A stretch of 64,000 nucleotides of DNA, from the NCBI GenBank assembly GCA_016839365.1, contig JAEOUH010000029.1, positions 1 through 64,000 of the forward strand, written 5' to 3'. The notes under the pieces are model-generated. The model had not been told where the DNA came from. It did no database searches and saw nothing but the letters and a program-made list of their open reading frames with translations. The stretch is from Candidatus Hermodarchaeota archaeon (GTDB lineage Archaea; Asgardarchaeota; Hermodarchaeia; Hermodarchaeales; Hermodarchaeaceae). A program made the translations under genes and the position numbers. The first letter of the stretch is position 1. Every line of letters starts with the position of its first letter. This document shows positions 1 to 64,000 of the stretch, piece after piece.

Positions 1-401
1 AGTCGCACCGCATCACCAACATGACCGAAGGTGAATTCATCAGCTCGGACGATAACTCCGAGATTCATTTTTCCTTTAGCTAGTCCGTGAGGTTCCTGAA
101 TGAAGCGGAGGTTCCAGGGGATCTGTTGGATGAATTCGCCATCGTGGACGACGATGGTGCGATGGGTCCATTTGGAGAACTTCTTTGCGACCTCGATGTT
201 TCCGATTAGGAAGGCAACTGGGTTTTGTTCCATGAAGACGTTTATACCACCAATATGATCAGGATGGTTGTGGGTGCAATAGACGATATCGCCTTTTCGA
301 TCGCCTGACCTTTTGTTTTGTGGATCGATAATCAGGGATGAATCCCGGTAGTCAAGAAGAAAGCCCGAGTTGCCGAGATATGTGATGGTCGGTTTTGCCA
401 T
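1..401 (-). CDS. Metallo-beta-lactamase-fold hydrolase, 3' end truncated by the window edge
   Basis: Reverse-strand reading from ATG at 399-401 gives MAKPTITYLGNSGFLLDYRDSSLIIDP...VYCTHNHPDHIGGINVF; HxHxDH metal-binding motif. Not in the ORF track because it runs off the edge. Confidence 0.8.
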   Translation of the reverse strand, partial: MAKPTITYLGNSGFLLDYRDSSLIIDPQNKRSGDRKGDIVYCTHNHPDHIGGINVFMEQNPVAFLIGNIEVAKKFSKWTHRTIVVHDGEFIQQIPWNLRFIQEPHGLAKGKMNLGVIVRADEFTFGHVGDAVR

Positions 402-471
402 TCAAGGATACCTCAAAGTGCACATATGAGCGGGTGGTGGTAATATAATCTTAGCTTTTATTTTGGGGGGA

Positions 472-1284
472 TTAGATTCGGACCCGGCATCCCTTTGTTT
501 TCAATCCTGAAATCCAATCTTTTACCGCTGGTGAATGTATTTCGAATTGATTATATTCGAGTCTGAGAACCTTGAGTGAGTTTATTTGCGTCAGAGTTGA
601 AGGGAGGGTTGTGAGTCGATTAGAATGCAGGGAGAGTAGTTCTAAGTTAACGAGTTGTCCGAGGGTGTCTGGAAGCGTGGTGAGAGAGTTTTCATGAAGA
701 ACAAGTCGTTTTAATTTGGTTAGCTTTCCTATAGAATCGGGGATGGATGAGAGGTGATTGATGGAAGCGATGAAATCCCATAAATTTGTAAGGTTTCCGA
801 TGATATCCGGTAAGGATTCTAAATGGATGTTGAGCAGCCCGAGTCGTTCAAGCGATTGAAGATTTCCAATGCTTTTGGGAAGTGAAGGAGTGAAATTCCG
901 GGAGAGGTCGAAGCGTCGTAGTTGCGAGAGTTCACCGATAGTTTCTGGGAGTTGTGTGATTTGGTTGTTAAAGACATCAAGGTTTTGTAGATTCGTGAGT
1001 TGGCCAATAGTGTGTGGCAGGGTAGTGAGTTTGTTATCCCGAAGGTATAATCGTTCAAGTTGGGTGAGCTCTTGTATGCCTTCTGGGATAATAGTGAGTT
1101 GCTTGTTGTGAAGGCTAAGCCCTGTAACGTGCTGGTTAGCGTGAACAAACCCTGTTCTGTAGAAGGCGATGCCACCAGGAGGAATCGGCTCTCCAATAAC
1201 TTCCTCCAAATCATGGAGGACAGCAGCTTCGGAGACCTTGAGTTGAATCCCCTGATATGTAGTGGTGGCGTTTTTGTATGCCAT
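472..1284 (-). CDS. Leucine-rich repeat protein (about 8 LRRs of ~23 aa, Shoc2-like consensus)
   Basis: Repeated LxxLPxxIGxLxxLxxLxLxxNxL units across the protein. Confidence 0.9.
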   Translation of the reverse strand: MAYKNATTTYQGIQLKVSEAAVLHDLEEVIGEPIPPGGIAFYRTGFVHANQHVTGLSLHNKQLTIIPEGIQELTQLERLYLRDNKLTTLPHTIGQLTNLQNLDVFNNQITQLPETIGELSQLRRFDLSRNFTPSLPKSIGNLQSLERLGLLNIHLESLPDIIGNLTNLWDFIASINHLSSIPDSIGKLTKLKRLVLHENSLTTLPDTLGQLVNLELLSLHSNRLTTLPSTLTQINSLKVLRLEYNQFEIHSPAVKDWISGLKTKGCRVRI

Positions 1285-1287
1285 TCT

Positions 1288-2007
1288 TTAGCTCTCCCCC
1301 TCCTGTCGGGGGTATTGGCGGATCCGTGGAAGGAACCTGCCAGTACGGTTCATGTAGTCACGGTATTGGTCGCCAAATTCGGTAAGGAGCATTTGTTCCT
1401 CTTGTTTGGAAATGGGGTAAAGCAAAAAGCAGACTAAGAGCCCAAAAATGGTGATAAAGAGGTTAGCAGTGAGGAGTACGGTTCCGAGAATGAATAAGAT
1501 GAAGACCGTATACATCGGATGGCGTATACGGGCATATGGGCCTGTATTGATCAGCTGATGTTGGTCTTGGATTTCGAGTTCAGGCGAATAACTACGACCC
1601 AACGTTCGGTGGGTCCAAATGAGGAGGGGGATGGCAACAGCACAGGGTATGACTCCAAACCATCGCAGGAATGAGGGAATGGGGAGAGGAAACCACGGGA
1701 ACCAAGGCGTAACGAACAGGTAGAGAAGATATGCAATCAACATACCTAGGATGCTAATAGCGATCGCGGTATGCGCCACTGAACGGATGGGTTTCGTCTT
1801 GGGTGGCCGATCACTTTGCTCGCGTTTTGCCTTCGCAGCTTTGCGACGATAATAAATCCTGGCAAAGCCGAATACAGCGTACATGAGCACAAAGACAAGG
1901 ATAAACACCAGTTCTTCTGTCACATTCAGCACCACCGATTTGTATACGGTTGAAGTATTTGTATTTGATGATATTTGCCTCTTACTCGTTCTGGGTGCGG
2001 AAAGCAT
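1288..2007 (-). CDS. Isoprenylcysteine carboxyl methyltransferase (ICMT)/PEMT-like membrane methyltransferase
   Basis: Multiple TM segments plus GPYARIRHPMYT...EEQMLLTEFGDQYRDYMNRTGRFLP signature. Confidence 0.8.
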   Translation of the reverse strand: MLSAPRTSKRQISSNTNTSTVYKSVVLNVTEELVFILVFVLMYAVFGFARIYYRRKAAKAKREQSDRPPKTKPIRSVAHTAIAISILGMLIAYLLYLFVTPWFPWFPLPIPSFLRWFGVIPCAVAIPLLIWTHRTLGRSYSPELEIQDQHQLINTGPYARIRHPMYTVFILFILGTVLLTANLFITIFGLLVCFLLYPISKQEEQMLLTEFGDQYRDYMNRTGRFLPRIRQYPRQEGES

Positions 2008-2090
2008 TCACGACTAAGTAGGTAATTCATAGCCGCTAACGTAAACGTAAAAACCAAGAGGATGGCGAATTCCACTATTGGTGTGAGATT

Positions 2091-2312
2091 ATGACCACTG
2101 ACTATCGATTTGACGCTCGACTGGACTTGGTCATGAGCCTTGTAGTCTTCTCAGGAGTCGGAATAGCGGTTATTTTACCAAGTATACTTATACTCTTGAG
2201 CACACTTAACGCGATTCCAAATCTGGATCAGTTAGTCATTGTCTGTCAAGTGGGAGGTTGCGTAATGATAGTGATTGGATTCAGCTATTTCATTTGCCGG
2301 AAAGAAATGTGA
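2091..2312 (+). CDS. Small two-TM membrane protein, hypothetical
   Basis: 73-aa ORF with two hydrophobic segments; free-standing, not shadowing another gene. Confidence 0.45.
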   Translation: MTTDYRFDARLDLVMSLVVFSGVGIAVILPSILILLSTLNAIPNLDQLVIVCQVGGCVMIVIGFSYFICRKEM

Positions 2313-2376
2313 ACCAATCGCTTCCCAGCTTCAAGACCGGAAGAGGTAGGAGAGGAAATTTTGAGTTATTTTAGGT

Positions 2377-2739
2377 TTAAGCGTCTTCATCTGGAGCAAT
2401 GGCACCGCCAATTAGTACGAGGAGTCCAGGTAGCACTCCAGTAAAGATGAGGGCAACGATTCCTGTCATAATGAGTTTCTCTTTGTATTCAGTGGGTGTA
2501 TAACGCCAGCGGAACCAGTAGGTCCCAAATATGAGACCCAGGATGCCCAACACCAAAAGGGGTATTCCTGGGAAAGCGACCCAGACCCAGTCTAGCGGAG
2601 TGCTAATCCCCCCCAGCAAGAGCCCAATGGCAGTACTAATGCTACTCCCAAGACCAACAAGCAGCAATAGAATAGCAAGGATTAACTGAAAAATAGCCCC
2701 CAGCATAATAAGCGTCGTAGTTGTCGATTCGTCCGACAT
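2377..2739 (-). CDS. Membrane protein, hypothetical (paralog of 18050..18550)
   Basis: Four hydrophobic segments; shares GLIFGxxWxxWR...PGLLVLIxGAxxP with the ORF at 18050..18550. Confidence 0.65.
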   Translation of the reverse strand: MSDESTTTTLIMLGAIFQLILAILLLLVGLGSSISTAIGLLLGGISTPLDWVWVAFPGIPLLVLGILGLIFGTYWFRWRYTPTEYKEKLIMTGIVALIFTGVLPGLLVLIGGAIAPDEDA

Positions 2740-2835
2740 AAGAAAATAAACCTCCGAACAGGTTCAGGTATTGCGACTGTGCTCTTGTGGAACTAAAAAG
2801 CCTTTTTCAACTCACTGAACGGACTGCAAAATCTC

Positions 2836-3897
2836 TTAGAAATCGTAAAGGCGTTTCCCGTTTTTCCAGTATAAATCCTTCAATACGCGATTGGGGAGAT
2901 TCAGCCCATTGATGAAAGTGCCACCAATGGATTCAGTATCCCTATCGGGGAACGGAAGTGGAGTTTCATGCTCGTTAGTTTCCCACAGGATCCGCTGTGC
3001 GAGTAATCTGGCCTTATAGGGCGACATCGACGGAGAGGTTGCCTGCCTCGATGAAGTATTCAAGGTGCCATCAGTTCCAAAGAGGATTCTTTTCGAAAAG
3101 TGGATGAGAAAATCGCGCGCAGCATCTGGATCTTTACTGAGTTCTCGGGCCATCCACCGTGAGGAGGCGGTATCAACGACGATATTATCATATTTCTCAA
3201 ACCATTCAGCTAGCCGGGGTAGGCGATGGATCTCAGGCTGAGCTGCAAAATGAGCTAGCTGAAATTGCAAATCAGGAAAACTTTGAATCAGAGCTTCTAA
3301 TTCGTCAAGATGTTCTTCCTTGGTTCCGTAAATCTCTGCATTCGAGTATGTGGACGCATAGTAAGTATCTGGGTCTGACATATGCAAGAGTAGCGGAAAT
3401 CCATTCGAGACTAATTGCTCGAATATGGGTTTATAACGTCGGTCAGTGAGTTGAAACACCCCTTCGTAATTCTTAAAATAGTTCCGCCAACCAGGAGCAG
3501 CCCACATTTTTGCTAGCGAGAACCCCTCTTCCCGCATCGTTTCGATTTCGGATAGCACAACCTCGATTTGGGACCCGATGACATATTGAGTGGATAGGTA
3601 CTTCGCGAACACGAATGTATGTGGAAATTCTTGTTCAGTGTAATCACGGATTTCAGAACTGTGGGCTATCACTAATTCGGATTTGACACCCAGTTCTCTC
3701 TGTTCGTCGATATTTTGACGAAGATTTGTAGTTTCCCAAACATGGGTATGCGCGTCGAAAATCGGGCCAGTGTATTTCCAGGTTTGGTTATGCAAGTGTA
3801 AAATCGCCAAGGAACAGTTCGGGCTGGATGGAAAAGTCTGTTGGCTTGTTCTAATCCTTGAGTTTAGGCGTGATTTCTCGTGATTCCAAGCACTCAA
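2836..3897 (-). CDS. Amidohydrolase-2 family TIM-barrel metal-dependent hydrolase; true start probably downstream of the annotated TTG
   Basis: [10 protein letters not shown]-terminal metal motif, [38 protein letters not shown]. Confidence 0.75.
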
Positions 3898-4105
3898 GAA
3901 TCTTTTCCCTAATTAGATCGCGAACCTCTCGGAATTTCGCCAACTTCTCCTCATCAGTGCCTTCAAATTCTGCAGGATCTTCAAAGGACCAATCAAGACG
4001 GCTCCCCGACGGGGATTCAATGTAATTAAACAGATACCACTCATATACCTCAGATAACAGGCCAAATACTTTAGGTGTAGAATACTCTTTAATCGCCCCG
4101 TGAAT
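3851..4105 (-). pseudogene. Fragment resembling the C-terminus of LMW-phosphatase/ArsC-type arsenate reductase; no ATG/GTG/TTG start
   Basis: Open frame between stops reads [15 protein letters not shown]...[52 protein letters not shown]; DWxFxDPA...GTxEEKLxxFRxVRDxIxxxI resembles ArsC C-termini. Confidence 0.4.
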
Positions 4106-4412
4106 CTAGAGCCAATGGTTCGAACATTAGGACATAAGAAGGTTCAAGGCTTTTCGGAGAGTGCTCAACGCCTTTAGGAATGACCGTCATCTTACCTTCG
4201 GTTAATTCAATATCAGACTGTCCCTTGACCCGGATGAGTATCCGCCCTTTTAGCACGAAGAAGAGCTCATCAGCGTTTGAATGCTTGTGCATGGGGAACT
4301 CGCCATCGAACAAAGCGAGTCGGACCACTTGGTCATTGACCCGGGCGATTTCCTTCGGAGCCCAGGGCTGTTGCATCTGACGGACCTGCTCCCAAATATC
4401 GATGATAGCCAT
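4089..4412 (-). CDS. Cupin-domain protein
   Basis: [20 protein letters not shown]...[14 protein letters not shown] typical cupin motifs. Confidence 0.9.
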
Positions 4413-4460
4413 AGAGGCACCTCCTCAAAAGACTAATACAGACTGTGTGGAGTCCATCGT

Positions 4461-4895
4461 TTATGTTCTCTTCGGTTCTGGGCGACTACAAAACGTGATA
4501 AAAGCACCCAATCCACCCAGAATGATGCTGATGAACTGAATTGTCATAAAAGCCCCCCATAATGCGACAACCCCTCCATAAGGCCAGCCTTTTTCAAAAT
4601 AAATCATGACACTACCGCTGTACATCATAATCAATCCGAACACCAAGATGGCATCCAAGATGATGTAATTCCAGATTTGGAACCCCATCCAAGGAGGGAT
4701 AGAGGGAATAAAGACAGTTAGTTGCAGATAGATGGCGTTTCCAATATTCACAGTGGCAAGCAGAGCACCAAAGATGATAAGGGCAAAGGAAAGATAGATT
4801 GAAGTAGAGCGAGAGGTTGAATCGAGGGAAACCGCAGTTGTGGGAACTGATGGTAATTCATTAGAAAAGGGGTTTCCTTTTTTTATTCTCGACAA
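4461..4895 (-). CDS. Four-TM membrane protein, hypothetical
   Basis: Hydrophobic segments; coding frame between annotated genes. Confidence 0.55.
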   Translation of the reverse strand: MSRIKKGNPFSNELPSVPTTAVSLDSTSRSTSIYLSFALIIFGALLATVNIGNAIYLQLTVFIPSIPPWMGFQIWNYIILDAILVFGLIMMYSGSVMIYFEKGWPYGGVVALWGAFMTIQFISIILGGLGAFITFCSRPEPKRT

Positions 4896-5062
4896 CGGCT
4901 ATTCACCTCGAGATAGAGCCACTATTGTGAACTTAAATCATCGCTTCCCTGCAATCAAAGATGCAATATATAATCGGACAATTCCGAACCAAAGTGTTCT
5001 GAAAAAGAGCGTAGATTCGAGATTTTGTGACTGATTTTTAACTTGTCATTAACCGAGAATAT

Positions 5063-6028
5063 TTGTCAGATTATGAGAGAAGAAGTCGTGAGTGGTTTGA
5101 TGTGCGCTCACAAATATTAGACCAAAATACACAGCTGTCCTTTTCCGTTTTTATCTTCATCTTAATTACCTCTTTACTGATCGTTAATAGCGAACCGAAA
5201 ATTGCCATATCTGCTCAAGATTCCACAGAGTTGTCAGATGTGAAAGTTGCAATTTATAATGGTGGCCACTCGAATGAGAATTTGGCCAGCCGCACAGCCC
5301 TCATTAGCATGTTTGAGTGGCTTAACGCAGATATTACGCTAATTTCACCCGAAGAAATGCTGAACGGCGCCCTTAGCGGGCACTCCATGCTTGTAATGCC
5401 AGGAATCTCTCCATACACCTTACGCGATGAAATGACTAATATTGGATATGATATTATCCGGAATTTCATCGCAAGTGGTGGCGCATATATCGGAATATAC
5501 GGTGGGACATTTTTTGAATGGACTCGTTTTCCCCTCTTCGATGTTGAGTTACAAAGCTATCTCTCGGATCTTCCCTTCGGAAAGAGTCTCGTAACAATAA
5601 ACCTTCATAAAAATGCAACAGGTCCCAATCTTGATGATCTTCAAGACTCATACTCAACACTAAGTTGGACGGGCAGTTATTTTGATGCCCCTGACATGTC
5701 TCACGTCACTACTATTGCCAGTTATGCACAAAATGGACGCCCGTGCATGGTCACCTTCACCTATGGCATGGGAGCTGTATTTCTGTCTAGCCCACATCCA
5801 GAAATTGAAGAAGGAGACAGCCGTGATTTTACAACCTTCCAAGATGAGCTCAATGACCCAGATTCCGAATGGGAATTAATGCAAGTAATCGCTAGTTGGC
5901 TTCTAGCTATTTCAGGAGTTATGCCCATAAACCCGATTCCTGTTATCATAGTCTCATTAGCTGTTGTGGTCTTTGGAGTTATCGCAATTGCCCTTATTGT
6001 GATTTATCGAAAATCACATATTAAATAA
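5063..6028 (+). CDS. Secreted/membrane-anchored GATase1-like (biotin-protein-ligase N-terminal-like) domain protein lacking the nucleophile Cys
   Basis: N-terminal hydrophobic segment, VKVAIYNGGHSNE...YIGIYGGTFF...SSPHPEIEEGDSRD, C-terminal TM; TTG start in the ORF call. Confidence 0.7.
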   Translation: MSDYERRSREWFDVRSQILDQNTQLSFSVFIFILITSLLIVNSEPKIAISAQDSTELSDVKVAIYNGGHSNENLASRTALISMFEWLNADITLISPEEMLNGALSGHSMLVMPGISPYTLRDEMTNIGYDIIRNFIASGGAYIGIYGGTFFEWTRFPLFDVELQSYLSDLPFGKSLVTINLHKNATGPNLDDLQDSYSTLSWTGSYFDAPDMSHVTTIASYAQNGRPCMVTFTYGMGAVFLSSPHPEIEEGDSRDFTTFQDELNDPDSEWELMQVIASWLLAISGVMPINPIPVIIVSLAVVVFGVIAIALIVIYRKSHIK

Positions 6029-6242
6029 ATTGAACAATGCTCTGCTTTCAAATTACCCAAGGAAAGGATAAGAAATTATAGCCTCTCAGATTTATTGAAC
6101 TATATTGTGCGGAAAAACGCTCTAAAATTTCAAAACCCGCGAGAAATCCTAACCAATCAGCTAACAAGCATATATTGACTAGAAAAGGCGAGTGCTCTCT
6201 CACTATCCTTCCAAACCTAATTTATAATTTAGGGAGACCAAA

Positions 6243-7160
6243 ATGATTAGAGTCAATAGAAAACGAACTCTTGTTCAATGCACAACATTTCTGGTAATTA
6301 GTCTATTTTTTCTGAGTAGCTTTTTACCAATCACACAAATTTCAATAGCAGCCCAAACAGGAACCGATTTAGCAGAAATCCGAGTAGGCATCTATAATGG
6401 AGAACCGGTGCAGAGCGGGTCAGCAACGGCTTTAACCCACATGTTCGAGTGGATGGGATCCACGGTTGTTTCGATTGATGCAGAAGCGATTCGCAACGGA
6501 ACCTTAGATAGTCTTGATTTAGTTGTCTTTGGAGGTGGCTCTCCAAACAATTTCGCATTAGATATTGGTAATGTTGGTATTGAACAACTAAAACAATTTG
6601 TAGCCTGCGGAGGCTCTTACTTCGGTATTTGTGGAGGTGGCATGTTCGCCTCAGATTATCTTGAACTTTGTGTCGGGAGCTGGAGTGCTCATATTCCCGG
6701 AATGGCGGGAGGAGCCTATTTAGCAGAGCTTTCCGTAAATCGTGCTTCAACTGGACCTGACTTGTCAAATGAACCTGAATCGTACTACGTTTATTTCTCC
6801 GATTCCATTTTCTTTGCCCCTGCTAATCCAGTTACAATCATTCGCATCATGTCGTATCCTTCAAATGATGAGGCAGCAATGTTTGTTTCGCGGTATGGAT
6901 CTGGAACTTTGTTTGCGAGTGGTCCCCATGCGGAATACGAAGAGGGTAGTAATCGTGATGGCCTCACGACATATGACTTTCTAAATGATCCTGATTCCGA
7001 ATGGGATATCTTAGAAAAAGTTACTCAATGGTTAATCGACGAATCAGGTACAACAAGTAACCCAGATCCTTTTGCAGGTGTTGGGGCAATCATCCTAGGC
7101 GTGAGTTTGTTAATACTAATCGTGGTATTCAGTGTTGCCTTTTACTTCAAGCGAAAGTAA
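6243..7160 (+). CDS. Secreted/membrane-anchored GATase1-like (BPL_N-like) domain protein with nucleophile Cys
   Basis: Signal-like N-terminus, IRVGIYNGEPV...YFGICGGGMF...SGPHAEYEEGSNRD, C-terminal TM; paralog of 5063..6028. Confidence 0.75.
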   Translation: MIRVNRKRTLVQCTTFLVISLFFLSSFLPITQISIAAQTGTDLAEIRVGIYNGEPVQSGSATALTHMFEWMGSTVVSIDAEAIRNGTLDSLDLVVFGGGSPNNFALDIGNVGIEQLKQFVACGGSYFGICGGGMFASDYLELCVGSWSAHIPGMAGGAYLAELSVNRASTGPDLSNEPESYYVYFSDSIFFAPANPVTIIRIMSYPSNDEAAMFVSRYGSGTLFASGPHAEYEEGSNRDGLTTYDFLNDPDSEWDILEKVTQWLIDESGTTSNPDPFAGVGAIILGVSLLILIVVFSVAFYFKRK

Positions 7161-7181
7161 CTACTGCCAAGATATTACATG

Positions 7182-7238
7182 AAATCACAGCGAGTAGCAT
7201 AACATGACAAATGCTGTTAGTGCTACTCTTTGTGATTT
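7182..7238. terminator. Imperfect inverted repeat between convergent genes, possible bidirectional terminator
   Basis: aaatcacagcgagtagca (7182-7199) pairs with tgctactctttgtgattt (7221-7238): 16 Watson-Crick pairs, one G-T, one mismatch. Confidence 0.5.
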
Positions 7239-7331
7239 TCCGTAAAAATAAGGTATACTGATTGATTTTAAATTTTCAAAGTCGAGTGTAATTATTTGGC
7301 AGATTTGCCGACTTGTTTTGAAATTTCAGCC

Positions 7332-8150
7332 CTAATCTGGTCCTTTATAGTATTGGATGAGATTGGATTTCTTGAGATAGGGAATGAGGATTAATCCGAC
7401 AACAACCACAATTGCAACTATGATAGCAGAGTACAAGATGATGGGAATGGCGAACCATTTCACGCCGATACCGGCTCCCGCCCAGAGAATAACCAGGGCA
7501 AAACCGTAATCCCGTCGAAGATAAATCATAAGCAAGGTGAGGATGAGGGCAACGAAGAGCATGGCTGCAGTGGCTAAGTGCTGGGTTTCTGCTGGGATGG
7601 CAGGCACCAGAATGTTGATGGAAGAGGCGACTGCAGCGATGGTTGCTACAGAGATCCAGCCGAGATAGACACTGAAGTGTAGGTGGACGGCGAGTTTCTC
7701 ATTACGTGGAACTGATGAAATTCCAACACCTAATCGCAGATATGCAAAGAGTAACATTAGAAAGACAAAGAGAAGAAGAACTAGAGAAACTAAGAAGAAA
7801 GGTGGATTAGCGACCATCCCTGCGTAGGAGTAGTGGAAAACGAAGATCCAGACCATATTTGCTAGACCTGCGAGGAAATAGAAGAAGCCAATCTTACCTA
7901 GATAACCTTCATTTCGTTGGCTTTTTCGGGCTTGGTAAATCATGAAGATAATCGCTTGGATATAAATGATGAACCATATGGAAAAGACGTAACCGGCTGG
8001 TGTAAAGAAGTTCGGATAGGCATCAGAGACCGCCCCCGTATTTACGCCAAAGAGGGGAAGTGCGTTTGCCAGAATGTTGACGATGATCACTGAGATAACG
8101 GTGATGATATTCAGGACCTGAAAAAGGAGATAGGATTTTTTCTCGGTCAT
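7332..8150 (-). CDS. TspO/MBR-related (tryptophan-rich sensory protein-like) membrane protein
   Basis: Polytopic; NFFTPAGYVFSIWFIIY and later WAGAGIGVKW pattern. Confidence 0.65.
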   Translation of the reverse strand: MTEKKSYLLFQVLNIITVISVIIVNILANALPLFGVNTGAVSDAYPNFFTPAGYVFSIWFIIYIQAIIFMIYQARKSQRNEGYLGKIGFFYFLAGLANMVWIFVFHYSYAGMVANPPFFLVSLVLLLFVFLMLLFAYLRLGVGISSVPRNEKLAVHLHFSVYLGWISVATIAAVASSINILVPAIPAETQHLATAAMLFVALILTLLMIYLRRDYGFALVILWAGAGIGVKWFAIPIILYSAIIVAIVVVVGLILIPYLKKSNLIQYYKGPD

Positions 8151-8261
8151 ACAGTGCGCTGCAACGTATGACCTTAAAATTGTCTAGGTTTTGCCTATTT
8201 TTTGTGAAGAACCTTTTTGCCAAGTTCCAGATTGTGTAATATCAATCGATTGGTGATCTCG

Positions 8262-8944
8262 ATGGTTGACTTGATGGGATATTTAGAACAAGCGCTCAAA
8301 GACGTTGAACTGTACCAGGAGCAGCTGTTAGTATCGGATGAGGAAATGCGTGTAGGATTAGAAATCAGTGACACAGAAGAGACGGCTACTCTTATTCTGA
8401 AAGAGAAGCCGGAGATTCTCGCGGGACTGCAGAACTGCGATGTCAAATTCACATTTTCCAATAAAACCTTACAACAGGTTGCCAAATATGAAAAAGATGG
8501 GTTTGCACTTGCTACAAGAGCAACGATGAGCGACCCATTAACTACGAATTTCTCAATCGTGAGAAAGTTCTACAATCAATTGAGACCATTAAGCGCCTCG
8601 GAACCGATTTCTTTTTGCCCGGAAAAATCAAGATTCGAGAGATTCGCCACGAGTTGGCAGGGGAAGCGTAGGGGGCTTCACCCATTCCCCTTGCGTATTG
8701 GGAGGGCCTTCGATCTGCCTGGTATTTCATTGACGCGAGCCAAGTAATCAATGAAGCCGGAGAGATGAATCCATATTCCCAGTTATTCATTGTCATAAGC
8801 GGAAAAGGAAAAGCAATTATCGCTGATGAAGAGCTTGATCTCCAGTCTAGGAGAGCGTTTTATATTCCTCCGAATGCTGTCCATCAACTCCGAGCCGAAG
8901 AGCTAGTAGAGCTTATTTGGCTGGCTTGGGACGCACCAATATGA
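8262..8944 (+). pseudogene. SCP2-like + cupin two-domain protein disrupted by a frameshift near 8525 and an in-frame TAG at 8669-8671
   Basis: Frame 1: MVDLMGYLEQALKDVE...KYEKDGFALATRAT; the -1 frame continues DERPINYEFLNREKVLQSIETIKRLGTDFFLPGKIKIREIRHELAGEA*GASPIPLAYWEGLRSAWYFIDASQVINEAGEMNPYSQLFIVISGKGKAIIADEE...FYIPPNAVHQLRAEE...LAWDAPI* ending at 8944. Confidence 0.6.
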
Positions 8945-8949
8945 ATATG

Positions 8950-10293
8950 CTACCATCGGCCCATTTCATCGATTATAACAGCGATGCGTTTCATGGCTTT
9001 GATGTAGTTGTCCACCGTTACACTCTCATTGGAAGAATGAACACGGGAATCATGATCGCCGATGCCGATGGAGATCATGGGCACAAAATCTTTGAAGAGG
9101 TAGAGCGGACCTGAGCCAGGACAAGTGGGGTGGATGCGGATAGGGTGCCCAAAGACGACCTGATTTGCCCTATCGACGATATCAACGAAGGGATGATCGA
9201 TAGGAGTTTTAGCTGCAGGGTAGCCATCGTGCCAAGCGATTTTGACATCTGTGAAATCATGGATGTCCAAATGATTTCGGAGTTTTCTGATGAGGTCAGA
9301 GGGGTGTTGGTTTTCAACGAGACGGAAGTCAATTTTTGCTGATGCTTTGGCTGGTAGTACCGTCATTGACCCCTTTTCTTGATAACCACTAGTGAGTCCA
9401 TCAATACTCAGGTGTGGTTGATAGTAGTAGGCTTCGCGTAATGCGTCGCCTTTATAGTTGTTAACAAAAGCGTCAATGCCATAGAACTTGCGTCGGGATA
9501 CTTCTTCAAGGTCAATCTTTGCTGCAAATCGTCGTTCTTTTTCGGTCACGGGGACGACATCATCATAGAACCCGTCGATTTGAATGCGTTCATTTTCGTC
9601 TTTTAACGAGCTCAAAGCCCAGACCAACCGAAAGGGAGCAGAGGGTAAGATGGCTGAATTACTAGAATGGGCATCATGGGAGAGCCGTTCAACTTCCAGT
9701 TGGACATAGAGGATGCCCTTCAATCCCAGCCAGGCTTCCTGAGTTCCATCAAAACCAGCACTGCCAAATTCCCAAATACCTCCATCCGCTCGAAGGAAAT
9801 CTGCATGCTTCTTGGTGAAATCTAAAAGATTTGGGCTACTAATCTCCTCTTCTCCTTCAATGACGAACTTTATGTTAACGGGTAATTCGACACCTGCTTC
9901 CTTGTAGGCACGAATGGCCCAAATCCGGGAAAGGGTGTCACCCTTGTTATCAGCGATACCTCGGGCGTAGAATCTGCCCTCGCGAATTTCGGGCTCGAAG
10001 GGAGGTGACACCCATAGGTCAAAGGGTTCAGCGGGTTGGACATCATAGTGATCGTAGAAGAGTAGCGTGCGTTTGGCACCAACATCGAGGTGTCCTGTCA
10101 CAACCGGAGCACCTGATGTTGAATGTAACTCCGATGGAATGCCTGCGTCTTCTAGCATTTGTTGGACAAGTTCAGCAGTCTCTTCGATGCCTTGACCCTT
10201 CGCAGCTACTGTAGGTATGCTGCATAATTTCTTCGCGGCATCAATAGCGTGGTCTGCGTTTTCATCGATTTTCTTTAAGACCGGGTCTACCAT
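8950..10293 (-). CDS. M20-family peptidase/deacylase (ArgE/DapE-like); start chosen at internal ATG (ORF extends to 10386)
   Basis: LLFYDHYDVQPAEP, ARGIADNKGD, FVIEGEEEISSPNL. Confidence 0.9.
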   Translation of the reverse strand: MVDPVLKKIDENADHAIDAAKKLCSIPTVAAKGQGIEETAELVQQMLEDAGIPSELHSTSGAPVVTGHLDVGAKRTLLFYDHYDVQPAEPFDLWVSPPFEPEIREGRFYARGIADNKGDTLSRIWAIRAYKEAGVELPVNIKFVIEGEEEISSPNLLDFTKKHADFLRADGGIWEFGSAGFDGTQEAWLGLKGILYVQLEVERLSHDAHSSNSAILPSAPFRLVWALSSLKDENERIQIDGFYDDVVPVTEKERRFAAKIDLEEVSRRKFYGIDAFVNNYKGDALREAYYYQPHLSIDGLTSGYQEKGSMTVLPAKASAKIDFRLVENQHPSDLIRKLRNHLDIHDFTDVKIAWHDGYPAAKTPIDHPFVDIVDRANQVVFGHPIRIHPTCPGSGPLYLFKDFVPMISIGIGDHDSRVHSSNESVTVDNYIKAMKRIAVIIDEMGRW

Positions 10294-10447
10294 GATCGCC
10301 AGCTCTTGACCCTTAAGGCGTGATTCTTTGACTTTAATGTTGTACCTTGTTCTGATACCAACACCTGATTTTGTTAGAGCAGCCACTAGACTTTTTTACC
10401 TGATAGCTTAACCGAGAAGCTCCACCACACCCAGTGAGAGGAGTTCT

Positions 10448-11758
10448 ATGCCGAAAAAAGTTGGAATCCGTCGAGAAGATAAAGCCTTCGAGCTTCGTAC
10501 TCCCATTGTCCCCTCCGACGTTCTGAAGCTAGCCAAGGAGCATGGATTTGAATTTGTGGTGGAACCATCAGAACAACGGGCTTTTTCCGAGGAGGCATAC
10601 AGGGAGGTGGGAGCCAGCGTAGGAGATCTTCATGGAACCGAACCTCAAGTCATCTTCGGGATTAAGGAAATCCCCAAAGAGGTTTTCGAACGTGAGAAGG
10701 TGTATTTGTTCTTTGCCCATGTAATCAAGGGTCAAAAGTATAATATGGCGATGCTAAAGCAAATCCTTGATGTGGGAGCTTCCCTCATCGATTATGAGTG
10801 TATCGTCGAAGTTGAAACTGGGCGTCGGCTTGTCTTCTTTGGAAACTGGGCGGGATATGCTGGAATGGCTGAAACGTTGCGAGGCCTTGGTGAACGGCTT
10901 AATGAACAAGGAGTCGCACCAAATCCGTTTGCAGATCTAAAGCCTACCTACCAATATAGCGGCATTGAAGAGCTTCAAACAGCGGTTAGTGCCATTGGTA
11001 AACGGATTCAAGCCGAAGGGTTTGCTTATGAACTAGCGCCCTTGGTGGTTGGTTTCATTGGATATGGGAATACCTCACGAGGTGCGCAAGCTATCTTCGA
11101 TTTACTTCCACACAAAACCGTTTCACCAGCAGAATTACCCCACCTTACATCCGATAACCATCTCTTATACAAGGTGGTCTTTCGAGAAGAAGACACGGTT
11201 CGCCCTAAGGATTCCAAAGCGACATTTGACCTGCAAGATTACTATGACCACGGAAAAGCCACATACCAATCTGCCTTTCCCCAATACCTCCCAAACATAT
11301 CCGTTTTGATGAACTGTATATACTGGTCAGATAAGTACCCCCGGATGGTTACCAAACAAGAACTGAAGAAGCTATGGAATCAAACTGGTGGAAAGCCGAG
11401 GCTTATCATCGTTGGTGACATTAGCTGTGATATCCATGGAGCTATCGAATTCACGGTGCAATGCACCAAACCAGACCATCCAACCTTTGTTTACCATCCC
11501 GATATGGATGAAGCGACTATGGGCATTTCTGGTGACGGAGTTGTTGTTATGGCAGTTGACAACCTTCCAACGGAACTACCCCGGGATGCGTCCACCTCCT
11601 TTAGTGAAACCCTTCAACGGTTCATCCCAGCGCTTGTTAATGCCGATTATAGTGTGCCCTTTGAACAGTTGGACTTGCCCCCAGAAGTGAAAAAAGCCGT
11701 TATCGTGTATCGGGGCACCCTTACTCCCGAATATGAATATCTCAAAAAGTATTTGTAG
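10448..11758 (+). CDS. Lysine-ketoglutarate reductase-like (AASS N-terminal, AlaDH/PNT-type) protein
   Basis: VGIRREDKAFELRTPIVPSDV, VYLFFAHVIKGQKYNMAMLKQIL, LIDYECIVE...VFFGNWAGYAGM resemble the LKR half of eukaryotic AASS. Confidence 0.75.
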   Translation: MPKKVGIRREDKAFELRTPIVPSDVLKLAKEHGFEFVVEPSEQRAFSEEAYREVGASVGDLHGTEPQVIFGIKEIPKEVFEREKVYLFFAHVIKGQKYNMAMLKQILDVGASLIDYECIVEVETGRRLVFFGNWAGYAGMAETLRGLGERLNEQGVAPNPFADLKPTYQYSGIEELQTAVSAIGKRIQAEGFAYELAPLVVGFIGYGNTSRGAQAIFDLLPHKTVSPAELPHLTSDNHLLYKVVFREEDTVRPKDSKATFDLQDYYDHGKATYQSAFPQYLPNISVLMNCIYWSDKYPRMVTKQELKKLWNQTGGKPRLIIVGDISCDIHGAIEFTVQCTKPDHPTFVYHPDMDEATMGISGDGVVVMAVDNLPTELPRDASTSFSETLQRFIPALVNADYSVPFEQLDLPPEVKKAVIVYRGTLTPEYEYLKKYL

Positions 11759-11795
11759 CAAAAAATAGGAAGCAGAAACAAGGAGGAATACTGGG

Positions 11796-13118
11796 ATGCA
11801 ACATGTTTTGGTACTCGGTGCCGGATTGGTCGCTCGCCCCTATGTCCAGTACATGCTCGATCATGACTACCAAGTTACTGTTGCTAGTCGAACTGTCAGT
11901 AAGGCGATGAATCTCATCGGTGACCACCCTAACGGGGAGGCGCGAGCCTTCGATATTAGTCGGCAATCCAAAGACCTGAAGGAACTGGTAAAACCAGTTG
12001 ACTTAGTCGTTTCCCTTCTTCCGTACACCTTCCATGTGCAGGTGGCCCGAGAATGTCTCCGGTACAAAGTGAACATGGTGACTACCTCTTATGTGTCAGA
12101 TGAGATGCGGACCCTTGATTCACAGGCTAAACGCGCTGGCATTATCATCCTCAACGAGTGCGGAGTTGATCCTGGTCAAGACCATATGTCCGCCATGAAG
12201 ATCATCCACCAAGCCCAAGCTGAAGGCGGGAAAATTCTCGAATTTACGAGTTTCACAGGCGGTTTACCAGCACCAGAAGCAAATACCAATCCCTTTGGGT
12301 ATAAGCTCTCCTGGAGCCCCCGAGGCGTATTACTTGCTGGGCGCAACTCAGCATTATTCCAAAAAGATGGACAACATATCCAAATTCCAAGTGAGGAATT
12401 ATTCAATAGCTGTCACGTTGAGTATGTACCAGAACTCGGCGATTTTGAAGGCTATCCCAATCGGGATTCCTTACAGTACATTGACATCTATGGACTCCAA
12501 GGTATCCAAACCATGCTACGTGGAACACTCAGGTATCCTGGATGGTGTAAAACCATGTACAACATCGGGCAACTTGGTCTCCTTGAACTCGAAGAAGAAA
12601 CCCTCTACGACATGACCTACGCACGCTTCTTACGCAAGTATCTAGGACTCCCAGCTAGCTCAGACCTCAAAGCCGAGGTTGCTGAACGGTTAGGTCTCCC
12701 AGAAGATGATGAGGTGATTGAGCGTTATGAATGGTTGGGATTGTTTAGCAACCAATACATTCCACTAGATCAAGGTGCGCCCATCGATGTTCTTGTTTCA
12801 CTTTTTCAAGAGAAACTACAGTATGCTCCCAGAGAGCGGGATATGATTGTAATGCAACACCAGTTCACCATTGAGCACACAGATCATTCACGTGAACACA
12901 TTCGATCCACACTTATCGATTATGGCATCCCGAACGGGGATTCATCAATGAGCCGCACTGTTGCACTTCCTGCCGCGATTGCCTCACATCTGATTCTAAC
13001 GGGCAACCTAGAACTGAAGGGTGTCCAAATCCCCATTCTTCCAGAACTCTATGAGCCGATTCTCAGTGAATTGGAAACTCTGGACATTCGATTCAGGGAA
13101 GAATTCACAAAAACCTAA
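11796..13118 (+). CDS. Saccharopine dehydrogenase-like protein
   Basis: VLVLGAGLVARPYVQYML Rossmann motif; ILNECGVDPGQDHMSAMKII; GGLPAPEANTNPFGYKLSWSPRG. Confidence 0.85.
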   Translation: MQHVLVLGAGLVARPYVQYMLDHDYQVTVASRTVSKAMNLIGDHPNGEARAFDISRQSKDLKELVKPVDLVVSLLPYTFHVQVARECLRYKVNMVTTSYVSDEMRTLDSQAKRAGIIILNECGVDPGQDHMSAMKIIHQAQAEGGKILEFTSFTGGLPAPEANTNPFGYKLSWSPRGVLLAGRNSALFQKDGQHIQIPSEELFNSCHVEYVPELGDFEGYPNRDSLQYIDIYGLQGIQTMLRGTLRYPGWCKTMYNIGQLGLLELEEETLYDMTYARFLRKYLGLPASSDLKAEVAERLGLPEDDEVIERYEWLGLFSNQYIPLDQGAPIDVLVSLFQEKLQYAPRERDMIVMQHQFTIEHTDHSREHIRSTLIDYGIPNGDSSMSRTVALPAAIASHLILTGNLELKGVQIPILPELYEPILSELETLDIRFREEFTKT

Positions 13119-13197
13119 TGCCCTCCTAATGGCTTCAAGAACCTTTTAGTAGCCTCCAGCACCTTGCTAGATAATGGGAAATATGAGGTGCTTTTGA

Positions 13198-14169
13198 ATG
13201 GAACGAAAGACCTACTACATCGTCATCCTTGTTATGATTCTAGTAATTTCTCTCGATATAATCTGGGCGATTTTAAACTATGTTCTACCAGTGATATTTT
13301 TCGGATGGATTGAAATCAGTCCTGTCATTCCAGGGAGCGCTGTGACGGACTGGTTGATTCTTTTTTATCTGCTTCCAGTGTTAGCCATCCCCTTCTATTT
13401 GTGGATGGCGGTGGTTACTCCTCGATGGCTTGTATTACCCCTAAATCGAATTCTTAATCCTGGTAGTGAGACGTATTATTATGGTGTACCGACAACCAAG
13501 CCAAAACCACTCTATAGTGTGTTTCGTAGAGCAGTTTTCGCACTACTGCTATCTTTTGGTTTATCACTCGCCGTAGCAACCTATATCGGACCCCTATTCA
13601 TAATATGGAATCCTAGCCTTCCTTTAGCCGTCAACACGTGGAACACAGCCGCAGTAATTTTCCCGATTGCTTTTATCGCCCTGGGAGTTATTTTGCCTTC
13701 TTCATGGTTGATTGATGATACTAAGATACTTTTTCATAGTCAACCACCTAGTGGCTCCCAGGAACTCTTCAGCGCAGGACGTGTTCTAACTTATCTATTG
13801 GCAGGTTATGCAGGAATATCAGTCCTCATTTTCTATGGATACATTATCATTTACATTGGAATAATCTATGCTACTACTATCGTCACTCCACCATGGCCTT
13901 GGGTACCACCATGGTTTGTTGTGTTGATTACCTTACTGAATCCCTTCATCTTCATCTACATGCCACTGCTTATGCTCTTAGCATATGACCGATATCTTCC
14001 GAGCCTAATGAGACGTCTCAGGGCCTACATGGATTCAAGAGGAACACAACAGCTCTCAACAATGTGTGTGGTAGATGTTGATATTACCGAATTCCTCGGA
14101 GTCGAGAAAGTGAAAGAAGGTTTGGAAAGAGCCACTTCGAAAGTGCCCGAAGAAGACGAGTTTACGTAG
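13198..14169 (+). CDS. Polytopic membrane protein, hypothetical
   Basis: 323-aa ORF with at least six hydrophobic segments. Confidence 0.6.
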   Translation: MERKTYYIVILVMILVISLDIIWAILNYVLPVIFFGWIEISPVIPGSAVTDWLILFYLLPVLAIPFYLWMAVVTPRWLVLPLNRILNPGSETYYYGVPTTKPKPLYSVFRRAVFALLLSFGLSLAVATYIGPLFIIWNPSLPLAVNTWNTAAVIFPIAFIALGVILPSSWLIDDTKILFHSQPPSGSQELFSAGRVLTYLLAGYAGISVLIFYGYIIIYIGIIYATTIVTPPWPWVPPWFVVLITLLNPFIFIYMPLLMLLAYDRYLPSLMRRLRAYMDSRGTQQLSTMCVVDVDITEFLGVEKVKEGLERATSKVPEEDEFT

Positions 14170-14222
14170 ATATTCTTCAGCGTCCGGCAGAGCAATAGGT
14201 ATCCTCACCGTTACTATCGCTT

Positions 14223-14816
14223 ATGGATTCCGTTCGCCTTTCCCAACAGATGAAATTCATTGCCGAAATTGATAAACTGAAAAAAGTGGTCCGCGAATCA
14301 TGGCTAGTTGATGCGACCCGAAAAGAAACCGATGCTGAGCACTCCTGGCACATCATGGTGATGGCCCTCTTACTCAGTGAGTATTCAAACCAAGCCAACA
14401 TCGATGTGTTCAAGGTCATGAAGATGTTACTCATCCATGATGTCGTGGAAATCGATGCTGGAGATACTTTCATCTATGATAAAGAGCATGTCAAAGACCA
14501 AAAAGATCGTGAGCGCAAAGCAGCCCATCGGATCTTCGGGTTGCTCCCACCAGACCAGCGTTCTGAGTTCACGGCGTTGTGGGAAGAATATGAAGCCCTA
14601 AAAACGCCCGAAGCCAATTACGCACGAGCCATCGACTCCATGCAACCATTATTACTCGCCTACCTTAATGGGGGATGCTCATGGCGGATACACAGCATCA
14701 TCAAATCCCAGGTTATTGCCACCAAGAAACACATGGGCAACGGATCCAGCTCCCTTTGGGAATATACCCAAGACCTCCTGGATGATGCTGTGAAGAAAGG
14801 CATACTCAAAGAGTAA
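14223..14816 (+). CDS. HD-domain phosphohydrolase (YfbR/HDDC2-like)
   Basis: DAEHSWHIMVMALLLSEY...LLIHDVVEIDAGDT. Confidence 0.85.
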   Translation: MDSVRLSQQMKFIAEIDKLKKVVRESWLVDATRKETDAEHSWHIMVMALLLSEYSNQANIDVFKVMKMLLIHDVVEIDAGDTFIYDKEHVKDQKDRERKAAHRIFGLLPPDQRSEFTALWEEYEALKTPEANYARAIDSMQPLLLAYLNGGCSWRIHSIIKSQVIATKKHMGNGSSSLWEYTQDLLDDAVKKGILKE

Positions 14817-14893
14817 GCCAACGGATACATCCAAGGTTTCAACGTTTTTTAGCATCCGAAACATTCAAACAAACCAAAAGCCACGCCCTACCC

Positions 14894-15847
14894 ATGAAGC
14901 TCGGAGATATCTACCATCTGATAGTCGAAATGGGGATAAAGGCTGATCCCCGTGGCGAAAAGAAAGTCCAAAAAGTACTTGAGCACTCCAAAAAGAAACT
15001 CGATAAACTCGAAGGCAAGAAGAAGGAACTAGCGGACAAAGATGCTACCTGGAACCCCTATACAGATTGTCGGTTACTCTATGGCGACCCAGACCGAGAA
15101 ATCAAAAGCATCCTCGCAGGAATTGACATTACCCCTGGTGAAGTTGTTCTAGCGGACCGACTTGGAGAGAAAGGGAAGAAAATCGATTTGATCCTAGCCC
15201 ATCACCCGCATGGCATCGGTACGTCACATCTCGATTTCGTAATGCAATTGCAACCTGAACATTGGGCAAAAGTTGGTGTCCCTATTGCTCAGGCCGAATC
15301 AGCTATGACAAAGCGCCTGAAAGAGGTTCACTGGGCAACTAAGGTCCGGAACCATACTCAAACCATTGATGCAGCCCGGCTGCTAGACATGCCCTTCATG
15401 TGTGCACACACCCCAGCCGATTCGCTGGGATACCAATACTTGACGAAATATCTCAAGGACAAGGATCCCATGACACTTGGAGATCTCGTCGACACACTCC
15501 TTCAAATTCCAGAATACCAAGAAGCGGAGAAAGTCGGAGCTGGGCCTGAAATCTTTGTGGGTAACCCTGAAGGGAGTGTCGGTGAAAAGTTTGTCTTCTT
15601 TACAGGTGGAACAAGCCCGGGACCCGAATCGATCCCCAAATTGGCAAGGGCGGGTGTCAGTACCATAATTACAATGCACTGGACCGATGAGCTCAAGAAG
15701 GAAACCGAAAAGGAAGGGATTTACGTCGTAATTGCAGGACATTCCAGTTCTGACTCAATTGGTATGAACCTGATTCTTGACGATTTGGAGAAGAAGGGCG
15801 TCAAACCTTATGCTTGCTCTGGATTCTTTCGATATAAGCGAGCCTAA
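14894..15847 (+). CDS. NIF3-like metal-binding protein
   Basis: IDLILAHHPHGIG, AHTPADSLGYQYL, FTGGTSPGPESIPKLARAGVSTIITMHWTDE, VVIAGHSSSDSIGMN. Confidence 0.7.
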   Translation: MKLGDIYHLIVEMGIKADPRGEKKVQKVLEHSKKKLDKLEGKKKELADKDATWNPYTDCRLLYGDPDREIKSILAGIDITPGEVVLADRLGEKGKKIDLILAHHPHGIGTSHLDFVMQLQPEHWAKVGVPIAQAESAMTKRLKEVHWATKVRNHTQTIDAARLLDMPFMCAHTPADSLGYQYLTKYLKDKDPMTLGDLVDTLLQIPEYQEAEKVGAGPEIFVGNPEGSVGEKFVFFTGGTSPGPESIPKLARAGVSTIITMHWTDELKKETEKEGIYVVIAGHSSSDSIGMNLILDDLEKKGVKPYACSGFFRYKRA

Positions 15848-15924
15848 CCAGAATTTAAGCCTTGAAAGAAAGGAAGGAGCCGGTGAACAAGCTGTCCAAC
15901 CGGCATGAATTCACTCGATTCCAG

Positions 15925-17157
15925 TTACTTTTCTTCGTCGATGGTTTCTAGTTCTTTCCCTTTGGTTTCATAGGGCTTGGTGAGGAATGACAGCAGTGGG
16001 AAGACCATGAACAAGCCAGCTATCACCCAGAAAACAAGCCAATTACCTGGGAAGAATAACAACAGTAGTGCAGCGATAAGTGGAGCCAGAATATAGCCGA
16101 GTCGGGATGCTGAAACGGCAATACCGATACTTGAAGACCGTACTTTCGTTGGGAATATCTCAGTAACGTAGGTATAAATCCAAGCTAGGACCATGGCCAT
16201 GAAGAAGTAGACACCCCAGAAGAAAGCAGGCATAAAGGTGATACCGAGCCCCACGAAGCAAACAATAGCCCCAATAGTTCCAAGGACAAGTGTGAAGTTT
16301 CGTCCCACTTTTTCAAGTAAGATGCCAGAGATTAGTGCACTGATTGGTAACATGAGTCCACCAATGGTGAGGATAGTCCTCCATTGGGTTGGGTCTGGTA
16401 ACACGGCTGTGAAGAAGACACCGGACCAGGTCGTTCCAAGTTTGAAGGAAATAGTCCACATTAGATAAACTAATGATGCAATACCAACATAGAGGAGGTC
16501 TCTGCGGCCCAGTGACCGAAGGGCTTCTATGACACCGAGTCGCTTCTCGCGTTTTTCATGCGCCTCTTTCCATCGGTAAGTTTCTTGCATAAAGATCCAG
16601 AAGACCAGTAGGATTAGGCCAAAAATACCCATTACACTGTATCCCCATCGCCATCCAAGTGCATCCATGAGCAGGGTGCCAAGGAGTGCATAAAGGGGAA
16701 TGACGCTGATGAGAAAGGCGATGCTGTTGTAGAGTCCACGGCGCTTTGCAGGGGCTTCTTCGGTGATTGGCACTTCCCAAAGGTTCGAGGTTGTGCCCAT
16801 GATTGCTATGCTATAGAGCAATATGAAGAGGAAGAAGTTGATCGGGGTCGCGATTGAGGGCACGAATAAGATGAGTAGCGAGGGAAGGCCCATGACGAGA
16901 ATGAGCGCGAGTATTCCGATTTTTCGTCCGAAAGAGTCAGCGAACCAGCCAATGAAGAATACTAGAAAGACGATGACGCCAAAGGCGCTTTGCCAAAAGC
17001 CAAAGAGCCATGGCGTTGCAGCTAAACCAGCTTCTGCCAATATGAACGGGGCAGCGTAACTTTCGATGAGTGAGACCCAGACATCTAACTGGCCCACAAG
17101 ACCCATGAAGAGGACGAGAAAGAACATGTATTTGCCAGAACGTTTCATTTCTGCCAT
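15925..17157 (-). CDS. Major facilitator superfamily transporter
   Basis: 12-TM pattern; GWFADSFGRKIGIL, YVTEIFPTKVRSSSIGIAVSASRLG. Confidence 0.9.
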   Translation of the reverse strand: MAEMKRSGKYMFFLVLFMGLVGQLDVWVSLIESYAAPFILAEAGLAATPWLFGFWQSAFGVIVFLVFFIGWFADSFGRKIGILALILVMGLPSLLILFVPSIATPINFFLFILLYSIAIMGTTSNLWEVPITEEAPAKRRGLYNSIAFLISVIPLYALLGTLLMDALGWRWGYSVMGIFGLILLVFWIFMQETYRWKEAHEKREKRLGVIEALRSLGRRDLLYVGIASLVYLMWTISFKLGTTWSGVFFTAVLPDPTQWRTILTIGGLMLPISALISGILLEKVGRNFTLVLGTIGAIVCFVGLGITFMPAFFWGVYFFMAMVLAWIYTYVTEIFPTKVRSSSIGIAVSASRLGYILAPLIAALLLLFFPGNWLVFWVIAGLFMVFPLLSFLTKPYETKGKELETIDEEK

Positions 17158-17370
17158 TTTTGGTGCCTCGTAAACCCCTTCTAAGCGTGGTCTTGTTATT
17201 TAAACACACTATGTGACAGTCTTTTCCACTGGTTTTACGAAAGATACCTAAAAACACCCAAGGTGTTCTGTTTTTTGAACAGTGGTCGGTTGGCTGTTCA
17301 AACCCTTAGGATATTATGTTAGGCTTGACCAATATGGAGTATACAGATTTTGCAACCGAAGTGGTTAACT

Positions 17371-17853
17371 ATGCAAAGGAAAAGTAAGCTCATTGTCACA
17401 GTTGTTTTGGTTGCAGTTGTTACCACGAGCATTCTTGCCGTAGGTTTGATATCTTATATGAATCAGCCCAGCCTCATCCTGACCGGTACCCTTTACTTTA
17501 ATGATTCAGGGGATCACCATGGCGGTTTTGAAATGGCTATGCAATGGAATATCACGTTATTCCTCAAGGAGGATTTGGGACGACTCATTGTCACACCAGA
17601 ACCTGGTTACATGTGTAATGATGTATTGCTAAAGTGGAGTTATAGCATCGTCGGATTCCAAATGTCGGAGCAGAATATTGTCATGGCAATCGATGGTCAT
17701 TCGGTCGTCTTAGAATTTGTCGAAAATGAGACGATATGGAATAGATATCATAACCATTACATCAGTGCAACACCTGATCTATCCCCAACCATTTTCCCTG
17801 GATTCCTGAGCCATTACTATGTCGAATTGCGTCTAGCTCAGATTCCTCTATAG
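17371..17853 (+). CDS. Secreted/membrane-anchored hypothetical protein
   Basis: N-terminal hydrophobic segment LIVTVVLVAVVTTSILAVGLI; ORF begins at 17350, ATG at 17371. Confidence 0.5.
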   Translation: MQRKSKLIVTVVLVAVVTTSILAVGLISYMNQPSLILTGTLYFNDSGDHHGGFEMAMQWNITLFLKEDLGRLIVTPEPGYMCNDVLLKWSYSIVGFQMSEQNIVMAIDGHSVVLEFVENETIWNRYHNHYISATPDLSPTIFPGFLSHYYVELRLAQIPL

Positions 17854-18049
17854 GAACCGGAGTAGCTGTGATGTGACTCGGAATATTAGGTTCCTATATC
17901 AGCAAGTAGAAACATCCGCGAAACCCAAGATTAGCTAAGCCACTCGTGTATTAGGAAATCATCCATTAAGGCATCAAAAGAAATTCCAATAGGTGTTATC
18001 ACTATCTAAGTAGATTACGTGTGGTGCGGAATTTTGAGAGGAGTATCCT

Positions 18050-18550
18050 CTATAATTTAGATCCACAACGCCAGCAAAATCGATCGTCGCCAACGATTTC
18101 GGCACTACAGCTGGGACACCGGGTCACTACGCGTACGGTCGAACGTCCCATAGGTGGCACCGTTGTAGGTATATAACCCGTATATTCTGATGGTGTTGGG
18201 ACAAGTGCGCCGGCAATGAGTACGAGAAGTCCTGGAACAAAGCCGATTGAGAACACTAAGGCGAGAATCCCGGAAACAATTAATCCAGTCTTATGCTGAG
18301 CAGGGAAGTGTCGCCAATTGAGCCAGAGTACTCCAAAGATCAGCCCGATTACCCCGAAGATTCCGAAGAGAAGAAGCGGGATTAACATGATCCACATGGG
18401 AGTATACATCATGAAGTAGGGGTCGTACATCAACGGCCAAAGTATGAAGCTGAATGCCACAACACCAAGGACAATGAAGATCATACTGAAAACAATTTGA
18501 AGGATTCCTGCAACAAGAGTTAATGTTGAAGCAGTTTGTGCATCAGCCAT
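18050..18550 (-). CDS. Membrane protein with C-terminal zinc ribbon
   Basis: TM segments followed by CPSCSAEIVGDDRFCWRCGSKL. Confidence 0.75.
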   Translation of the reverse strand: MADAQTASTLTLVAGILQIVFSMIFIVLGVVAFSFILWPLMYDPYFMMYTPMWIMLIPLLLFGIFGVIGLIFGVLWLNWRHFPAQHKTGLIVSGILALVFSIGFVPGLLVLIAGALVPTPSEYTGYIPTTVPPMGRSTVRVVTRCPSCSAEIVGDDRFCWRCGSKL

Positions 18551-18626
18551 TCACATAACATCTCCAATGAAGAGAAACTATTGAGTTCTACTAAATACGT
18601 CCTTTTTAGTTATTGGAATGGGACAC

Positions 18627-19508
18627 TCATTTTTGTAGACTAAGAAAGGGTCGCCGTTTCTCAAACAGCACTAGCGAACTAGCAAATGTGCCCCTTTTCA
18701 ATCCGGGAATCTCCCCACCCGCTTGAAATGGTGGGGAATGAAAACACAGCATGCCCTCAGCCTGCTCCTCCTTTGCTACTTGAAGCTGATGCGAGAGTGC
18801 TGAATAGAATGAAGGGACATCTAATGCGTAAATCGTTGAAGCCCACATTGGCGCATCGTGGAAGATCTGACTATAACCGAAGGCCAACGCCCCTCCTTGA
18901 CCCGTTTCTTCGGTTCTCCAGAACCGAAACTTGTTGCTCAATGACGAGAAGAGCTCCCTGGTTAAATCGAACGCATGCCAATAGTAGACAACAATACCAT
19001 CAGTAGTTAGATCTGGATTAGCATTAAGAAAGTCGTAGGCTTCATCCGAGTTGCACGCTCGAATGGGAACAGAGTCGTCCTTCCATCGTATTCCCCGATA
19101 GTTCCCCTTCCAAAAAAGTTTCATTTGTAGGACTTGGTGCATTCCAATCTGGGTTGCGATTTGGCGGGTAGCCTCGTTTTCAATGGCAGTAGTGAGTCGT
19201 ACTCGATTGAGATTTCGTGCCTCAGCTTCAGCCAACAGGTGCTGCGTCATTGCCCAAGCGAAGCCCCTCTTTCGGTACCGGAAATGAACACGCATATGCT
19301 CTAGCCAGCCAGTCTTTCCCCCATCGATGACATTGAGGTTCGCAAAGGCGACAATACGACCCTTGTATTCGATAACATAAAGGAAAGAATTCGGATTTGC
19401 TATAAGTTCATCTAGTTCGTAGGGGAGTTGATCATAGCCTCCCCACGTACGCCTAGAAATTTCTAAGATGGCGGGGATATCTGATAATTGGTACTCACGG
19501 ATGTCCAT
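18627..19508 (-). CDS. GNAT-family N-acetyltransferase
   Basis: MDIREYQLSDIPAILEI...GWLEHMRVHFRYRKRGFAWAMTQHLLAEAEARNLNRVRLTT. Confidence 0.85.
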   Translation of the reverse strand: MDIREYQLSDIPAILEISRRTWGGYDQLPYELDELIANPNSFLYVIEYKGRIVAFANLNVIDGGKTGWLEHMRVHFRYRKRGFAWAMTQHLLAEAEARNLNRVRLTTAIENEATRQIATQIGMHQVLQMKLFWKGNYRGIRWKDDSVPIRACNSDEAYDFLNANPDLTTDGIVVYYWHAFDLTRELFSSLSNKFRFWRTEETGQGGALAFGYSQIFHDAPMWASTIYALDVPSFYSALSHQLQVAKEEQAEGMLCFHSPPFQAGGEIPGLKRGTFASSLVLFEKRRPFLSLQK

Positions 19509-19551
19509 CGTCGTTCTGACCGACCCTGACGATATTTCTTCAACCTAACCA

Positions 19552-20124
19552 TTATGCTCGAGCTTTTTGGGCAAGCTCTTTAGCCCATTTTCGAATGGCA
19601 TCCCAATCCCGAGTATCATAGATTCCGTTTTCCCCTTTGATACCCACAGCTTCTAGTTCTTCAATGAAGAACTTGGCCATTCTCTTATCCAGCCACCCCA
19701 TATTCTCCGGGTTCACCCAACCTCCGAAAATTGCCATCGCAATCGGGTTCAATTCATACTTCGTAATTTCTTCGACAAGATATTTAGTCCACGCCTCCTC
19801 CAATTTCTCCTGTTCGCCCTTGTGCTCGTGGAGCAGCTGGGCAGCCGAGGAAACAAAGACAGCTACCTTCTTACTCGCTAGCTCTTTAGCAAACCTGCGT
19901 AGGAATCCTTTAGCTTCTGATGTCCACCCCGTGAACTTCATTCCGTTACCAATGATAATCAATTCGTATTCTTTGATATCTCGGATCTTGTCTTTCTTGG
20001 CATCGACCACTTTGACCTCAAAGCCTTCTTCTCGAAGGACTTTGCTGATTTCTTCAGACGTTCCCGCAGTAGCGCCATATCGCGTTCCATACACAATCAG
20101 CGTTTTCAATTTGAGATACCACAC
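19552..20124 (-). CDS. Flavodoxin-domain protein (HemG-like)
   Basis: LIVYGTRYGATAGTSEEISKVL, IIIGNGMKFTGWTSEAKGFLRRF. Confidence 0.85.
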   Translation of the reverse strand: MWYLKLKTLIVYGTRYGATAGTSEEISKVLREEGFEVKVVDAKKDKIRDIKEYELIIIGNGMKFTGWTSEAKGFLRRFAKELASKKVAVFVSSAAQLLHEHKGEQEKLEEAWTKYLVEEITKYELNPIAMAIFGGWVNPENMGWLDKRMAKFFIEELEAVGIKGENGIYDTRDWDAIRKWAKELAQKARA

Positions 20125-20195
20125 TTGATGGTCATTTGATACATCGATTTAAGTCATTATCTTCCCTAACAATTGAAGTATATTCTTCACTTCGG

Positions 20196-21383
20196 TTAAC
20201 TTTTAGGAAAAGCCTTGAACCCCTTTACCACGAAAAACAAGCTAAAAGATATTAGAATAATACCTGTCACTAAAAACAATGTCGCAAATGGGGTATAAGC
20301 GCCAGCATGCGTCTCCCGAATTTCCACCGGATGATAACTAGTCTGCAACCAACACCGAAATGAGGAATCCGTGGTTTCACGAAGCACCTCAACAACTGTG
20401 TCCCCAGAAGCGTCTAATACAAAGTCCTGGAAATTCGGGTAGTTGGAGTCCACATTATTCCATGTATAATTCACCAATCCATCCGGTGTATAGGCACGGA
20501 TAGTCACCGATGAAAACGTTACATGAAATCCATATAGTCCTACTTCACAAGGTTGAAGGCCATGGAACGGAAACGCCACAACGGGTTCAGCCAGAGTAAC
20601 TGTCCCAGCGAATTCTCCGAAGTTGTTGTATTCCGGTGGTTCGAAATACAGAAAATGGTGGGGACAAACCACCGAAGGAAAACTCAAACAAAGTAGCAGC
20701 AAGCCTAGCGTACAAAACACCAACACTTGATTCCAATATCGGGACGAGGACTCCCGTTTCTGACCCCAGAAAAGCTCCAACCCTGCGACGAGTAGAACCA
20801 CACCAATAATGGCGGGAAGAAATGTGCCCCACCAAGGATATGAGGGCGGAGACAGAGGGAATGGATCCCTGATACCCCAAACAAGGACCCAACCTGAAAA
20901 GCTTGTATTGAACCCCTGATATCGAATAATAAGAACATGTGGGGGAGGATTGTGAACCCAGAATGTTTGCCCAACTGGCTCGGAACTATCATTATAAAAG
21001 GGCCACACTGTCGATTCAGCCCCATTGGATGATAACACAAGTAAAATGGGCGTCCCATTGGTGTAGAATTCCCGGACGAACACATTTGCATCATATAATG
21101 ACCAATCTCCCAATTCCATACGGTATTCTTGGTTACTGATGGAGACCACTCCACTAATAGGTCGGATTAATTCGTATGTATGCCCCCAGGCATATTGCGG
21201 GCTTCCATGTGAAACATGGTAAATGGGATACACCAAACCAAACGCAATCAAAAGACACCCAATGGAAGTGATAGCAACTGCCCGAAGAAACCGGATCCGT
21301 GCATCTTTAGTGCCCACTTCGAACCACCCCAGGATAACAATAATGTTCGCAATTATAATATGAACTGTTGTAGACAGGAACAC
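20196..21383 (-). CDS. Membrane protein with two extracytoplasmic domains, hypothetical
   Basis: 395-aa ORF; hydrophobic segments separate two soluble regions. Confidence 0.55.
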   Translation of the reverse strand: MFLSTTVHIIIANIIVILGWFEVGTKDARIRFLRAVAITSIGCLLIAFGLVYPIYHVSHGSPQYAWGHTYELIRPISGVVSISNQEYRMELGDWSLYDANVFVREFYTNGTPILLVLSSNGAESTVWPFYNDSSEPVGQTFWVHNPPPHVLIIRYQGFNTSFSGWVLVWGIRDPFPLSPPSYPWWGTFLPAIIGVVLLVAGLELFWGQKRESSSRYWNQVLVFCTLGLLLLCLSFPSVVCPHHFLYFEPPEYNNFGEFAGTVTLAEPVVAFPFHGLQPCEVGLYGFHVTFSSVTIRAYTPDGLVNYTWNNVDSNYPNFQDFVLDASGDTVVEVLRETTDSSFRCWLQTSYHPVEIRETHAGAYTPFATLFLVTGIILISFSLFFVVKGFKAFPKS

Positions 21384-21465
21384 TATATCTTGTCAAATGT
21401 ATCTGAACAGGGATAAACAAAAGGCAACGGTTCTACACATTTGAGGCTTATGGTGAGGAATTAAC

Positions 21466-21969
21466 GTGAGTGCGAAACCACAAAAAAAGAAACAAAAATT
21501 CTCACTTGCACATTACAGAAAAGACAAACGAATTGTAGAGCTTGTGAAAGAAACCGACCAAAAAACATTGGCAGTCTGGGCAATTGATTGCGCTGAGCGT
21601 GTTTTACCATATTTTCAAGAAGAATACCCAGAAGACCATCGACCACAAAAAGCCATTGAAACGCTAAAAACCTGGATAAAGACCGGAGTGTTCAAGATGG
21701 CTGTTATTCGCAGGGCATCTCTTGATGCTCATGCCGCTGCCCGTGAAGTAGGGAAAGATAGTGCAGCCCGCTCTGCAGCCCGTGCCGCAGGTCAAGCAGT
21801 CGCAACCGCACATGTCCCAACCCATTCTATCGGATCAGCAATATATGCCTTACAAGCTGTCCACAGGGCCACAAACGCCGCTAATATACAAACAGCCACA
21901 GCTGAAGAACGAGAATGGCAATACCAACACTTACTCAAACTAAAAAAAGATAACGTCGAAATTCGGTAA
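21466..21969 (+). CDS. Imm5-like putative immunity protein
   Basis: LAVWAIDCAERVLPYFQEEYPEDHRPQKAIETLKTWIKTG...AHAAAREVGKDSAARSAARAAGQAVATAHVPTHSIGSAIYALQAV. Confidence 0.65.
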   Translation: MSAKPQKKKQKFSLAHYRKDKRIVELVKETDQKTLAVWAIDCAERVLPYFQEEYPEDHRPQKAIETLKTWIKTGVFKMAVIRRASLDAHAAAREVGKDSAARSAARAAGQAVATAHVPTHSIGSAIYALQAVHRATNAANIQTATAEEREWQYQHLLKLKKDNVEIR

Positions 21970-21974
21970 CTTCG

Positions 21975-22955
21975 CTACATTTCAGTCAATCGCTTGATGA
22001 ACTCCCAATCCTCATCCACGAGATTTTGGAAATCCTGAATCAAATCATCGCGACGTGTCGGACGAAAGAGATGTCGGAAACGTCCTTGCGGTTCCAGCCA
22101 CTCCTCAATCGGCTTCTTCTTCGATGGATCCTTAACAAATTGCATACTCGGTGCAGACATCGTATAGGTCCGAGTTTCGCCATCATACTCCCACAACGGA
22201 TTGAAACAGGTTTCCACGGCGAGCTTTGCCATTTTCATACCGAGTTCTTCGGGATATCGCCAGTTCCGATGACATGGAGCTAGTACAACAATCACTGCAG
22301 GACCTTGTTTTTCCATGCCCTTCCGAACTTTCATCATGAAATCACGCCAATGGTACACCGAAGCGGTTGCACAGTATTCAGGATCATGAGCTGCATAGAC
22401 TAACGCAATTGGCTTCTTCCAAGTGGGTTTTCCAGGAACAGCTTTTCCAACTTCACTAGTAGTCGTCCATGCATATTTTGGAGTAGCTCCGGACCGCTGA
22501 ATGCCAGTATTCTGATATGCCTGATTGTCGTAGATAATGTAAAGGAAGTTGTGGCGTCGTTCGATGGCCCCGCTGGCGGCTTGAACGCCGATATCGAAGC
22601 CGCTGCCATCCCCACTGAAGACGAGGAGATCGGGGATGTCGTCTTCGAGGCCTTGGCGTTTACGGGCTTTGTAGGCGGCTTCGATTCCACTGGCGTTGGC
22701 AGGAGCGTTTTCGAAGAGGCTATGCATCCAAGGGACACGCCACGCAGTGTACGGGTAAATTGTGGAAGCGACTTCGAGGCAACCAGTGGCTTGGCTGACG
22801 ATGGTGTTTTTAGGTCTCGGGAGAGCGTGCATGGCCATGCGGGCCATAGAGCCAGCAGGACAGCCTGCGCAAAGGCGTTGACCGCTGGTAAAGAGTTCTT
22901 CTTGGTCGGCAATGTCCTTGAGCTTGGGTCGCCATTGTGGAGTTTCTTGGGTCAT
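21975..22955 (-). CDS. porB: 2-oxoacid (pyruvate-type):ferredoxin oxidoreductase beta subunit
   Basis: LCAGCPAGSMARM...GDGSGFDIGVQAASGAIERRHNFLYIIYDNQAYQNTGIQRSGATP TPP-binding region. Confidence 0.92.
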   Translation of the reverse strand: MTQETPQWRPKLKDIADQEELFTSGQRLCAGCPAGSMARMAMHALPRPKNTIVSQATGCLEVASTIYPYTAWRVPWMHSLFENAPANASGIEAAYKARKRQGLEDDIPDLLVFSGDGSGFDIGVQAASGAIERRHNFLYIIYDNQAYQNTGIQRSGATPKYAWTTTSEVGKAVPGKPTWKKPIALVYAAHDPEYCATASVYHWRDFMMKVRKGMEKQGPAVIVVLAPCHRNWRYPEELGMKMAKLAVETCFNPLWEYDGETRTYTMSAPSMQFVKDPSKKKPIEEWLEPQGRFRHLFRPTRRDDLIQDFQNLVDEDWEFIKRLTEM

Positions 22956-22970
22956 CTTGTTTTCCTCCTG

Positions 22971-24206
22971 TTATTTCCTTACGGTTATGTATTTGATGGG
23001 ATTTCGCGGGGATTTACCCGTGTCCTTGATTTTGAGGAGCTCCTTGTAGATGGTGCGGAAGTGGTCTGGAGTGACGTCGCGCCCGCCGAGGCCACCATAA
23101 TAGCCTAGGATTGTTGGGCGGGTGTCGAGGTCATAGAGAGCGCTGCGTACTTCATTGAAGAGGGGGCCACCGAGGCTGCCTGTGGTGTGAGTGCGCTCAA
23201 ATATCCCGACAACAGGGACGTCTGCAAGGAGTTTAGCGATTTTCTTATCAGGGAAAGGGCGGAATGTCCGCAGCTTCAGGAGTCCTACTTTTTTGCCTTG
23301 AGCACGAAGTTGGCGGGTGACGAAGCGCGCTGTCCCTGCTGAGCTTCCAGTGGTGAGGATGACAGCATCGGCATCGGTGACTTTGAAGGGTTGGAGGTAA
23401 CCGTCACCATATTTACGTCCGGTAAGTTGAGCCCATTCGTTATTAATTTGGGTGACGACCGGACGGGCTTTTTCCATGGCTTCACTGTGTTGAAGCTTGG
23501 ATTCCATGTAGTAGTCGAACAGTTGGAGGGGCCCGATGGTGATCGGGGTTTTGGGATCGAGTTTGAGGGGGACCTGTTTCCCATCGATGGTGATCATCAT
23601 GGGTTGGCGGCGTCCAACGAATTTGTGAGCGTCTGCGTCCTTCAGAAGATAGACGTTTTCCAGGGTGTGGGTTAGAACGAAGCCGTCGAGCATAGTCATG
23701 ACGGGGAGTTGGACGTCTGGGTGCTCCCCGATTCGGAAAGCCTGTAGGGTTGAGTCGTAGGCCTCCTGGGAGTTTTCGCAGTATATCATAATCCAGCCTG
23801 TGTCGCGTTGGGCGAGGGAGACGGTTTGGTCGCCGTGGATATTGATTGGGCCACTCGGGGACCGGTCGGCGACAGCCATAACGACAGGTTGACGAATGGA
23901 GGAGGTGAGGAAGATGACTTCGTGCATGAGCTCGATGCCATTAGCGGCGCTTGCGGTGAAGGTGCGGGCACCAGCCGCGGAGGCGCCTAGACAGGCGCTG
24001 AGGGCGCTGTGTTCGGATTCAACACGAACGAATTCAGTTTCGACTTCACCATTGGCTACAAACTCGGCAAATTTCTCAACGATGATGGTTTGGGGGGTAA
24101 TCGGGTAGGCGGCACAAACATCGACGAGCGCGTGTTTAGCGGCGTAGGCAACGGCTTCGTCACCATTGATCCCCATAAGAATCTGTTTGGCAGGCATCGG
24201 TTTCAT
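22971..24206 (-). CDS. porA: 2-oxoacid (pyruvate-type):ferredoxin oxidoreductase alpha subunit
   Basis: GDEAVAYAAKHALVDVCAAYPITPQTIIVEKFAEFVANGEV...SEHSALSACLGASAAGARTFTASAANGIELMHEVI. Confidence 0.93.
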   Translation of the reverse strand: MKPMPAKQILMGINGDEAVAYAAKHALVDVCAAYPITPQTIIVEKFAEFVANGEVETEFVRVESEHSALSACLGASAAGARTFTASAANGIELMHEVIFLTSSIRQPVVMAVADRSPSGPINIHGDQTVSLAQRDTGWIMIYCENSQEAYDSTLQAFRIGEHPDVQLPVMTMLDGFVLTHTLENVYLLKDADAHKFVGRRQPMMITIDGKQVPLKLDPKTPITIGPLQLFDYYMESKLQHSEAMEKARPVVTQINNEWAQLTGRKYGDGYLQPFKVTDADAVILTTGSSAGTARFVTRQLRAQGKKVGLLKLRTFRPFPDKKIAKLLADVPVVGIFERTHTTGSLGGPLFNEVRSALYDLDTRPTILGYYGGLGGRDVTPDHFRTIYKELLKIKDTGKSPRNPIKYITVRK

Positions 24207-24475
24207 TCATCCTCCATATCGATGCATTTGACTGGGCACTCTTCGGCGCAGATGCCACAGCCTTTGCAGTAGTTCATATCAAATTGAATGTTTTTTCCGT
24301 CCCAACTGATGGCGGCATCTGGGCAGAAGATCCAACATATGAGGCAGCGTGTGCATTTTTCGTCATCACGAACTGGACGTTTACTGCGCCAATCCCCGGT
24401 TTTGTATTCGGTGGCCGATTTCCACGTGACCCCAGCTGGGGGGATGTCTTTAGATCCAGGTAGTTTCTGAGTCAT
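24203..24475 (-). CDS. porD: 2-oxoacid:ferredoxin oxidoreductase delta (2x[4Fe-4S] ferredoxin) subunit
   Basis: CTRCLICWIFCPD and CKGCGICAEECPVKCI; overlaps the porA start by 4 nt. Confidence 0.93.
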   Translation of the reverse strand: MTQKLPGSKDIPPAGVTWKSATEYKTGDWRSKRPVRDDEKCTRCLICWIFCPDAAISWDGKNIQFDMNYCKGCGICAEECPVKCIDMEDE

Positions 24476-25050
24476 GTTTTTTCCACCTCATCATGCGCCC
24501 GTTTAATGACAATCACATTTCGTTCTCCGATACGTTCTCCAAACTGGTTGGTAACCTCGGTGAAGAGGCTTTCAAGTTTTACCAGGTTCGTAGCTCGAAC
24601 TAATGCCCCGAGCATGGCGGTGTTGGCGATTGGGCGACCAATGACTTCGCGGGCAAGGTCTGTGGCTGCAATTGTCCAGACTTCACCTTGAAATCCCAGT
24701 GCGTTAGCTACTGCTTTGCCGTCTTCGCGTGTATTCACAATGAGTTTAGTTTTCTTGTTCGTACCAGCAACGATAGTGTCTGGAACTTGGGCGAGAAGTG
24801 TTGGATCAATGACCACAACATAATCGGGTTCGTAAACCTTGCTATGGAGTTCGATTTCTTCGTTGCTTATTCGGGCAAAGGCTTCAACCGGTGCTCCGCT
24901 CCTTTCGGGACCGAAAAATGGGAAAGATTGAGCGTGTTTACCTTCTGTGATGGCCGCGCGCGCAAGGAGGATAGAGGCAGTCCATGCCCCTTGACCTCCA
25001 CGACCATGAAACCGAAGGTCAATGATTTGTTCCGTCATAAGAATCGTCAC
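24472..25050 (-). CDS. porG: 2-oxoacid:ferredoxin oxidoreductase gamma subunit
   Basis: LRFHGRGGQGAWTASILLARAAITEGKHAQSFPFFGPERSGAPVEAFARIS; overlaps porD by 4 nt. Confidence 0.93.
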   Translation of the reverse strand: MTILMTEQIIDLRFHGRGGQGAWTASILLARAAITEGKHAQSFPFFGPERSGAPVEAFARISNEEIELHSKVYEPDYVVVIDPTLLAQVPDTIVAGTNKKTKLIVNTREDGKAVANALGFQGEVWTIAATDLAREVIGRPIANTAMLGALVRATNLVKLESLFTEVTNQFGERIGERNVIVIKRAHDEVEKT

Positions 25051-25304
25051 CCAGAGTGAACGTAGGAGTGAAATTTGCTTCGATGGAGAGCCTCAAGTCT
25101 TTTATGCTTTGCTAATCTCGAAGAAAATACGACACTCATGCAAGGAAGAGCGGCTTGTTCGTTGTTCTGAAACACCAGAATACCGAGTTTAAATACCGAA
25201 AGGTTTAGAAGCTTCTAGGCGTTTGTGAAGGCTGTTTACTCGGAGTTATCTTCGAAAGACGGGTGAAGTGCCGCGTTTTACTGGGTAGCGTTGGGTGACA
25301 GATC

Positions 25305-26198
25305 GTGTACATGAAATACCAAGACCGTTTTGATAAATTAGAAGACCTTAGCAACCCAACCATGGGACGCTTTATGCTTACTCAGGTTCTTACCAGGATG
25401 GCAAGTACCTGTAAGGAGTGTCAGCGTGACCGGATGCGCTGCACTATCAAGCCACTATGCCCCGATCGTGTCTTTCTTAATATGCTCATTGCACTAGGAG
25501 CAAAAACGAGCGATTTACCTTCCTTTTGTTACCAGGTGAGTATTCGAGCACTGGAAGCCTATTTGAAGTCTGGCGCAAAACGCGATCACCCCCATGAACC
25601 CAGATATCCACTCTCCTACTTTCGACGCTATGTGCAGTTAAAAAAAGACGACGATGAATTTAATTTCGAGGCGTTTAAAAAATGGTTGGAAACCACAACT
25701 AAAAAGACGGTTTTTGGGTACGCTATTGAAAACAAATGGTACTTTGGTGTGGGGAATGGCATCTTCATAGTGGATTTGAAGCGAAGTTTGGTTAGTTTAG
25801 ATCCAGATGGTGATATTGTTCGGCATGAGGCCCTTGAACCCATCCTCACATTTCTCATGAAATTATATGATCTATCTGCTGAAATTCTCAAAGATATGCA
25901 AGATACTTGGTATCTTCGGATTGATTTCCCTGAATTTTCAGAAGAAGCGTACTCAGAATACGTTGTGCCGCAATTGAAAGCCTTGAGAGAGCACTGGTCT
26001 TTTGTTCGTGTAAATAACTTCGATTCAAATACTCAGTTTCTTATTGGGCTTGATCCACCACCCGAGATAGCGATGCGGTTGGATGGACTCCGGAAAACAG
26101 CAATGATACTGGCTGAGATTGCTGAGGTTGCACCAAAGAAATCGAGCCGTAAGCGTGGGGCTACGTCAGTTGAAGCACCAGCTCAACCTACAGGCTAA
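25305..26198 (+). CDS. Hypothetical protein with Cys-rich (possible metal-binding) N-terminus
   Basis: CKECQRDRMRCTIKPLCPD; long ORF with plausible codon usage. Confidence 0.6.
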   Translation: MYMKYQDRFDKLEDLSNPTMGRFMLTQVLTRMASTCKECQRDRMRCTIKPLCPDRVFLNMLIALGAKTSDLPSFCYQVSIRALEAYLKSGAKRDHPHEPRYPLSYFRRYVQLKKDDDEFNFEAFKKWLETTTKKTVFGYAIENKWYFGVGNGIFIVDLKRSLVSLDPDGDIVRHEALEPILTFLMKLYDLSAEILKDMQDTWYLRIDFPEFSEEAYSEYVVPQLKALREHWSFVRVNNFDSNTQFLIGLDPPPEIAMRLDGLRKTAMILAEIAEVAPKKSSRKRGATSVEAPAQPTG

Positions 26199-26869
26199 TA
26201 GCGAAATTCTGATTCTGGTTTTTCTGGCTTTTCTTCATCGTCAACTTCGTAACGACGGGCTAGTCGTACTCCAAATCGGTCGATGCCCCGTTTGGCGGAT
26301 TTCTGAATGGATTTGGCTAAATCGTAAATAAACATCAGGACAAAGAACAAAACAATGGAAACTGCAAGGATTTGGAAGTAAGGCTGAAGGACATCGATGG
26401 GAAACATCCCTGGGATAAAGATTGGTGAAACAATTACATAGACAGCTAAAATCATGAAAATATAGATGATATCGAGTGGGATTCGCCGGGGATGATATCG
26501 ATCGGTAGAACGCATACCTGGTAGGCGACTGATGATGTAATCTGAAAAAGCATCGGCTGAGCGTGCAAATTGCATGAGGGCTTCGATTCCAAATAGCAAA
26601 ATAACCAGCAGCACACCTATCCGGATGAGCGAATATCCGGTCAAGATAACCGTGCCGATGGGTGACCAAATTGTGGGTAGCACTAGAATAGGGTAAAGGT
26701 CTAAGAAGACAAATAACGGAACAGCAAAGATGTAGAACAGTCCGACTGCAATCACAATTAATCCGTTGATCAGGAATTTTGGAAATGAGGTGGCCAGTTG
26801 TTTGGCTACTCTTCGTTTTTCGTCTTTTTCGCTATCTTCTTCTTTTTCTTTAGTTTCTTCCTCTGACAT
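26195..26869 (-). CDS. Membrane protein with charged termini, hypothetical
   Basis: Highly acidic/basic N-terminus followed by multiple TM segments. Confidence 0.6.
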   Translation of the reverse strand: MSEEETKEKEEDSEKDEKRRVAKQLATSFPKFLINGLIVIAVGLFYIFAVPLFVFLDLYPILVLPTIWSPIGTVILTGYSLIRIGVLLVILLFGIEALMQFARSADAFSDYIISRLPGMRSTDRYHPRRIPLDIIYIFMILAVYVIVSPIFIPGMFPIDVLQPYFQILAVSIVLFFVLMFIYDLAKSIQKSAKRGIDRFGVRLARRYEVDDEEKPEKPESEFRY

Positions 26870-26966
26870 GAACGGTTACCTCGGTTTGTTGATGATTTTC
26901 CTCTATGGAGTAGACAATTGTCCTTAGAGGCTAATAAGCCTGCTCCTTAAAAAAGGGAGATGGAAA

Positions 26967-27683
26967 TTATTTCTTTTCCTCGACTTTTCCAGTCTTAAGG
27001 TCGATTTGAAGGCGACGTGACCCCTTTTGGCTAGGAATGTTTACAAAGAGCGTATCATCGGTTTGCTCAACTTCAACCCACCGCACCCATTTTCCGGTTT
27101 TGCCATCAAACTTGTGGGTTTCGGCATTCTTGACTTTTTCGAGGAACTCCTTCAGTTCGGTAAGTGTCTTGAACGTGTACTCGCCTTTTTCGCTTACAGC
27201 TTTGTAGGGACGAAGGGCAACCGTGTCTGCTACCGCTTCACCACCACGCGCAGGATAGGCTAAATCGTGAAGGGTCACAATCCGATTCCGCTCGGAAAAT
27301 TCTAAAACGCAGGTTAACCGAATCCGTCCTGTCTCTCCAAAACCTGCTTTACCAGCCAAATTTCGACAGGTGGAAAGGATCTCTGAGGATTCAACAACTC
27401 CGTAGTGTATCCAAAGATTGGCAATGTCATTAATCTCAGTAGCCTTTTCACCCCAGACGATTACCGCGCGACCCCTAGGTTGGGCTAGGCCTTCGTCTAA
27501 AATGGCATTTACAGTGTTCTTGAAATCCGCTTCATTTGCACTTTCCGTTACTCTAACATGAATGGTAGCTGACGCGATTTCTCCACCGGCACTTTTTACT
27601 CCTCGAATCATGTCCCATGCCTTTTCTTGGTCAATGACTTGTTTCAAGATGGTTGTCCCCCTTCTGGCTACAGCCAAAGACAT
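26967..27683 (-). CDS. Hypothetical protein
   Basis: 238-aa ORF without a recognised motif, soluble composition. Confidence 0.55.
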   Translation of the reverse strand: MSLAVARRGTTILKQVIDQEKAWDMIRGVKSAGGEIASATIHVRVTESANEADFKNTVNAILDEGLAQPRGRAVIVWGEKATEINDIANLWIHYGVVESSEILSTCRNLAGKAGFGETGRIRLTCVLEFSERNRIVTLHDLAYPARGGEAVADTVALRPYKAVSEKGEYTFKTLTELKEFLEKVKNAETHKFDGKTGKWVRWVEVEQTDDTLFVNIPSQKGSRRLQIDLKTGKVEEKK

Positions 27684-27799
27684 GCAGTTAAACTTTCCGT
27701 ATCTAAAACAAAAGAAATAAGGGAGAGCAGGAGGGATTGAGGAAAGTACAACTATTCAACCTTTGAATCTATTATCAGCTCAAACGAGTTGGATCATCA

Positions 27800-28348
27800 A
27801 TGTCATCCCGAACTGGGCGAATTCGAAGTCTTATCCGTTTAGTGACAAGACTTCGTCGTTCGGGAAGGGTTGCATTGCTTATCGATGGACCCAATGTTCT
27901 TCGTCGCGAATTTGATATACGATTAGATGACTTAAAGAGCCAGATAGAGGAATTTGGAAAAATCGGTGTCGCAAAGGTCTATTTGAACGAACGCGCTAGC
28001 ACGAAACTGTTAGAGGCTATATCGAATAGTGGGTTTACACCTGTTGTTACTACTACGGATGTGCATCTCCACATGGCAATGGAATCAATGGATTTAGTCC
28101 TAGGTGATGCTACTAAATTACTCGTGATCTTTAGTCGTCATGCAAGGACCGCTCCAATCCTCCGCCGAGCACGTGAACATGGCTTGGAAACGATAGCGAT
28201 TGGGTTTGAACCAGGTTTTAGCGTAGCGGTGCAAAACGCTGCAGACCATGTTCTCCGTATTGACCGCCCATTACGCAGCCAAATCCAACGTGTGAAAGGC
28301 AAAGAGAAGAAAGAGAAGAAAGATGAGGATTGGCAATTTGAGGAGTGA
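27800..28348 (+). CDS. NYN/PIN-like domain protein (TIGR00288/LabA-like)
   Basis: RVALLIDGPNVLRREF...HLHMAMESMDLVLGDATKLLVIFSRHARTAPILRRAREHGLETIAIG. Confidence 0.85.
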   Translation: MSSRTGRIRSLIRLVTRLRRSGRVALLIDGPNVLRREFDIRLDDLKSQIEEFGKIGVAKVYLNERASTKLLEAISNSGFTPVVTTTDVHLHMAMESMDLVLGDATKLLVIFSRHARTAPILRRAREHGLETIAIGFEPGFSVAVQNAADHVLRIDRPLRSQIQRVKGKEKKEKKDEDWQFEE

Positions 28349-28404
28349 ACCGCTCTAACCTACTCCTGAGATTTTTTAGAAAGGATTTGCAGTGGTTTCG
28401 CAAG

Positions 28405-29115
28405 TTAGTCTAGATGGTTGCGAATTTCCTCATTGGTAAGTTGGGTGAAGACGCGTTTCTCTGTGTCGACGATGGAGATTTCCATAGCTTCCTCGTCGAG
28501 TTTCTCTTCGACAACCTGCCGAAGGGTGTCAATGCATAATTTCACTGCTCCAGGCATCAGCTTAATTGCTGGTTTATAGTGCTTTGCTAAATATTCTCGC
28601 GCTGCTTCTGAATTGTATCCGATCGCTGTGGCACGCCAACTCCAGTAAGAGCCAGAGGGGTCGGTGGTGAAAATTTGTGGACCCTGTGAATCCACTCCAG
28701 CAATCAAGAGAGAGACACCAAAGGGACGAATGCCACCAACTTGAGTGTAATTTTGTTTCAGGTCGCAGACCTTTTTGGTTAGTACCTCAACATCGATGGG
28801 TTCCCCATAGGTGATTTGGTTGATCTGGCTTTGGACACGAGCATAGTCAACGAGGACACGAGCATCAGCGTGGAGTCCAGCGATTGCACAGCCAATGTGC
28901 TTGTCAACCACGTAGATTTTTTGGATTTGTTCTAAATCCATTAGGGGAGAAGTGGCCTCTTTATGGACGCCAATCACGGCACCATTTGTTGCTTTAACTC
29001 CAATCGCGGTTTTGCCACGACGGACCGCTTCTAACGCATATTCGACCTGATATAAGCGACCTTCGGGGCTGAAAATCGTGATCGCCCGGTCATAGGCGAG
29101 ACTTCTTTCCATCAT
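28405..29115 (-). CDS. psmA: Proteasome alpha subunit
   Basis: AYDRAITIFSPEGRLYQVEYALEAVRRGKTAIGVKATNGAVIG. Confidence 0.95.
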   Translation of the reverse strand: MMERSLAYDRAITIFSPEGRLYQVEYALEAVRRGKTAIGVKATNGAVIGVHKEATSPLMDLEQIQKIYVVDKHIGCAIAGLHADARVLVDYARVQSQINQITYGEPIDVEVLTKKVCDLKQNYTQVGGIRPFGVSLLIAGVDSQGPQIFTTDPSGSYWSWRATAIGYNSEAAREYLAKHYKPAIKLMPGAVKLCIDTLRQVVEEKLDEEAMEISIVDTEKRVFTQLTNEEIRNHLD

Positions 29116-29301
29116 TACAGTTCAACCTCTGGTAGAAGCACGTTCACAGCCTGGAGTTATAAAAGTTTGTCTCTGTCATCAATACAGAAGCTCCAGAGCT
29201 GCCGCTTCCAAGATGACGAACTTTTCTGAATAAAATCCACAGGAGTGAAGCCCCTATAGGTAAAAATAACTTCACCCCAAGTGTAACAAGTATCCCTATT
29301 G

Positions 29302-29523
29302 CTACCTTCGAAGGAAGGGCGCCAAGAGGATTTTAAATAGCCGTAGACCCAAAAGGAGGATACCTTTTCCAGTTTTTCCCCGCATGGAAATACCTCCAAT
29401 AAGATGTAGCAGATTAACGGCGCCTTTTAATCCTTTGCGATTCACTGTAAAGGTCCCAAAGACCTTGGGGAGCTCGCAACGGGAAGTATTTCCAGGAATT
29501 TGACGTTTTCTGATTAAACACAA
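29302..29523 (-). CDS. Small basic, possibly membrane-associated protein; uncertain
   Basis: 73-aa ORF in an otherwise empty ~450-bp intergenic region, C-terminal GILLLGLRLFKILLAPFLRR. Confidence 0.25.
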   Translation of the reverse strand: MCLIRKRQIPGNTSRCELPKVFGTFTVNRKGLKGAVNLLHLIGGISMRGKTGKGILLLGLRLFKILLAPFLRR

Positions 29524-29567
29524 GGCTTTTACTCAACTATTGCTTTCGTGCGGATTAGTGGATGTGA

Positions 29568-30890
29568 TTGAGTATGGCACGTACACGCGTAATCATCATG
29601 GGCGCAGCAGGACGCGATTTCCATAACTTCAACGTCTATTTCCGAGACAATGAGGAATATGAGGTCGTCGCCTTTACTGCCACACAAATTCCTGGTATTG
29701 AAGAACGCATCTACCCATCAGTTCTGGCTGGGAAACTCTATCCGAAAGGCATCCCAATTTATTCAGAAGAGATACTCCCTGCCCTCGTCAAAGAGCATAA
29801 CATTGAACAAGTCATTTTTGCCTACAGCGATATTGCACACCTGGACGTGATGCATTTGGCATCCTGGGTGCATTCAATGGGCGCTGATTTTCGGTTGATG
29901 GGGCCAGCCACAACGATGCTGAAAAGCAAGAAACCAGTGGTAGCGATTTGTGCTGTCCGTACAGGGTCGGGAAAGAGCCAAACAAGCCGCCGCGTTGTGG
30001 AAATTCTCCGAAACAAAGGGTTGAAAGTGGTTGTGATTCGGCACCCGATGCCATATGGTGATTTAGCCAAACAAATCTGTCAACGCTTTGAGACAATTGC
30101 TGACCTCAAGAAGCACAAAACGACCATCGAGGAAATGGAAGAATATGAACCTCATATCGACCGAGGCGCGATTGTGTTTGCAGGTGTTGATTATGGGAAA
30201 ATCCTCGAAGAAGCCGAAAAAGAAGCCGATGTCATTGTGTTCGATGGTGGTAACAACGACTTCCCATTCTATCAGCCTGATATTCATATTGTGATTGCCG
30301 ATCCCCATCGCGCAGGTCATGAGGTAATGTATCATCCTGGTGAGACTAACCTGCGAATGGCAGATGTTGTCATTATCAACAAAATTGATACTGCTGAACC
30401 AGAGTGTATTGACCAGGTTCGGCGTACTATCCGGGTAGTGAATCCCCGCGCCATTATCATCGATGCCGCCTCACCCCTCTTTGTTGATGATCCTGATGCG
30501 ATTCGTGGAAAACGTGCCCTTGTAATCGAGGATGGTCCTACATTGACTCATGGTGAAATGGACATTGGTGCTGGATGGGTGGCTGCAGAAAAGTATGGTG
30601 CGGCGGAAATCATTGATCCACGACCGTATGCAGTGGGGTCGATAAAGGATACTTTTGAGAAGTTTAGCCATCTGAGTGAGATTCTTCCAGCCATGGGCTA
30701 TGGAGATGAGCAGGTTAGAGAACTTGAAGAAACTATCAATGCTATTGACGCAGAAGTAGTTGTTATAGGTACTCCTATCGATTTAGGTCGAGTTGTTAAA
30801 ATTAAGAAGCCGGCAGTACGCGTGAGGTATGAACTCCAAGAAATTGGCAAACCCACTCTTGAGGATGTCTTCAAAGGGTTTCCCAAATAA
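29568..30890 (+). CDS. Cyclic 2,3-diphosphoglycerate synthetase-like GTPase
   Basis: VIIMGAAGRDFHNFNVYFRDN, AVRTGSGKSQTSRRVVEIL (P-loop), IVFDGGNNDFPFY, VVIINKIDTAEP. Confidence 0.85.
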   Translation: MSMARTRVIIMGAAGRDFHNFNVYFRDNEEYEVVAFTATQIPGIEERIYPSVLAGKLYPKGIPIYSEEILPALVKEHNIEQVIFAYSDIAHLDVMHLASWVHSMGADFRLMGPATTMLKSKKPVVAICAVRTGSGKSQTSRRVVEILRNKGLKVVVIRHPMPYGDLAKQICQRFETIADLKKHKTTIEEMEEYEPHIDRGAIVFAGVDYGKILEEAEKEADVIVFDGGNNDFPFYQPDIHIVIADPHRAGHEVMYHPGETNLRMADVVIINKIDTAEPECIDQVRRTIRVVNPRAIIIDAASPLFVDDPDAIRGKRALVIEDGPTLTHGEMDIGAGWVAAEKYGAAEIIDPRPYAVGSIKDTFEKFSHLSEILPAMGYGDEQVRELEETINAIDAEVVVIGTPIDLGRVVKIKKPAVRVRYELQEIGKPTLEDVFKGFPK

Positions 30891-30999
30891 CGCTAGCCCT
30901 TTGTGATCCGAAGCCCCTGGATCGTCAGCCGTGGGTTTTTGTTCTCGTTAATTCATTGGATTTTTTAGGAACGTGGCAATGTGAGCAAACAAAGGTGAG

Positions 31000-31560
31000 A
31001 TGATAATGAGTGAAAAATTAGCGTATGCCACTTTGGGAGGCGGTTGCTTCTGGTGCACAGAAGCCGTATTCCTTCGCCTGAAAGGTGTCAAAAAAGTTGA
31101 GTCCGGGTATTCGGGAGGGAGACCAGAAACCGCCACGTATGACCAGGTGAGTACAGGTCGGACGGGACATGTTGAGGTTATCCAAATTACATTCAACACA
31201 AATATGATAGAATTCCGAGATTTACTTGAAATCTTCTTTGCCACTCATGATCCAACAACGTTAAATCGACAAGGCAACGATGTGGGTACACAGTATCGCT
31301 CGGTGGTGTTTTATCATGATAAGCACCAGAAGAAGGTCGCCGAAGGCCTGATTCAAGAACTAGATAAATCAGGGAAATATTCCAAGCCGATTGTCACAGC
31401 CGTGGAGCCTTTTACGGCCTTCTATAAAGCTGAGGAGTATCATCAGAATTTCTTTGCTAAAAACCCCAACCAAGCATACGCCCGAGTAGTGATTCCACCG
31501 AAATTATCAAAACTAGAAAAAGGATTCACAGAGAAATTAAAGGAACTGAGTAAAGAGTAA
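31000..31560 (+). CDS. msrA: Peptide-methionine (S)-S-oxide reductase
   Basis: ATLGGGCFWCTEAVFLRLKGVKKVESGYSGG; HDPTTLNRQGNDVGTQYRSVVFYH. Confidence 0.96.
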   Translation: MIMSEKLAYATLGGGCFWCTEAVFLRLKGVKKVESGYSGGRPETATYDQVSTGRTGHVEVIQITFNTNMIEFRDLLEIFFATHDPTTLNRQGNDVGTQYRSVVFYHDKHQKKVAEGLIQELDKSGKYSKPIVTAVEPFTAFYKAEEYHQNFFAKNPNQAYARVVIPPKLSKLEKGFTEKLKELSKE

Positions 31561-31570
31561 TAAAAGGGGT

Positions 31571-31610
31571 TAGTCCCCTAGGCTTGTTTTTTAGACAAGT
31601 TTAGGGACTA
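31571..31610. terminator. Near-perfect inverted repeat between convergent genes, candidate bidirectional terminator
   Basis: tagtccccta ggcttgt (31571-31587) / acaagtttagggacta (31595-31610): complementary with one bulge and two G-T pairs, T-rich loop tttttag. Confidence 0.55.
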
Positions 31611-32424
31611 GCTTAGTGAAGGCTTGACTAATCAGTTGTTTGGGGCCTTCAATGTCTCCGACGATGTTTATTTGGTCAATATTGATTTCACCGAGTCCAC
31701 GGGCTTGGGCCTCTTGTAAGACCGACATCTCTGTTGGATCAAATCCCAAAAGATGCATGCCAACGGCTTCCACGGCGAAAGCGTCTTTGCCAACGATTAG
31801 CCGGTCGGGTGATACGGTGATGCGTTTTTTCTTCCAACCAAGAAAGACATGAGTGGCATCTAATACCGCTAGGTCAATGCCACCAGCGGTTTCATACATA
31901 TCGATGAGGGCAGTGGCTAATTTATCATGGAATCGGTGCTTTTTGGTGTCTAGGACTAGCCCTAATAGGTTCTTGATAACAAATCCCTGATTCATGAGGT
32001 CCTCAAGTCCGGCTTCTTCGTACCGACGCGGTACGTGTGTACTGATGAACGTCTTGGGGTCCAAGAGAGTCTTAGCAAAGGGGATCTGTTCGCCGGCTAT
32101 GTCGACCAATTGGGTGTATTCATCAGTTGATAGATTGAAGGGAGTGGCTCTGTTGTTATAGCAGTCGTTCCAGACCTCTAGGCGCTTTAGCCCTGAACCA
32201 GCTCCGCTATCGGATTCAACAATCAATATTTCTGAAGCTTGGTCAAATGCAGTGATGATGGCATTCAATGTTTTTATCGTGGAACAAATCCCTGTCTTAG
32301 GATTATAGATTCCCACTTTGACAACGACTTTTCGATTCGGAGCATTAAGCCCATTCAGCCCTCCAATAGTTTCGATGGCTTGGGGGAAAGAATCAGTGTT
32401 TACAATGGCTACAGTTGGCTTCAC
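31591..32424 (-). CDS. DUF362-family protein
   Basis: VVVKVGIYNPKTGICSTIKTLNAIITAF, ILIVESDSGAG, AVLDATHVFLGWKKKR...IVGKDAFAVEAVGMHLLGFDP. Confidence 0.75.
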   Translation of the reverse strand: MKPTVAIVNTDSFPQAIETIGGLNGLNAPNRKVVVKVGIYNPKTGICSTIKTLNAIITAFDQASEILIVESDSGAGSGLKRLEVWNDCYNNRATPFNLSTDEYTQLVDIAGEQIPFAKTLLDPKTFISTHVPRRYEEAGLEDLMNQGFVIKNLLGLVLDTKKHRFHDKLATALIDMYETAGGIDLAVLDATHVFLGWKKKRITVSPDRLIVGKDAFAVEAVGMHLLGFDPTEMSVLQEAQARGLGEINIDQINIVGDIEGPKQLISQAFTKLVPKLV

Positions 32425-32443
32425 GGCAAGCAGCTCGTTTAGT

Positions 32444-33385
32444 TTAAGCGGCTAATGGTTTTTTGAGTATTACTTCGAACATTTCTAGTTCAGGTCGCAT
32501 TTTTGCGAAGTTCGCGGCAAGGGGGGCATTAGTTCTGAAATAGAAGTTCGTTCTTAATGGTGTATCACTCCAACCAGCTACTTCGACCTCTTTTGCGAGC
32601 TCATAGACCAATCGTTCCCATACGTGCTGATATCCAGCTCGGATTGCTGTGAACCGCATCAATACCCGTGGTTCGTCTCCGAAGAGGAACCGCTGATCTG
32701 GCTCGATTTTGATTGGTGCACTGGCAGCTATGACTTTATCCTTATCGAAGAGGAGAACCGCGTGGCCATCTTTCATCACTCGACCTTTGAAGTAGGTCTC
32801 TCGAGCTTCTTCGTTGGCAAACTCTTGAGCGAGCCTGGGATCAGCCTGTGAAATCTCATATAGGTATTTCAGATCCTTCATTGTTGCAACACGGCTCGTA
32901 AAAGCCATAAGCTTGTCAGACAACTTCCATTTACTGATTTCCTTAAAATTCAAATCAAGGACATACCGATAGATTCTTTCAAGCTCAACAAAGCCCTTCT
33001 CTTCCCAAAATGCTATCTGCTTGTCAGCTATCTTGGCGGTGTAAACAACAGTTGTTGCGATTTCCTCTGTCCCTTCTTGTTTCTTCAAGTAGGTAAACAT
33101 TTCATTGAAGAGCTTTTTTTGAACTTCAATCGGAGCCCCTGGCATTGCCCATGGGTACCCGATATACACTCGTCCTCGTTCCGAACTAGAATTTCGAGAG
33201 GTGATATAGGCTAAAGGTTCACCGGATTCAGTCAACGCATACATGGTCATTTTTGAATCACGAGTCAAATTACGAACACGAATTTCTTCAGCCCGTACAG
33301 GAAGCCCTGATGCCTCAGAATAGATTTTGGCTTGGATTTCTTCGAGCCCTTGGTCGGGCTCCCAATGGCGATATACAACTTTCAA
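32444..33385 (-). CDS. GNAT-like acetyltransferase
   Basis: N-acetyltransferase-like layout, VYIGYPWAMPGAPIEVQKKLFNEMFTYLKKQEG...WEEKGFVELERIYRYVL. Confidence 0.65.
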   Translation of the reverse strand: MKVVYRHWEPDQGLEEIQAKIYSEASGLPVRAEEIRVRNLTRDSKMTMYALTESGEPLAYITSRNSSSERGRVYIGYPWAMPGAPIEVQKKLFNEMFTYLKKQEGTEEIATTVVYTAKIADKQIAFWEEKGFVELERIYRYVLDLNFKEISKWKLSDKLMAFTSRVATMKDLKYLYEISQADPRLAQEFANEEARETYFKGRVMKDGHAVLLFDKDKVIAASAPIKIEPDQRFLFGDEPRVLMRFTAIRAGYQHVWERLVYELAKEVEVAGWSDTPLRTNFYFRTNAPLAANFAKMRPELEMFEVILKKPLAA

Positions 33386-33497
33386 AATAAATCAACTTCC
33401 GCAAAAGCGGGTCTATTATTCTCGTTTACTGAGAATAATAGGACATTTAGTAATATAAATCTCTTGTGATATAAGACTAGTTAGACATGTTGAGCAC

Positions 33498-35369
33498 CTA
33501 TATGCGTTCCAGTGGAGTAATTCCAAGCAGCTCGAGGGCGTTGGAAAGGACTTGACGACTGAGGTCAACGAGAAGGAGACGAGCATTCTTGAGCCCAGGA
33601 GTTTTGGCTTTGAGAACCGGGCAGTGATTGTAGAACGCGTTGAAGGCAACGGAAAGGGCGTAGGTGTACTCGGCGAGATGAAAGAGTTCGATGCGAGTTC
33701 CCCAGACTTCGCGGTGGATTCCCTCTACGACTTCAAGGATGAGGGCTGGAAAACGACCAAGGAGCTTGATGAGTTCGGTTTCAAACGGGCTGGATAAGCT
33801 GCTGAGGCGCGCTGTTTTCGGAGCCGCCTCCTTTTGGAGGATGGAGCTAGCCCTGGCATGAGTATACATCAAGTAGGGAGCCGCGTTGCCATCGAAGTTG
33901 AGCATATCTTCCCATTTGAATACGATTTGTTTTTCGACTGCAACTTTGAGGAGGGCGTATCTGATTGCAGCTGATCCAACGGCTTCAGCGACTTGGCGGA
34001 GGAAGCGGGCATCTGCCTCAGGGTTACGCTTCTTCACTTCTTTTCGTGCACGACGTGTGGATTCTCGAAGGATATCGTCGGTGCTTTGACCTATCCATGT
34101 GCCTTTTCTTCCAGAGATTCGAGCATCTGGGAGTGTTACAAACTCGTAGGCAAGATGATAGTAGTTGGCTGATGCCTTGATATAGCCGAGAGTTTCCAAG
34201 GTGAGGTAGACTGTGCGTTGCTCTTGGCTTTGAGGCATGCCGATGACATTATAGATCACATCGGCGGGACGGTAGTGACCCTCTTCTCCCTGTTGTTTAG
34301 TGGTCCAAATCTCGTTTTCACGGGCTTTGGGGCTCTTGAATGGTTGGTATTTGAAGGGATCTGGAATGACTCCAAATTTCCAAAAATGGAACACTATGTC
34401 TTTTCCAGTATAAGTGGCGACTCCATCAGAGCGGACCAACACTTTTTCGGTATCCTTCAATTGCTTGAACTCTTCATAGGCACCAAGGTCCACGATTACA
34501 CAACCCGCTTTTTCACCCCCTGTGGGTCGGGATGCCGTGGGCGCTTCCATGATTTTCTTCAGACCCTTAGCGAATAAGCCAGAATGCGCAATATCGCTTT
34601 CCCACACTAATAGATCATGATGAACGTTAAGCCGATCATGGGTTTTATGATGAGCTCGTAGCACCCGTTCCGACATTTTTCGGGCTTCCGAGGCCATTTC
34701 ATTGTACCCTTCTTCCATGAGCTTCAAGTATTGGCGAACCTGTGCTTCGTCGTATTTGTCTTGGGCATCCACATAGAGGCGGCCAATCACTTGGTCATAT
34801 TTCCCTTTGTACTCTGACGCATCTAGGTGTTTTAGCGCCCAATACGCAACAGCGATTTGGAGTCCGAGGTCATTGATGTAATCCATTCGAGTGACATCAT
34901 ACCCGACGGCTTGCATAAGTCGGGCAACTGTGTCACCAAGGACGGCGTTTCGGGCATGGCCGATATGCAAGGGGTTGTTTGGATTCACCGCAGGATATTC
35001 CACAACGACATGCTTTCCTGCAAACCTCTTTGTTTTGCCATATAAGGGTCCGTCGGCTTGGATCGCTTCGACGACCAATCGGCGATAGGGAATGATGTTG
35101 ATGTAGAAATTCACATATGGTCCGTGAGCAACGACCTGCTCAATGAGTGGAAACTGGATGGGATCGAAGAACGCTAGTTCCTTAGCGATTTCTGCTGGGC
35201 TCTTCTTAAGCTGCTGAGCCAAGTGGAAGGCTGCGGTGCAAGCTAAATCCCCATGTTGTGGGTCTCCGGGTATTTCGAGGTATCTACTAAGGTCTTGTCC
35301 ACTGGCTAGATGTAGCGCTTTAATGACCTGTTTCTTGAATTTTGCCCAAGGATTTTCGACGTTCACCAT
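33498..35369 (-). CDS. argS: Arginyl-tRNA synthetase (start at internal ATG MVNVENPWAKF; ORF extends to 35426)
   Basis: YPAVNPNNPLHIGHARNAVLGDTVARL (HIGH motif); ISGRKGTWIGQSTDDIL; C-terminal DALR-like anticodon-binding domain. Confidence 0.95.
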   Translation of the reverse strand: MVNVENPWAKFKKQVIKALHLASGQDLSRYLEIPGDPQHGDLACTAAFHLAQQLKKSPAEIAKELAFFDPIQFPLIEQVVAHGPYVNFYINIIPYRRLVVEAIQADGPLYGKTKRFAGKHVVVEYPAVNPNNPLHIGHARNAVLGDTVARLMQAVGYDVTRMDYINDLGLQIAVAYWALKHLDASEYKGKYDQVIGRLYVDAQDKYDEAQVRQYLKLMEEGYNEMASEARKMSERVLRAHHKTHDRLNVHHDLLVWESDIAHSGLFAKGLKKIMEAPTASRPTGGEKAGCVIVDLGAYEEFKQLKDTEKVLVRSDGVATYTGKDIVFHFWKFGVIPDPFKYQPFKSPKARENEIWTTKQQGEEGHYRPADVIYNVIGMPQSQEQRTVYLTLETLGYIKASANYYHLAYEFVTLPDARISGRKGTWIGQSTDDILRESTRRARKEVKKRNPEADARFLRQVAEAVGSAAIRYALLKVAVEKQIVFKWEDMLNFDGNAAPYLMYTHARASSILQKEAAPKTARLSSLSSPFETELIKLLGRFPALILEVVEGIHREVWGTRIELFHLAEYTYALSVAFNAFYNHCPVLKAKTPGLKNARLLLVDLSRQVLSNALELLGITPLERI

Positions 35370-35503
35370 TATCTGAATCCTACTGAGAGTACGCGAAGTC
35401 AGCCTTTTTTCTCTTTCGTCAAACACTGATGGAAGTTACCTTCTCAAGATTAAGAACGAAATCATTAAAATAGGGTGTATCGTAACTCGCCTGAATCAAT
35501 TGT

Positions 35504-35579
35504 GGGCCCGTGGCCAAGTGGATACGGCGACAGGCTTCGGACCTGTAGATCCGGGGTTCAAATCCCTGCGGGCCCGCCA
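35504..35579 (+). tRNA. tRNA-Arg (anticodon TCG), CCA encoded
   Basis: Acceptor GGGCCCG/CGGGCCC, anticodon arm ACAGG-CTTCGGA-CCTGT, T-arm CGGGG-TTCAAAT-CCCTG, discriminator G + CCA. Confidence 0.95.
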
Positions 35580-35750
35580 GTCCCTTTTGCCTCATAACTT
35601 AATGATTATTGAATATGGTCCCTATTATTGCCGGATTTCTTTCAAGTCTTAGTTTACCCGCTCCTAAGTATAGGGAGGAGTGTACTTCTGGCGATTTTCG
35701 ATTCGTTTTGGTAGTGATGTTAGTAGTAAACCAATTAGAAACGTGCGTGC

Positions 35751-36884
35751 CTATTTGATAGACTTGAACCGACCTTTGAGTTTATTTAACACATCGGGAA
35801 GTGTGGTGTATTCCATAGCTGTTGGAGGTAGACGATGAGGTTCAAAGGGTCCGTGACGGCGTAGATAATCTGCGACGTACATGCACTGGTCACGTGTTAA
35901 ATCCCAAGCAGGGTCATCGAAGACATCTAAAGGCTCAGTTAGCCTCCCATCTTTCATGCTAAAGGCTAATCCGATGACACGTGGAGGACCGTCAAAACGT
36001 GTGCATTGTGAGTAATGAAGAGGAACAGGCATTAGGGGGCCGTTGTGGCTTCCGCGCATCCATCCGGTTACAAGATGACCGAGTGCGAAGCCTTCGAGAA
36101 CTTCCCCCGTTGCAGGAAATCCACTTTGTGCCCGTACGATGGCAGCAGGATCATCTTTTCCAATGTACTTTCCCGCAACTGCGTATAGTTTCTCGGTGGA
36201 GATGACTGCACCGATACCCCGTTTTTCGTCCTTTGAATAGACGTGTTTGATGACATAGTCTTCTGTTGACCCAATTAAGGCTAAGAGATCGTAGGTTTCA
36301 GCGGGGGTTTCGAGTTTTACCATTTTGTCGTTTTTGATGTCGAAGACTTCGAAGATGAAACCATCGTGCATCTTTGGGTCGATGATGAGACCAGATGTAT
36401 TGAAAGGATCGGCGAACACCCGGTAGATTGGGTAGTTGAAAGCGCCCGGGGCAGTTTTATCCGCCGTAAAAACTACAAAGGGTTCAGCCGGACGTTCTTC
36501 AAATTCCATTTCTGCAACGCCAGGTCCCATTCCGCGGACATTGCCACTGAAGGCTTCCTTCAAGATGTCCTGTCCGGCTCCGTAGAGTCCACGTTCCTTC
36601 GCATTTTGTGCGCCTTTCATAAGGGCATCGAAAGCGGTTTTGTGGATTTCTTCGTCATCAACTCCACGAGTGTGGGTCATCATGATCTCGCTATCATCAC
36701 CCGCATTCCAGATTTTGTAGTCAATGATGAGTCCGGATTGGTGGGCGTCTTCGATAGCTTGACAGATGACATCAGTTGTCACATCACAGGTCCGGATGTG
36801 ACCACCAATACTACCAATATCGGCTTTGATTAGTGTGATAGTGATTTTCACAGGTACCACCTGTGTTATACTCCTTTTTTTCAC
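35751..36884 (-). CDS. fbp: Fructose-1,6-bisphosphate aldolase/phosphatase (archaeal type V FBPase); GTG at 36851 is an alternative start
   Basis: ITITLIKADIGSIGGHIRT, IWNAGDDSEIMMTHTRG, GAGQDILKEAFSGNVRGMGPGVAEMEFEERPAEPFVVFTADKTAPGAFN. Confidence 0.95.
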   Translation of the reverse strand: MKKRSITQVVPVKITITLIKADIGSIGGHIRTCDVTTDVICQAIEDAHQSGLIIDYKIWNAGDDSEIMMTHTRGVDDEEIHKTAFDALMKGAQNAKERGLYGAGQDILKEAFSGNVRGMGPGVAEMEFEERPAEPFVVFTADKTAPGAFNYPIYRVFADPFNTSGLIIDPKMHDGFIFEVFDIKNDKMVKLETPAETYDLLALIGSTEDYVIKHVYSKDEKRGIGAVISTEKLYAVAGKYIGKDDPAAIVRAQSGFPATGEVLEGFALGHLVTGWMRGSHNGPLMPVPLHYSQCTRFDGPPRVIGLAFSMKDGRLTEPLDVFDDPAWDLTRDQCMYVADYLRRHGPFEPHRLPPTAMEYTTLPDVLNKLKGRFKSIK

Positions 36885-36996
36885 GTGTTGGGTGCAACAC
36901 GCTGAAGGCAGACTATCTTACCATTATTAAATAATTTGGTTCTTTTGCACAAATTTCTTATTTTCATCCCTCTGTCTGGAGAACCCGATTTAGGTG

Positions 36997-37518
36997 TTAG
37001 AGTTTGTTTAACTCTTTGAGGTATCGGCGGCCAAGCTCGACATAGATTTGCCAATTTGTTGCAAGTTCTGTACGATCGTTAGGAGTTAGAGACCGGACAA
37101 CTTTGCCTGGAATGCCAAATACCACACTTTCAGGTGGAATCTGCTTCCCAGGCGTGATCACGCTCCCCGCCCCAATGATTGTGTGATGTCCGACATGTGC
37201 ACCATTTAAAATCACAGCACCTATCCCGACTAGGACGTTATCATCAATGGTACATCCATGGGCAACGGTGTTGTGCCCAAGGATTACGCAGTTCCCAATT
37301 TTGGTGGGGAATCGAACATCAGCGTGAACGGTGCAGTTGTCTTGGATACTAGAATCAGTTCCTATTGTAATGGTGTTGTAATCAGCACGAATTACTGCGT
37401 GCTCCCACACGTTACTTCGAGCTCCAATAGTAGCCGCCCCAATGACTGTTGCACGTGGGGAAATGTATACATCTGCTGCAATTGTCGGTTTCTTATCTTG
37501 GTAGGGGATGATTGGCAT
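36997..37518 (-). CDS. Gamma carbonic anhydrase family (left-handed beta-helix hexapeptide) protein
   Basis: VYISPRATVIGAATIGARSNVWEHAVIRADYNTITIGTDSSIQDNCTVHADVRFPTKIGNCVILGHNTVAHGCTI. Confidence 0.9.
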   Translation of the reverse strand: MPIIPYQDKKPTIAADVYISPRATVIGAATIGARSNVWEHAVIRADYNTITIGTDSSIQDNCTVHADVRFPTKIGNCVILGHNTVAHGCTIDDNVLVGIGAVILNGAHVGHHTIIGAGSVITPGKQIPPESVVFGIPGKVVRSLTPNDRTELATNWQIYVELGRRYLKELNKL

Positions 37519-37573
37519 ACATTCTCATCTCCAGTTTTTCTGTCGGTAGATATCTTTATGCCATAACTGTTAC

Positions 37574-38362
37574 TCATTCACCGCCTCCCAAAGCTAGAAT
37601 TGCTGCACCCAAGGCTCCGGTGTATTGGGGTTCCCTTGGTACCCAGAGTTCTGTTTGGATTGCCTGGGCCAGATAATACAGAAAACCAGGATTTAACGCA
37701 ACTCCGCCAGTCACAGAGACAGGTGATTTGACTCCGACTCGTTGAGAGAGAGTGGCGATTTTTGACGCCATTGCTTTATGAACACCCGCAGCAATATCTG
37801 AAGGACTTTCTCCAGTTCCGATACGCCCAATTACTTCGCTTTCAGCAAAGACAGTGCATGTACTGCTGATTGTCGAAGGGCGCTTGGCTTTCAAAGAGAG
37901 AGACCCTAATTCGTTGATTGAAACCTCAAGGACCCGTGCCATTACTTCTAAGAATCGTCCAGTCCCTGCACTACATTTGTCGTTAAGTTCGAAGTCAAGG
38001 GGACGACCATCGGTGCCGATACGTATTACTTTGGAATCTTGTCCACCGATATCGATGAGGGTACGAATTTCAGGATTGAGGTGGTGGACCCCGACGCTGT
38101 GACAGGTGATTTCGGTGACGGATTTTATGGCATTGAGGGCTTGACGGCGACCGTATCCTGTACTAATGACAGGAACGACCGTGAGGTCTTGCTGAGAGCT
38201 TTTTCTCAACTCGTCTAGGCATTTTTGTACAGATTTCTGGGCTGAGGCACCTGTGGCGAGTAGATATTGGGTAACAACGTTACGCTTGGCATCGAGTAAT
38301 ACAGCTTTCGTGGTAGTGGAACCTACATCTATGCCTATGCTCAAAGTTGATTTGGTAGCCAC
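37574..38362 (-). CDS. 2-hydroxyacyl-CoA dehydratase activator (BadF/HgdC ATPase)
   Basis: LSIGIDVGSTTTKAVLLD; IDIGGQDSKVIRI; NDKCSAGTGRFLEVMA. Confidence 0.93.
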   Translation of the reverse strand: MATKSTLSIGIDVGSTTTKAVLLDAKRNVVTQYLLATGASAQKSVQKCLDELRKSSQQDLTVVPVISTGYGRRQALNAIKSVTEITCHSVGVHHLNPEIRTLIDIGGQDSKVIRIGTDGRPLDFELNDKCSAGTGRFLEVMARVLEVSINELGSLSLKAKRPSTISSTCTVFAESEVIGRIGTGESPSDIAAGVHKAMASKIATLSQRVGVKSPVSVTGGVALNPGFLYYLAQAIQTELWVPREPQYTGALGAAILALGGGE

Positions 38363-38374
38363 GGTTATCGGCTC

Positions 38375-39601
38375 TTATACAATCATTTCGAGGAGGGCTT
38401 CGACTCGAGTCTCTACTTGTGCTTCATTGTATTGTTGGCTGTCGACCATATCGCCTTCGATGATGACACCAGGAACCCCGGTTCGACGGGTGATTTCTTC
38501 TTTGGTTACCATTTGTCCTAAGGAATACCGCTTACAAGAGCGGACAGAGAACAATACAAACCCTTCTAGATCATAATCTTTGATGAGTGAACACATTTTG
38601 TCGATTTTGGCTGTGAGTCCCTTGTTGAGGTAGACGTTTGAATAGACTTTCGCAATGCTTTCCAGAATTTCTCCTCGCGGGATATTCGCTGACCAAGCAT
38701 GAGTGTACGAATCCGCTGGGAAAGACACACCTTTCTTAGCCAAGGTATTAAAGAAGTTGTAGATGGTGAACCATGGTGGAATATTATCCCAGAGCAATCG
38801 GACTTTCTCATCGACGATGGCGCCTACATTATTTTTCACTCGATCTTGAACCTCTGCCAGAAAAGCCTGATAGAAGCTAATCGCCTGTTGTGTTCCACGT
38901 AAAGCAACAATGGGAGCCATGGATAGGAACCGGTCTGCGCAGTTAAGGGGCGTGGGTTTGTGGCGACACGCCTCTAATGCACGAGTCCAGAGAGATACTG
39001 CTTCGTTGGACAGTTCAGCGACTTGAATGAGTTTCTCTTCATCGTAATCTTGGTTGAATGTCTGACTCAGGAACTCTATTAGGCCCTCGAGTTTGGATTT
39101 CACATAGGAAAGGTGATGGGATGGTTGATCTCCTTCTAAGGGCGGCATATCGACGAGATAGACGGGTGCTCCAGTCATTTCAGAGACAGCTTCATACCAG
39201 GAAAGAACGGTGCCACAGATATTATTGCAGGCCAGGAGGGCTTGGGGTGTGGGAAGGCCAGTAAGGGGGCTTTGTTGAGGATTCTTAACAGAGCCAATAC
39301 TACTCCGAGCATAGGAACACAGCTCCTGAGAGAACCCCAATTCTTCAGCAAAGCCACAGAGTAATGGGCCGCATTTTTCTGAACCAACAATAGCTCCATA
39401 CTGCTCGGGGTACGCGGCTGTTACATCGAATGCCACGGGAATCTCAACGGGAAAGCCTGATGTCACCCATGCCAAACGTCCCTGCTGTGAAGCCTGTTTC
39501 GTACTTAAAATGTGAAGCGTCATGGTGTCGCGCAGAAGCTTGCTGGTGTTCAGTTTCCGGTAAGCTTTTTCTTTGGGAGTGGTGGTTGCGTCTGGAGCCA
39601 T
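38375..39601 (-). CDS. 2-hydroxyacyl-CoA dehydratase/benzoyl-CoA reductase subunit (HgdB/BcrC family)
   Basis: CNNICGTVLSWYEAVSEMTGAPVYLVDMPP; FVLFSVRSCKRYSLGQM...VPGVIIEGDMVDSQQYNEAQVETRVEALLEMI. Confidence 0.9.
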   Translation of the reverse strand: MAPDATTTPKEKAYRKLNTSKLLRDTMTLHILSTKQASQQGRLAWVTSGFPVEIPVAFDVTAAYPEQYGAIVGSEKCGPLLCGFAEELGFSQELCSYARSSIGSVKNPQQSPLTGLPTPQALLACNNICGTVLSWYEAVSEMTGAPVYLVDMPPLEGDQPSHHLSYVKSKLEGLIEFLSQTFNQDYDEEKLIQVAELSNEAVSLWTRALEACRHKPTPLNCADRFLSMAPIVALRGTQQAISFYQAFLAEVQDRVKNNVGAIVDEKVRLLWDNIPPWFTIYNFFNTLAKKGVSFPADSYTHAWSANIPRGEILESIAKVYSNVYLNKGLTAKIDKMCSLIKDYDLEGFVLFSVRSCKRYSLGQMVTKEEITRRTGVPGVIIEGDMVDSQQYNEAQVETRVEALLEMIV

Positions 39602-39620
39602 TATCTTTCACCTTTTAGTA

Positions 39621-40904
39621 TCATCTTGCTGTGAGGGTTTCAAGAAAGCTTTGTATGCGTCCTTCTAATCGTGCACGGTCAGAAAATTCTGGATCTAGAG
39701 GGACTCGGACAGAGAGCACTTTCTTTTGTTCTGCAAGTTTTAGAGTGTCAGGAACTTCGAACTGATCTGGATCACAGAAGGATTGCTCACAGATAATTAA
39801 TCCGTCAATCTTCAGTTTCTCGAATACCCTTCTAAGAAAGGTCAATCGAGAGGGTAAACCCTCTTGTGTGGCCTCTGCAGGCGCACTAAGGATACTTTGA
39901 GCCATTTCCGTGAAGGGATCAAAATGAAGGTTAGGCGCCTTGGTGAAGGTTGTCCGATAAGTAAAGGATAATAGATCAAAGGCAATCTCAAGGTCTTCGA
40001 GATCTGCGTTGGCTTTGGCATTATCGAAGTGGAATGCAACACCTTCAGAGTCGACCATTCCTCCTATTATCATAATACGAGGTTCATCTGTTGATTGGAT
40101 TTCTATTTGGTCAGGAATATGACCAGCTAACAGACCATGCCGAAGAGCTTCAGTTGTTGGGAGACATTGCTCTTTGCGAAGCTCGTTTTGCAGGTGGGTG
40201 GCAACACTTTCGATTTCTGTAAGCGAATTGAGGCTAGGTGCTGTAAGGAATTTCCGAATGAGTCTAGCGTATTCAAAGTATGGATAGATTGAAGGCCGAA
40301 TGATGCGTGCTACAGCAATGAATTGAGCGGCTGCCTTGAATTCAGCGATGAGTGCAACGGCCTTTTGATAGAGCTCCATAACAAACCGCTTGCCCAAGAT
40401 AACTTCCAGGTGGTTACTCAAGTCTCGGAGCTCCTCTGCAAGATAGGTAACTGCCATATCATCGTTTGCCACAGGATAAGTTAATCGTAGAACAGTGTCG
40501 TCTGGAAAACGGGCTCGCCAGACATCACCCAGATTTTGAAGCGAGTCACATGTACCACCTGGAAATAAGATGGCGTTCAGGGGTGGCATGTGTTCTTTGG
40601 ATCGTTGGCTGAAGAGATTTCGTGAGTAGGCACAACAGAAGGTTTGCAGGCTCGCCTCGTAGGCACTGGGTATCTTCGGTTCAGCCCACAGCAGAATGGG
40701 TGTGAAGTCGTGAGCAAGAAAGAGTTCAAGCGGTGCGTGAGGGTAAATGTAGCCTATAAGTCCATGTTCAGCTGCAATGAGTTCTTGAACTTCTTGATGT
40801 CGAGCAGCAATGAGAGCATCATAAGTTAAGGGAGTACTCATTTGAACCAACCAAACCTTATGGATATCTATCGGCTTTTGCCTTAAGCTTTCGCACCCAA
40901 CCAA
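39621..40904 (-). CDS. 2-hydroxyacyl-CoA dehydratase family second subunit
   Basis: AILFPGGTCDSLQNL, IMIIGGMVDSE, DGLIICEQSFCDPDQFEVP...LSVRVPLDPEFSDRARLEGRIQSFLETL. Confidence 0.8.
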   Translation of the reverse strand: MVGCESLRQKPIDIHKVWLVQMSTPLTYDALIAARHQEVQELIAAEHGLIGYIYPHAPLELFLAHDFTPILLWAEPKIPSAYEASLQTFCCAYSRNLFSQRSKEHMPPLNAILFPGGTCDSLQNLGDVWRARFPDDTVLRLTYPVANDDMAVTYLAEELRDLSNHLEVILGKRFVMELYQKAVALIAEFKAAAQFIAVARIIRPSIYPYFEYARLIRKFLTAPSLNSLTEIESVATHLQNELRKEQCLPTTEALRHGLLAGHIPDQIEIQSTDEPRIMIIGGMVDSEGVAFHFDNAKANADLEDLEIAFDLLSFTYRTTFTKAPNLHFDPFTEMAQSILSAPAEATQEGLPSRLTFLRRVFEKLKIDGLIICEQSFCDPDQFEVPDTLKLAEQKKVLSVRVPLDPEFSDRARLEGRIQSFLETLTAR

Positions 40905-40997
40905 GGATTACCAATGAAAACTAGATGTTAATTTCTGTAATTACCAAAAACTCCTTTAATGAATTAAGACATTCAGTCTCATTGCGAGGTTTTTTCC

Positions 40998-41939
40998 TTG
41001 ACTACTTCGATTGAAATGGTAGACTTGACCAAAGAGTTTGCGAAGATCAGAGCAGTTGACAATGTCTCATTGGATGTTCGACGTGGTGAAGTGTTCGGAT
41101 TTCTTGGGCCCAACGCTGCTGGGAAATCGACAACAGTGAAAGTCGCAGCGACTTTGTTAGTGCCCAGCAAAGGTTCGATTGTTATTGAAGGATACGATGT
41201 CCTAGAACAACCGGTTGAGGTACGATCGATTATTGGGCTTCTCCCTGAAGATGGAGCTTCGACCCATTATGACCGATTATCAGCCTACAAGAACTTGGAA
41301 TACTTTGGTCGACTCTATGATGTACCTGAAGAGACTCTTGAGAACCGAATTGATGAACTGCTAGAGTTCCTAGAACTTTCTGATCGCAAAGATGATTCTC
41401 CGGCAACCTACTCAACAGGACTTAAGCAGAAACTATCTATTGCCCGGTCAATGATTCATAATCCCCAAGTGGTATTTCTTGATGAGCCAACATCCAGTTT
41501 GGATCCAATCATGTCCAAGAGGGTGCGGGAGTTTATCGATACTCAGGCTGAAGGAGGAACGCAAACCTTCTTTCTTTGTACCCATTTACTTTCTGAAGTT
41601 GAAGCCCTCTGTGACCGTGTGGGATTCATTTCAAAAGGAAAATTGGTGGAAGTCGGGCGTCCAAAGGAGTTGCGCCGCAAGTTCTGGACTTTACGCACCT
41701 ATGAAATACAGCTTACTGATTCTAATTTGCAAAAATCTGGTGAAATTATTACCTCCACAGGTCTAGCCAAATCAGTGAAGATTGAAGGGAGCCGCATTGT
41801 TTTCGAACTTGAAAATGCGGAGACTAAGAATCCCCAGATTGTCCGAGCCCTCGTTGAGTCTGGAATGAATATAATTGAACTGCGAGAACGTGTACCAGAC
41901 CTTGATGCTGTATATCAAAAAGTGATTGGAGGGAACTAA
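40998..41939 (+). CDS. ABC transporter ATP-binding protein (ABC-2/DrrA type)
   Basis: FLGPNAAGKSTT Walker A, YSTGLKQKLSIARSMIHNPQVVFLDEPTSSLDP. Confidence 0.95.
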   Translation: MTTSIEMVDLTKEFAKIRAVDNVSLDVRRGEVFGFLGPNAAGKSTTVKVAATLLVPSKGSIVIEGYDVLEQPVEVRSIIGLLPEDGASTHYDRLSAYKNLEYFGRLYDVPEETLENRIDELLEFLELSDRKDDSPATYSTGLKQKLSIARSMIHNPQVVFLDEPTSSLDPIMSKRVREFIDTQAEGGTQTFFLCTHLLSEVEALCDRVGFISKGKLVEVGRPKELRRKFWTLRTYEIQLTDSNLQKSGEIITSTGLAKSVKIEGSRIVFELENAETKNPQIVRALVESGMNIIELRERVPDLDAVYQKVIGGN

Positions 41940-41940
41940 A

Positions 41941-42675
41941 ATGTGGAAGAAAGCTTGGTTTATGGCCCAAACCGAAATGCGAATGGTCTTCAAGAGCCGA
42001 CAAGTCCGCATGATTCCGATCATTGTTGTTATTATGTCTGTAGCTTTTGGAGGGATTATGACCTGGTTGATGTTATCCTCTGGAGGAATCGATGCAGCTC
42101 TTTTTTCTGTGACATTAGGTTCGATTATGGGCGCAGTGGTGATAATGCTCCCCCTGATGTTGCCGATTCTAATCGCTGCAGATTCGATTGTGGGGGAGAA
42201 GGAGAGGCATACATTGGTTCCATTGTTGGCTACACCACTTACTGATGGCGAGTTACTCCTTGGAAAATTCTTAACTGCTATGATTCCGGGGCTACTTGTG
42301 GCCTATGGAAACCTTGCACTTGCAGTCTTGGTTGTGAATGGAGTTGTCTTCTTCATGGCTCCGCAGTTTCTCTGGGTCTGGCCTGATTTGCTCTCACTTG
42401 TTCAGGCAATTATTCTCCCAATCCTATTTGCAATTCTTGCTGTTGGGCTGATGGTCATTATCTCTGGTAGAGCAAACACTGTGTATGAAGCTTATCAGAC
42501 TGGTGGCATTCTAATTCTTCCTGCCATGGTGTTTGCCTACTCTGGCTTCCTGTTAGGGCTAGGCTGGCTCATCTTCGTTATCGGATCCATAATCATCCTT
42601 TTTGTTGATTTCATTTTGTTCCGTATCGCTCTCCGATTGTTCAATCGTGATCCCCTCATTACACGAACTGGTTAG
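41941..42675 (+). CDS. ABC-2 type transporter permease (ORF extends to 41926)
   Basis: Polytopic; IVGEKERHTLVPLLATPLTDGELLLGKFLTAMIPG. Confidence 0.9.
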   Translation: MWKKAWFMAQTEMRMVFKSRQVRMIPIIVVIMSVAFGGIMTWLMLSSGGIDAALFSVTLGSIMGAVVIMLPLMLPILIAADSIVGEKERHTLVPLLATPLTDGELLLGKFLTAMIPGLLVAYGNLALAVLVVNGVVFFMAPQFLWVWPDLLSLVQAIILPILFAILAVGLMVIISGRANTVYEAYQTGGILILPAMVFAYSGFLLGLGWLIFVIGSIIILFVDFILFRIALRLFNRDPLITRTG

Positions 42676-42746
42676 TCAACCTTTGAATGTGACCTAAGAT
42701 TAAAAACAGGAACCGGATAAGTAGCTCATTACGAGTGTGATTTTAC

Positions 42747-43049
42747 ATGTCGAAGGTATACCGAATTATTGCACGTGTTCATGAGACACGGGCTGAAGAA
42801 GGAAAAAGCCCTTGCCGTCTGTATAAGGTCGGAGATGAGTTCGATCTCTCAAAGCCTGAAGAAAAGGAGAAGATTTGCCGTTGGGCATATAACGCCATGT
42901 TCCCCTTCATAACGATTCTTGAATTTGATGGAACGATACCATGGGAACCTGATAAGAACCGAGGTTATGTTGCTTGTCCTGACCCCCATAATATTGTGGT
43001 GTTTGAGTTACGCCGTGAAGGCATTATAGAGACACGAGAAAGTCCATAG
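42747..43049 (+). CDS. TIGR04076-family protein
   Basis: C..YKVGDEFDLSKPEEKEKICRWAYNAMFPFITILEFDGTIPWEPDKNRGYVACPDPHNIVVFELRR. Confidence 0.75.
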   Translation: MSKVYRIIARVHETRAEEGKSPCRLYKVGDEFDLSKPEEKEKICRWAYNAMFPFITILEFDGTIPWEPDKNRGYVACPDPHNIVVFELRREGIIETRESP

Positions 43050-43055
43050 CAGAAC

Positions 43056-44336
43056 TTATTGCGTTGCAGCGGACTGATTTGTATCCGCAGGTGGATGGAT
43101 GAAGCAAGAAGGGTCTTCTGCAAGGTGATTGCCTGTCACCGCCCAAGACCGTCCACGACATCCACCACAAAGTCTTCGGTATTCGCAGCTACTACATTGT
43201 CCTAGCAACCGATTCTCGCGGTCACGAAAATCGAGAAAGACGGGAGCCTCTTGCCAGATTTTCAAGAAGGAGGATTGACGGATATTTCCACAAGAAATTT
43301 CAATGAAAGGACAGGGCCACACCTCTCCATTGGGTTTAATATATACAAATCCTCGCCCTGCAGAGCAACCATGGAAGACCATTTCAGCTAACCAAAGTAA
43401 GGGTCCCCTACGAATGCCGTTCTGTTGCAAGAGGAAAGGCCAGTATTGGGGTCCTGCGACCGGTTCCATAATGGCATGTGTATGGGTTTGAGCTTTGGCT
43501 ATAAATCGGATTAACTGCTCATTTGCAGCTAAATCAAGAGCCGCGTTTTTAATTTTCCGTCCCCGACCGACAGGAACGAGTTGGTACATGAGCAGAATCC
43601 CAGTTCCGACTCGTTCTATGAGATCCATGAGGGGCTTCATCTGATCCATGTTATATTCCATGGCAGTGATATTGACATGGAGAAGAATGCCAACTTTGTG
43701 AAGTGCACGAATGCCTCGTAAGGCGTCGTTAAATGATCCCGGCTGTCCGCGGACCATATCGTGTGTCTTGGCGTCAAACCCATCAAGACTAACGGCTGCA
43801 ATAACAATACCTAGGCTTCGAAGACGTTTTGCGATTTCAGTGTCAATGAGTGTGGCGTTGGTGGCAATTGTATTAGTGAACCCGAGCGCTTGAGAATAAG
43901 CGAGTAATTCGAAAAGGTCAGGGCGAAGCAGTGGCTCGCCTCCAGTGAAAGCCATCATTTGGAAATCTTTCACATCAGCTAGTTGATTGAGGAGATGTTT
44001 GCCTTCAGCAGTGGTAAGTTCATTTTTGGTAGGTTTTCCCCCCGAGGTGTGACAATGAATGCATCGCAAGTTACAGGCTGCTGTCATCTCCCAGACGGGA
44101 TGAGCCGGAAAGCCGATACAACCCATGCCACGGGATCCAGCAGCCCCTGGAAGACACTTCAACCCGTATTTCAGAACCCAGAGAGGTAGTCGTGTCCACC
44201 GCGATAAGGCACCCATGTATGATGCACTCAGAGCCTGTCGTAGAATAAGATGGGGGGATTGCCAATAGGGTCGAACTTTTCGTTTGGGGGGTTTTCCCCA
44301 TGCACTTAACCATTTAGCCATAACTTCACAACACAA
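43056..44336 (-). CDS. Radical SAM protein with SPASM-type C-terminus
   Basis: EMTAACNLRCIHCHTSGG; MMAFTGGEPLLRPDL; CSAGRG...CPFIEI...CSSCEYRRLCGGCRGR. Confidence 0.93.
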   Translation of the reverse strand: MCCEVMAKWLSAWGKPPKRKVRPYWQSPHLILRQALSASYMGALSRWTRLPLWVLKYGLKCLPGAAGSRGMGCIGFPAHPVWEMTAACNLRCIHCHTSGGKPTKNELTTAEGKHLLNQLADVKDFQMMAFTGGEPLLRPDLFELLAYSQALGFTNTIATNATLIDTEIAKRLRSLGIVIAAVSLDGFDAKTHDMVRGQPGSFNDALRGIRALHKVGILLHVNITAMEYNMDQMKPLMDLIERVGTGILLMYQLVPVGRGRKIKNAALDLAANEQLIRFIAKAQTHTHAIMEPVAGPQYWPFLLQQNGIRRGPLLWLAEMVFHGCSAGRGFVYIKPNGEVWPCPFIEISCGNIRQSSFLKIWQEAPVFLDFRDRENRLLGQCSSCEYRRLCGGCRGRSWAVTGNHLAEDPSCFIHPPADTNQSAATQ

Positions 44337-45243
44337 GGACAGCTACGATGAACACTAGAGTGGTTCCCAGATTTACTATTATGTTCAGACCACACAGCTT
44401 CTCTAGTGTGCTTCGATTTATCCATGCTCCTCGAAGCATCAGTATTACCAATCCTACGGAAATCGCCAGCACCGGAAGGTAGCAAACAAGACTCCAGGGC
44501 CAGAGAAAGCCCAATGTTAGGGTAGTAGCCATTGTGAACCAACTTGCAATGGCAGCCAAGGAATATAGAATCATCGCCCGATTTAATCCCAAGCGAACTA
44601 CCAAGTTCTTTTTTCCCGTATCTCGGTCTGCTTCAAAGTCTGGGAATTCATTGAGAAGAATAACGTTGAAGACGGTGAATGCAACAGGAAATGCCATAAA
44701 ATGAATTAAGGAGATGAAATAACCAACTTGTAAATAGAAGCTGGCAGCGATGGTTAACCAACCGTAGTTGAAGGCAATCCAAATTTCACCAAGACCGCGA
44801 CTAACCCATCGGATGGGTTTTGCAGAGTAAAAGAAACCACCGATAATCCCAATGACTCCAAGGAAAACGGTCAAGGGGCCTGTTAAGTAAAGGAATTGAA
44901 GGAGGATACCAACAATGGCAGCAAGAAGGACGCATACCAAGGAAGCGTATAATGCGGTTCGCCTTTTGATGAGACCCCGTTGGAGAACCTGTGAGCCTCC
45001 TGCAAAACGGCTGGGCCCTTTTTGGGCTGCAAGAAAATCGCCTTCGTAATCCCAATATTCCCCTGCATAATAGGTTGCCAGCATAATAAGGACGACGCCT
45101 GCTATTCCCCAGAGGAAGATATCCCAGCGAAAGAACCCAAGGAATACCCAGGCTAAAATGGCACCTAAGAGAAAAGGGAGTATGCCCACCAGATGAAAGG
45201 GAAGACGGGAGAGTGCGAGCCAAGCATTGATTTTCTCTTTCAT
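44326..45243 (-). CDS. UbiA-family prenyltransferase
   Basis: ATYYAGEYWDYEGDF and LNEFPDFEADRDTGKKNLVVRLG Asp-rich motifs; overlaps the radical SAM gene by 11 nt. Confidence 0.9.
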   Translation of the reverse strand: MKEKINAWLALSRLPFHLVGILPFLLGAILAWVFLGFFRWDIFLWGIAGVVLIMLATYYAGEYWDYEGDFLAAQKGPSRFAGGSQVLQRGLIKRRTALYASLVCVLLAAIVGILLQFLYLTGPLTVFLGVIGIIGGFFYSAKPIRWVSRGLGEIWIAFNYGWLTIAASFYLQVGYFISLIHFMAFPVAFTVFNVILLNEFPDFEADRDTGKKNLVVRLGLNRAMILYSLAAIASWFTMATTLTLGFLWPWSLVCYLPVLAISVGLVILMLRGAWINRSTLEKLCGLNIIVNLGTTLVFIVAVLVL

Positions 45244-45322
45244 GCTTCATCCTCATATAACAGGAATAAAATCCTATGCGTTACTTGATTTGACCATATT
45301 ATACGAGAGATGTAATTTGGAA

Positions 45323-48300
45323 CTAAAGGTTGCGGAGAAGGTTATTAACCTGGACCTGACCTGCACGGCGGGCGGGGAAATAAGCTCCTGTTAGTAAACC
45401 CAGAATCACTAGGCCTAATATTGCCACTAGGAGGCTCAGGGGGTAGATAATGGTGAAAGGTACAATGAACGGTTGGGGAAATAATTTGATTATAACAAAC
45501 ATAAGAAGCCATGAGAAGTTAATTCCAATTACGACGCTGAAGAAGAACGCCAACAGGATGATGCTCACAAATTCCACTAACACCATTGAGGTAACATCAC
45601 GACGAGAACCTCCAAGGGCTCGCATGATGGCATACTCAGTTTTTCGTTCCGCAACGATGGTACTCACAAAAACTGTTAGAGCGACGATACTGATTGCGAG
45701 TGAAGCGAGAAAACCCACCGAAAGTAATCCTATAATTCCTTGTGAAAACAGGTAACCATCGGGATAGGCTTCTTCTAAGTCAAAGGTGAATGGTGACCAA
45801 GTGCGATAGACAAAGCCAAGGGACTCAATGGCGTTTTGGGCAGTTTGGATATCACTTGCAGAGTCTATCCCCGCAATGAATGAATTGGTAGTATCCATTA
45901 TAGAGTAAGGATCGAATAGTGGAATTTCAACAAGAAAATAATGTTGGTGGCAGAGGGCAAATGGTTCGTTCTTTTGAAATCCAAATCCAGGATTTGAAGT
46001 GATTGATGCTTGAGGATCTGAGGGGTTCGAATAACCAAGACCTGGGGCCTTGTACATAATCCCGACAACATCAAATTCTTTGACTTCGACTATGAAAGTT
46101 CGCTGATCGCGAACGATAACGGGAATTGTGTCACCAACCCTCCTATCATACAAGGAGGCAAGGTGGGCCGGAAGAATGATACCATTATAATTTGCTGCTA
46201 AGCGGTCTAACACTGTCTGATAATCTTCGCCCATCATGCTCGCTTCGTCCCAGTTTCCTACTTCTGCATAGGCTGTGGGGTTTACGGCAATGAGTTTGAA
46301 GTTTGAATGTGCGATTTCTGCTTGCACTTCAATGAAAGCGGTAGCAGTATGGATTGCTGATAAGGAGGTTATGTCATTCACGCGATCGGCAACGACCAGT
46401 TCAGTGTAAATACGGATATCGCCACCCACATAGTAGTTGACCTGTTGATCGATATGATTATGGTAAGTTTGTGCCTCTACGGCAGAGAATATAGTAATTG
46501 AGAACGTGAGTAACAAGATCATTAGTAGCGGAACAACTCGGGTCCGTTTCACCGTCAGGGTCTTGCTGAAGAGTTGGCTCTTCTGGCCAATAGCGGGCGT
46601 AAATATCTTCGAAAACGTTGCGATTGCAGGTCGAATAATGCGGGCAACGGCATCAGCAAGAAGTATCCAAAAACTAACAATCAGAATGAACACAATCAGT
46701 GCTATCTCTAAAGAGAGAGGAAAGATCAAAACGAAATAGACTAAAGGAATAGTAAGAAGGATGACACCAATAGCATATGCAAATTGGATTCGTGGATTAT
46801 GTTTCCATGATGAATTATTCTCGCGAAGCTCGGCATATACTTCGGATTTTAAAAACGACCGAGTTTTAAGGAAGAGGTAGGCTGCGGCAGGTAATATGCA
46901 AACAACCCCAGCAAGGCCCCAAAAGACCAAATTGATGGTTGTCAAACTGATATGGTGGAGAAGACTCCCAAGATTAAAGATTAGAAAGGAGGTGACAGAA
47001 GGTATCAAGCATCCTAGAAAAATCCCGAGAAACCCTCCAGCTATTGTTCCGAGAAGAGCTAAGATGAAAAATTCAACCATGAGGATTGAATAGAGTTGCT
47101 GATAACTTGCTCCACGGGATCTTAGGATTGCTAGTTCAGAACGGCGATTTGACAAAAACAGGGATGCCGTAAACGTTGTTAACAAGACTGATAGTATCAC
47201 GATTGGTAATATTAGGAAAACCATTGTTTGGCGTTCATAATAGACTGTGACATAATCTTGCAAGAATTGTAGTTGGTCACGGCCACCAATCGTGACGCTA
47301 TATTCTAATTGGATATCTGTATATAACCGATCTAAGACTCCGATTATAGCCTCTAGTCCAGCAGCATAGAGAGGGGCAGGTGTAATTTCGACAAGTAATC
47401 GGGGAACCATTACTTGCTCAGCGATCTGATCCAGGGTTTCAGTACTGAATATATCACTTGAAAGAATTACGCTGTCAAACCAACCAAATACGATTTCAGA
47501 AGCGTAGATTGGCCCCCAATTGAGCCGACTTTGTGAGGGAAAGGCCTCCTGAAGCGGTTCAAAGCGTGATATAACTTCATAAATACCGGCTATTCGTAAT
47601 CCGTTGATGTTCGTCGGATCAATTGCTCCAATTGTGCTTGTAACTTGGTAGTCCCGCGCCACAGACAAATCAATTACACTTCCCACTATAACATGACGGC
47701 CCATGACCTGGTTTAGATCTTCAACAACATTTTGGCTAACAAGTACTTCACCGGGATCCAGGTGGAACTCGCCATCGATTATTCGAAATGACCCTGAAGC
47801 GCGTTCTAGAAAGGTATTATCAGTGAAAAAGACTTGACAGTCTTTGATTCCCCGTTGGTAAGGATAGGGGAGATATCGGTCTGTTGGATCAAGAGTGGTT
47901 GCATCAATCAACGCGATTGAACTATAAACCACATGTGAGACTTGTGTTGTAACCTGCGTATCGACAAACTCCTTTACAGGAAAAATAGCGTGGGGGTCGT
48001 TGTTAGTTGGACCTTGGACGCAATAGTAATGAAATGATAATTGGGCGAAATAATCGTCAATGGCAACTCGAGCTCCAGTTTCAGTCCACACAAACACAGA
48101 ACTGACCAATGCCACTCCAATCATAATTCCAATGAGTAGACTGATTGAACGCCGTTTATGTCGTCGAATCCCATGGGCAACATATCTGGAGATATAGAGG
48201 TTTCGACTTACGCCGCTATCTTTTAGTCCTCTACGGAATCTAGCTGAACTTGGCTCATCCGTGTTCAGGGATTCAACATCTGTTTTTGTGGTTCGAGCCA

Positions 48301-48328
48301 AAGACTTCAAGACTCCTTTTTTCATCAT
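45323..48328 (-). CDS. FtsX/MacB-like ABC permease, large
   Basis: HKRRSISLLIGIMIGVALVSSVFVWTE; AERKTEYAIMRALGGSRRDV; C-terminal YFPARRAGQVQVNNLLRNL. Confidence 0.9.
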   Translation of the reverse strand: MMKKGVLKSLARTTKTDVESLNTDEPSSARFRRGLKDSGVSRNLYISRYVAHGIRRHKRRSISLLIGIMIGVALVSSVFVWTETGARVAIDDYFAQLSFHYYCVQGPTNNDPHAIFPVKEFVDTQVTTQVSHVVYSSIALIDATTLDPTDRYLPYPYQRGIKDCQVFFTDNTFLERASGSFRIIDGEFHLDPGEVLVSQNVVEDLNQVMGRHVIVGSVIDLSVARDYQVTSTIGAIDPTNINGLRIAGIYEVISRFEPLQEAFPSQSRLNWGPIYASEIVFGWFDSVILSSDIFSTETLDQIAEQVMVPRLLVEITPAPLYAAGLEAIIGVLDRLYTDIQLEYSVTIGGRDQLQFLQDYVTVYYERQTMVFLILPIVILSVLLTTFTASLFLSNRRSELAILRSRGASYQQLYSILMVEFFILALLGTIAGGFLGIFLGCLIPSVTSFLIFNLGSLLHHISLTTINLVFWGLAGVVCILPAAAYLFLKTRSFLKSEVYAELRENNSSWKHNPRIQFAYAIGVILLTIPLVYFVLIFPLSLEIALIVFILIVSFWILLADAVARIIRPAIATFSKIFTPAIGQKSQLFSKTLTVKRTRVVPLLMILLLTFSITIFSAVEAQTYHNHIDQQVNYYVGGDIRIYTELVVADRVNDITSLSAIHTATAFIEVQAEIAHSNFKLIAVNPTAYAEVGNWDEASMMGEDYQTVLDRLAANYNGIILPAHLASLYDRRVGDTIPVIVRDQRTFIVEVKEFDVVGIMYKAPGLGYSNPSDPQASITSNPGFGFQKNEPFALCHQHYFLVEIPLFDPYSIMDTTNSFIAGIDSASDIQTAQNAIESLGFVYRTWSPFTFDLEEAYPDGYLFSQGIIGLLSVGFLASLAISIVALTVFVSTIVAERKTEYAIMRALGGSRRDVTSMVLVEFVSIILLAFFFSVVIGINFSWLLMFVIIKLFPQPFIVPFTIIYPLSLLVAILGLVILGLLTGAYFPARRAGQVQVNNLLRNL

Positions 48329-48332
48329 ACTT

Positions 48333-49349
48333 TCATAGCGCTGTTCCGCAGGCTGGGCAGGTCACTCGATTTGAAGTAACAAGTTTACCACAAATCCGAC
48401 AGGTGACCAGTTTCACTTCGACTGCTACAGCATTCTCAATCGTTGAAGGGGTGAGAATTATCCGTCCATCATCCACTTCGACTTGGAATCGGCGTGGATG
48501 TCCGATTTCACGTAAGATATTTTCAGGCAGGGGGAGCCTATCTTGGTTATCAACTTCTAGTACTCGAGTCCTTTCAAGCTGTTTAAGGTGAACGCCCGAA
48601 TCATGAGTCCCACTGATTATTCCATCACGCAGTTCAAGTGTTCGTCTAGCCTTTGAGGCGATCAATTGGCTGTGGGTTACAATGAGGAACGCCGTTCCAT
48701 AATCTTCGTTGAGTTTTTTGAACAGGTCAAGAATTTCTTCAGCATTAATAAGATCAAGATCACCGGTCGGTTCATCTGCTAATATTAATGCAGGATTATT
48801 CATAAGAGCAGAAGCTATTGCAACACGTTGGCGTTCGCCACCGGAGAGCTTGGCGGGAATATGATTCATTCGCGATCTCAAGCCCACAGATTCTAACAAT
48901 TCTTCTGACCGTTGTTCACGCCAAGTTTTGGGAAAGCCTGCAATCCGTGCGCTGAGTTCCACATTTTGTTTTGCAGTCATGTGATGAAGCAAATTATCCA
49001 CTTGAAAAACGAAACCTATGAACCCTCGTCGAGCATTTGTGATAGTACGTTCATCTAACTTTGCAATGTCTTGTTTGATATTGGACCAATAAACCTGACC
49101 CGCACTTGGACGCAGAGTTCCTCCAAGTAAATTTACTAAGGTGGTCTTTCCACTCCCTGAAGGTCCAACAACTGCGACTATTTCGCCTTGGAATATTTGG
49201 AAGGATAAACCACGTAAAGCTACAGTTTCAATCTCACCTGATTGATAGATTTTGTAGACATCGTGAGCCATTAGAACTAAATCTTCTGGGATCTCTGCAA
49301 ACTCTTCTTCTTTGATAAGACCGCTGATGAGATTATTTCTTAAGGTCAT
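48333..49349 (-). CDS. ABC ATPase (LolD/MacB type) with C-terminal AbrB-like segment and zinc ribbon
   Basis: VGPSGSGKTTLVNLLGG; LSGGERQRVAIASALMNNPALILADEPTGDLD; RVLEVDNQDRLPLPENILREIGHPRRFQVEVDDGRIILTP; CRICGKLVTSNRVTCPACGTAL. ATG at 49349 preferred over the ORF start at 49469. Confidence 0.9.
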   Translation of the reverse strand: MTLRNNLISGLIKEEEFAEIPEDLVLMAHDVYKIYQSGEIETVALRGLSFQIFQGEIVAVVGPSGSGKTTLVNLLGGTLRPSAGQVYWSNIKQDIAKLDERTITNARRGFIGFVFQVDNLLHHMTAKQNVELSARIAGFPKTWREQRSEELLESVGLRSRMNHIPAKLSGGERQRVAIASALMNNPALILADEPTGDLDLINAEEILDLFKKLNEDYGTAFLIVTHSQLIASKARRTLELRDGIISGTHDSGVHLKQLERTRVLEVDNQDRLPLPENILREIGHPRRFQVEVDDGRIILTPSTIENAVAVEVKLVTCRICGKLVTSNRVTCPACGTAL

Positions 49350-49365
49350 TTTTTCACCTTCTAAT

Positions 49366-52251
49366 TTACAAATTCCGTAGAACTTTGCCGACATTGGTTC
49401 GACCCGCACGGCGGGCGGGGATATACGTTCCAATACTAATTCCAATGAGCACAACCCCAAGAACTGCAAGTAATAATACCCAAGGAATTCCCAGTTGAAA
49501 AGGAATCACATATGGAAAGGGAAAGAGGCCTAGTAGGATAAACATTGAAAGCCAAGAGAAGAAGAACCCAAGAAGTAATGCCACTAAGAAAGATGTGATG
49601 ATGAGCCCTGCAAATTCGCCTACTATTATTGCACTTATTTGTCGCTGAGTACTCCCCACAGCACGCATAATAGCATATTCTGTTTGCCGTTCGCGCACAA
49701 TGATTCCGACAAAGAGAATGAGGGCAATAATGCTGATAATGACACAGGCTAAGAATCCTATAGACAAGAGGCTTATCACCCCTCGATTGAATAGATAGCC
49801 TTCTGGATAATCTTCTTCTAACGAGTAGGTCATGGGAGAGTATACTGCAGTTGGGAAACTAAGATCACTTACTTGTTGATGGACTTGAACAATATCCACG
49901 TTTGCATCAACTTCAGCTAAGATTAGCCGTGTATTAGTCATATTTCGATTGAGTAGGAAATCGCTATTAATTATTGCAAAAAGCTGCGATGATTGGAATT
50001 GAAATCCATTGGTAGGATCTGGAGGTCGAGAAGGATCATTGGGATCGAAATAGCCCAGTCCTGGTGCACTGCGACCTATCCCAGTAATTAGAAATGAAGT
50101 ATCGCCCAATACTCCACCTCCTTGCTGATGAACTGAAATGACTATCCTGCTTCCAATAGTTCTTCCAAGAACTCCTGCCAGAGTGTTGGGAACAATAATT
50201 CCGTCGGTGTGGTTTTGCAAACGTTGAAGAGCCGCAAACGGATCTTCTCCAACCATGCTTGAGAGGTCCCAGTTGCCGGTTCTAGCATAAGATTCAACAT
50301 CAATTCCGTAAAGCGTCAATGAAGTTGAACCAAGGAGCCCATATGTTGCTATAAATGCAGAAGCCGAAAGGATGCCAGGAATAGATAGGATTTCACTTGT
50401 ATGATTATGATGAATTGAATTACTTTCGACTCGCAAATCCCCTCCCATGAAATAGCTAACCTGTGTGAAGGCGTTATCTTGAACTGTTTGAGCTTCGACA
50501 ACAGCGAATACTGAAATTGAGAAGGTAAGGGTTAAAATTAAGAGAAGTGGAACGATTCGTTGACGACGGGTTCGCATACTCTTCTCAAAAATGAAAGACT
50601 TCTCCCCAAATAAAGGTCGGAACCCACGGGTTACTCCCGCTATGATTTGTCGAACGATACGAGACCCAATATCGCTAAAAAGCGCCCATACTACGACTGC
50701 ATAAATGAAAAGGATTGTCGCTATTAATGGAGTTACGGGGAGAAAGAGTAAAGCAATGATAAGAAACCCTAGCAACGCAAACACAGCAATGGCGTAAATG
50801 ATTGTAATGCCGAGGTCAGCTTCAACTTGAGGGGTTGAACCTACCATCGCTTCGTATATTTCAGCCTTGAGAAAGCTTCGAACAGAAATCAATGTGAAGC
50901 TCAACGGGGGAATAATGCATGTGAGAAATGCGACTAGCCAGGTTAGGGGCTCAAGTCTGACATTTACAAGGTAAGTGTAAAAGATTGATGGATTAAATTG
51001 TAAGAACCCTGTTGAAGCAGGGATTAGCGAGCCAACGAGAATGCTGAGAACTACCCCTAAACCAAGGGCTATTGTTCCAATAATGATGAATTCTAGTATG
51101 AAGGCTGCGTAGAGTTGGCGGAAACTGGCGCCTCGAGCACGTAGTATCGCCACCTCCGATTTGCGACCACTCAGAAAGATGTTGGTGGCAAAGATAGTCA
51201 AAAGAATAGAGAGTAAGATGGTTGGTAAGGTTAATACAGCCATTGTTCTTCGCGATTGGCTCGCTGCAATATACTGCTCCAGAAGAACAACTTGATCCTC
51301 ACCCCTCACTGTGATTCTCCCTGTGAACTGTAGTTCCAATTGAGCTTGTAATTCCCGGATCTCAGTGGGTACGTTATCCAATCCAGTCACTGCGATTTCT
51401 TGAGGATTTAGCTGGACAAGGAGTATTGGAAAGAGAGAATTGGCAGTAAGGGTATCCCTCTCAGTTGAATTCAGTTGGGTATAATGCATGATAATGCCAT
51501 CATTCCAACCAAAGACCTTTTCTTGAATAGATCCGAGATGATTTACACGATAAGTTCCAAGAGCTGATGAGAAGAGGAGAGAGTTGCTCCTAGTAATATT
51601 GTAAATACCCACAACTAGGAGATTGGTTGTATTGAAAGGTTGAATATCACTAAATGTTAGTGGTTCTTGGTAGATTGAAGCAATTGTAACATTGATGTAA
51701 GATCCAATCGTTATGGTTTGATTGAGAAATTCACTTGCGTCCTCAATGACTCGTGTACTAACTAGACATTCACCAGGAGCTAATTGGAAAACGCCATCGA
51801 AAGAAAATTGGGAAACTACACGGGTAAGAAAGGCATTTTCAACGAAAAAGGCTTGGAAGTCCTTAATTTCGCGTGTATAGGGATAGGGGAGGTACGTAGT
51901 TGATGAGTTCCAGTCAGTTCCATTTAGAAAACCTATAGACTGATAGAAGATGTCTGAGTCTCGATAAGCGGTTTGTTCTCTACACCAATTCTCAACCTCA
52001 TTGAGTAGCTGGGTATCGATAGGGAAGGTGTATATTTGTTGAATTCCATATTGGTAGGTATTTGAGTTAAAGTAATCAAGTGTTGCCACCTGTGAATCGG
52101 TATCAGTCCACACAAAAACAGATGCAACTAATGCAACCCCGATCATGATACCGATGAGTAAACTGAAGAAACGTGCTTTGTTCTTCCAAACACTATTACC
52201 CACATAGCCTGCTACATACAAGCGACTCCCTGATGAATTTGGAGAAACCAC
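49366..52251 (-). CDS. FtsX/MacB-like ABC permease, paralog of 45323..48328
   Basis: KARFFSLLIGIMIGVALVASVFVWTD; RERQTEYAIMRAVGSTQRQI; YIPARRAGRTNVGKVLRNL. Confidence 0.9.
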   Translation of the reverse strand: MVSPNSSGSRLYVAGYVGNSVWKNKARFFSLLIGIMIGVALVASVFVWTDTDSQVATLDYFNSNTYQYGIQQIYTFPIDTQLLNEVENWCREQTAYRDSDIFYQSIGFLNGTDWNSSTTYLPYPYTREIKDFQAFFVENAFLTRVVSQFSFDGVFQLAPGECLVSTRVIEDASEFLNQTITIGSYINVTIASIYQEPLTFSDIQPFNTTNLLVVGIYNITRSNSLLFSSALGTYRVNHLGSIQEKVFGWNDGIIMHYTQLNSTERDTLTANSLFPILLVQLNPQEIAVTGLDNVPTEIRELQAQLELQFTGRITVRGEDQVVLLEQYIAASQSRRTMAVLTLPTILLSILLTIFATNIFLSGRKSEVAILRARGASFRQLYAAFILEFIIIGTIALGLGVVLSILVGSLIPASTGFLQFNPSIFYTYLVNVRLEPLTWLVAFLTCIIPPLSFTLISVRSFLKAEIYEAMVGSTPQVEADLGITIIYAIAVFALLGFLIIALLFLPVTPLIATILFIYAVVVWALFSDIGSRIVRQIIAGVTRGFRPLFGEKSFIFEKSMRTRRQRIVPLLLILTLTFSISVFAVVEAQTVQDNAFTQVSYFMGGDLRVESNSIHHNHTSEILSIPGILSASAFIATYGLLGSTSLTLYGIDVESYARTGNWDLSSMVGEDPFAALQRLQNHTDGIIVPNTLAGVLGRTIGSRIVISVHQQGGGVLGDTSFLITGIGRSAPGLGYFDPNDPSRPPDPTNGFQFQSSQLFAIINSDFLLNRNMTNTRLILAEVDANVDIVQVHQQVSDLSFPTAVYSPMTYSLEEDYPEGYLFNRGVISLLSIGFLACVIISIIALILFVGIIVRERQTEYAIMRAVGSTQRQISAIIVGEFAGLIITSFLVALLLGFFFSWLSMFILLGLFPFPYVIPFQLGIPWVLLLAVLGVVLIGISIGTYIPARRAGRTNVGKVLRNL

Positions 52252-52277
52252 TGGATGATTAGATCCGGAGGTCAGGA

Positions 52278-53012
52278 TTACTCCTCCTGGGAATCGCTTT
52301 CACGTCCATACATGGATGTATCTGTGTGGAGTCTTCCATGACGGAGGAGAAGAATTCGGTCGGCGGAGCCCGCAACTTCGGGGTCGTGGGTTGCAACGAC
52401 CACGGCTTTTTGATGTTCATGAGCTAATTTTTGAAATAACCTAATAATCTCAATCCCTGTGGCTGTATCTAGGTTTCCAGTCGGTTCATCAGCAAGAAGG
52501 AGGACTGGATTGTTCGCAATAGCTCGCGCGAATGCGATTCGCTGCATTTGGCCCCCTGACATTTGCGTTGGATATTGTTCAGCAAACTCACGCATTCCCA
52601 CTAAGTCGAGTAAATCCAGAGCCCGTGATATTCGCTCATATTTAGAGACATTAGCAAATATCATTGGTACCTCAACATTTTCACGGGCATTCATAATATC
52701 AAGAAGATAGAAGCCTTGAAAGACGATACCAATCTTGTCCCGACGGAGTTTGGAAAGGGCCCTGTCCTCCAAACCATTAACAGGTAATCCATCGATGCTT
52801 ATATCACCCGTTGTTGGCGAGTCCAATAATGCCATGAGGTTTATGAGGGTTGTTTTACCACTTCCAGAGGCGCCCACAATAGCGACAAATTCGCCTGCTG
52901 TAACGGAGAAGTCAAGACCCTTTAGCACTTCAATTTTAATATCTCCGTCCTCATATGTCTTGAAGACCTTGTCACATTGAACTATGATGGTTTTTTTGAC
53001 CAATCTCGACAC
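52278..53012 (-). CDS. ABC transporter ATP-binding protein (LolD/MacB type)
   Basis: IVGASGSGKTTLINLMALLDSPTTGDISIDG; MSGGQMQRIAFARAIANNPVLLLADEPTGNLDTATG. Confidence 0.95.
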   Translation of the reverse strand: MSRLVKKTIIVQCDKVFKTYEDGDIKIEVLKGLDFSVTAGEFVAIVGASGSGKTTLINLMALLDSPTTGDISIDGLPVNGLEDRALSKLRRDKIGIVFQGFYLLDIMNARENVEVPMIFANVSKYERISRALDLLDLVGMREFAEQYPTQMSGGQMQRIAFARAIANNPVLLLADEPTGNLDTATGIEIIRLFQKLAHEHQKAVVVATHDPEVAGSADRILLLRHGRLHTDTSMYGRESDSQEE

Positions 53013-53157
53013 CGTTGTCCAGCAGCAGGAGATTATAACGTGTAAATGTGTTCAGCAATCCCAGTTCACGCTTTAAATTGCTGGCATGTACAACGTTCAT
53101 AATTAGAAGCTTCCGGTTGCTGCAGAATCCGTTAAATAGCCTCCAGCGTAATTCCAG

Positions 53158-54099
53158 TCAAAACTTTGATAATACTGATTTTCCAAAGCTTTTGATCTGA
53201 TTGATTTCCTGCCTATGAGGAAACATGAAGATAAGGTGCTCTACGCCAATCGCTTCGAATTCGCGTAACCGGGTTAGAATTTGATTTGCGGTGCCCCAAA
53301 GTGCTTTGGCAATCCGTTCTCGAAAGTCCTCAATAGAGATATTTCGTGTTTTAGCAGTCTCAACGACTGCTGCGTCTTTTTCTTCTTCAGTGTCAAATAT
53401 TCGTGTCCACAAGCCCAATGATTTCTGAATATCAGACATCTCTCGTCCATATTTCTTACATAGCTCTGCAAGCCGAGTAAAGCGGGTGGCAAGTTCATCC
53501 GGAGTGCTCATCCACGCAAAATTAATTCCGTCACCATATTTTGCCGTAGCACGAAGCATGAATTCTTTGCCATTTTGAGCCCCTACCCAAATTGGCATAG
53601 GTTTCTGAAGGGGCTTCGGGAAGGCAATGATATCTTCGACTTGATAGTGTTTACCGGTAAAGGTGAAACGTTCAGAGGTCCATATACCGCGGATGATCTG
53701 AATCGCTTCATTCATCTGGTCTATTCGAGTTTTAGCTGAAGGAAAAGGATATCCATAAGCCTTGTATTCGATTTCTTTCCATCCAGCGCCGATGCCAAAT
53801 TCTAAGCGTCCACCTGATAAGACATCTAAGGTGGCAGCCATCTTAGCGGTTAAAGCAGGATTTCGATAACTTTGACAAAAGACCATGCTGCCTACACGAA
53901 CATTCTTGTTCTGTTGAGTAAGTGCCGTCATCAGAAGCCATGGATCCAGGAGAATTCGATCTGTGGAATCCTTATCCAACATAAAATGATCTGAAAACCA
54001 TATAGTGGAAAACCCATTCTTCAACGCAACATCTGTAATAGCAGAAACATCATCGAAGGTATGCCCAAACTGAGGTTCGATCTGAATACCAAATTTCAA
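53158..54099 (-). CDS. LLM-class (F420-dependent type) oxidoreductase
   Basis: FSTIWFSDHFML, VRVGSMVFCQSYRNPALTAKMAATLDVLSGGRLEFGIGAGWKEIEYKAYGYPFPS. Confidence 0.9.
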   Translation of the reverse strand: MKFGIQIEPQFGHTFDDVSAITDVALKNGFSTIWFSDHFMLDKDSTDRILLDPWLLMTALTQQNKNVRVGSMVFCQSYRNPALTAKMAATLDVLSGGRLEFGIGAGWKEIEYKAYGYPFPSAKTRIDQMNEAIQIIRGIWTSERFTFTGKHYQVEDIIAFPKPLQKPMPIWVGAQNGKEFMLRATAKYGDGINFAWMSTPDELATRFTRLAELCKKYGREMSDIQKSLGLWTRIFDTEEEKDAAVVETAKTRNISIEDFRERIAKALWGTANQILTRLREFEAIGVEHLIFMFPHRQEINQIKSFGKSVLSKF

Positions 54100-54216
54100 T
54101 TCTTATCACCAGCCTGCATATATCAAGAGTAATTTCAAACACGGTTGGTGAGTTCGGCTTAAATACTATAAATTTGCTAGCCCTGACCAACTGCTTTCAT
54201 TTAAGGTGCTTACTGC

Positions 54217-55653
54217 ATGCTTGAAAAACTCCAAGCTGCTGTCTCGTTGGGTGAAAAATTAGGGGCAGATTTTGTCGAAGCCCGTTTTGATGATTTGACC
54301 TTGCGCACGTTACGTCGAATTAAGACGAAGAAAGACGATACCTGGAAAGACATCATGTTAAAGTCTCGAACAGGAACTGGAATTATTTGCTACTTCGATG
54401 GCACCCCTGGTTATTCCTTTACCGCAAGCGAGGATCTAAAGGACATTGAAGAAACGGTTACTCGCGCTTATGGAATGGCAAAAGCCGCCTCTACAGCAGC
54501 CACCCTAAAACTCGACTTTGATAGAAGACCTACTGTAAAAAGTCGGTCCAGTGATTCACTTTCTGTGAAAATACATCCAAAGACCAAAGGGCAAGATTAC
54601 AAGATGGACTTGATCAACCGAATGGTAGACACGGCCTTTGATGTTGGAAAGGAAATTGAAAACATTACAGGCGCTTATGGTGAACTGACTGGTCAAAAGC
54701 TCTTCACCAATAGCGAAGCATCAATAATCAAATGGGAATTTCTTCTGGTTGACATGATGTGCCGGGTCACTTCCAAAGCGTCCTCAGGTGCTCTCGTCTT
54801 TGGATCTGAACGGAATGCAGGAAGCCTTGGGCTTGAAGCATATAATCGAAAAGGAAGCACGCCAGAAGAAGTCGGGAAAAAAGCTGCAATGTTTGCAGCA
54901 GAACAAATTCAAGCGAAACCCTGCCCAGCAGGGAAGTTTGCAACCCTCATTGATAATGAACTGGCAGGAGTTCTAGCTCATGAGAGCTTTGGCCACCTCA
55001 GTGAAGCTGATTTCGTTACCATGGGGGCCTCACCCTTAGCAGGGAAAATCGGTAATATGCTTGGAACTAAACATGCGACAATTGTAGATGGAGGGAACCC
55101 CGATATCAAAAAGGAGGGAGGTATGTGGTTACCCTTCGATGATCAGGGCATTCGAGCAAATATGACAACGATTCTTGACCGGGGAATATTCAAACATTAT
55201 CTCCATAACCGTGGCACCGCACAACAATTAGAGCAGGAACCAACAGGTAATTGCCGAGCAGTGCACTTCGGTTTCATGCCCATTCCGCGTATGACAAATA
55301 CCTACTTCAAGCCAGGGGATCTTACTGAAGAAGAGGCCCTTGAACAATTAGGAACGGGTATTTACGCGATTCAAACCTCAGGTGGACAGGTGGAAAGAGA
55401 TGGGAGTTTTCTGTTTAAGGCTGACAGAGGATATTGGGTTGAACATGGCGAAATCCAACACCCAATCCTTGAAGTCTCATTATCTGGCAACATCTTGGAA
55501 CTCTTACAACATATTGAAGGTGCTACACGTGACATCGGTTTATGGGGCTCGTACTTTGGCGGATGTGGGAAATTCGGGCAATATCCACTCCCCGCAGGAA
55601 TTGGAGGACCTAAACTTCTCATTCAAAATGTAACCTTTGGAGGAAAAGCATAG
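54217..55653 (+). CDS. tldD: TldD-family metalloprotease-like protein
   Basis: ELAGVLAHESFGHLSEADFV (HExxxH), TMGASPLAGKIGNMLGTKHATIVDGG. Confidence 0.93.
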   Translation: MLEKLQAAVSLGEKLGADFVEARFDDLTLRTLRRIKTKKDDTWKDIMLKSRTGTGIICYFDGTPGYSFTASEDLKDIEETVTRAYGMAKAASTAATLKLDFDRRPTVKSRSSDSLSVKIHPKTKGQDYKMDLINRMVDTAFDVGKEIENITGAYGELTGQKLFTNSEASIIKWEFLLVDMMCRVTSKASSGALVFGSERNAGSLGLEAYNRKGSTPEEVGKKAAMFAAEQIQAKPCPAGKFATLIDNELAGVLAHESFGHLSEADFVTMGASPLAGKIGNMLGTKHATIVDGGNPDIKKEGGMWLPFDDQGIRANMTTILDRGIFKHYLHNRGTAQQLEQEPTGNCRAVHFGFMPIPRMTNTYFKPGDLTEEEALEQLGTGIYAIQTSGGQVERDGSFLFKADRGYWVEHGEIQHPILEVSLSGNILELLQHIEGATRDIGLWGSYFGGCGKFGQYPLPAGIGGPKLLIQNVTFGGKA

Positions 55654-55669
55654 GAGGAGGTTCCAAGGT

Positions 55670-57061
55670 ATGGAATTCGATGAAATCAAGGATGCCTTAT
55701 TATCTGAAGTTGATACAGGCTTAAAATTTGCGAATTCTTTGGACAAAGCGGCTGAATTTGAAATCTACCTTTACTATCGAAGTAAATCGAATGTTGAAAT
55801 TAAGCAAGGCGTTGTCGAAGCGACGGACGGCATAGTCGCAGGCACCGCTGTGCGTGCCACCCGAGATCAGAAACTAAGTTTTGCATCCTCAAGTGGCATC
55901 TCATCTAATCACGTCAAAAGGGCCTTGCAGGATGCCATTTCGAGCTTGAAAGCAACCTCTGAAAAAGATACTCGGTTTAAGGGATTTTGCGAACCCAAAC
56001 CTCCAGGAAAAGAAGGTAAATTCGCCCCTGAGATCTTAGAGCTTACAACTGACGACTTGGTAGGATATTCACTCCAATTGATAGGTAATATGACTAAGGC
56101 CAATGGAAGACTTCTAGCCGCTGTTGGATGTGAGAAGACCTGGGGTGGCTTCGCTATTGGGAATTCACTGGGCCTTCAACAGGCTTCTACATCGGCACAT
56201 AATGCCTGCAGTGCCTATGCAATGGCTATTGATGGGGAAGAACGAAGGACCGGTTCAGAAGAACTAGTTACCCGCGATAAAGCCTTAGACGTCTCTGGCA
56301 TAGGCGAAAAAGCGGCAGAAAAGGCCCTTAGCCTACTTGGTGCCAAGAAATTGGGGCAAACGACAACCCTTCCCACATTATGGGTGCCATGGGCTGCAGC
56401 GAGTTATATCCTTTCAAGTCTTCAGCAGGCTACCAAAGGGTCTACTGTTGTGGAGGGCTTATCACCTCTCCGGGAAAAACAAGGTGAAAAAATTGCTCAT
56501 CCTAATTTTTCACTAGTTGATGATGGTCAAAACCCATTAGGAATTGAGACTGAAGCCATTGATGCTGAAGGCCATCCCCAAGGTCGAACTGTGATTGTTA
56601 AGAATGGAATGCTGAAAAGCTTCATTTTTGATTCATATTATGGACGGATTGCTGGAAAAGCTTCGACTGGTAATTGTGCACGTTCCGGAGGACCGTTTGG
56701 TTCACGTTTGCCATATGAAGATGCACCTTCGATTTTTAGTAAGAACTTAGAAGTGGCAGCAGGAAAGCAGTCGGAGGAGGAGCTAATCGCATCCATTGAT
56801 GGTCAGGGATTGTTGATTACTGACATCCCCATCGGAATTTTTCATAGCTCGGTTGAAACGGGTGAATTTTCAGCTGTTGCTAGTTCAGTATTTCTCATCG
56901 AGGATGGCGAGAAAAAACGACCATTGGAACCTGTGTCAATTGCAGGAAACTTCTACAAGGGGCTAGAACAACTTCTCGGTGTCGGTAATAACATTGAAAT
57001 CACTTCACTCTTTGTAACAACTCCCAGCTTACTCATCGATGGGATTTCGGTAACGGGGTAG
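55670..57061 (+). CDS. pmbA: PmbA/TldE-family protein (ORF extends to 55637, overlapping tldD)
   Basis: Directly downstream of tldD; GTAVRATRDQKLSFASSSG; STGNCARSGG...FHSSVETGEFSAVASSVFLIEDGEKKRPLEPVSIAGNFY. Confidence 0.9.
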   Translation: MEFDEIKDALLSEVDTGLKFANSLDKAAEFEIYLYYRSKSNVEIKQGVVEATDGIVAGTAVRATRDQKLSFASSSGISSNHVKRALQDAISSLKATSEKDTRFKGFCEPKPPGKEGKFAPEILELTTDDLVGYSLQLIGNMTKANGRLLAAVGCEKTWGGFAIGNSLGLQQASTSAHNACSAYAMAIDGEERRTGSEELVTRDKALDVSGIGEKAAEKALSLLGAKKLGQTTTLPTLWVPWAAASYILSSLQQATKGSTVVEGLSPLREKQGEKIAHPNFSLVDDGQNPLGIETEAIDAEGHPQGRTVIVKNGMLKSFIFDSYYGRIAGKASTGNCARSGGPFGSRLPYEDAPSIFSKNLEVAAGKQSEEELIASIDGQGLLITDIPIGIFHSSVETGEFSAVASSVFLIEDGEKKRPLEPVSIAGNFYKGLEQLLGVGNNIEITSLFVTTPSLLIDGISVTG

Positions 57062-57163
57062 ACAGCCCTTTCAGACTTATGCTATTATTTTTGCCAACCC
57101 CTGTGAACCGATAGTTTTATCGAAGTTAACACCACCGATTCCTTTTGAGGAGCCTGCATACCC

Positions 57164-58195
57164 ATGTCAGATAAGTTATCTTCCATTGTATCTGAGGTCA
57201 AGGACTACTGGGGTCTCCGTCGCAAACAACCCATTGGGCAATTGGTAACCATACTGCGAAATGAGGGATTCAAATGTCCACATGTGCTCTCATCCATTGG
57301 AGAAGACTCGGCGGCAATCGACCTTGGTGGCGATAATCTCATTTTACTTTCCACAGATGCGGTCATTCCCGAATTAGCACAATCCAAACCTTATGTGGCA
57401 GGATACGCTGCAATCCTTGTAAACGTAAACGACATCTATGCAGCAGGAGGACGACCAATCGTAGCGATGGTGAATATTGCTTTCACTGAAATGAATGCCG
57501 GGGTGAAGATCATGGAGGGCATTTGTGAAGCAGGGCAGAAATTTAAAGTTGAAGTTGTACGTGGACACACGACACCTGATGCGCCCATTAATAGCGTCAG
57601 CGCATCAATTTGTGGAACTGTTCCCCGAGACTCCTATATCAGCGCCGGAGGAGCGCAGCCTGGGGACGACTTAATTCTCGCAGTGGATTTGAAAGGACGT
57701 ATCTCTCCTAATTACGAGTACGGGTGGGATACCAGCACACTAAAACCATCAAAGGAAATTCTGAAACGTTATGAAGCAATGCGTGTTCTTGCTCAAAAAC
57801 AGCTACTCACAGCATCAAAGGATCTAAGCAATGGTGGCATAATCGGAACAACACTATTGATGATAGAATATGCCCAAAAGGGAGCAACCATCGATTTATC
57901 AGCTATTCCCACTCCGAAGGAGATTGACCTCGCAAATTGGTTGAAGATGTACATTTCGACTGGATTTGTAGTCTCTACCATTCCAGAGAATGCTGAAACA
58001 GTATTATCCATCTTTGAAGGTCATGAGCTTTCAGCTCGCAAGATTGGAACTGTGAATAACACAAAAAAACTCAGGATTCAACTCGAAGAGGACATGATTA
58101 CTGTATTTGATTTTGCTCAAGAATCAATTGTAGCCCCTCCACCCCCACCTCAACTTAACCGTATTATAACTCGCAAGTTGAAGAAGGTAAAGTGA
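57164..58195 (+). CDS. AIR synthase (PurM/HypE/ThiL)-related protein
   Basis: IGEDSAAIDLGGDNLILLSTDAVIPEL...YAAILVNVNDIYAAGGRPIVAMVNIAF; SNGGIIGTTLLMIE. Confidence 0.85.
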   Translation: MSDKLSSIVSEVKDYWGLRRKQPIGQLVTILRNEGFKCPHVLSSIGEDSAAIDLGGDNLILLSTDAVIPELAQSKPYVAGYAAILVNVNDIYAAGGRPIVAMVNIAFTEMNAGVKIMEGICEAGQKFKVEVVRGHTTPDAPINSVSASICGTVPRDSYISAGGAQPGDDLILAVDLKGRISPNYEYGWDTSTLKPSKEILKRYEAMRVLAQKQLLTASKDLSNGGIIGTTLLMIEYAQKGATIDLSAIPTPKEIDLANWLKMYISTGFVVSTIPENAETVLSIFEGHELSARKIGTVNNTKKLRIQLEEDMITVFDFAQESIVAPPPPPQLNRIITRKLKKVK

Positions 58196-58263
58196 CAGGA
58201 GACCCTAACCATAAATAGAAGAAAGTTCATGCAAATGTATACGGACAACACAGGGTGAGTATA

Positions 58264-58866
58264 ATGGCAACCGAGAAGCCACCTGAAAAGGATTACGAAA
58301 CTGAAGTATCAAAAGCAGTAAAGAGCATTCAAAAAATAGTCAAAGACGTTATTAAAGAACTCGAAAATCAGCGCGAACTCAATACAACTGCAGAATCGCG
58401 TATTGCAGAATTAACTCGCGAACTCGCTAACAAAACAGCAACCAACGAGCGATTAGAAAGAACCATTGGTGAGTTGAAGGAATCAGCGGATCAGACAACA
58501 GATCTGATGGTGAAAAACAAAGCACTAGAATCTGAGCTCAACGCAATCAAGACTCAATTAGAAAAAATGTCCGACACCTACAAGGAATTAGTTACAGAAC
58601 AGGAAGCCACAATTCCCGTTCAAGAATTGCTAGCCCTATACATCGCATTGCTAGAGGATGTCTTTTATGCCCAACCACACGCAAAGACTCTGTTCCTTTT
58701 GCACGGTCGGAAGAAGGAAATGACCCGCGATGAAATCACTAAGACTGCAGGACATGAAGCGACGGCAATTAGAAAAGCGCTGGGAGACCTTGCCCGGGCG
58801 AATTTAATCGATTACAATGTAGAAACCGGTAACGCGAAATTAAAGAAGCGCCTTTATCCGACTTAG
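58264..58866 (+). CDS. Coiled-coil protein with C-terminal winged-helix-like domain
   Basis: Heptad-rich N-terminus; C-terminus KEMTRDEITKTAGHEATAIRKALGDLARANLIDYNVETGNAKLKKRLYPT. ATG at 58264 (ORF start 58255). Confidence 0.7.
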   Translation: MATEKPPEKDYETEVSKAVKSIQKIVKDVIKELENQRELNTTAESRIAELTRELANKTATNERLERTIGELKESADQTTDLMVKNKALESELNAIKTQLEKMSDTYKELVTEQEATIPVQELLALYIALLEDVFYAQPHAKTLFLLHGRKKEMTRDEITKTAGHEATAIRKALGDLARANLIDYNVETGNAKLKKRLYPT

Positions 58867-59873
58867 ATCTTCATATCTGTCAACAACTGGTTGAAACGCG
58901 GTAAATTGTGGAGATTCGTAGTTAATGCGCAAAGATAGCGACTGAGTTCCGTGTGGATGATGCGTTCCGAATCAGACAAGGTTTTACTATCCGTTGCCTG
59001 ATCAACGAGTTCTCGGGCACTGCGATGGACTACACCCACAACGCGTTTTTCGACGTCAGCGGGTCCCCAATCAAATGCACGGAGACCCCGCTTTGCCTCA
59101 CTAATACTCGCTTTTACTGAATTATTTTGCAACGCATTAGCAAGTTGATCATAGAATTCGCTCGCTGTTCCCGCGATTTGATTTTGTTCTCGACTGGTTA
59201 AGTCGTTTCCAAGCGTTCCTCTTCGCGACAGTTCTTGTAAGAGACCAGCACAGGGGGCTTCAGCAAGAAATCGTCGAATAAGGTTGTAAAACACTTGCCC
59301 GGCAATATGTGTGACTTCGCTTATCACTTCTCGGGGTTCACTATAACGGAACAGTTCTCGACAGGACTCAAACCAGTAATTGGGTAGCAAAAGATGGCTT
59401 CGACTCGAGTATTTATCCAGTAGTTGCTGAAGGAGAGGAAGCTGTTTTTCCGGATCGAAAATGGAAAGGCGCCGCTGAAAAGGTTTTCCAGTAAGACCAG
59501 CGAGATCCGCACTCGCTTCAGTGATAAGCTGCTGAGTGGTTAAAAGAGGTTCCTTCAAATCCTCTTTTAGGATCGCCTGTTCTCGAGATTTCGAATACGA
59601 ATCCAGTGCAGTTTCTATACGCTTGAGATGGGTGAGAATCACTTTAATCGTATCATCTACAAATGAGGAGCCAGATGTTGCTGAGTTATTTCCCGAGTTG
59701 CCCAGAGTTCGCTTCACGGATTCTCGCACCGCTCGAACTCCACTTGCGAGCTGGTCAATTTGTTTCGACTCTAAACCGCCTTCAGCTTCAATGGTGATGA
59801 GGGCATGAATCAGGGTGGAGTTGACCGTGGTGAGTATGAGGATACGTTCCAGCAATTCTTCGGCCGTAATCAA
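58863..59873 (-). CDS. Predicted all-helical protein of the tubulin/FtsZ-like locus, hypothetical
   Basis: 336-aa helix-rich ORF 27 nt downstream of the tubulin-like gene, same strand. Confidence 0.75.
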   Translation of the reverse strand: MITAEELLERILILTTVNSTLIHALITIEAEGGLESKQIDQLASGVRAVRESVKRTLGNSGNNSATSGSSFVDDTIKVILTHLKRIETALDSYSKSREQAILKEDLKEPLLTTQQLITEASADLAGLTGKPFQRRLSIFDPEKQLPLLQQLLDKYSSRSHLLLPNYWFESCRELFRYSEPREVISEVTHIAGQVFYNLIRRFLAEAPCAGLLQELSRRGTLGNDLTSREQNQIAGTASEFYDQLANALQNNSVKASISEAKRGLRAFDWGPADVEKRVVGVVHRSARELVDQATDSKTLSDSERIIHTELSRYLCALTTNLHNLPRFNQLLTDMKI

Positions 59874-59900
59874 AGGTCTTCTCCCCCGTTATGGCCTCGC

Positions 59901-61250
59901 CTACTTCATTTCGAGATTGAACAATTCGGCAACATCTCGAATCGCAGCACGGAGAACTTCTTCGCCGACGCCTTTTGATTTCTTGAACCAACCACGTCTA
60001 AGCGGTGATGGCCCTGCATGGAGATCAACCAGTTCAGTCGAAGAGTTTACTAAGTCTTCGATTTCGGGAATTTGTGGTAGCCCCAGCAGGAGGAGTAAGT
60101 CGGAAGGGTGCACGTCATCTTCATAAGAGACAAAACATGGAGTAATGGCGGCACCTTTTGCTGTATAGGGGCGGAGAGCCTGTTTGATATGGGGATCGTA
60201 TTCGGCTCGAGCATATTCACGGGAACCAGAAAAGGTATAATATGTTGAAGAAGCGGCTGGTTCAGACCCGATTTCAGCGAAGCTACAGTGTTCAACGGCA
60301 TATTTGACCATAGTCTTCAATTGCATGGCAATGTTTCCTGCTGATGGAATCAGGCTGACGTCGGTATACAGACAGGGCACAACGATGGGGTCCAGTTTCC
60401 GGGCATAGTCGGCAATATCAGTGGTTGGAAATACTTCCTTGCCAGGTTCAACAACCCCAGGACTAAGCATGTGCTCGACGAAGCGCAGGGCTAAGGGATT
60501 CACTAATTCCACGAAAGCAGATTCTTGAGCCTTAGAGGCTTCATTTGCACCATCAACGGTAGAAGGAACCATCCCTTCAACATCGGTTACTTTAGCTACA
60601 TCGATTTGCAACTGCTGTTGAAGAAAATCTGCTACTTCGCCTTCACGCCAAGCTAGAATCCGTCGAAGCATTGCACGGTTACTAAGGAGACAAACAAGAT
60701 CTGCACCTCGGTCTTCAAGCTGACCACGGAGGAGCTTGGAGAGTGACCACATGGTATTGAGAGCTTCTGACGTTTGGTCCTTGAATGGAAGAACCGTGAA
60801 AACGTAGACGAAGATGCGGCGTCCCTCCTCTTCTTGGAATCGCTGTTTAAGGATCTCAATGAGTGCAGGAGCACCGCCACACCCAGTCCCTCCACCAGAC
60901 GAGGTAAAGATGATAAATCCAGAAACCCCCTCAAACCCTAATTGGGTGAGCTGGCCCATGATGACATCTTTGAAGTCGTGCACATAATTATACCCGTCAG
61001 TGAAGTTGCCTCCACACCCAATATCAGAGGCACCATAAAGGAGTGTGTTTTCTTTAGGAATGTCATATTTTTGTCTGAGTTTTTGAATATCTGAACGGTC
61101 GGTGTTCATACACAAGTACCCGCGAATACGTGGTGGTAGCATTCGTTCTCGGGCTTGTTTTAGATAGGCCCCAACGAGGTTGCTCCCGCATTCGCCGATA
61201 CCGATGGCAAATACTTCCGCAACTCGTGGTCCTTCATCTGAGGCTTCCAT
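59901..61250 (-). CDS. Divergent tubulin/FtsZ-superfamily GTPase
   Basis: T1-like FAIGIGECGSNLVGAYL; T4 SGGGTGCGGAPALIEIL (60873-60899, checked in nucleotides); T6-like LLSNRAML; T7-like PTTDIADYARKLDPIVVP, comparable to FtsZ NxDFAD and tubulin [14 protein letters not shown]. Confidence 0.85.
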   Translation of the reverse strand: MEASDEGPRVAEVFAIGIGECGSNLVGAYLKQARERMLPPRIRGYLCMNTDRSDIQKLRQKYDIPKENTLLYGASDIGCGGNFTDGYNYVHDFKDVIMGQLTQLGFEGVSGFIIFTSSGGGTGCGGAPALIEILKQRFQEEEGRRIFVYVFTVLPFKDQTSEALNTMWSLSKLLRGQLEDRGADLVCLLSNRAMLRRILAWREGEVADFLQQQLQIDVAKVTDVEGMVPSTVDGANEASKAQESAFVELVNPLALRFVEHMLSPGVVEPGKEVFPTTDIADYARKLDPIVVPCLYTDVSLIPSAGNIAMQLKTMVKYAVEHCSFAEIGSEPAASSTYYTFSGSREYARAEYDPHIKQALRPYTAKGAAITPCFVSYEDDVHPSDLLLLLGLPQIPEIEDLVNSSTELVDLHAGPSPLRRGWFKKSKGVGEEVLRAAIRDVAELFNLEMK

Positions 61251-61262
61251 GGTAGTTCAATC

Positions 61263-63959
61263 CTACTTTTTCTTGGCTTTTTCCTTTTGGTCGATCATAA
61301 CGGCTGCGAGTTCTCGAGCAGCCCACGTGAGGTAATTAGCGGTGTCCTCACGCGAATAGGTTTCACGAATACGTTTCTCGATTTCGTTAAGTTGACGATT
61401 GCGTTCAGCTTTTGGCGATGCTGGATTAAAATCTGCGAGGAATACGCGAAGGGCTTTGTGCCATTCGTCGAGTTCTTTGATTTTTTCCAGCCACTGCTGT
61501 TCTAAACTGCGAATAGTGGTGAATATATCAATTGATTCAGGAAGAGAATTAACCGTTTCTAGCTTTCCACGGAGATTTTGTAAGGTATCAAGTGGGAAGA
61601 TAAGTTTGCTAAATTCTTGTGGGCGAGCATCATAAACTCGTTTTATCGTTGAATAGTATTCGGTGGTATTTTCCAGGAGTTTTTCGAATGCCGCTTCGGT
61701 TTTTTGTTCCATGTTTCGAAGAATGTCCAAAACACTATTTTGAGCCTCAACAAGTGCCATACAGATTTCAAGCACCGTATTCACTTGCTCTGCATCTAAA
61801 GCATCAGGAACCCGGGCGAGAAGGTCCTTCAGTTTAACCACAACCTCTGCTTGCCCATGCCGTTCAAGGAGGTCGGTGACTGAATTGAGATTTCGCCAGA
61901 CTTCGTTGGCTTTGGATCGAATATCCTTAAGCAACTTAGCATCAGTGAGTAATTCCCGAAGTTCATCAAAACGATCAGGGAGTTCTTCGATATTAGCAGG
62001 CAATTTTTCTTGAAGTTTCATAGACTGCTTGACATAGGTATCAGTTTTGATACCCAAGGTGACCGAGACGTTTGTAAGTTCTGAAAAGGCTTTAATCTGC
62101 TCATTCAAGGCCTGGTTGAAGTAACCAACAATGCGTTTCTCAAATACCTCTACGATATGATGGGCTTTGCGAATGGCTTCTTCGTAGGTTTCGCTGGCAG
62201 GAACTACGGTGGTCAGTTCTTGGATAGCAGCTTGGACTTCGGAAGGAATAGTCAATCCCATTCCCAGGAGTTTTGAGACTGCTAGGCGTAGCTTCAAGTC
62301 AAGTCGATATTTGAGGTTTTCAATAGCGTCTTGTGCCTTATAGAGAGCATCACCCTGGGCTTCGCGAGCAACCTCTTCAATTTCCTCAAAACTCTTACTA
62401 GCACGAATATGCTTAATTGCTGTTTCCAAGAATTCTTCCATTGTTTTGAAGGATTCTCGATAGGTTGGTTTGATGACCTGGATTTCTGCTAAGAGAGCAT
62501 TGAGTTCTCGTTCCCATGCCTTGCGGAATAAATCAATACGGTTTTCTACATGCTTGTGGAGTCGTGCATAAGCCTCAACTAGCTCAGGGAATGAAATATC
62601 CGTGGTTCGGACAGGAGCAGGAGCAGCGCCCATTGTGGTTTTATCAAGAATGGTACTGGCAGTTTCAGAGATACGTACTAGCAACGCTTCTTGGGTTCGA
62701 ATTTCCGCCAGTAATTTTCCATGCTCTTCAATTATTTGTCCGGAAGTTTCTGAGTAAATCTTGACAAGATCCTTAAGGTCAGCCTTATTGAGGGGTTTTG
62801 TTTGTTTTTTCACAAATGCCTCAAGTTCATTGGAATTCGGCAGCACCTTTCGCTTTACGGCCCGCGTTAAATCATCGAGAATTCGGCTAGTTTCGGAACG
62901 AAGGGCTGTTTCGACATTGGTTTGGTAGGCTTGTAGCCGCTCATAGCTAGCAATGAGGGCCGCTAGATCAGCTTCCTTGGGGACTTCAGGGGGTATTGGT
63001 GGAAGGAAACTGGCTTCGTTGGAGATATTGGCACTTGCCAGTATCCGATTAAGGTTATGAGCAAATTCGAGTAGTTGACGTCTAATCTCACTGGAGGCTT
63101 TCATCACCTGTCCGTCATATTGTTGTACCAAGCCGAGAAGCATCGTCAGATTCGCTTCGCCTTCAAGTTGCTTCATAAGCCCTTCAAGGGATGTAGAAAT
63201 GGCCATAGGCACATTCAAATTCAAACTACGAGCGGTTTCCAAAAGGGCTAGCGCGGATTCGATGCTAGCTTGTAGTTTCGCCCGCAAGGTATCGACTACT
63301 TCCCCGCGTCGGCTGGTGAGATATTCATGCTCTTGCCGCAGGGTCTTGCGAATTTCGAATAGTTCCGGAATTGTATTAATATCAACGGAAGTCCGCTCCG
63401 CGCTAATTGACACATCACTAGTATCTATGCCTACAAAGCGATCATAGGTCTTGATAAGGGCCCGATTTTGTTCGAGCATATCATTCGTTTGTTTAAGAAG
63501 CGCTTCACGGAGCTGCTTTGAAAGCCCCTCCAAATTAGACACAAACCGGGAGATAACAGGTAACACGACGGCATATTTCCCTCTCGTTGAAGGGAATGAG
63601 AGATTGTTGAGGTCTCGCCCTAATTTGATGTCAAAGGACATGATGGTGGCCTTCAACTCCTCGAGTTCCACCATGTAATTTCGAAGCAATTCGATGTGAA
63701 GATCTAATGACCGATTTAGACCTTTATCGAGTTTGGGAAGTTCTTTATCGATTTGTTTGACTAGACGCCGCTTTTTGGGGCTTAGAGACCAGCTTGTTTT
63801 CGCATCCCGATCAAACCCTTCAATCGCCAAAAGCTCCCTTCCAACATCTTCTAGGGAGGTCTCAACTTCAGAGGGGAGACCGCCTAATATTGTTTGACAC
63901 TTAGAACTAACATCCTTGAGCATAGAGTAATACTTGCGCAGTTCTTCCAATGTAGTCAC
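61263..63959 (-). CDS. 898-aa helical/coiled-coil protein with degenerate internal repeats, upstream partner of the tubulin-like gene
   Basis: Long charged helix-rich ORF, no signal peptide or TM; 12 nt upstream of the tubulin-like gene, same strand. Confidence 0.85.
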   Translation of the reverse strand: MTTLEELRKYYSMLKDVSSKCQTILGGLPSEVETSLEDVGRELLAIEGFDRDAKTSWSLSPKKRRLVKQIDKELPKLDKGLNRSLDLHIELLRNYMVELEELKATIMSFDIKLGRDLNNLSFPSTRGKYAVVLPVISRFVSNLEGLSKQLREALLKQTNDMLEQNRALIKTYDRFVGIDTSDVSISAERTSVDINTIPELFEIRKTLRQEHEYLTSRRGEVVDTLRAKLQASIESALALLETARSLNLNVPMAISTSLEGLMKQLEGEANLTMLLGLVQQYDGQVMKASSEIRRQLLEFAHNLNRILASANISNEASFLPPIPPEVPKEADLAALIASYERLQAYQTNVETALRSETSRILDDLTRAVKRKVLPNSNELEAFVKKQTKPLNKADLKDLVKIYSETSGQIIEEHGKLLAEIRTQEALLVRISETASTILDKTTMGAAPAPVRTTDISFPELVEAYARLHKHVENRIDLFRKAWERELNALLAEIQVIKPTYRESFKTMEEFLETAIKHIRASKSFEEIEEVAREAQGDALYKAQDAIENLKYRLDLKLRLAVSKLLGMGLTIPSEVQAAIQELTTVVPASETYEEAIRKAHHIVEVFEKRIVGYFNQALNEQIKAFSELTNVSVTLGIKTDTYVKQSMKLQEKLPANIEELPDRFDELRELLTDAKLLKDIRSKANEVWRNLNSVTDLLERHGQAEVVVKLKDLLARVPDALDAEQVNTVLEICMALVEAQNSVLDILRNMEQKTEAAFEKLLENTTEYYSTIKRVYDARPQEFSKLIFPLDTLQNLRGKLETVNSLPESIDIFTTIRSLEQQWLEKIKELDEWHKALRVFLADFNPASPKAERNRQLNEIEKRIRETYSREDTANYLTWAARELAAVMIDQKEKAKKK

Positions 63960-64000
63960 GATTGGAGCCCCCAGGGTAAGTGGCTTACATCCACCTTTCT

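Follow-up and report, generated by a model that had tools for sequence, protein, structure and literature searches.

Eukaryotic (class III) biotin protein ligases (BPLs) contain a BPL_N domain. In yeast BPL, Cys89, His215 and Glu217 of the N-terminal domain are positioned as a GATase triad, and no glutaminase activity was detected in vitro for this protein with its complete triad (PMC12582158). In some of the class III BPL sequences compared, the His and the Glu at a minimum are reported to be retained (PMC12582158), a parallel to the cysteine-less pattern of Asgard archaea described below. Two proteins encoded in tandem in the DNA analysed here (a 64,000-nucleotide stretch of a Hermodarchaeota contig, hereafter the window) belong to the same Pfam family. 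Unlike biotin protein ligase, they lack a ligase catalytic domain (Pfam scan), they are secreted and membrane-anchored, and DPDSEW and EYEEGxxRD motifs are particular to the Asgard group to which they belong.

Class I glutamine amidotransferases (TrpG, PdxT, GuaA and others) have in common with the window proteins the fold (Foldseek E values of 1e-7 to 9e-9 for the gene 2 model) and the C-terminal His-x-Glu, and with the gene 2 protein the Gly-Ile-Cys-Gly-Gly nucleophile elbow, whereas the window proteins are predicted to be extracellular. The product of gene 2 has the elbow Cys and the His-x-Glu in its sequence but is a single-domain protein with neither a synthase domain nor a neighbouring synthase partner; that of gene 1 has Tyr146 in place of the nucleophile Cys. 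The best PDB matches of the gene 1 model come from two groups of GATase1-like folds that largely lack the nucleophile cysteine, the ThuA-like proteins and a domain of GH42 beta-galactosidases; in contrast to these, the window proteins have a transmembrane (TM) anchor and no glycosidase domain. Pseudoenzymes are common in the GATase1 superfamily.

To our knowledge, little is known of the extracellular biochemistry of Asgard archaea, and a literature search on BPL_N or Asgard secreted GATases returned nothing direct. Genes 1 and 2 are ancient paralogues, and they point to an uncharacterised surface protein family in these archaea, made up of secreted GATase1-fold proteins that are for the most part anchored in the membrane. 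Beyond the Cys/Tyr pair picked out by an earlier sequence-only reading, the most interesting part is the repeated and differently executed loss of the nucleophile within one Asgard surface family.

The tandem genes and their predicted fold

The host is a Hermodarchaeota (Asgard) genome of 2.2 Mb in 93 contigs, 84% complete; the named relatives closest to it are Candidatus Hermodarchaeota, Ca. Hermodarchaeum yapensis among them. Besides the tandem, it encodes two more family members, on contig 32 (GICGG) and contig 75 (SVCHG), four in all. The sequence-only reading had placed in the window two secreted GATase1-like paralogues, one with Cys and one with Tyr at the nucleophile elbow, both keeping PHxExEEGxxRD. 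Rereading the sequence bore out both ORFs with their coordinates, the elbow codons and residues, and the shared motif (Table 1). The proposed architecture also held: both proteins exceed the cutoff of 24.2 bits for Pfam BPL_N (PF09825), gene 1 at 43.2 bits and gene 2 at 53.6 bits, which makes both members of the family, and in each of them hydropathy shows a hydrophobic segment near the N terminus and, at the C-terminal end, a TM segment with a basic tail. At 33% identity over 301 aligned positions (E=1e-44), the two are true paralogues. Against NCBIfam, gene 1 had no match and gene 2 solely cobyrinate-synthase-type matches below the cutoff. The start of gene 1 is uncertain, as the TTG at 5063 yields a long extension ahead of the hydrophobic segment; an alternative in-frame GTG at 5102-5104 would give the signal peptide a more usual length.

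Table 1. Coordinates of the two genes and their features in the window
Feature	Position	Strand	Basis
Gene 1, BPL_N/GATase1-like secreted protein with Tyr at the nucleophile position, pseudoenzyme candidate	5063..6028	+	ORF; Pfam; AlphaFold; tree
PGISPYT, glycine loop beside the elbow, altered by Ile in place of its second Gly (gene 1)	5399..5419	+	Position-99 comparison
TAC, Tyr146, nucleophile position of gene 1, within YIGIYGGT	5498..5500	+	Sequence; relatives
Glu-Trp of the FEW motif (gene 1)	5516..5521	+	6/6 Tyr/Thr/Val members vs none in other classes
PHPEIEEGDSRD, catalytic-type His and Glu kept, plus acidic motif (gene 1)	5792..5827	+	Sequence; cysteine-less clades
C-terminal transmembrane anchor of gene 1 (approximate)	5939..6010	+	Hydropathy
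Gene 2, BPL_N/GATase1-like secreted protein with nucleophile-type Cys	6243..7160	+	ORF; Pfam; AlphaFold
GGGS, glycine loop next to the elbow (gene 2)	6531..6542	+	Sequence; Cys-member counts
TGT, Cys130, nucleophile elbow of gene 2, within YFGICGGG	6630..6632	+	Sequence; model
PHAEYEEGSNRD, catalytic-type His229 and Glu231, plus acidic motif (gene 2)	6924..6959	+	Cys-member counts
C-terminal transmembrane anchor of gene 2 (approximate)	7080..7145	+	Sequence and hydropathy scan

AlphaFold models the mature Cys protein with high confidence (mean pLDDT 91.7, pTM 0.92). Cys91 of the model, equivalent to Cys130, lies directly between strand 86-90 and helix 92-99 in a block with pLDDT of 94-97; this strand-turn-helix arrangement identifies a nucleophile elbow, as had been proposed for Cys130. 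The Tyr protein is modelled with a mean pLDDT of 87.0, with Tyr93 (Tyr146) immediately after strand 88-92, in an elbow of low confidence (pLDDT 66 over residues 91-100). Foldseek matches both models to solved GATase1 structures (E<1e-7, probability 1.00, TM score of about 0.6), assigning both to the GATase1 fold; comparison of the sequences alone with solved GATases is marginal (best E 0.02). The PDB matches of the Cys model comprise GATase1 enzymes and related folds (2d7j, 1o1y, 1qdl) as well as ThuA-like, IFT52 and GH42 entries, while for the Tyr model a beta-galactosidase entry of family GH42 and a protein of the ThuA-like type rank first (3tts, 4jqs). With respect to function, these matches of the Tyr protein are a lead rather than a test.

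Loss of the nucleophile cysteine across Asgard relatives

Profile searches over 228 genomes of the phylum recovered relatives in 51, and 94 distinct proteins, each of at least 180 residues, were aligned. All but one of these (93/94) are from Asgard archaea. The exception is a distant relative in a Calditrichota bacterium (L053:3734-4696) with Gly at the elbow (GLGGG), representing either a transfer or a deep relationship. The elbow residue is Cys in 63 proteins, Arg in 14, Asp in six, Gly and Tyr in four each, and Thr, Val and Ser in one each. One further member, in genome G212 (L078:1774-2466), is interrupted by several stop codons and is probably a pseudogene or an assembly error.

A tree built with the elbow columns left out places cysteine-less proteins in a Tyr/Thr clade (support 98) and in two further clades, one with Arg (14 proteins, support 100) and a Thorarchaeota clade with Asp or Gly (eight proteins, support 99). 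At least five or six changes between Cys and non-Cys are needed on this tree, depending on the rows kept. A single origin of all cysteine-less forms, the constrained group being defined by residue rather than by the tree, was rejected by the AU test (p-AU 0.0016), the constraint costing 78.5 log-likelihood units. The same catalytic residue has thus been lost repeatedly and in parallel within one archaeal surface-protein family.

The survey also disposes of the concern that the Tyr might be private to this genome, since it recurs in three others, two of Hermodarchaeota and one of Lokiarchaeota. The codon in these is TAT, and the orthologue in Ca. H. yapensis, located in the same tandem, has ACA (Thr), so the Tyr codon of the window is not a one-off base error. 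Val occupies the elbow in L098, the likely Thorarchaeota member of the Tyr group. Its placement in the tree is not firm, one clade with the Tyr/Thr group being neither demonstrated nor rejected (p 0.354), and shared FEW and SPYT motifs are the sole reason for its assignment.

The remainder of the site is largely retained. Every one of the 61 Cys members with coverage of the site has the His and the Glu, and the glycine loop keeps Gly98 in 56 of 63 Cys members and Gly99 likewise in 56 of 63; as these members were grouped by having Cys, the co-occurrence is an association and not a rate of loss, and a few of them also have an altered loop. Among the 30 members with Tyr/Thr/Val, Arg or Asp/Gly at the elbow, His229 is found in 29 and Glu231 in all, as are Glu233, Glu234 and Asp239. 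By analogy with GATase1 enzymes, the glycine loop would be an oxyanion-type loop. In those enzymes, the loop after the third strand adjoins the nucleophile, and the cysteine-less clades differ from one another in how this loop or its immediate surroundings have changed. Firstly, position 99 is Ile or Thr in all six members of the Tyr/Thr/Val group, which also share an invariant Glu-Trp at positions 136-137 that is absent from every other class. Secondly, the Arg clade replaces Gly98 with Glu (14/14); the joint occurrence of an elbow Arg and a loop Glu in every member suggests that the two form a buried salt bridge where the active site used to be. Finally, the Asp/Gly clade adds CWCxxxC directly after the glycine loop (8/8), which may form either a new disulphide or metal site or a relocated cysteine. 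As clade-wide states, these changes count as few evolutionary events rather than many. The Arg clade is from Thorarchaeota (L079-L081, L100, L102-L104, L106, L109-L111 and L116-L118). Members of the Asp/Gly clade (L090, L067, L091, L085, L073, L086, L087 and L099) are secreted, and a C-terminal TM segment was not found in them.

Maintenance, pairing and possible functions

The reading we favour, and consider probable, is that gene 2 encodes a surface Cys-His-Glu hydrolase or amidase and gene 1 a maintained, ligand-binding surface pseudoenzyme. The Cys protein, which has no known synthase partner, would act extracellularly on a substrate that may be a small amide, a peptide or of the glycan type. 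In the Tyr protein, with the nucleophile gone and the glycine loop changed, the original chemistry would have been lost; the protein may have been retained to hold a ligand in a rebuilt pocket comprising the ISPYT loop, the FEW motif and PHxExEE..RD. Its probable role would be to bind or sense a related ligand at the surface; an obligate partnership with the neighbouring Cys protein is the less likely alternative. That Tyr has taken over as nucleophile is considered unlikely: the orthologue in Ca. H. yapensis has Thr, indicating that the side chain is not strictly needed, and the variation among Tyr, Thr and Val within the group speaks against a new nucleophile.

In these Asgard archaea an enzyme pocket appears to have been put to a use different from its original chemistry, and the repeated parallel loss of one catalytic residue, with active-type and inactive-type paralogues side by side, offers a natural experiment in how such a pocket becomes a binding site. 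A broader proposal, tentative and to be held with some doubt, is that a secreted amidase fold has been converted repeatedly in Asgard archaea into receptor-like binders, with no fewer than three rebuilt forms of the pocket: one with Tyr/Thr/Val, ISPYT and FEW, one with Arg and the loop Glu, and one with Asp/Gly and CWCxxxC. In this third form the cysteine site might even have moved and taken on new chemistry.

Both proteins might instead be non-catalytic surface binders, the cysteine of gene 2 being an ancestral relic or having a redox or structural role. Yeast BPL, inactive as a glutaminase with its triad intact, provides a precedent (PMC12582158), and by the same token glutamine may not be a substrate of the Cys form either. 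The persistence of PHxExEE..RD in members without the cysteine and the many nucleophile-less GATase1-like folds among the PDB matches point the same way. We nevertheless regard this as unlikely, given that no Cys member with coverage of the site lacks the His or the Glu and that each loop glycine is present in most Cys members.

The sequence-only reading had suggested a surface enzyme/pseudoenzyme pair and had asked whether the Cys/Tyr pairing is conserved. An enzyme and a pseudoenzyme at the surface remain a fair description in view of the elbow model, the recurrence of Tyr and the equal constraint on the two genes. A dedicated pair is only partly supported: a Tyr/Thr/Val gene lies beside a Cys gene in two of six genomes (the window's and that of Ca. 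H. yapensis, the latter with Thr), and the surrounding stretch read in the other four, with Tyr or Val, contained no second family gene. In favour of a dedicated heteromer, in which the Tyr protein would be a regulatory or scaffolding subunit of the adjoining Cys protein, two genomes of the genus carry the tandem at the corresponding site with its gene order kept, and at least one Cys paralogue is present somewhere in all six genomes with a Tyr/Thr/Val member. Set against this are the four solitary genes, whose Cys partners are not orthologous to gene 2 of the window (tree), the Thr in the sister tandem, and the gap of 214 bp between the genes, across which co-transcription is not evident; we therefore judge a dedicated heteromer rather improbable. 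Arg-type members occur in three genomes (G194, G195 and G207, rated 97-99% complete) with no Cys paralogue detected among the best ten scored candidates per genome, an absence that is provisional.

Least of all do the data favour a decaying gene 1 in which Tyr arose by neutral drift, a very remote prospect: the elbow does vary among Tyr, Thr and Val in relatives, but the ORF is intact in all six genomes with a member of this group, FEW and SPYT are invariant, a close pair of Tyr orthologues gives a dN/dS of about 0.09 (dN 0.095, dS 1.03), and mature-domain identity between the window genome and Ca. H. yapensis, for which synonymous sites are saturated, is 60.0% for gene 1 and 60.1% for gene 2. 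This last comparison is matched, being drawn from the same genomes and the same locus, and the equal identity speaks for gene 1 being maintained.

Genomic surroundings

Near the two genes lie those for a cupin, an amidohydrolase and a small membrane protein, together with others on the opposite strand. The tandem occupies a syntenic place in the window genome and Ca. H. yapensis, flanked in both by amidohydrolase and cupin genes on one side. The opposite, right-hand flank has genes for a membrane protein, an M20-type peptidase and a LOR/SDH-like protein, as named by reading the sequences. PADLOC gave no match to a defence system, and the absence of relatives among viral contigs speaks against a viral origin. 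A search for RNA elements returned nothing but one tRNA, far from the two genes.

Elsewhere in the host genome, the SVC/TVC-type Cys paralogue on contig 75 lies about 54 bp from a secreted Beta-lactamase-family (PF00144) hydrolase gene on the same strand (L139:3124-5330). The same arrangement is found in a second genome (L148:1604-3814), and the two genes possibly form an operon. A Beta-lactamase-family gene also lies within about 2 kb of solitary Tyr-type genes in two further loci (L143:5576-6943 and L088:5369-6500), PF00144 being confirmed for the former and the latter being an evident homologue by eye.
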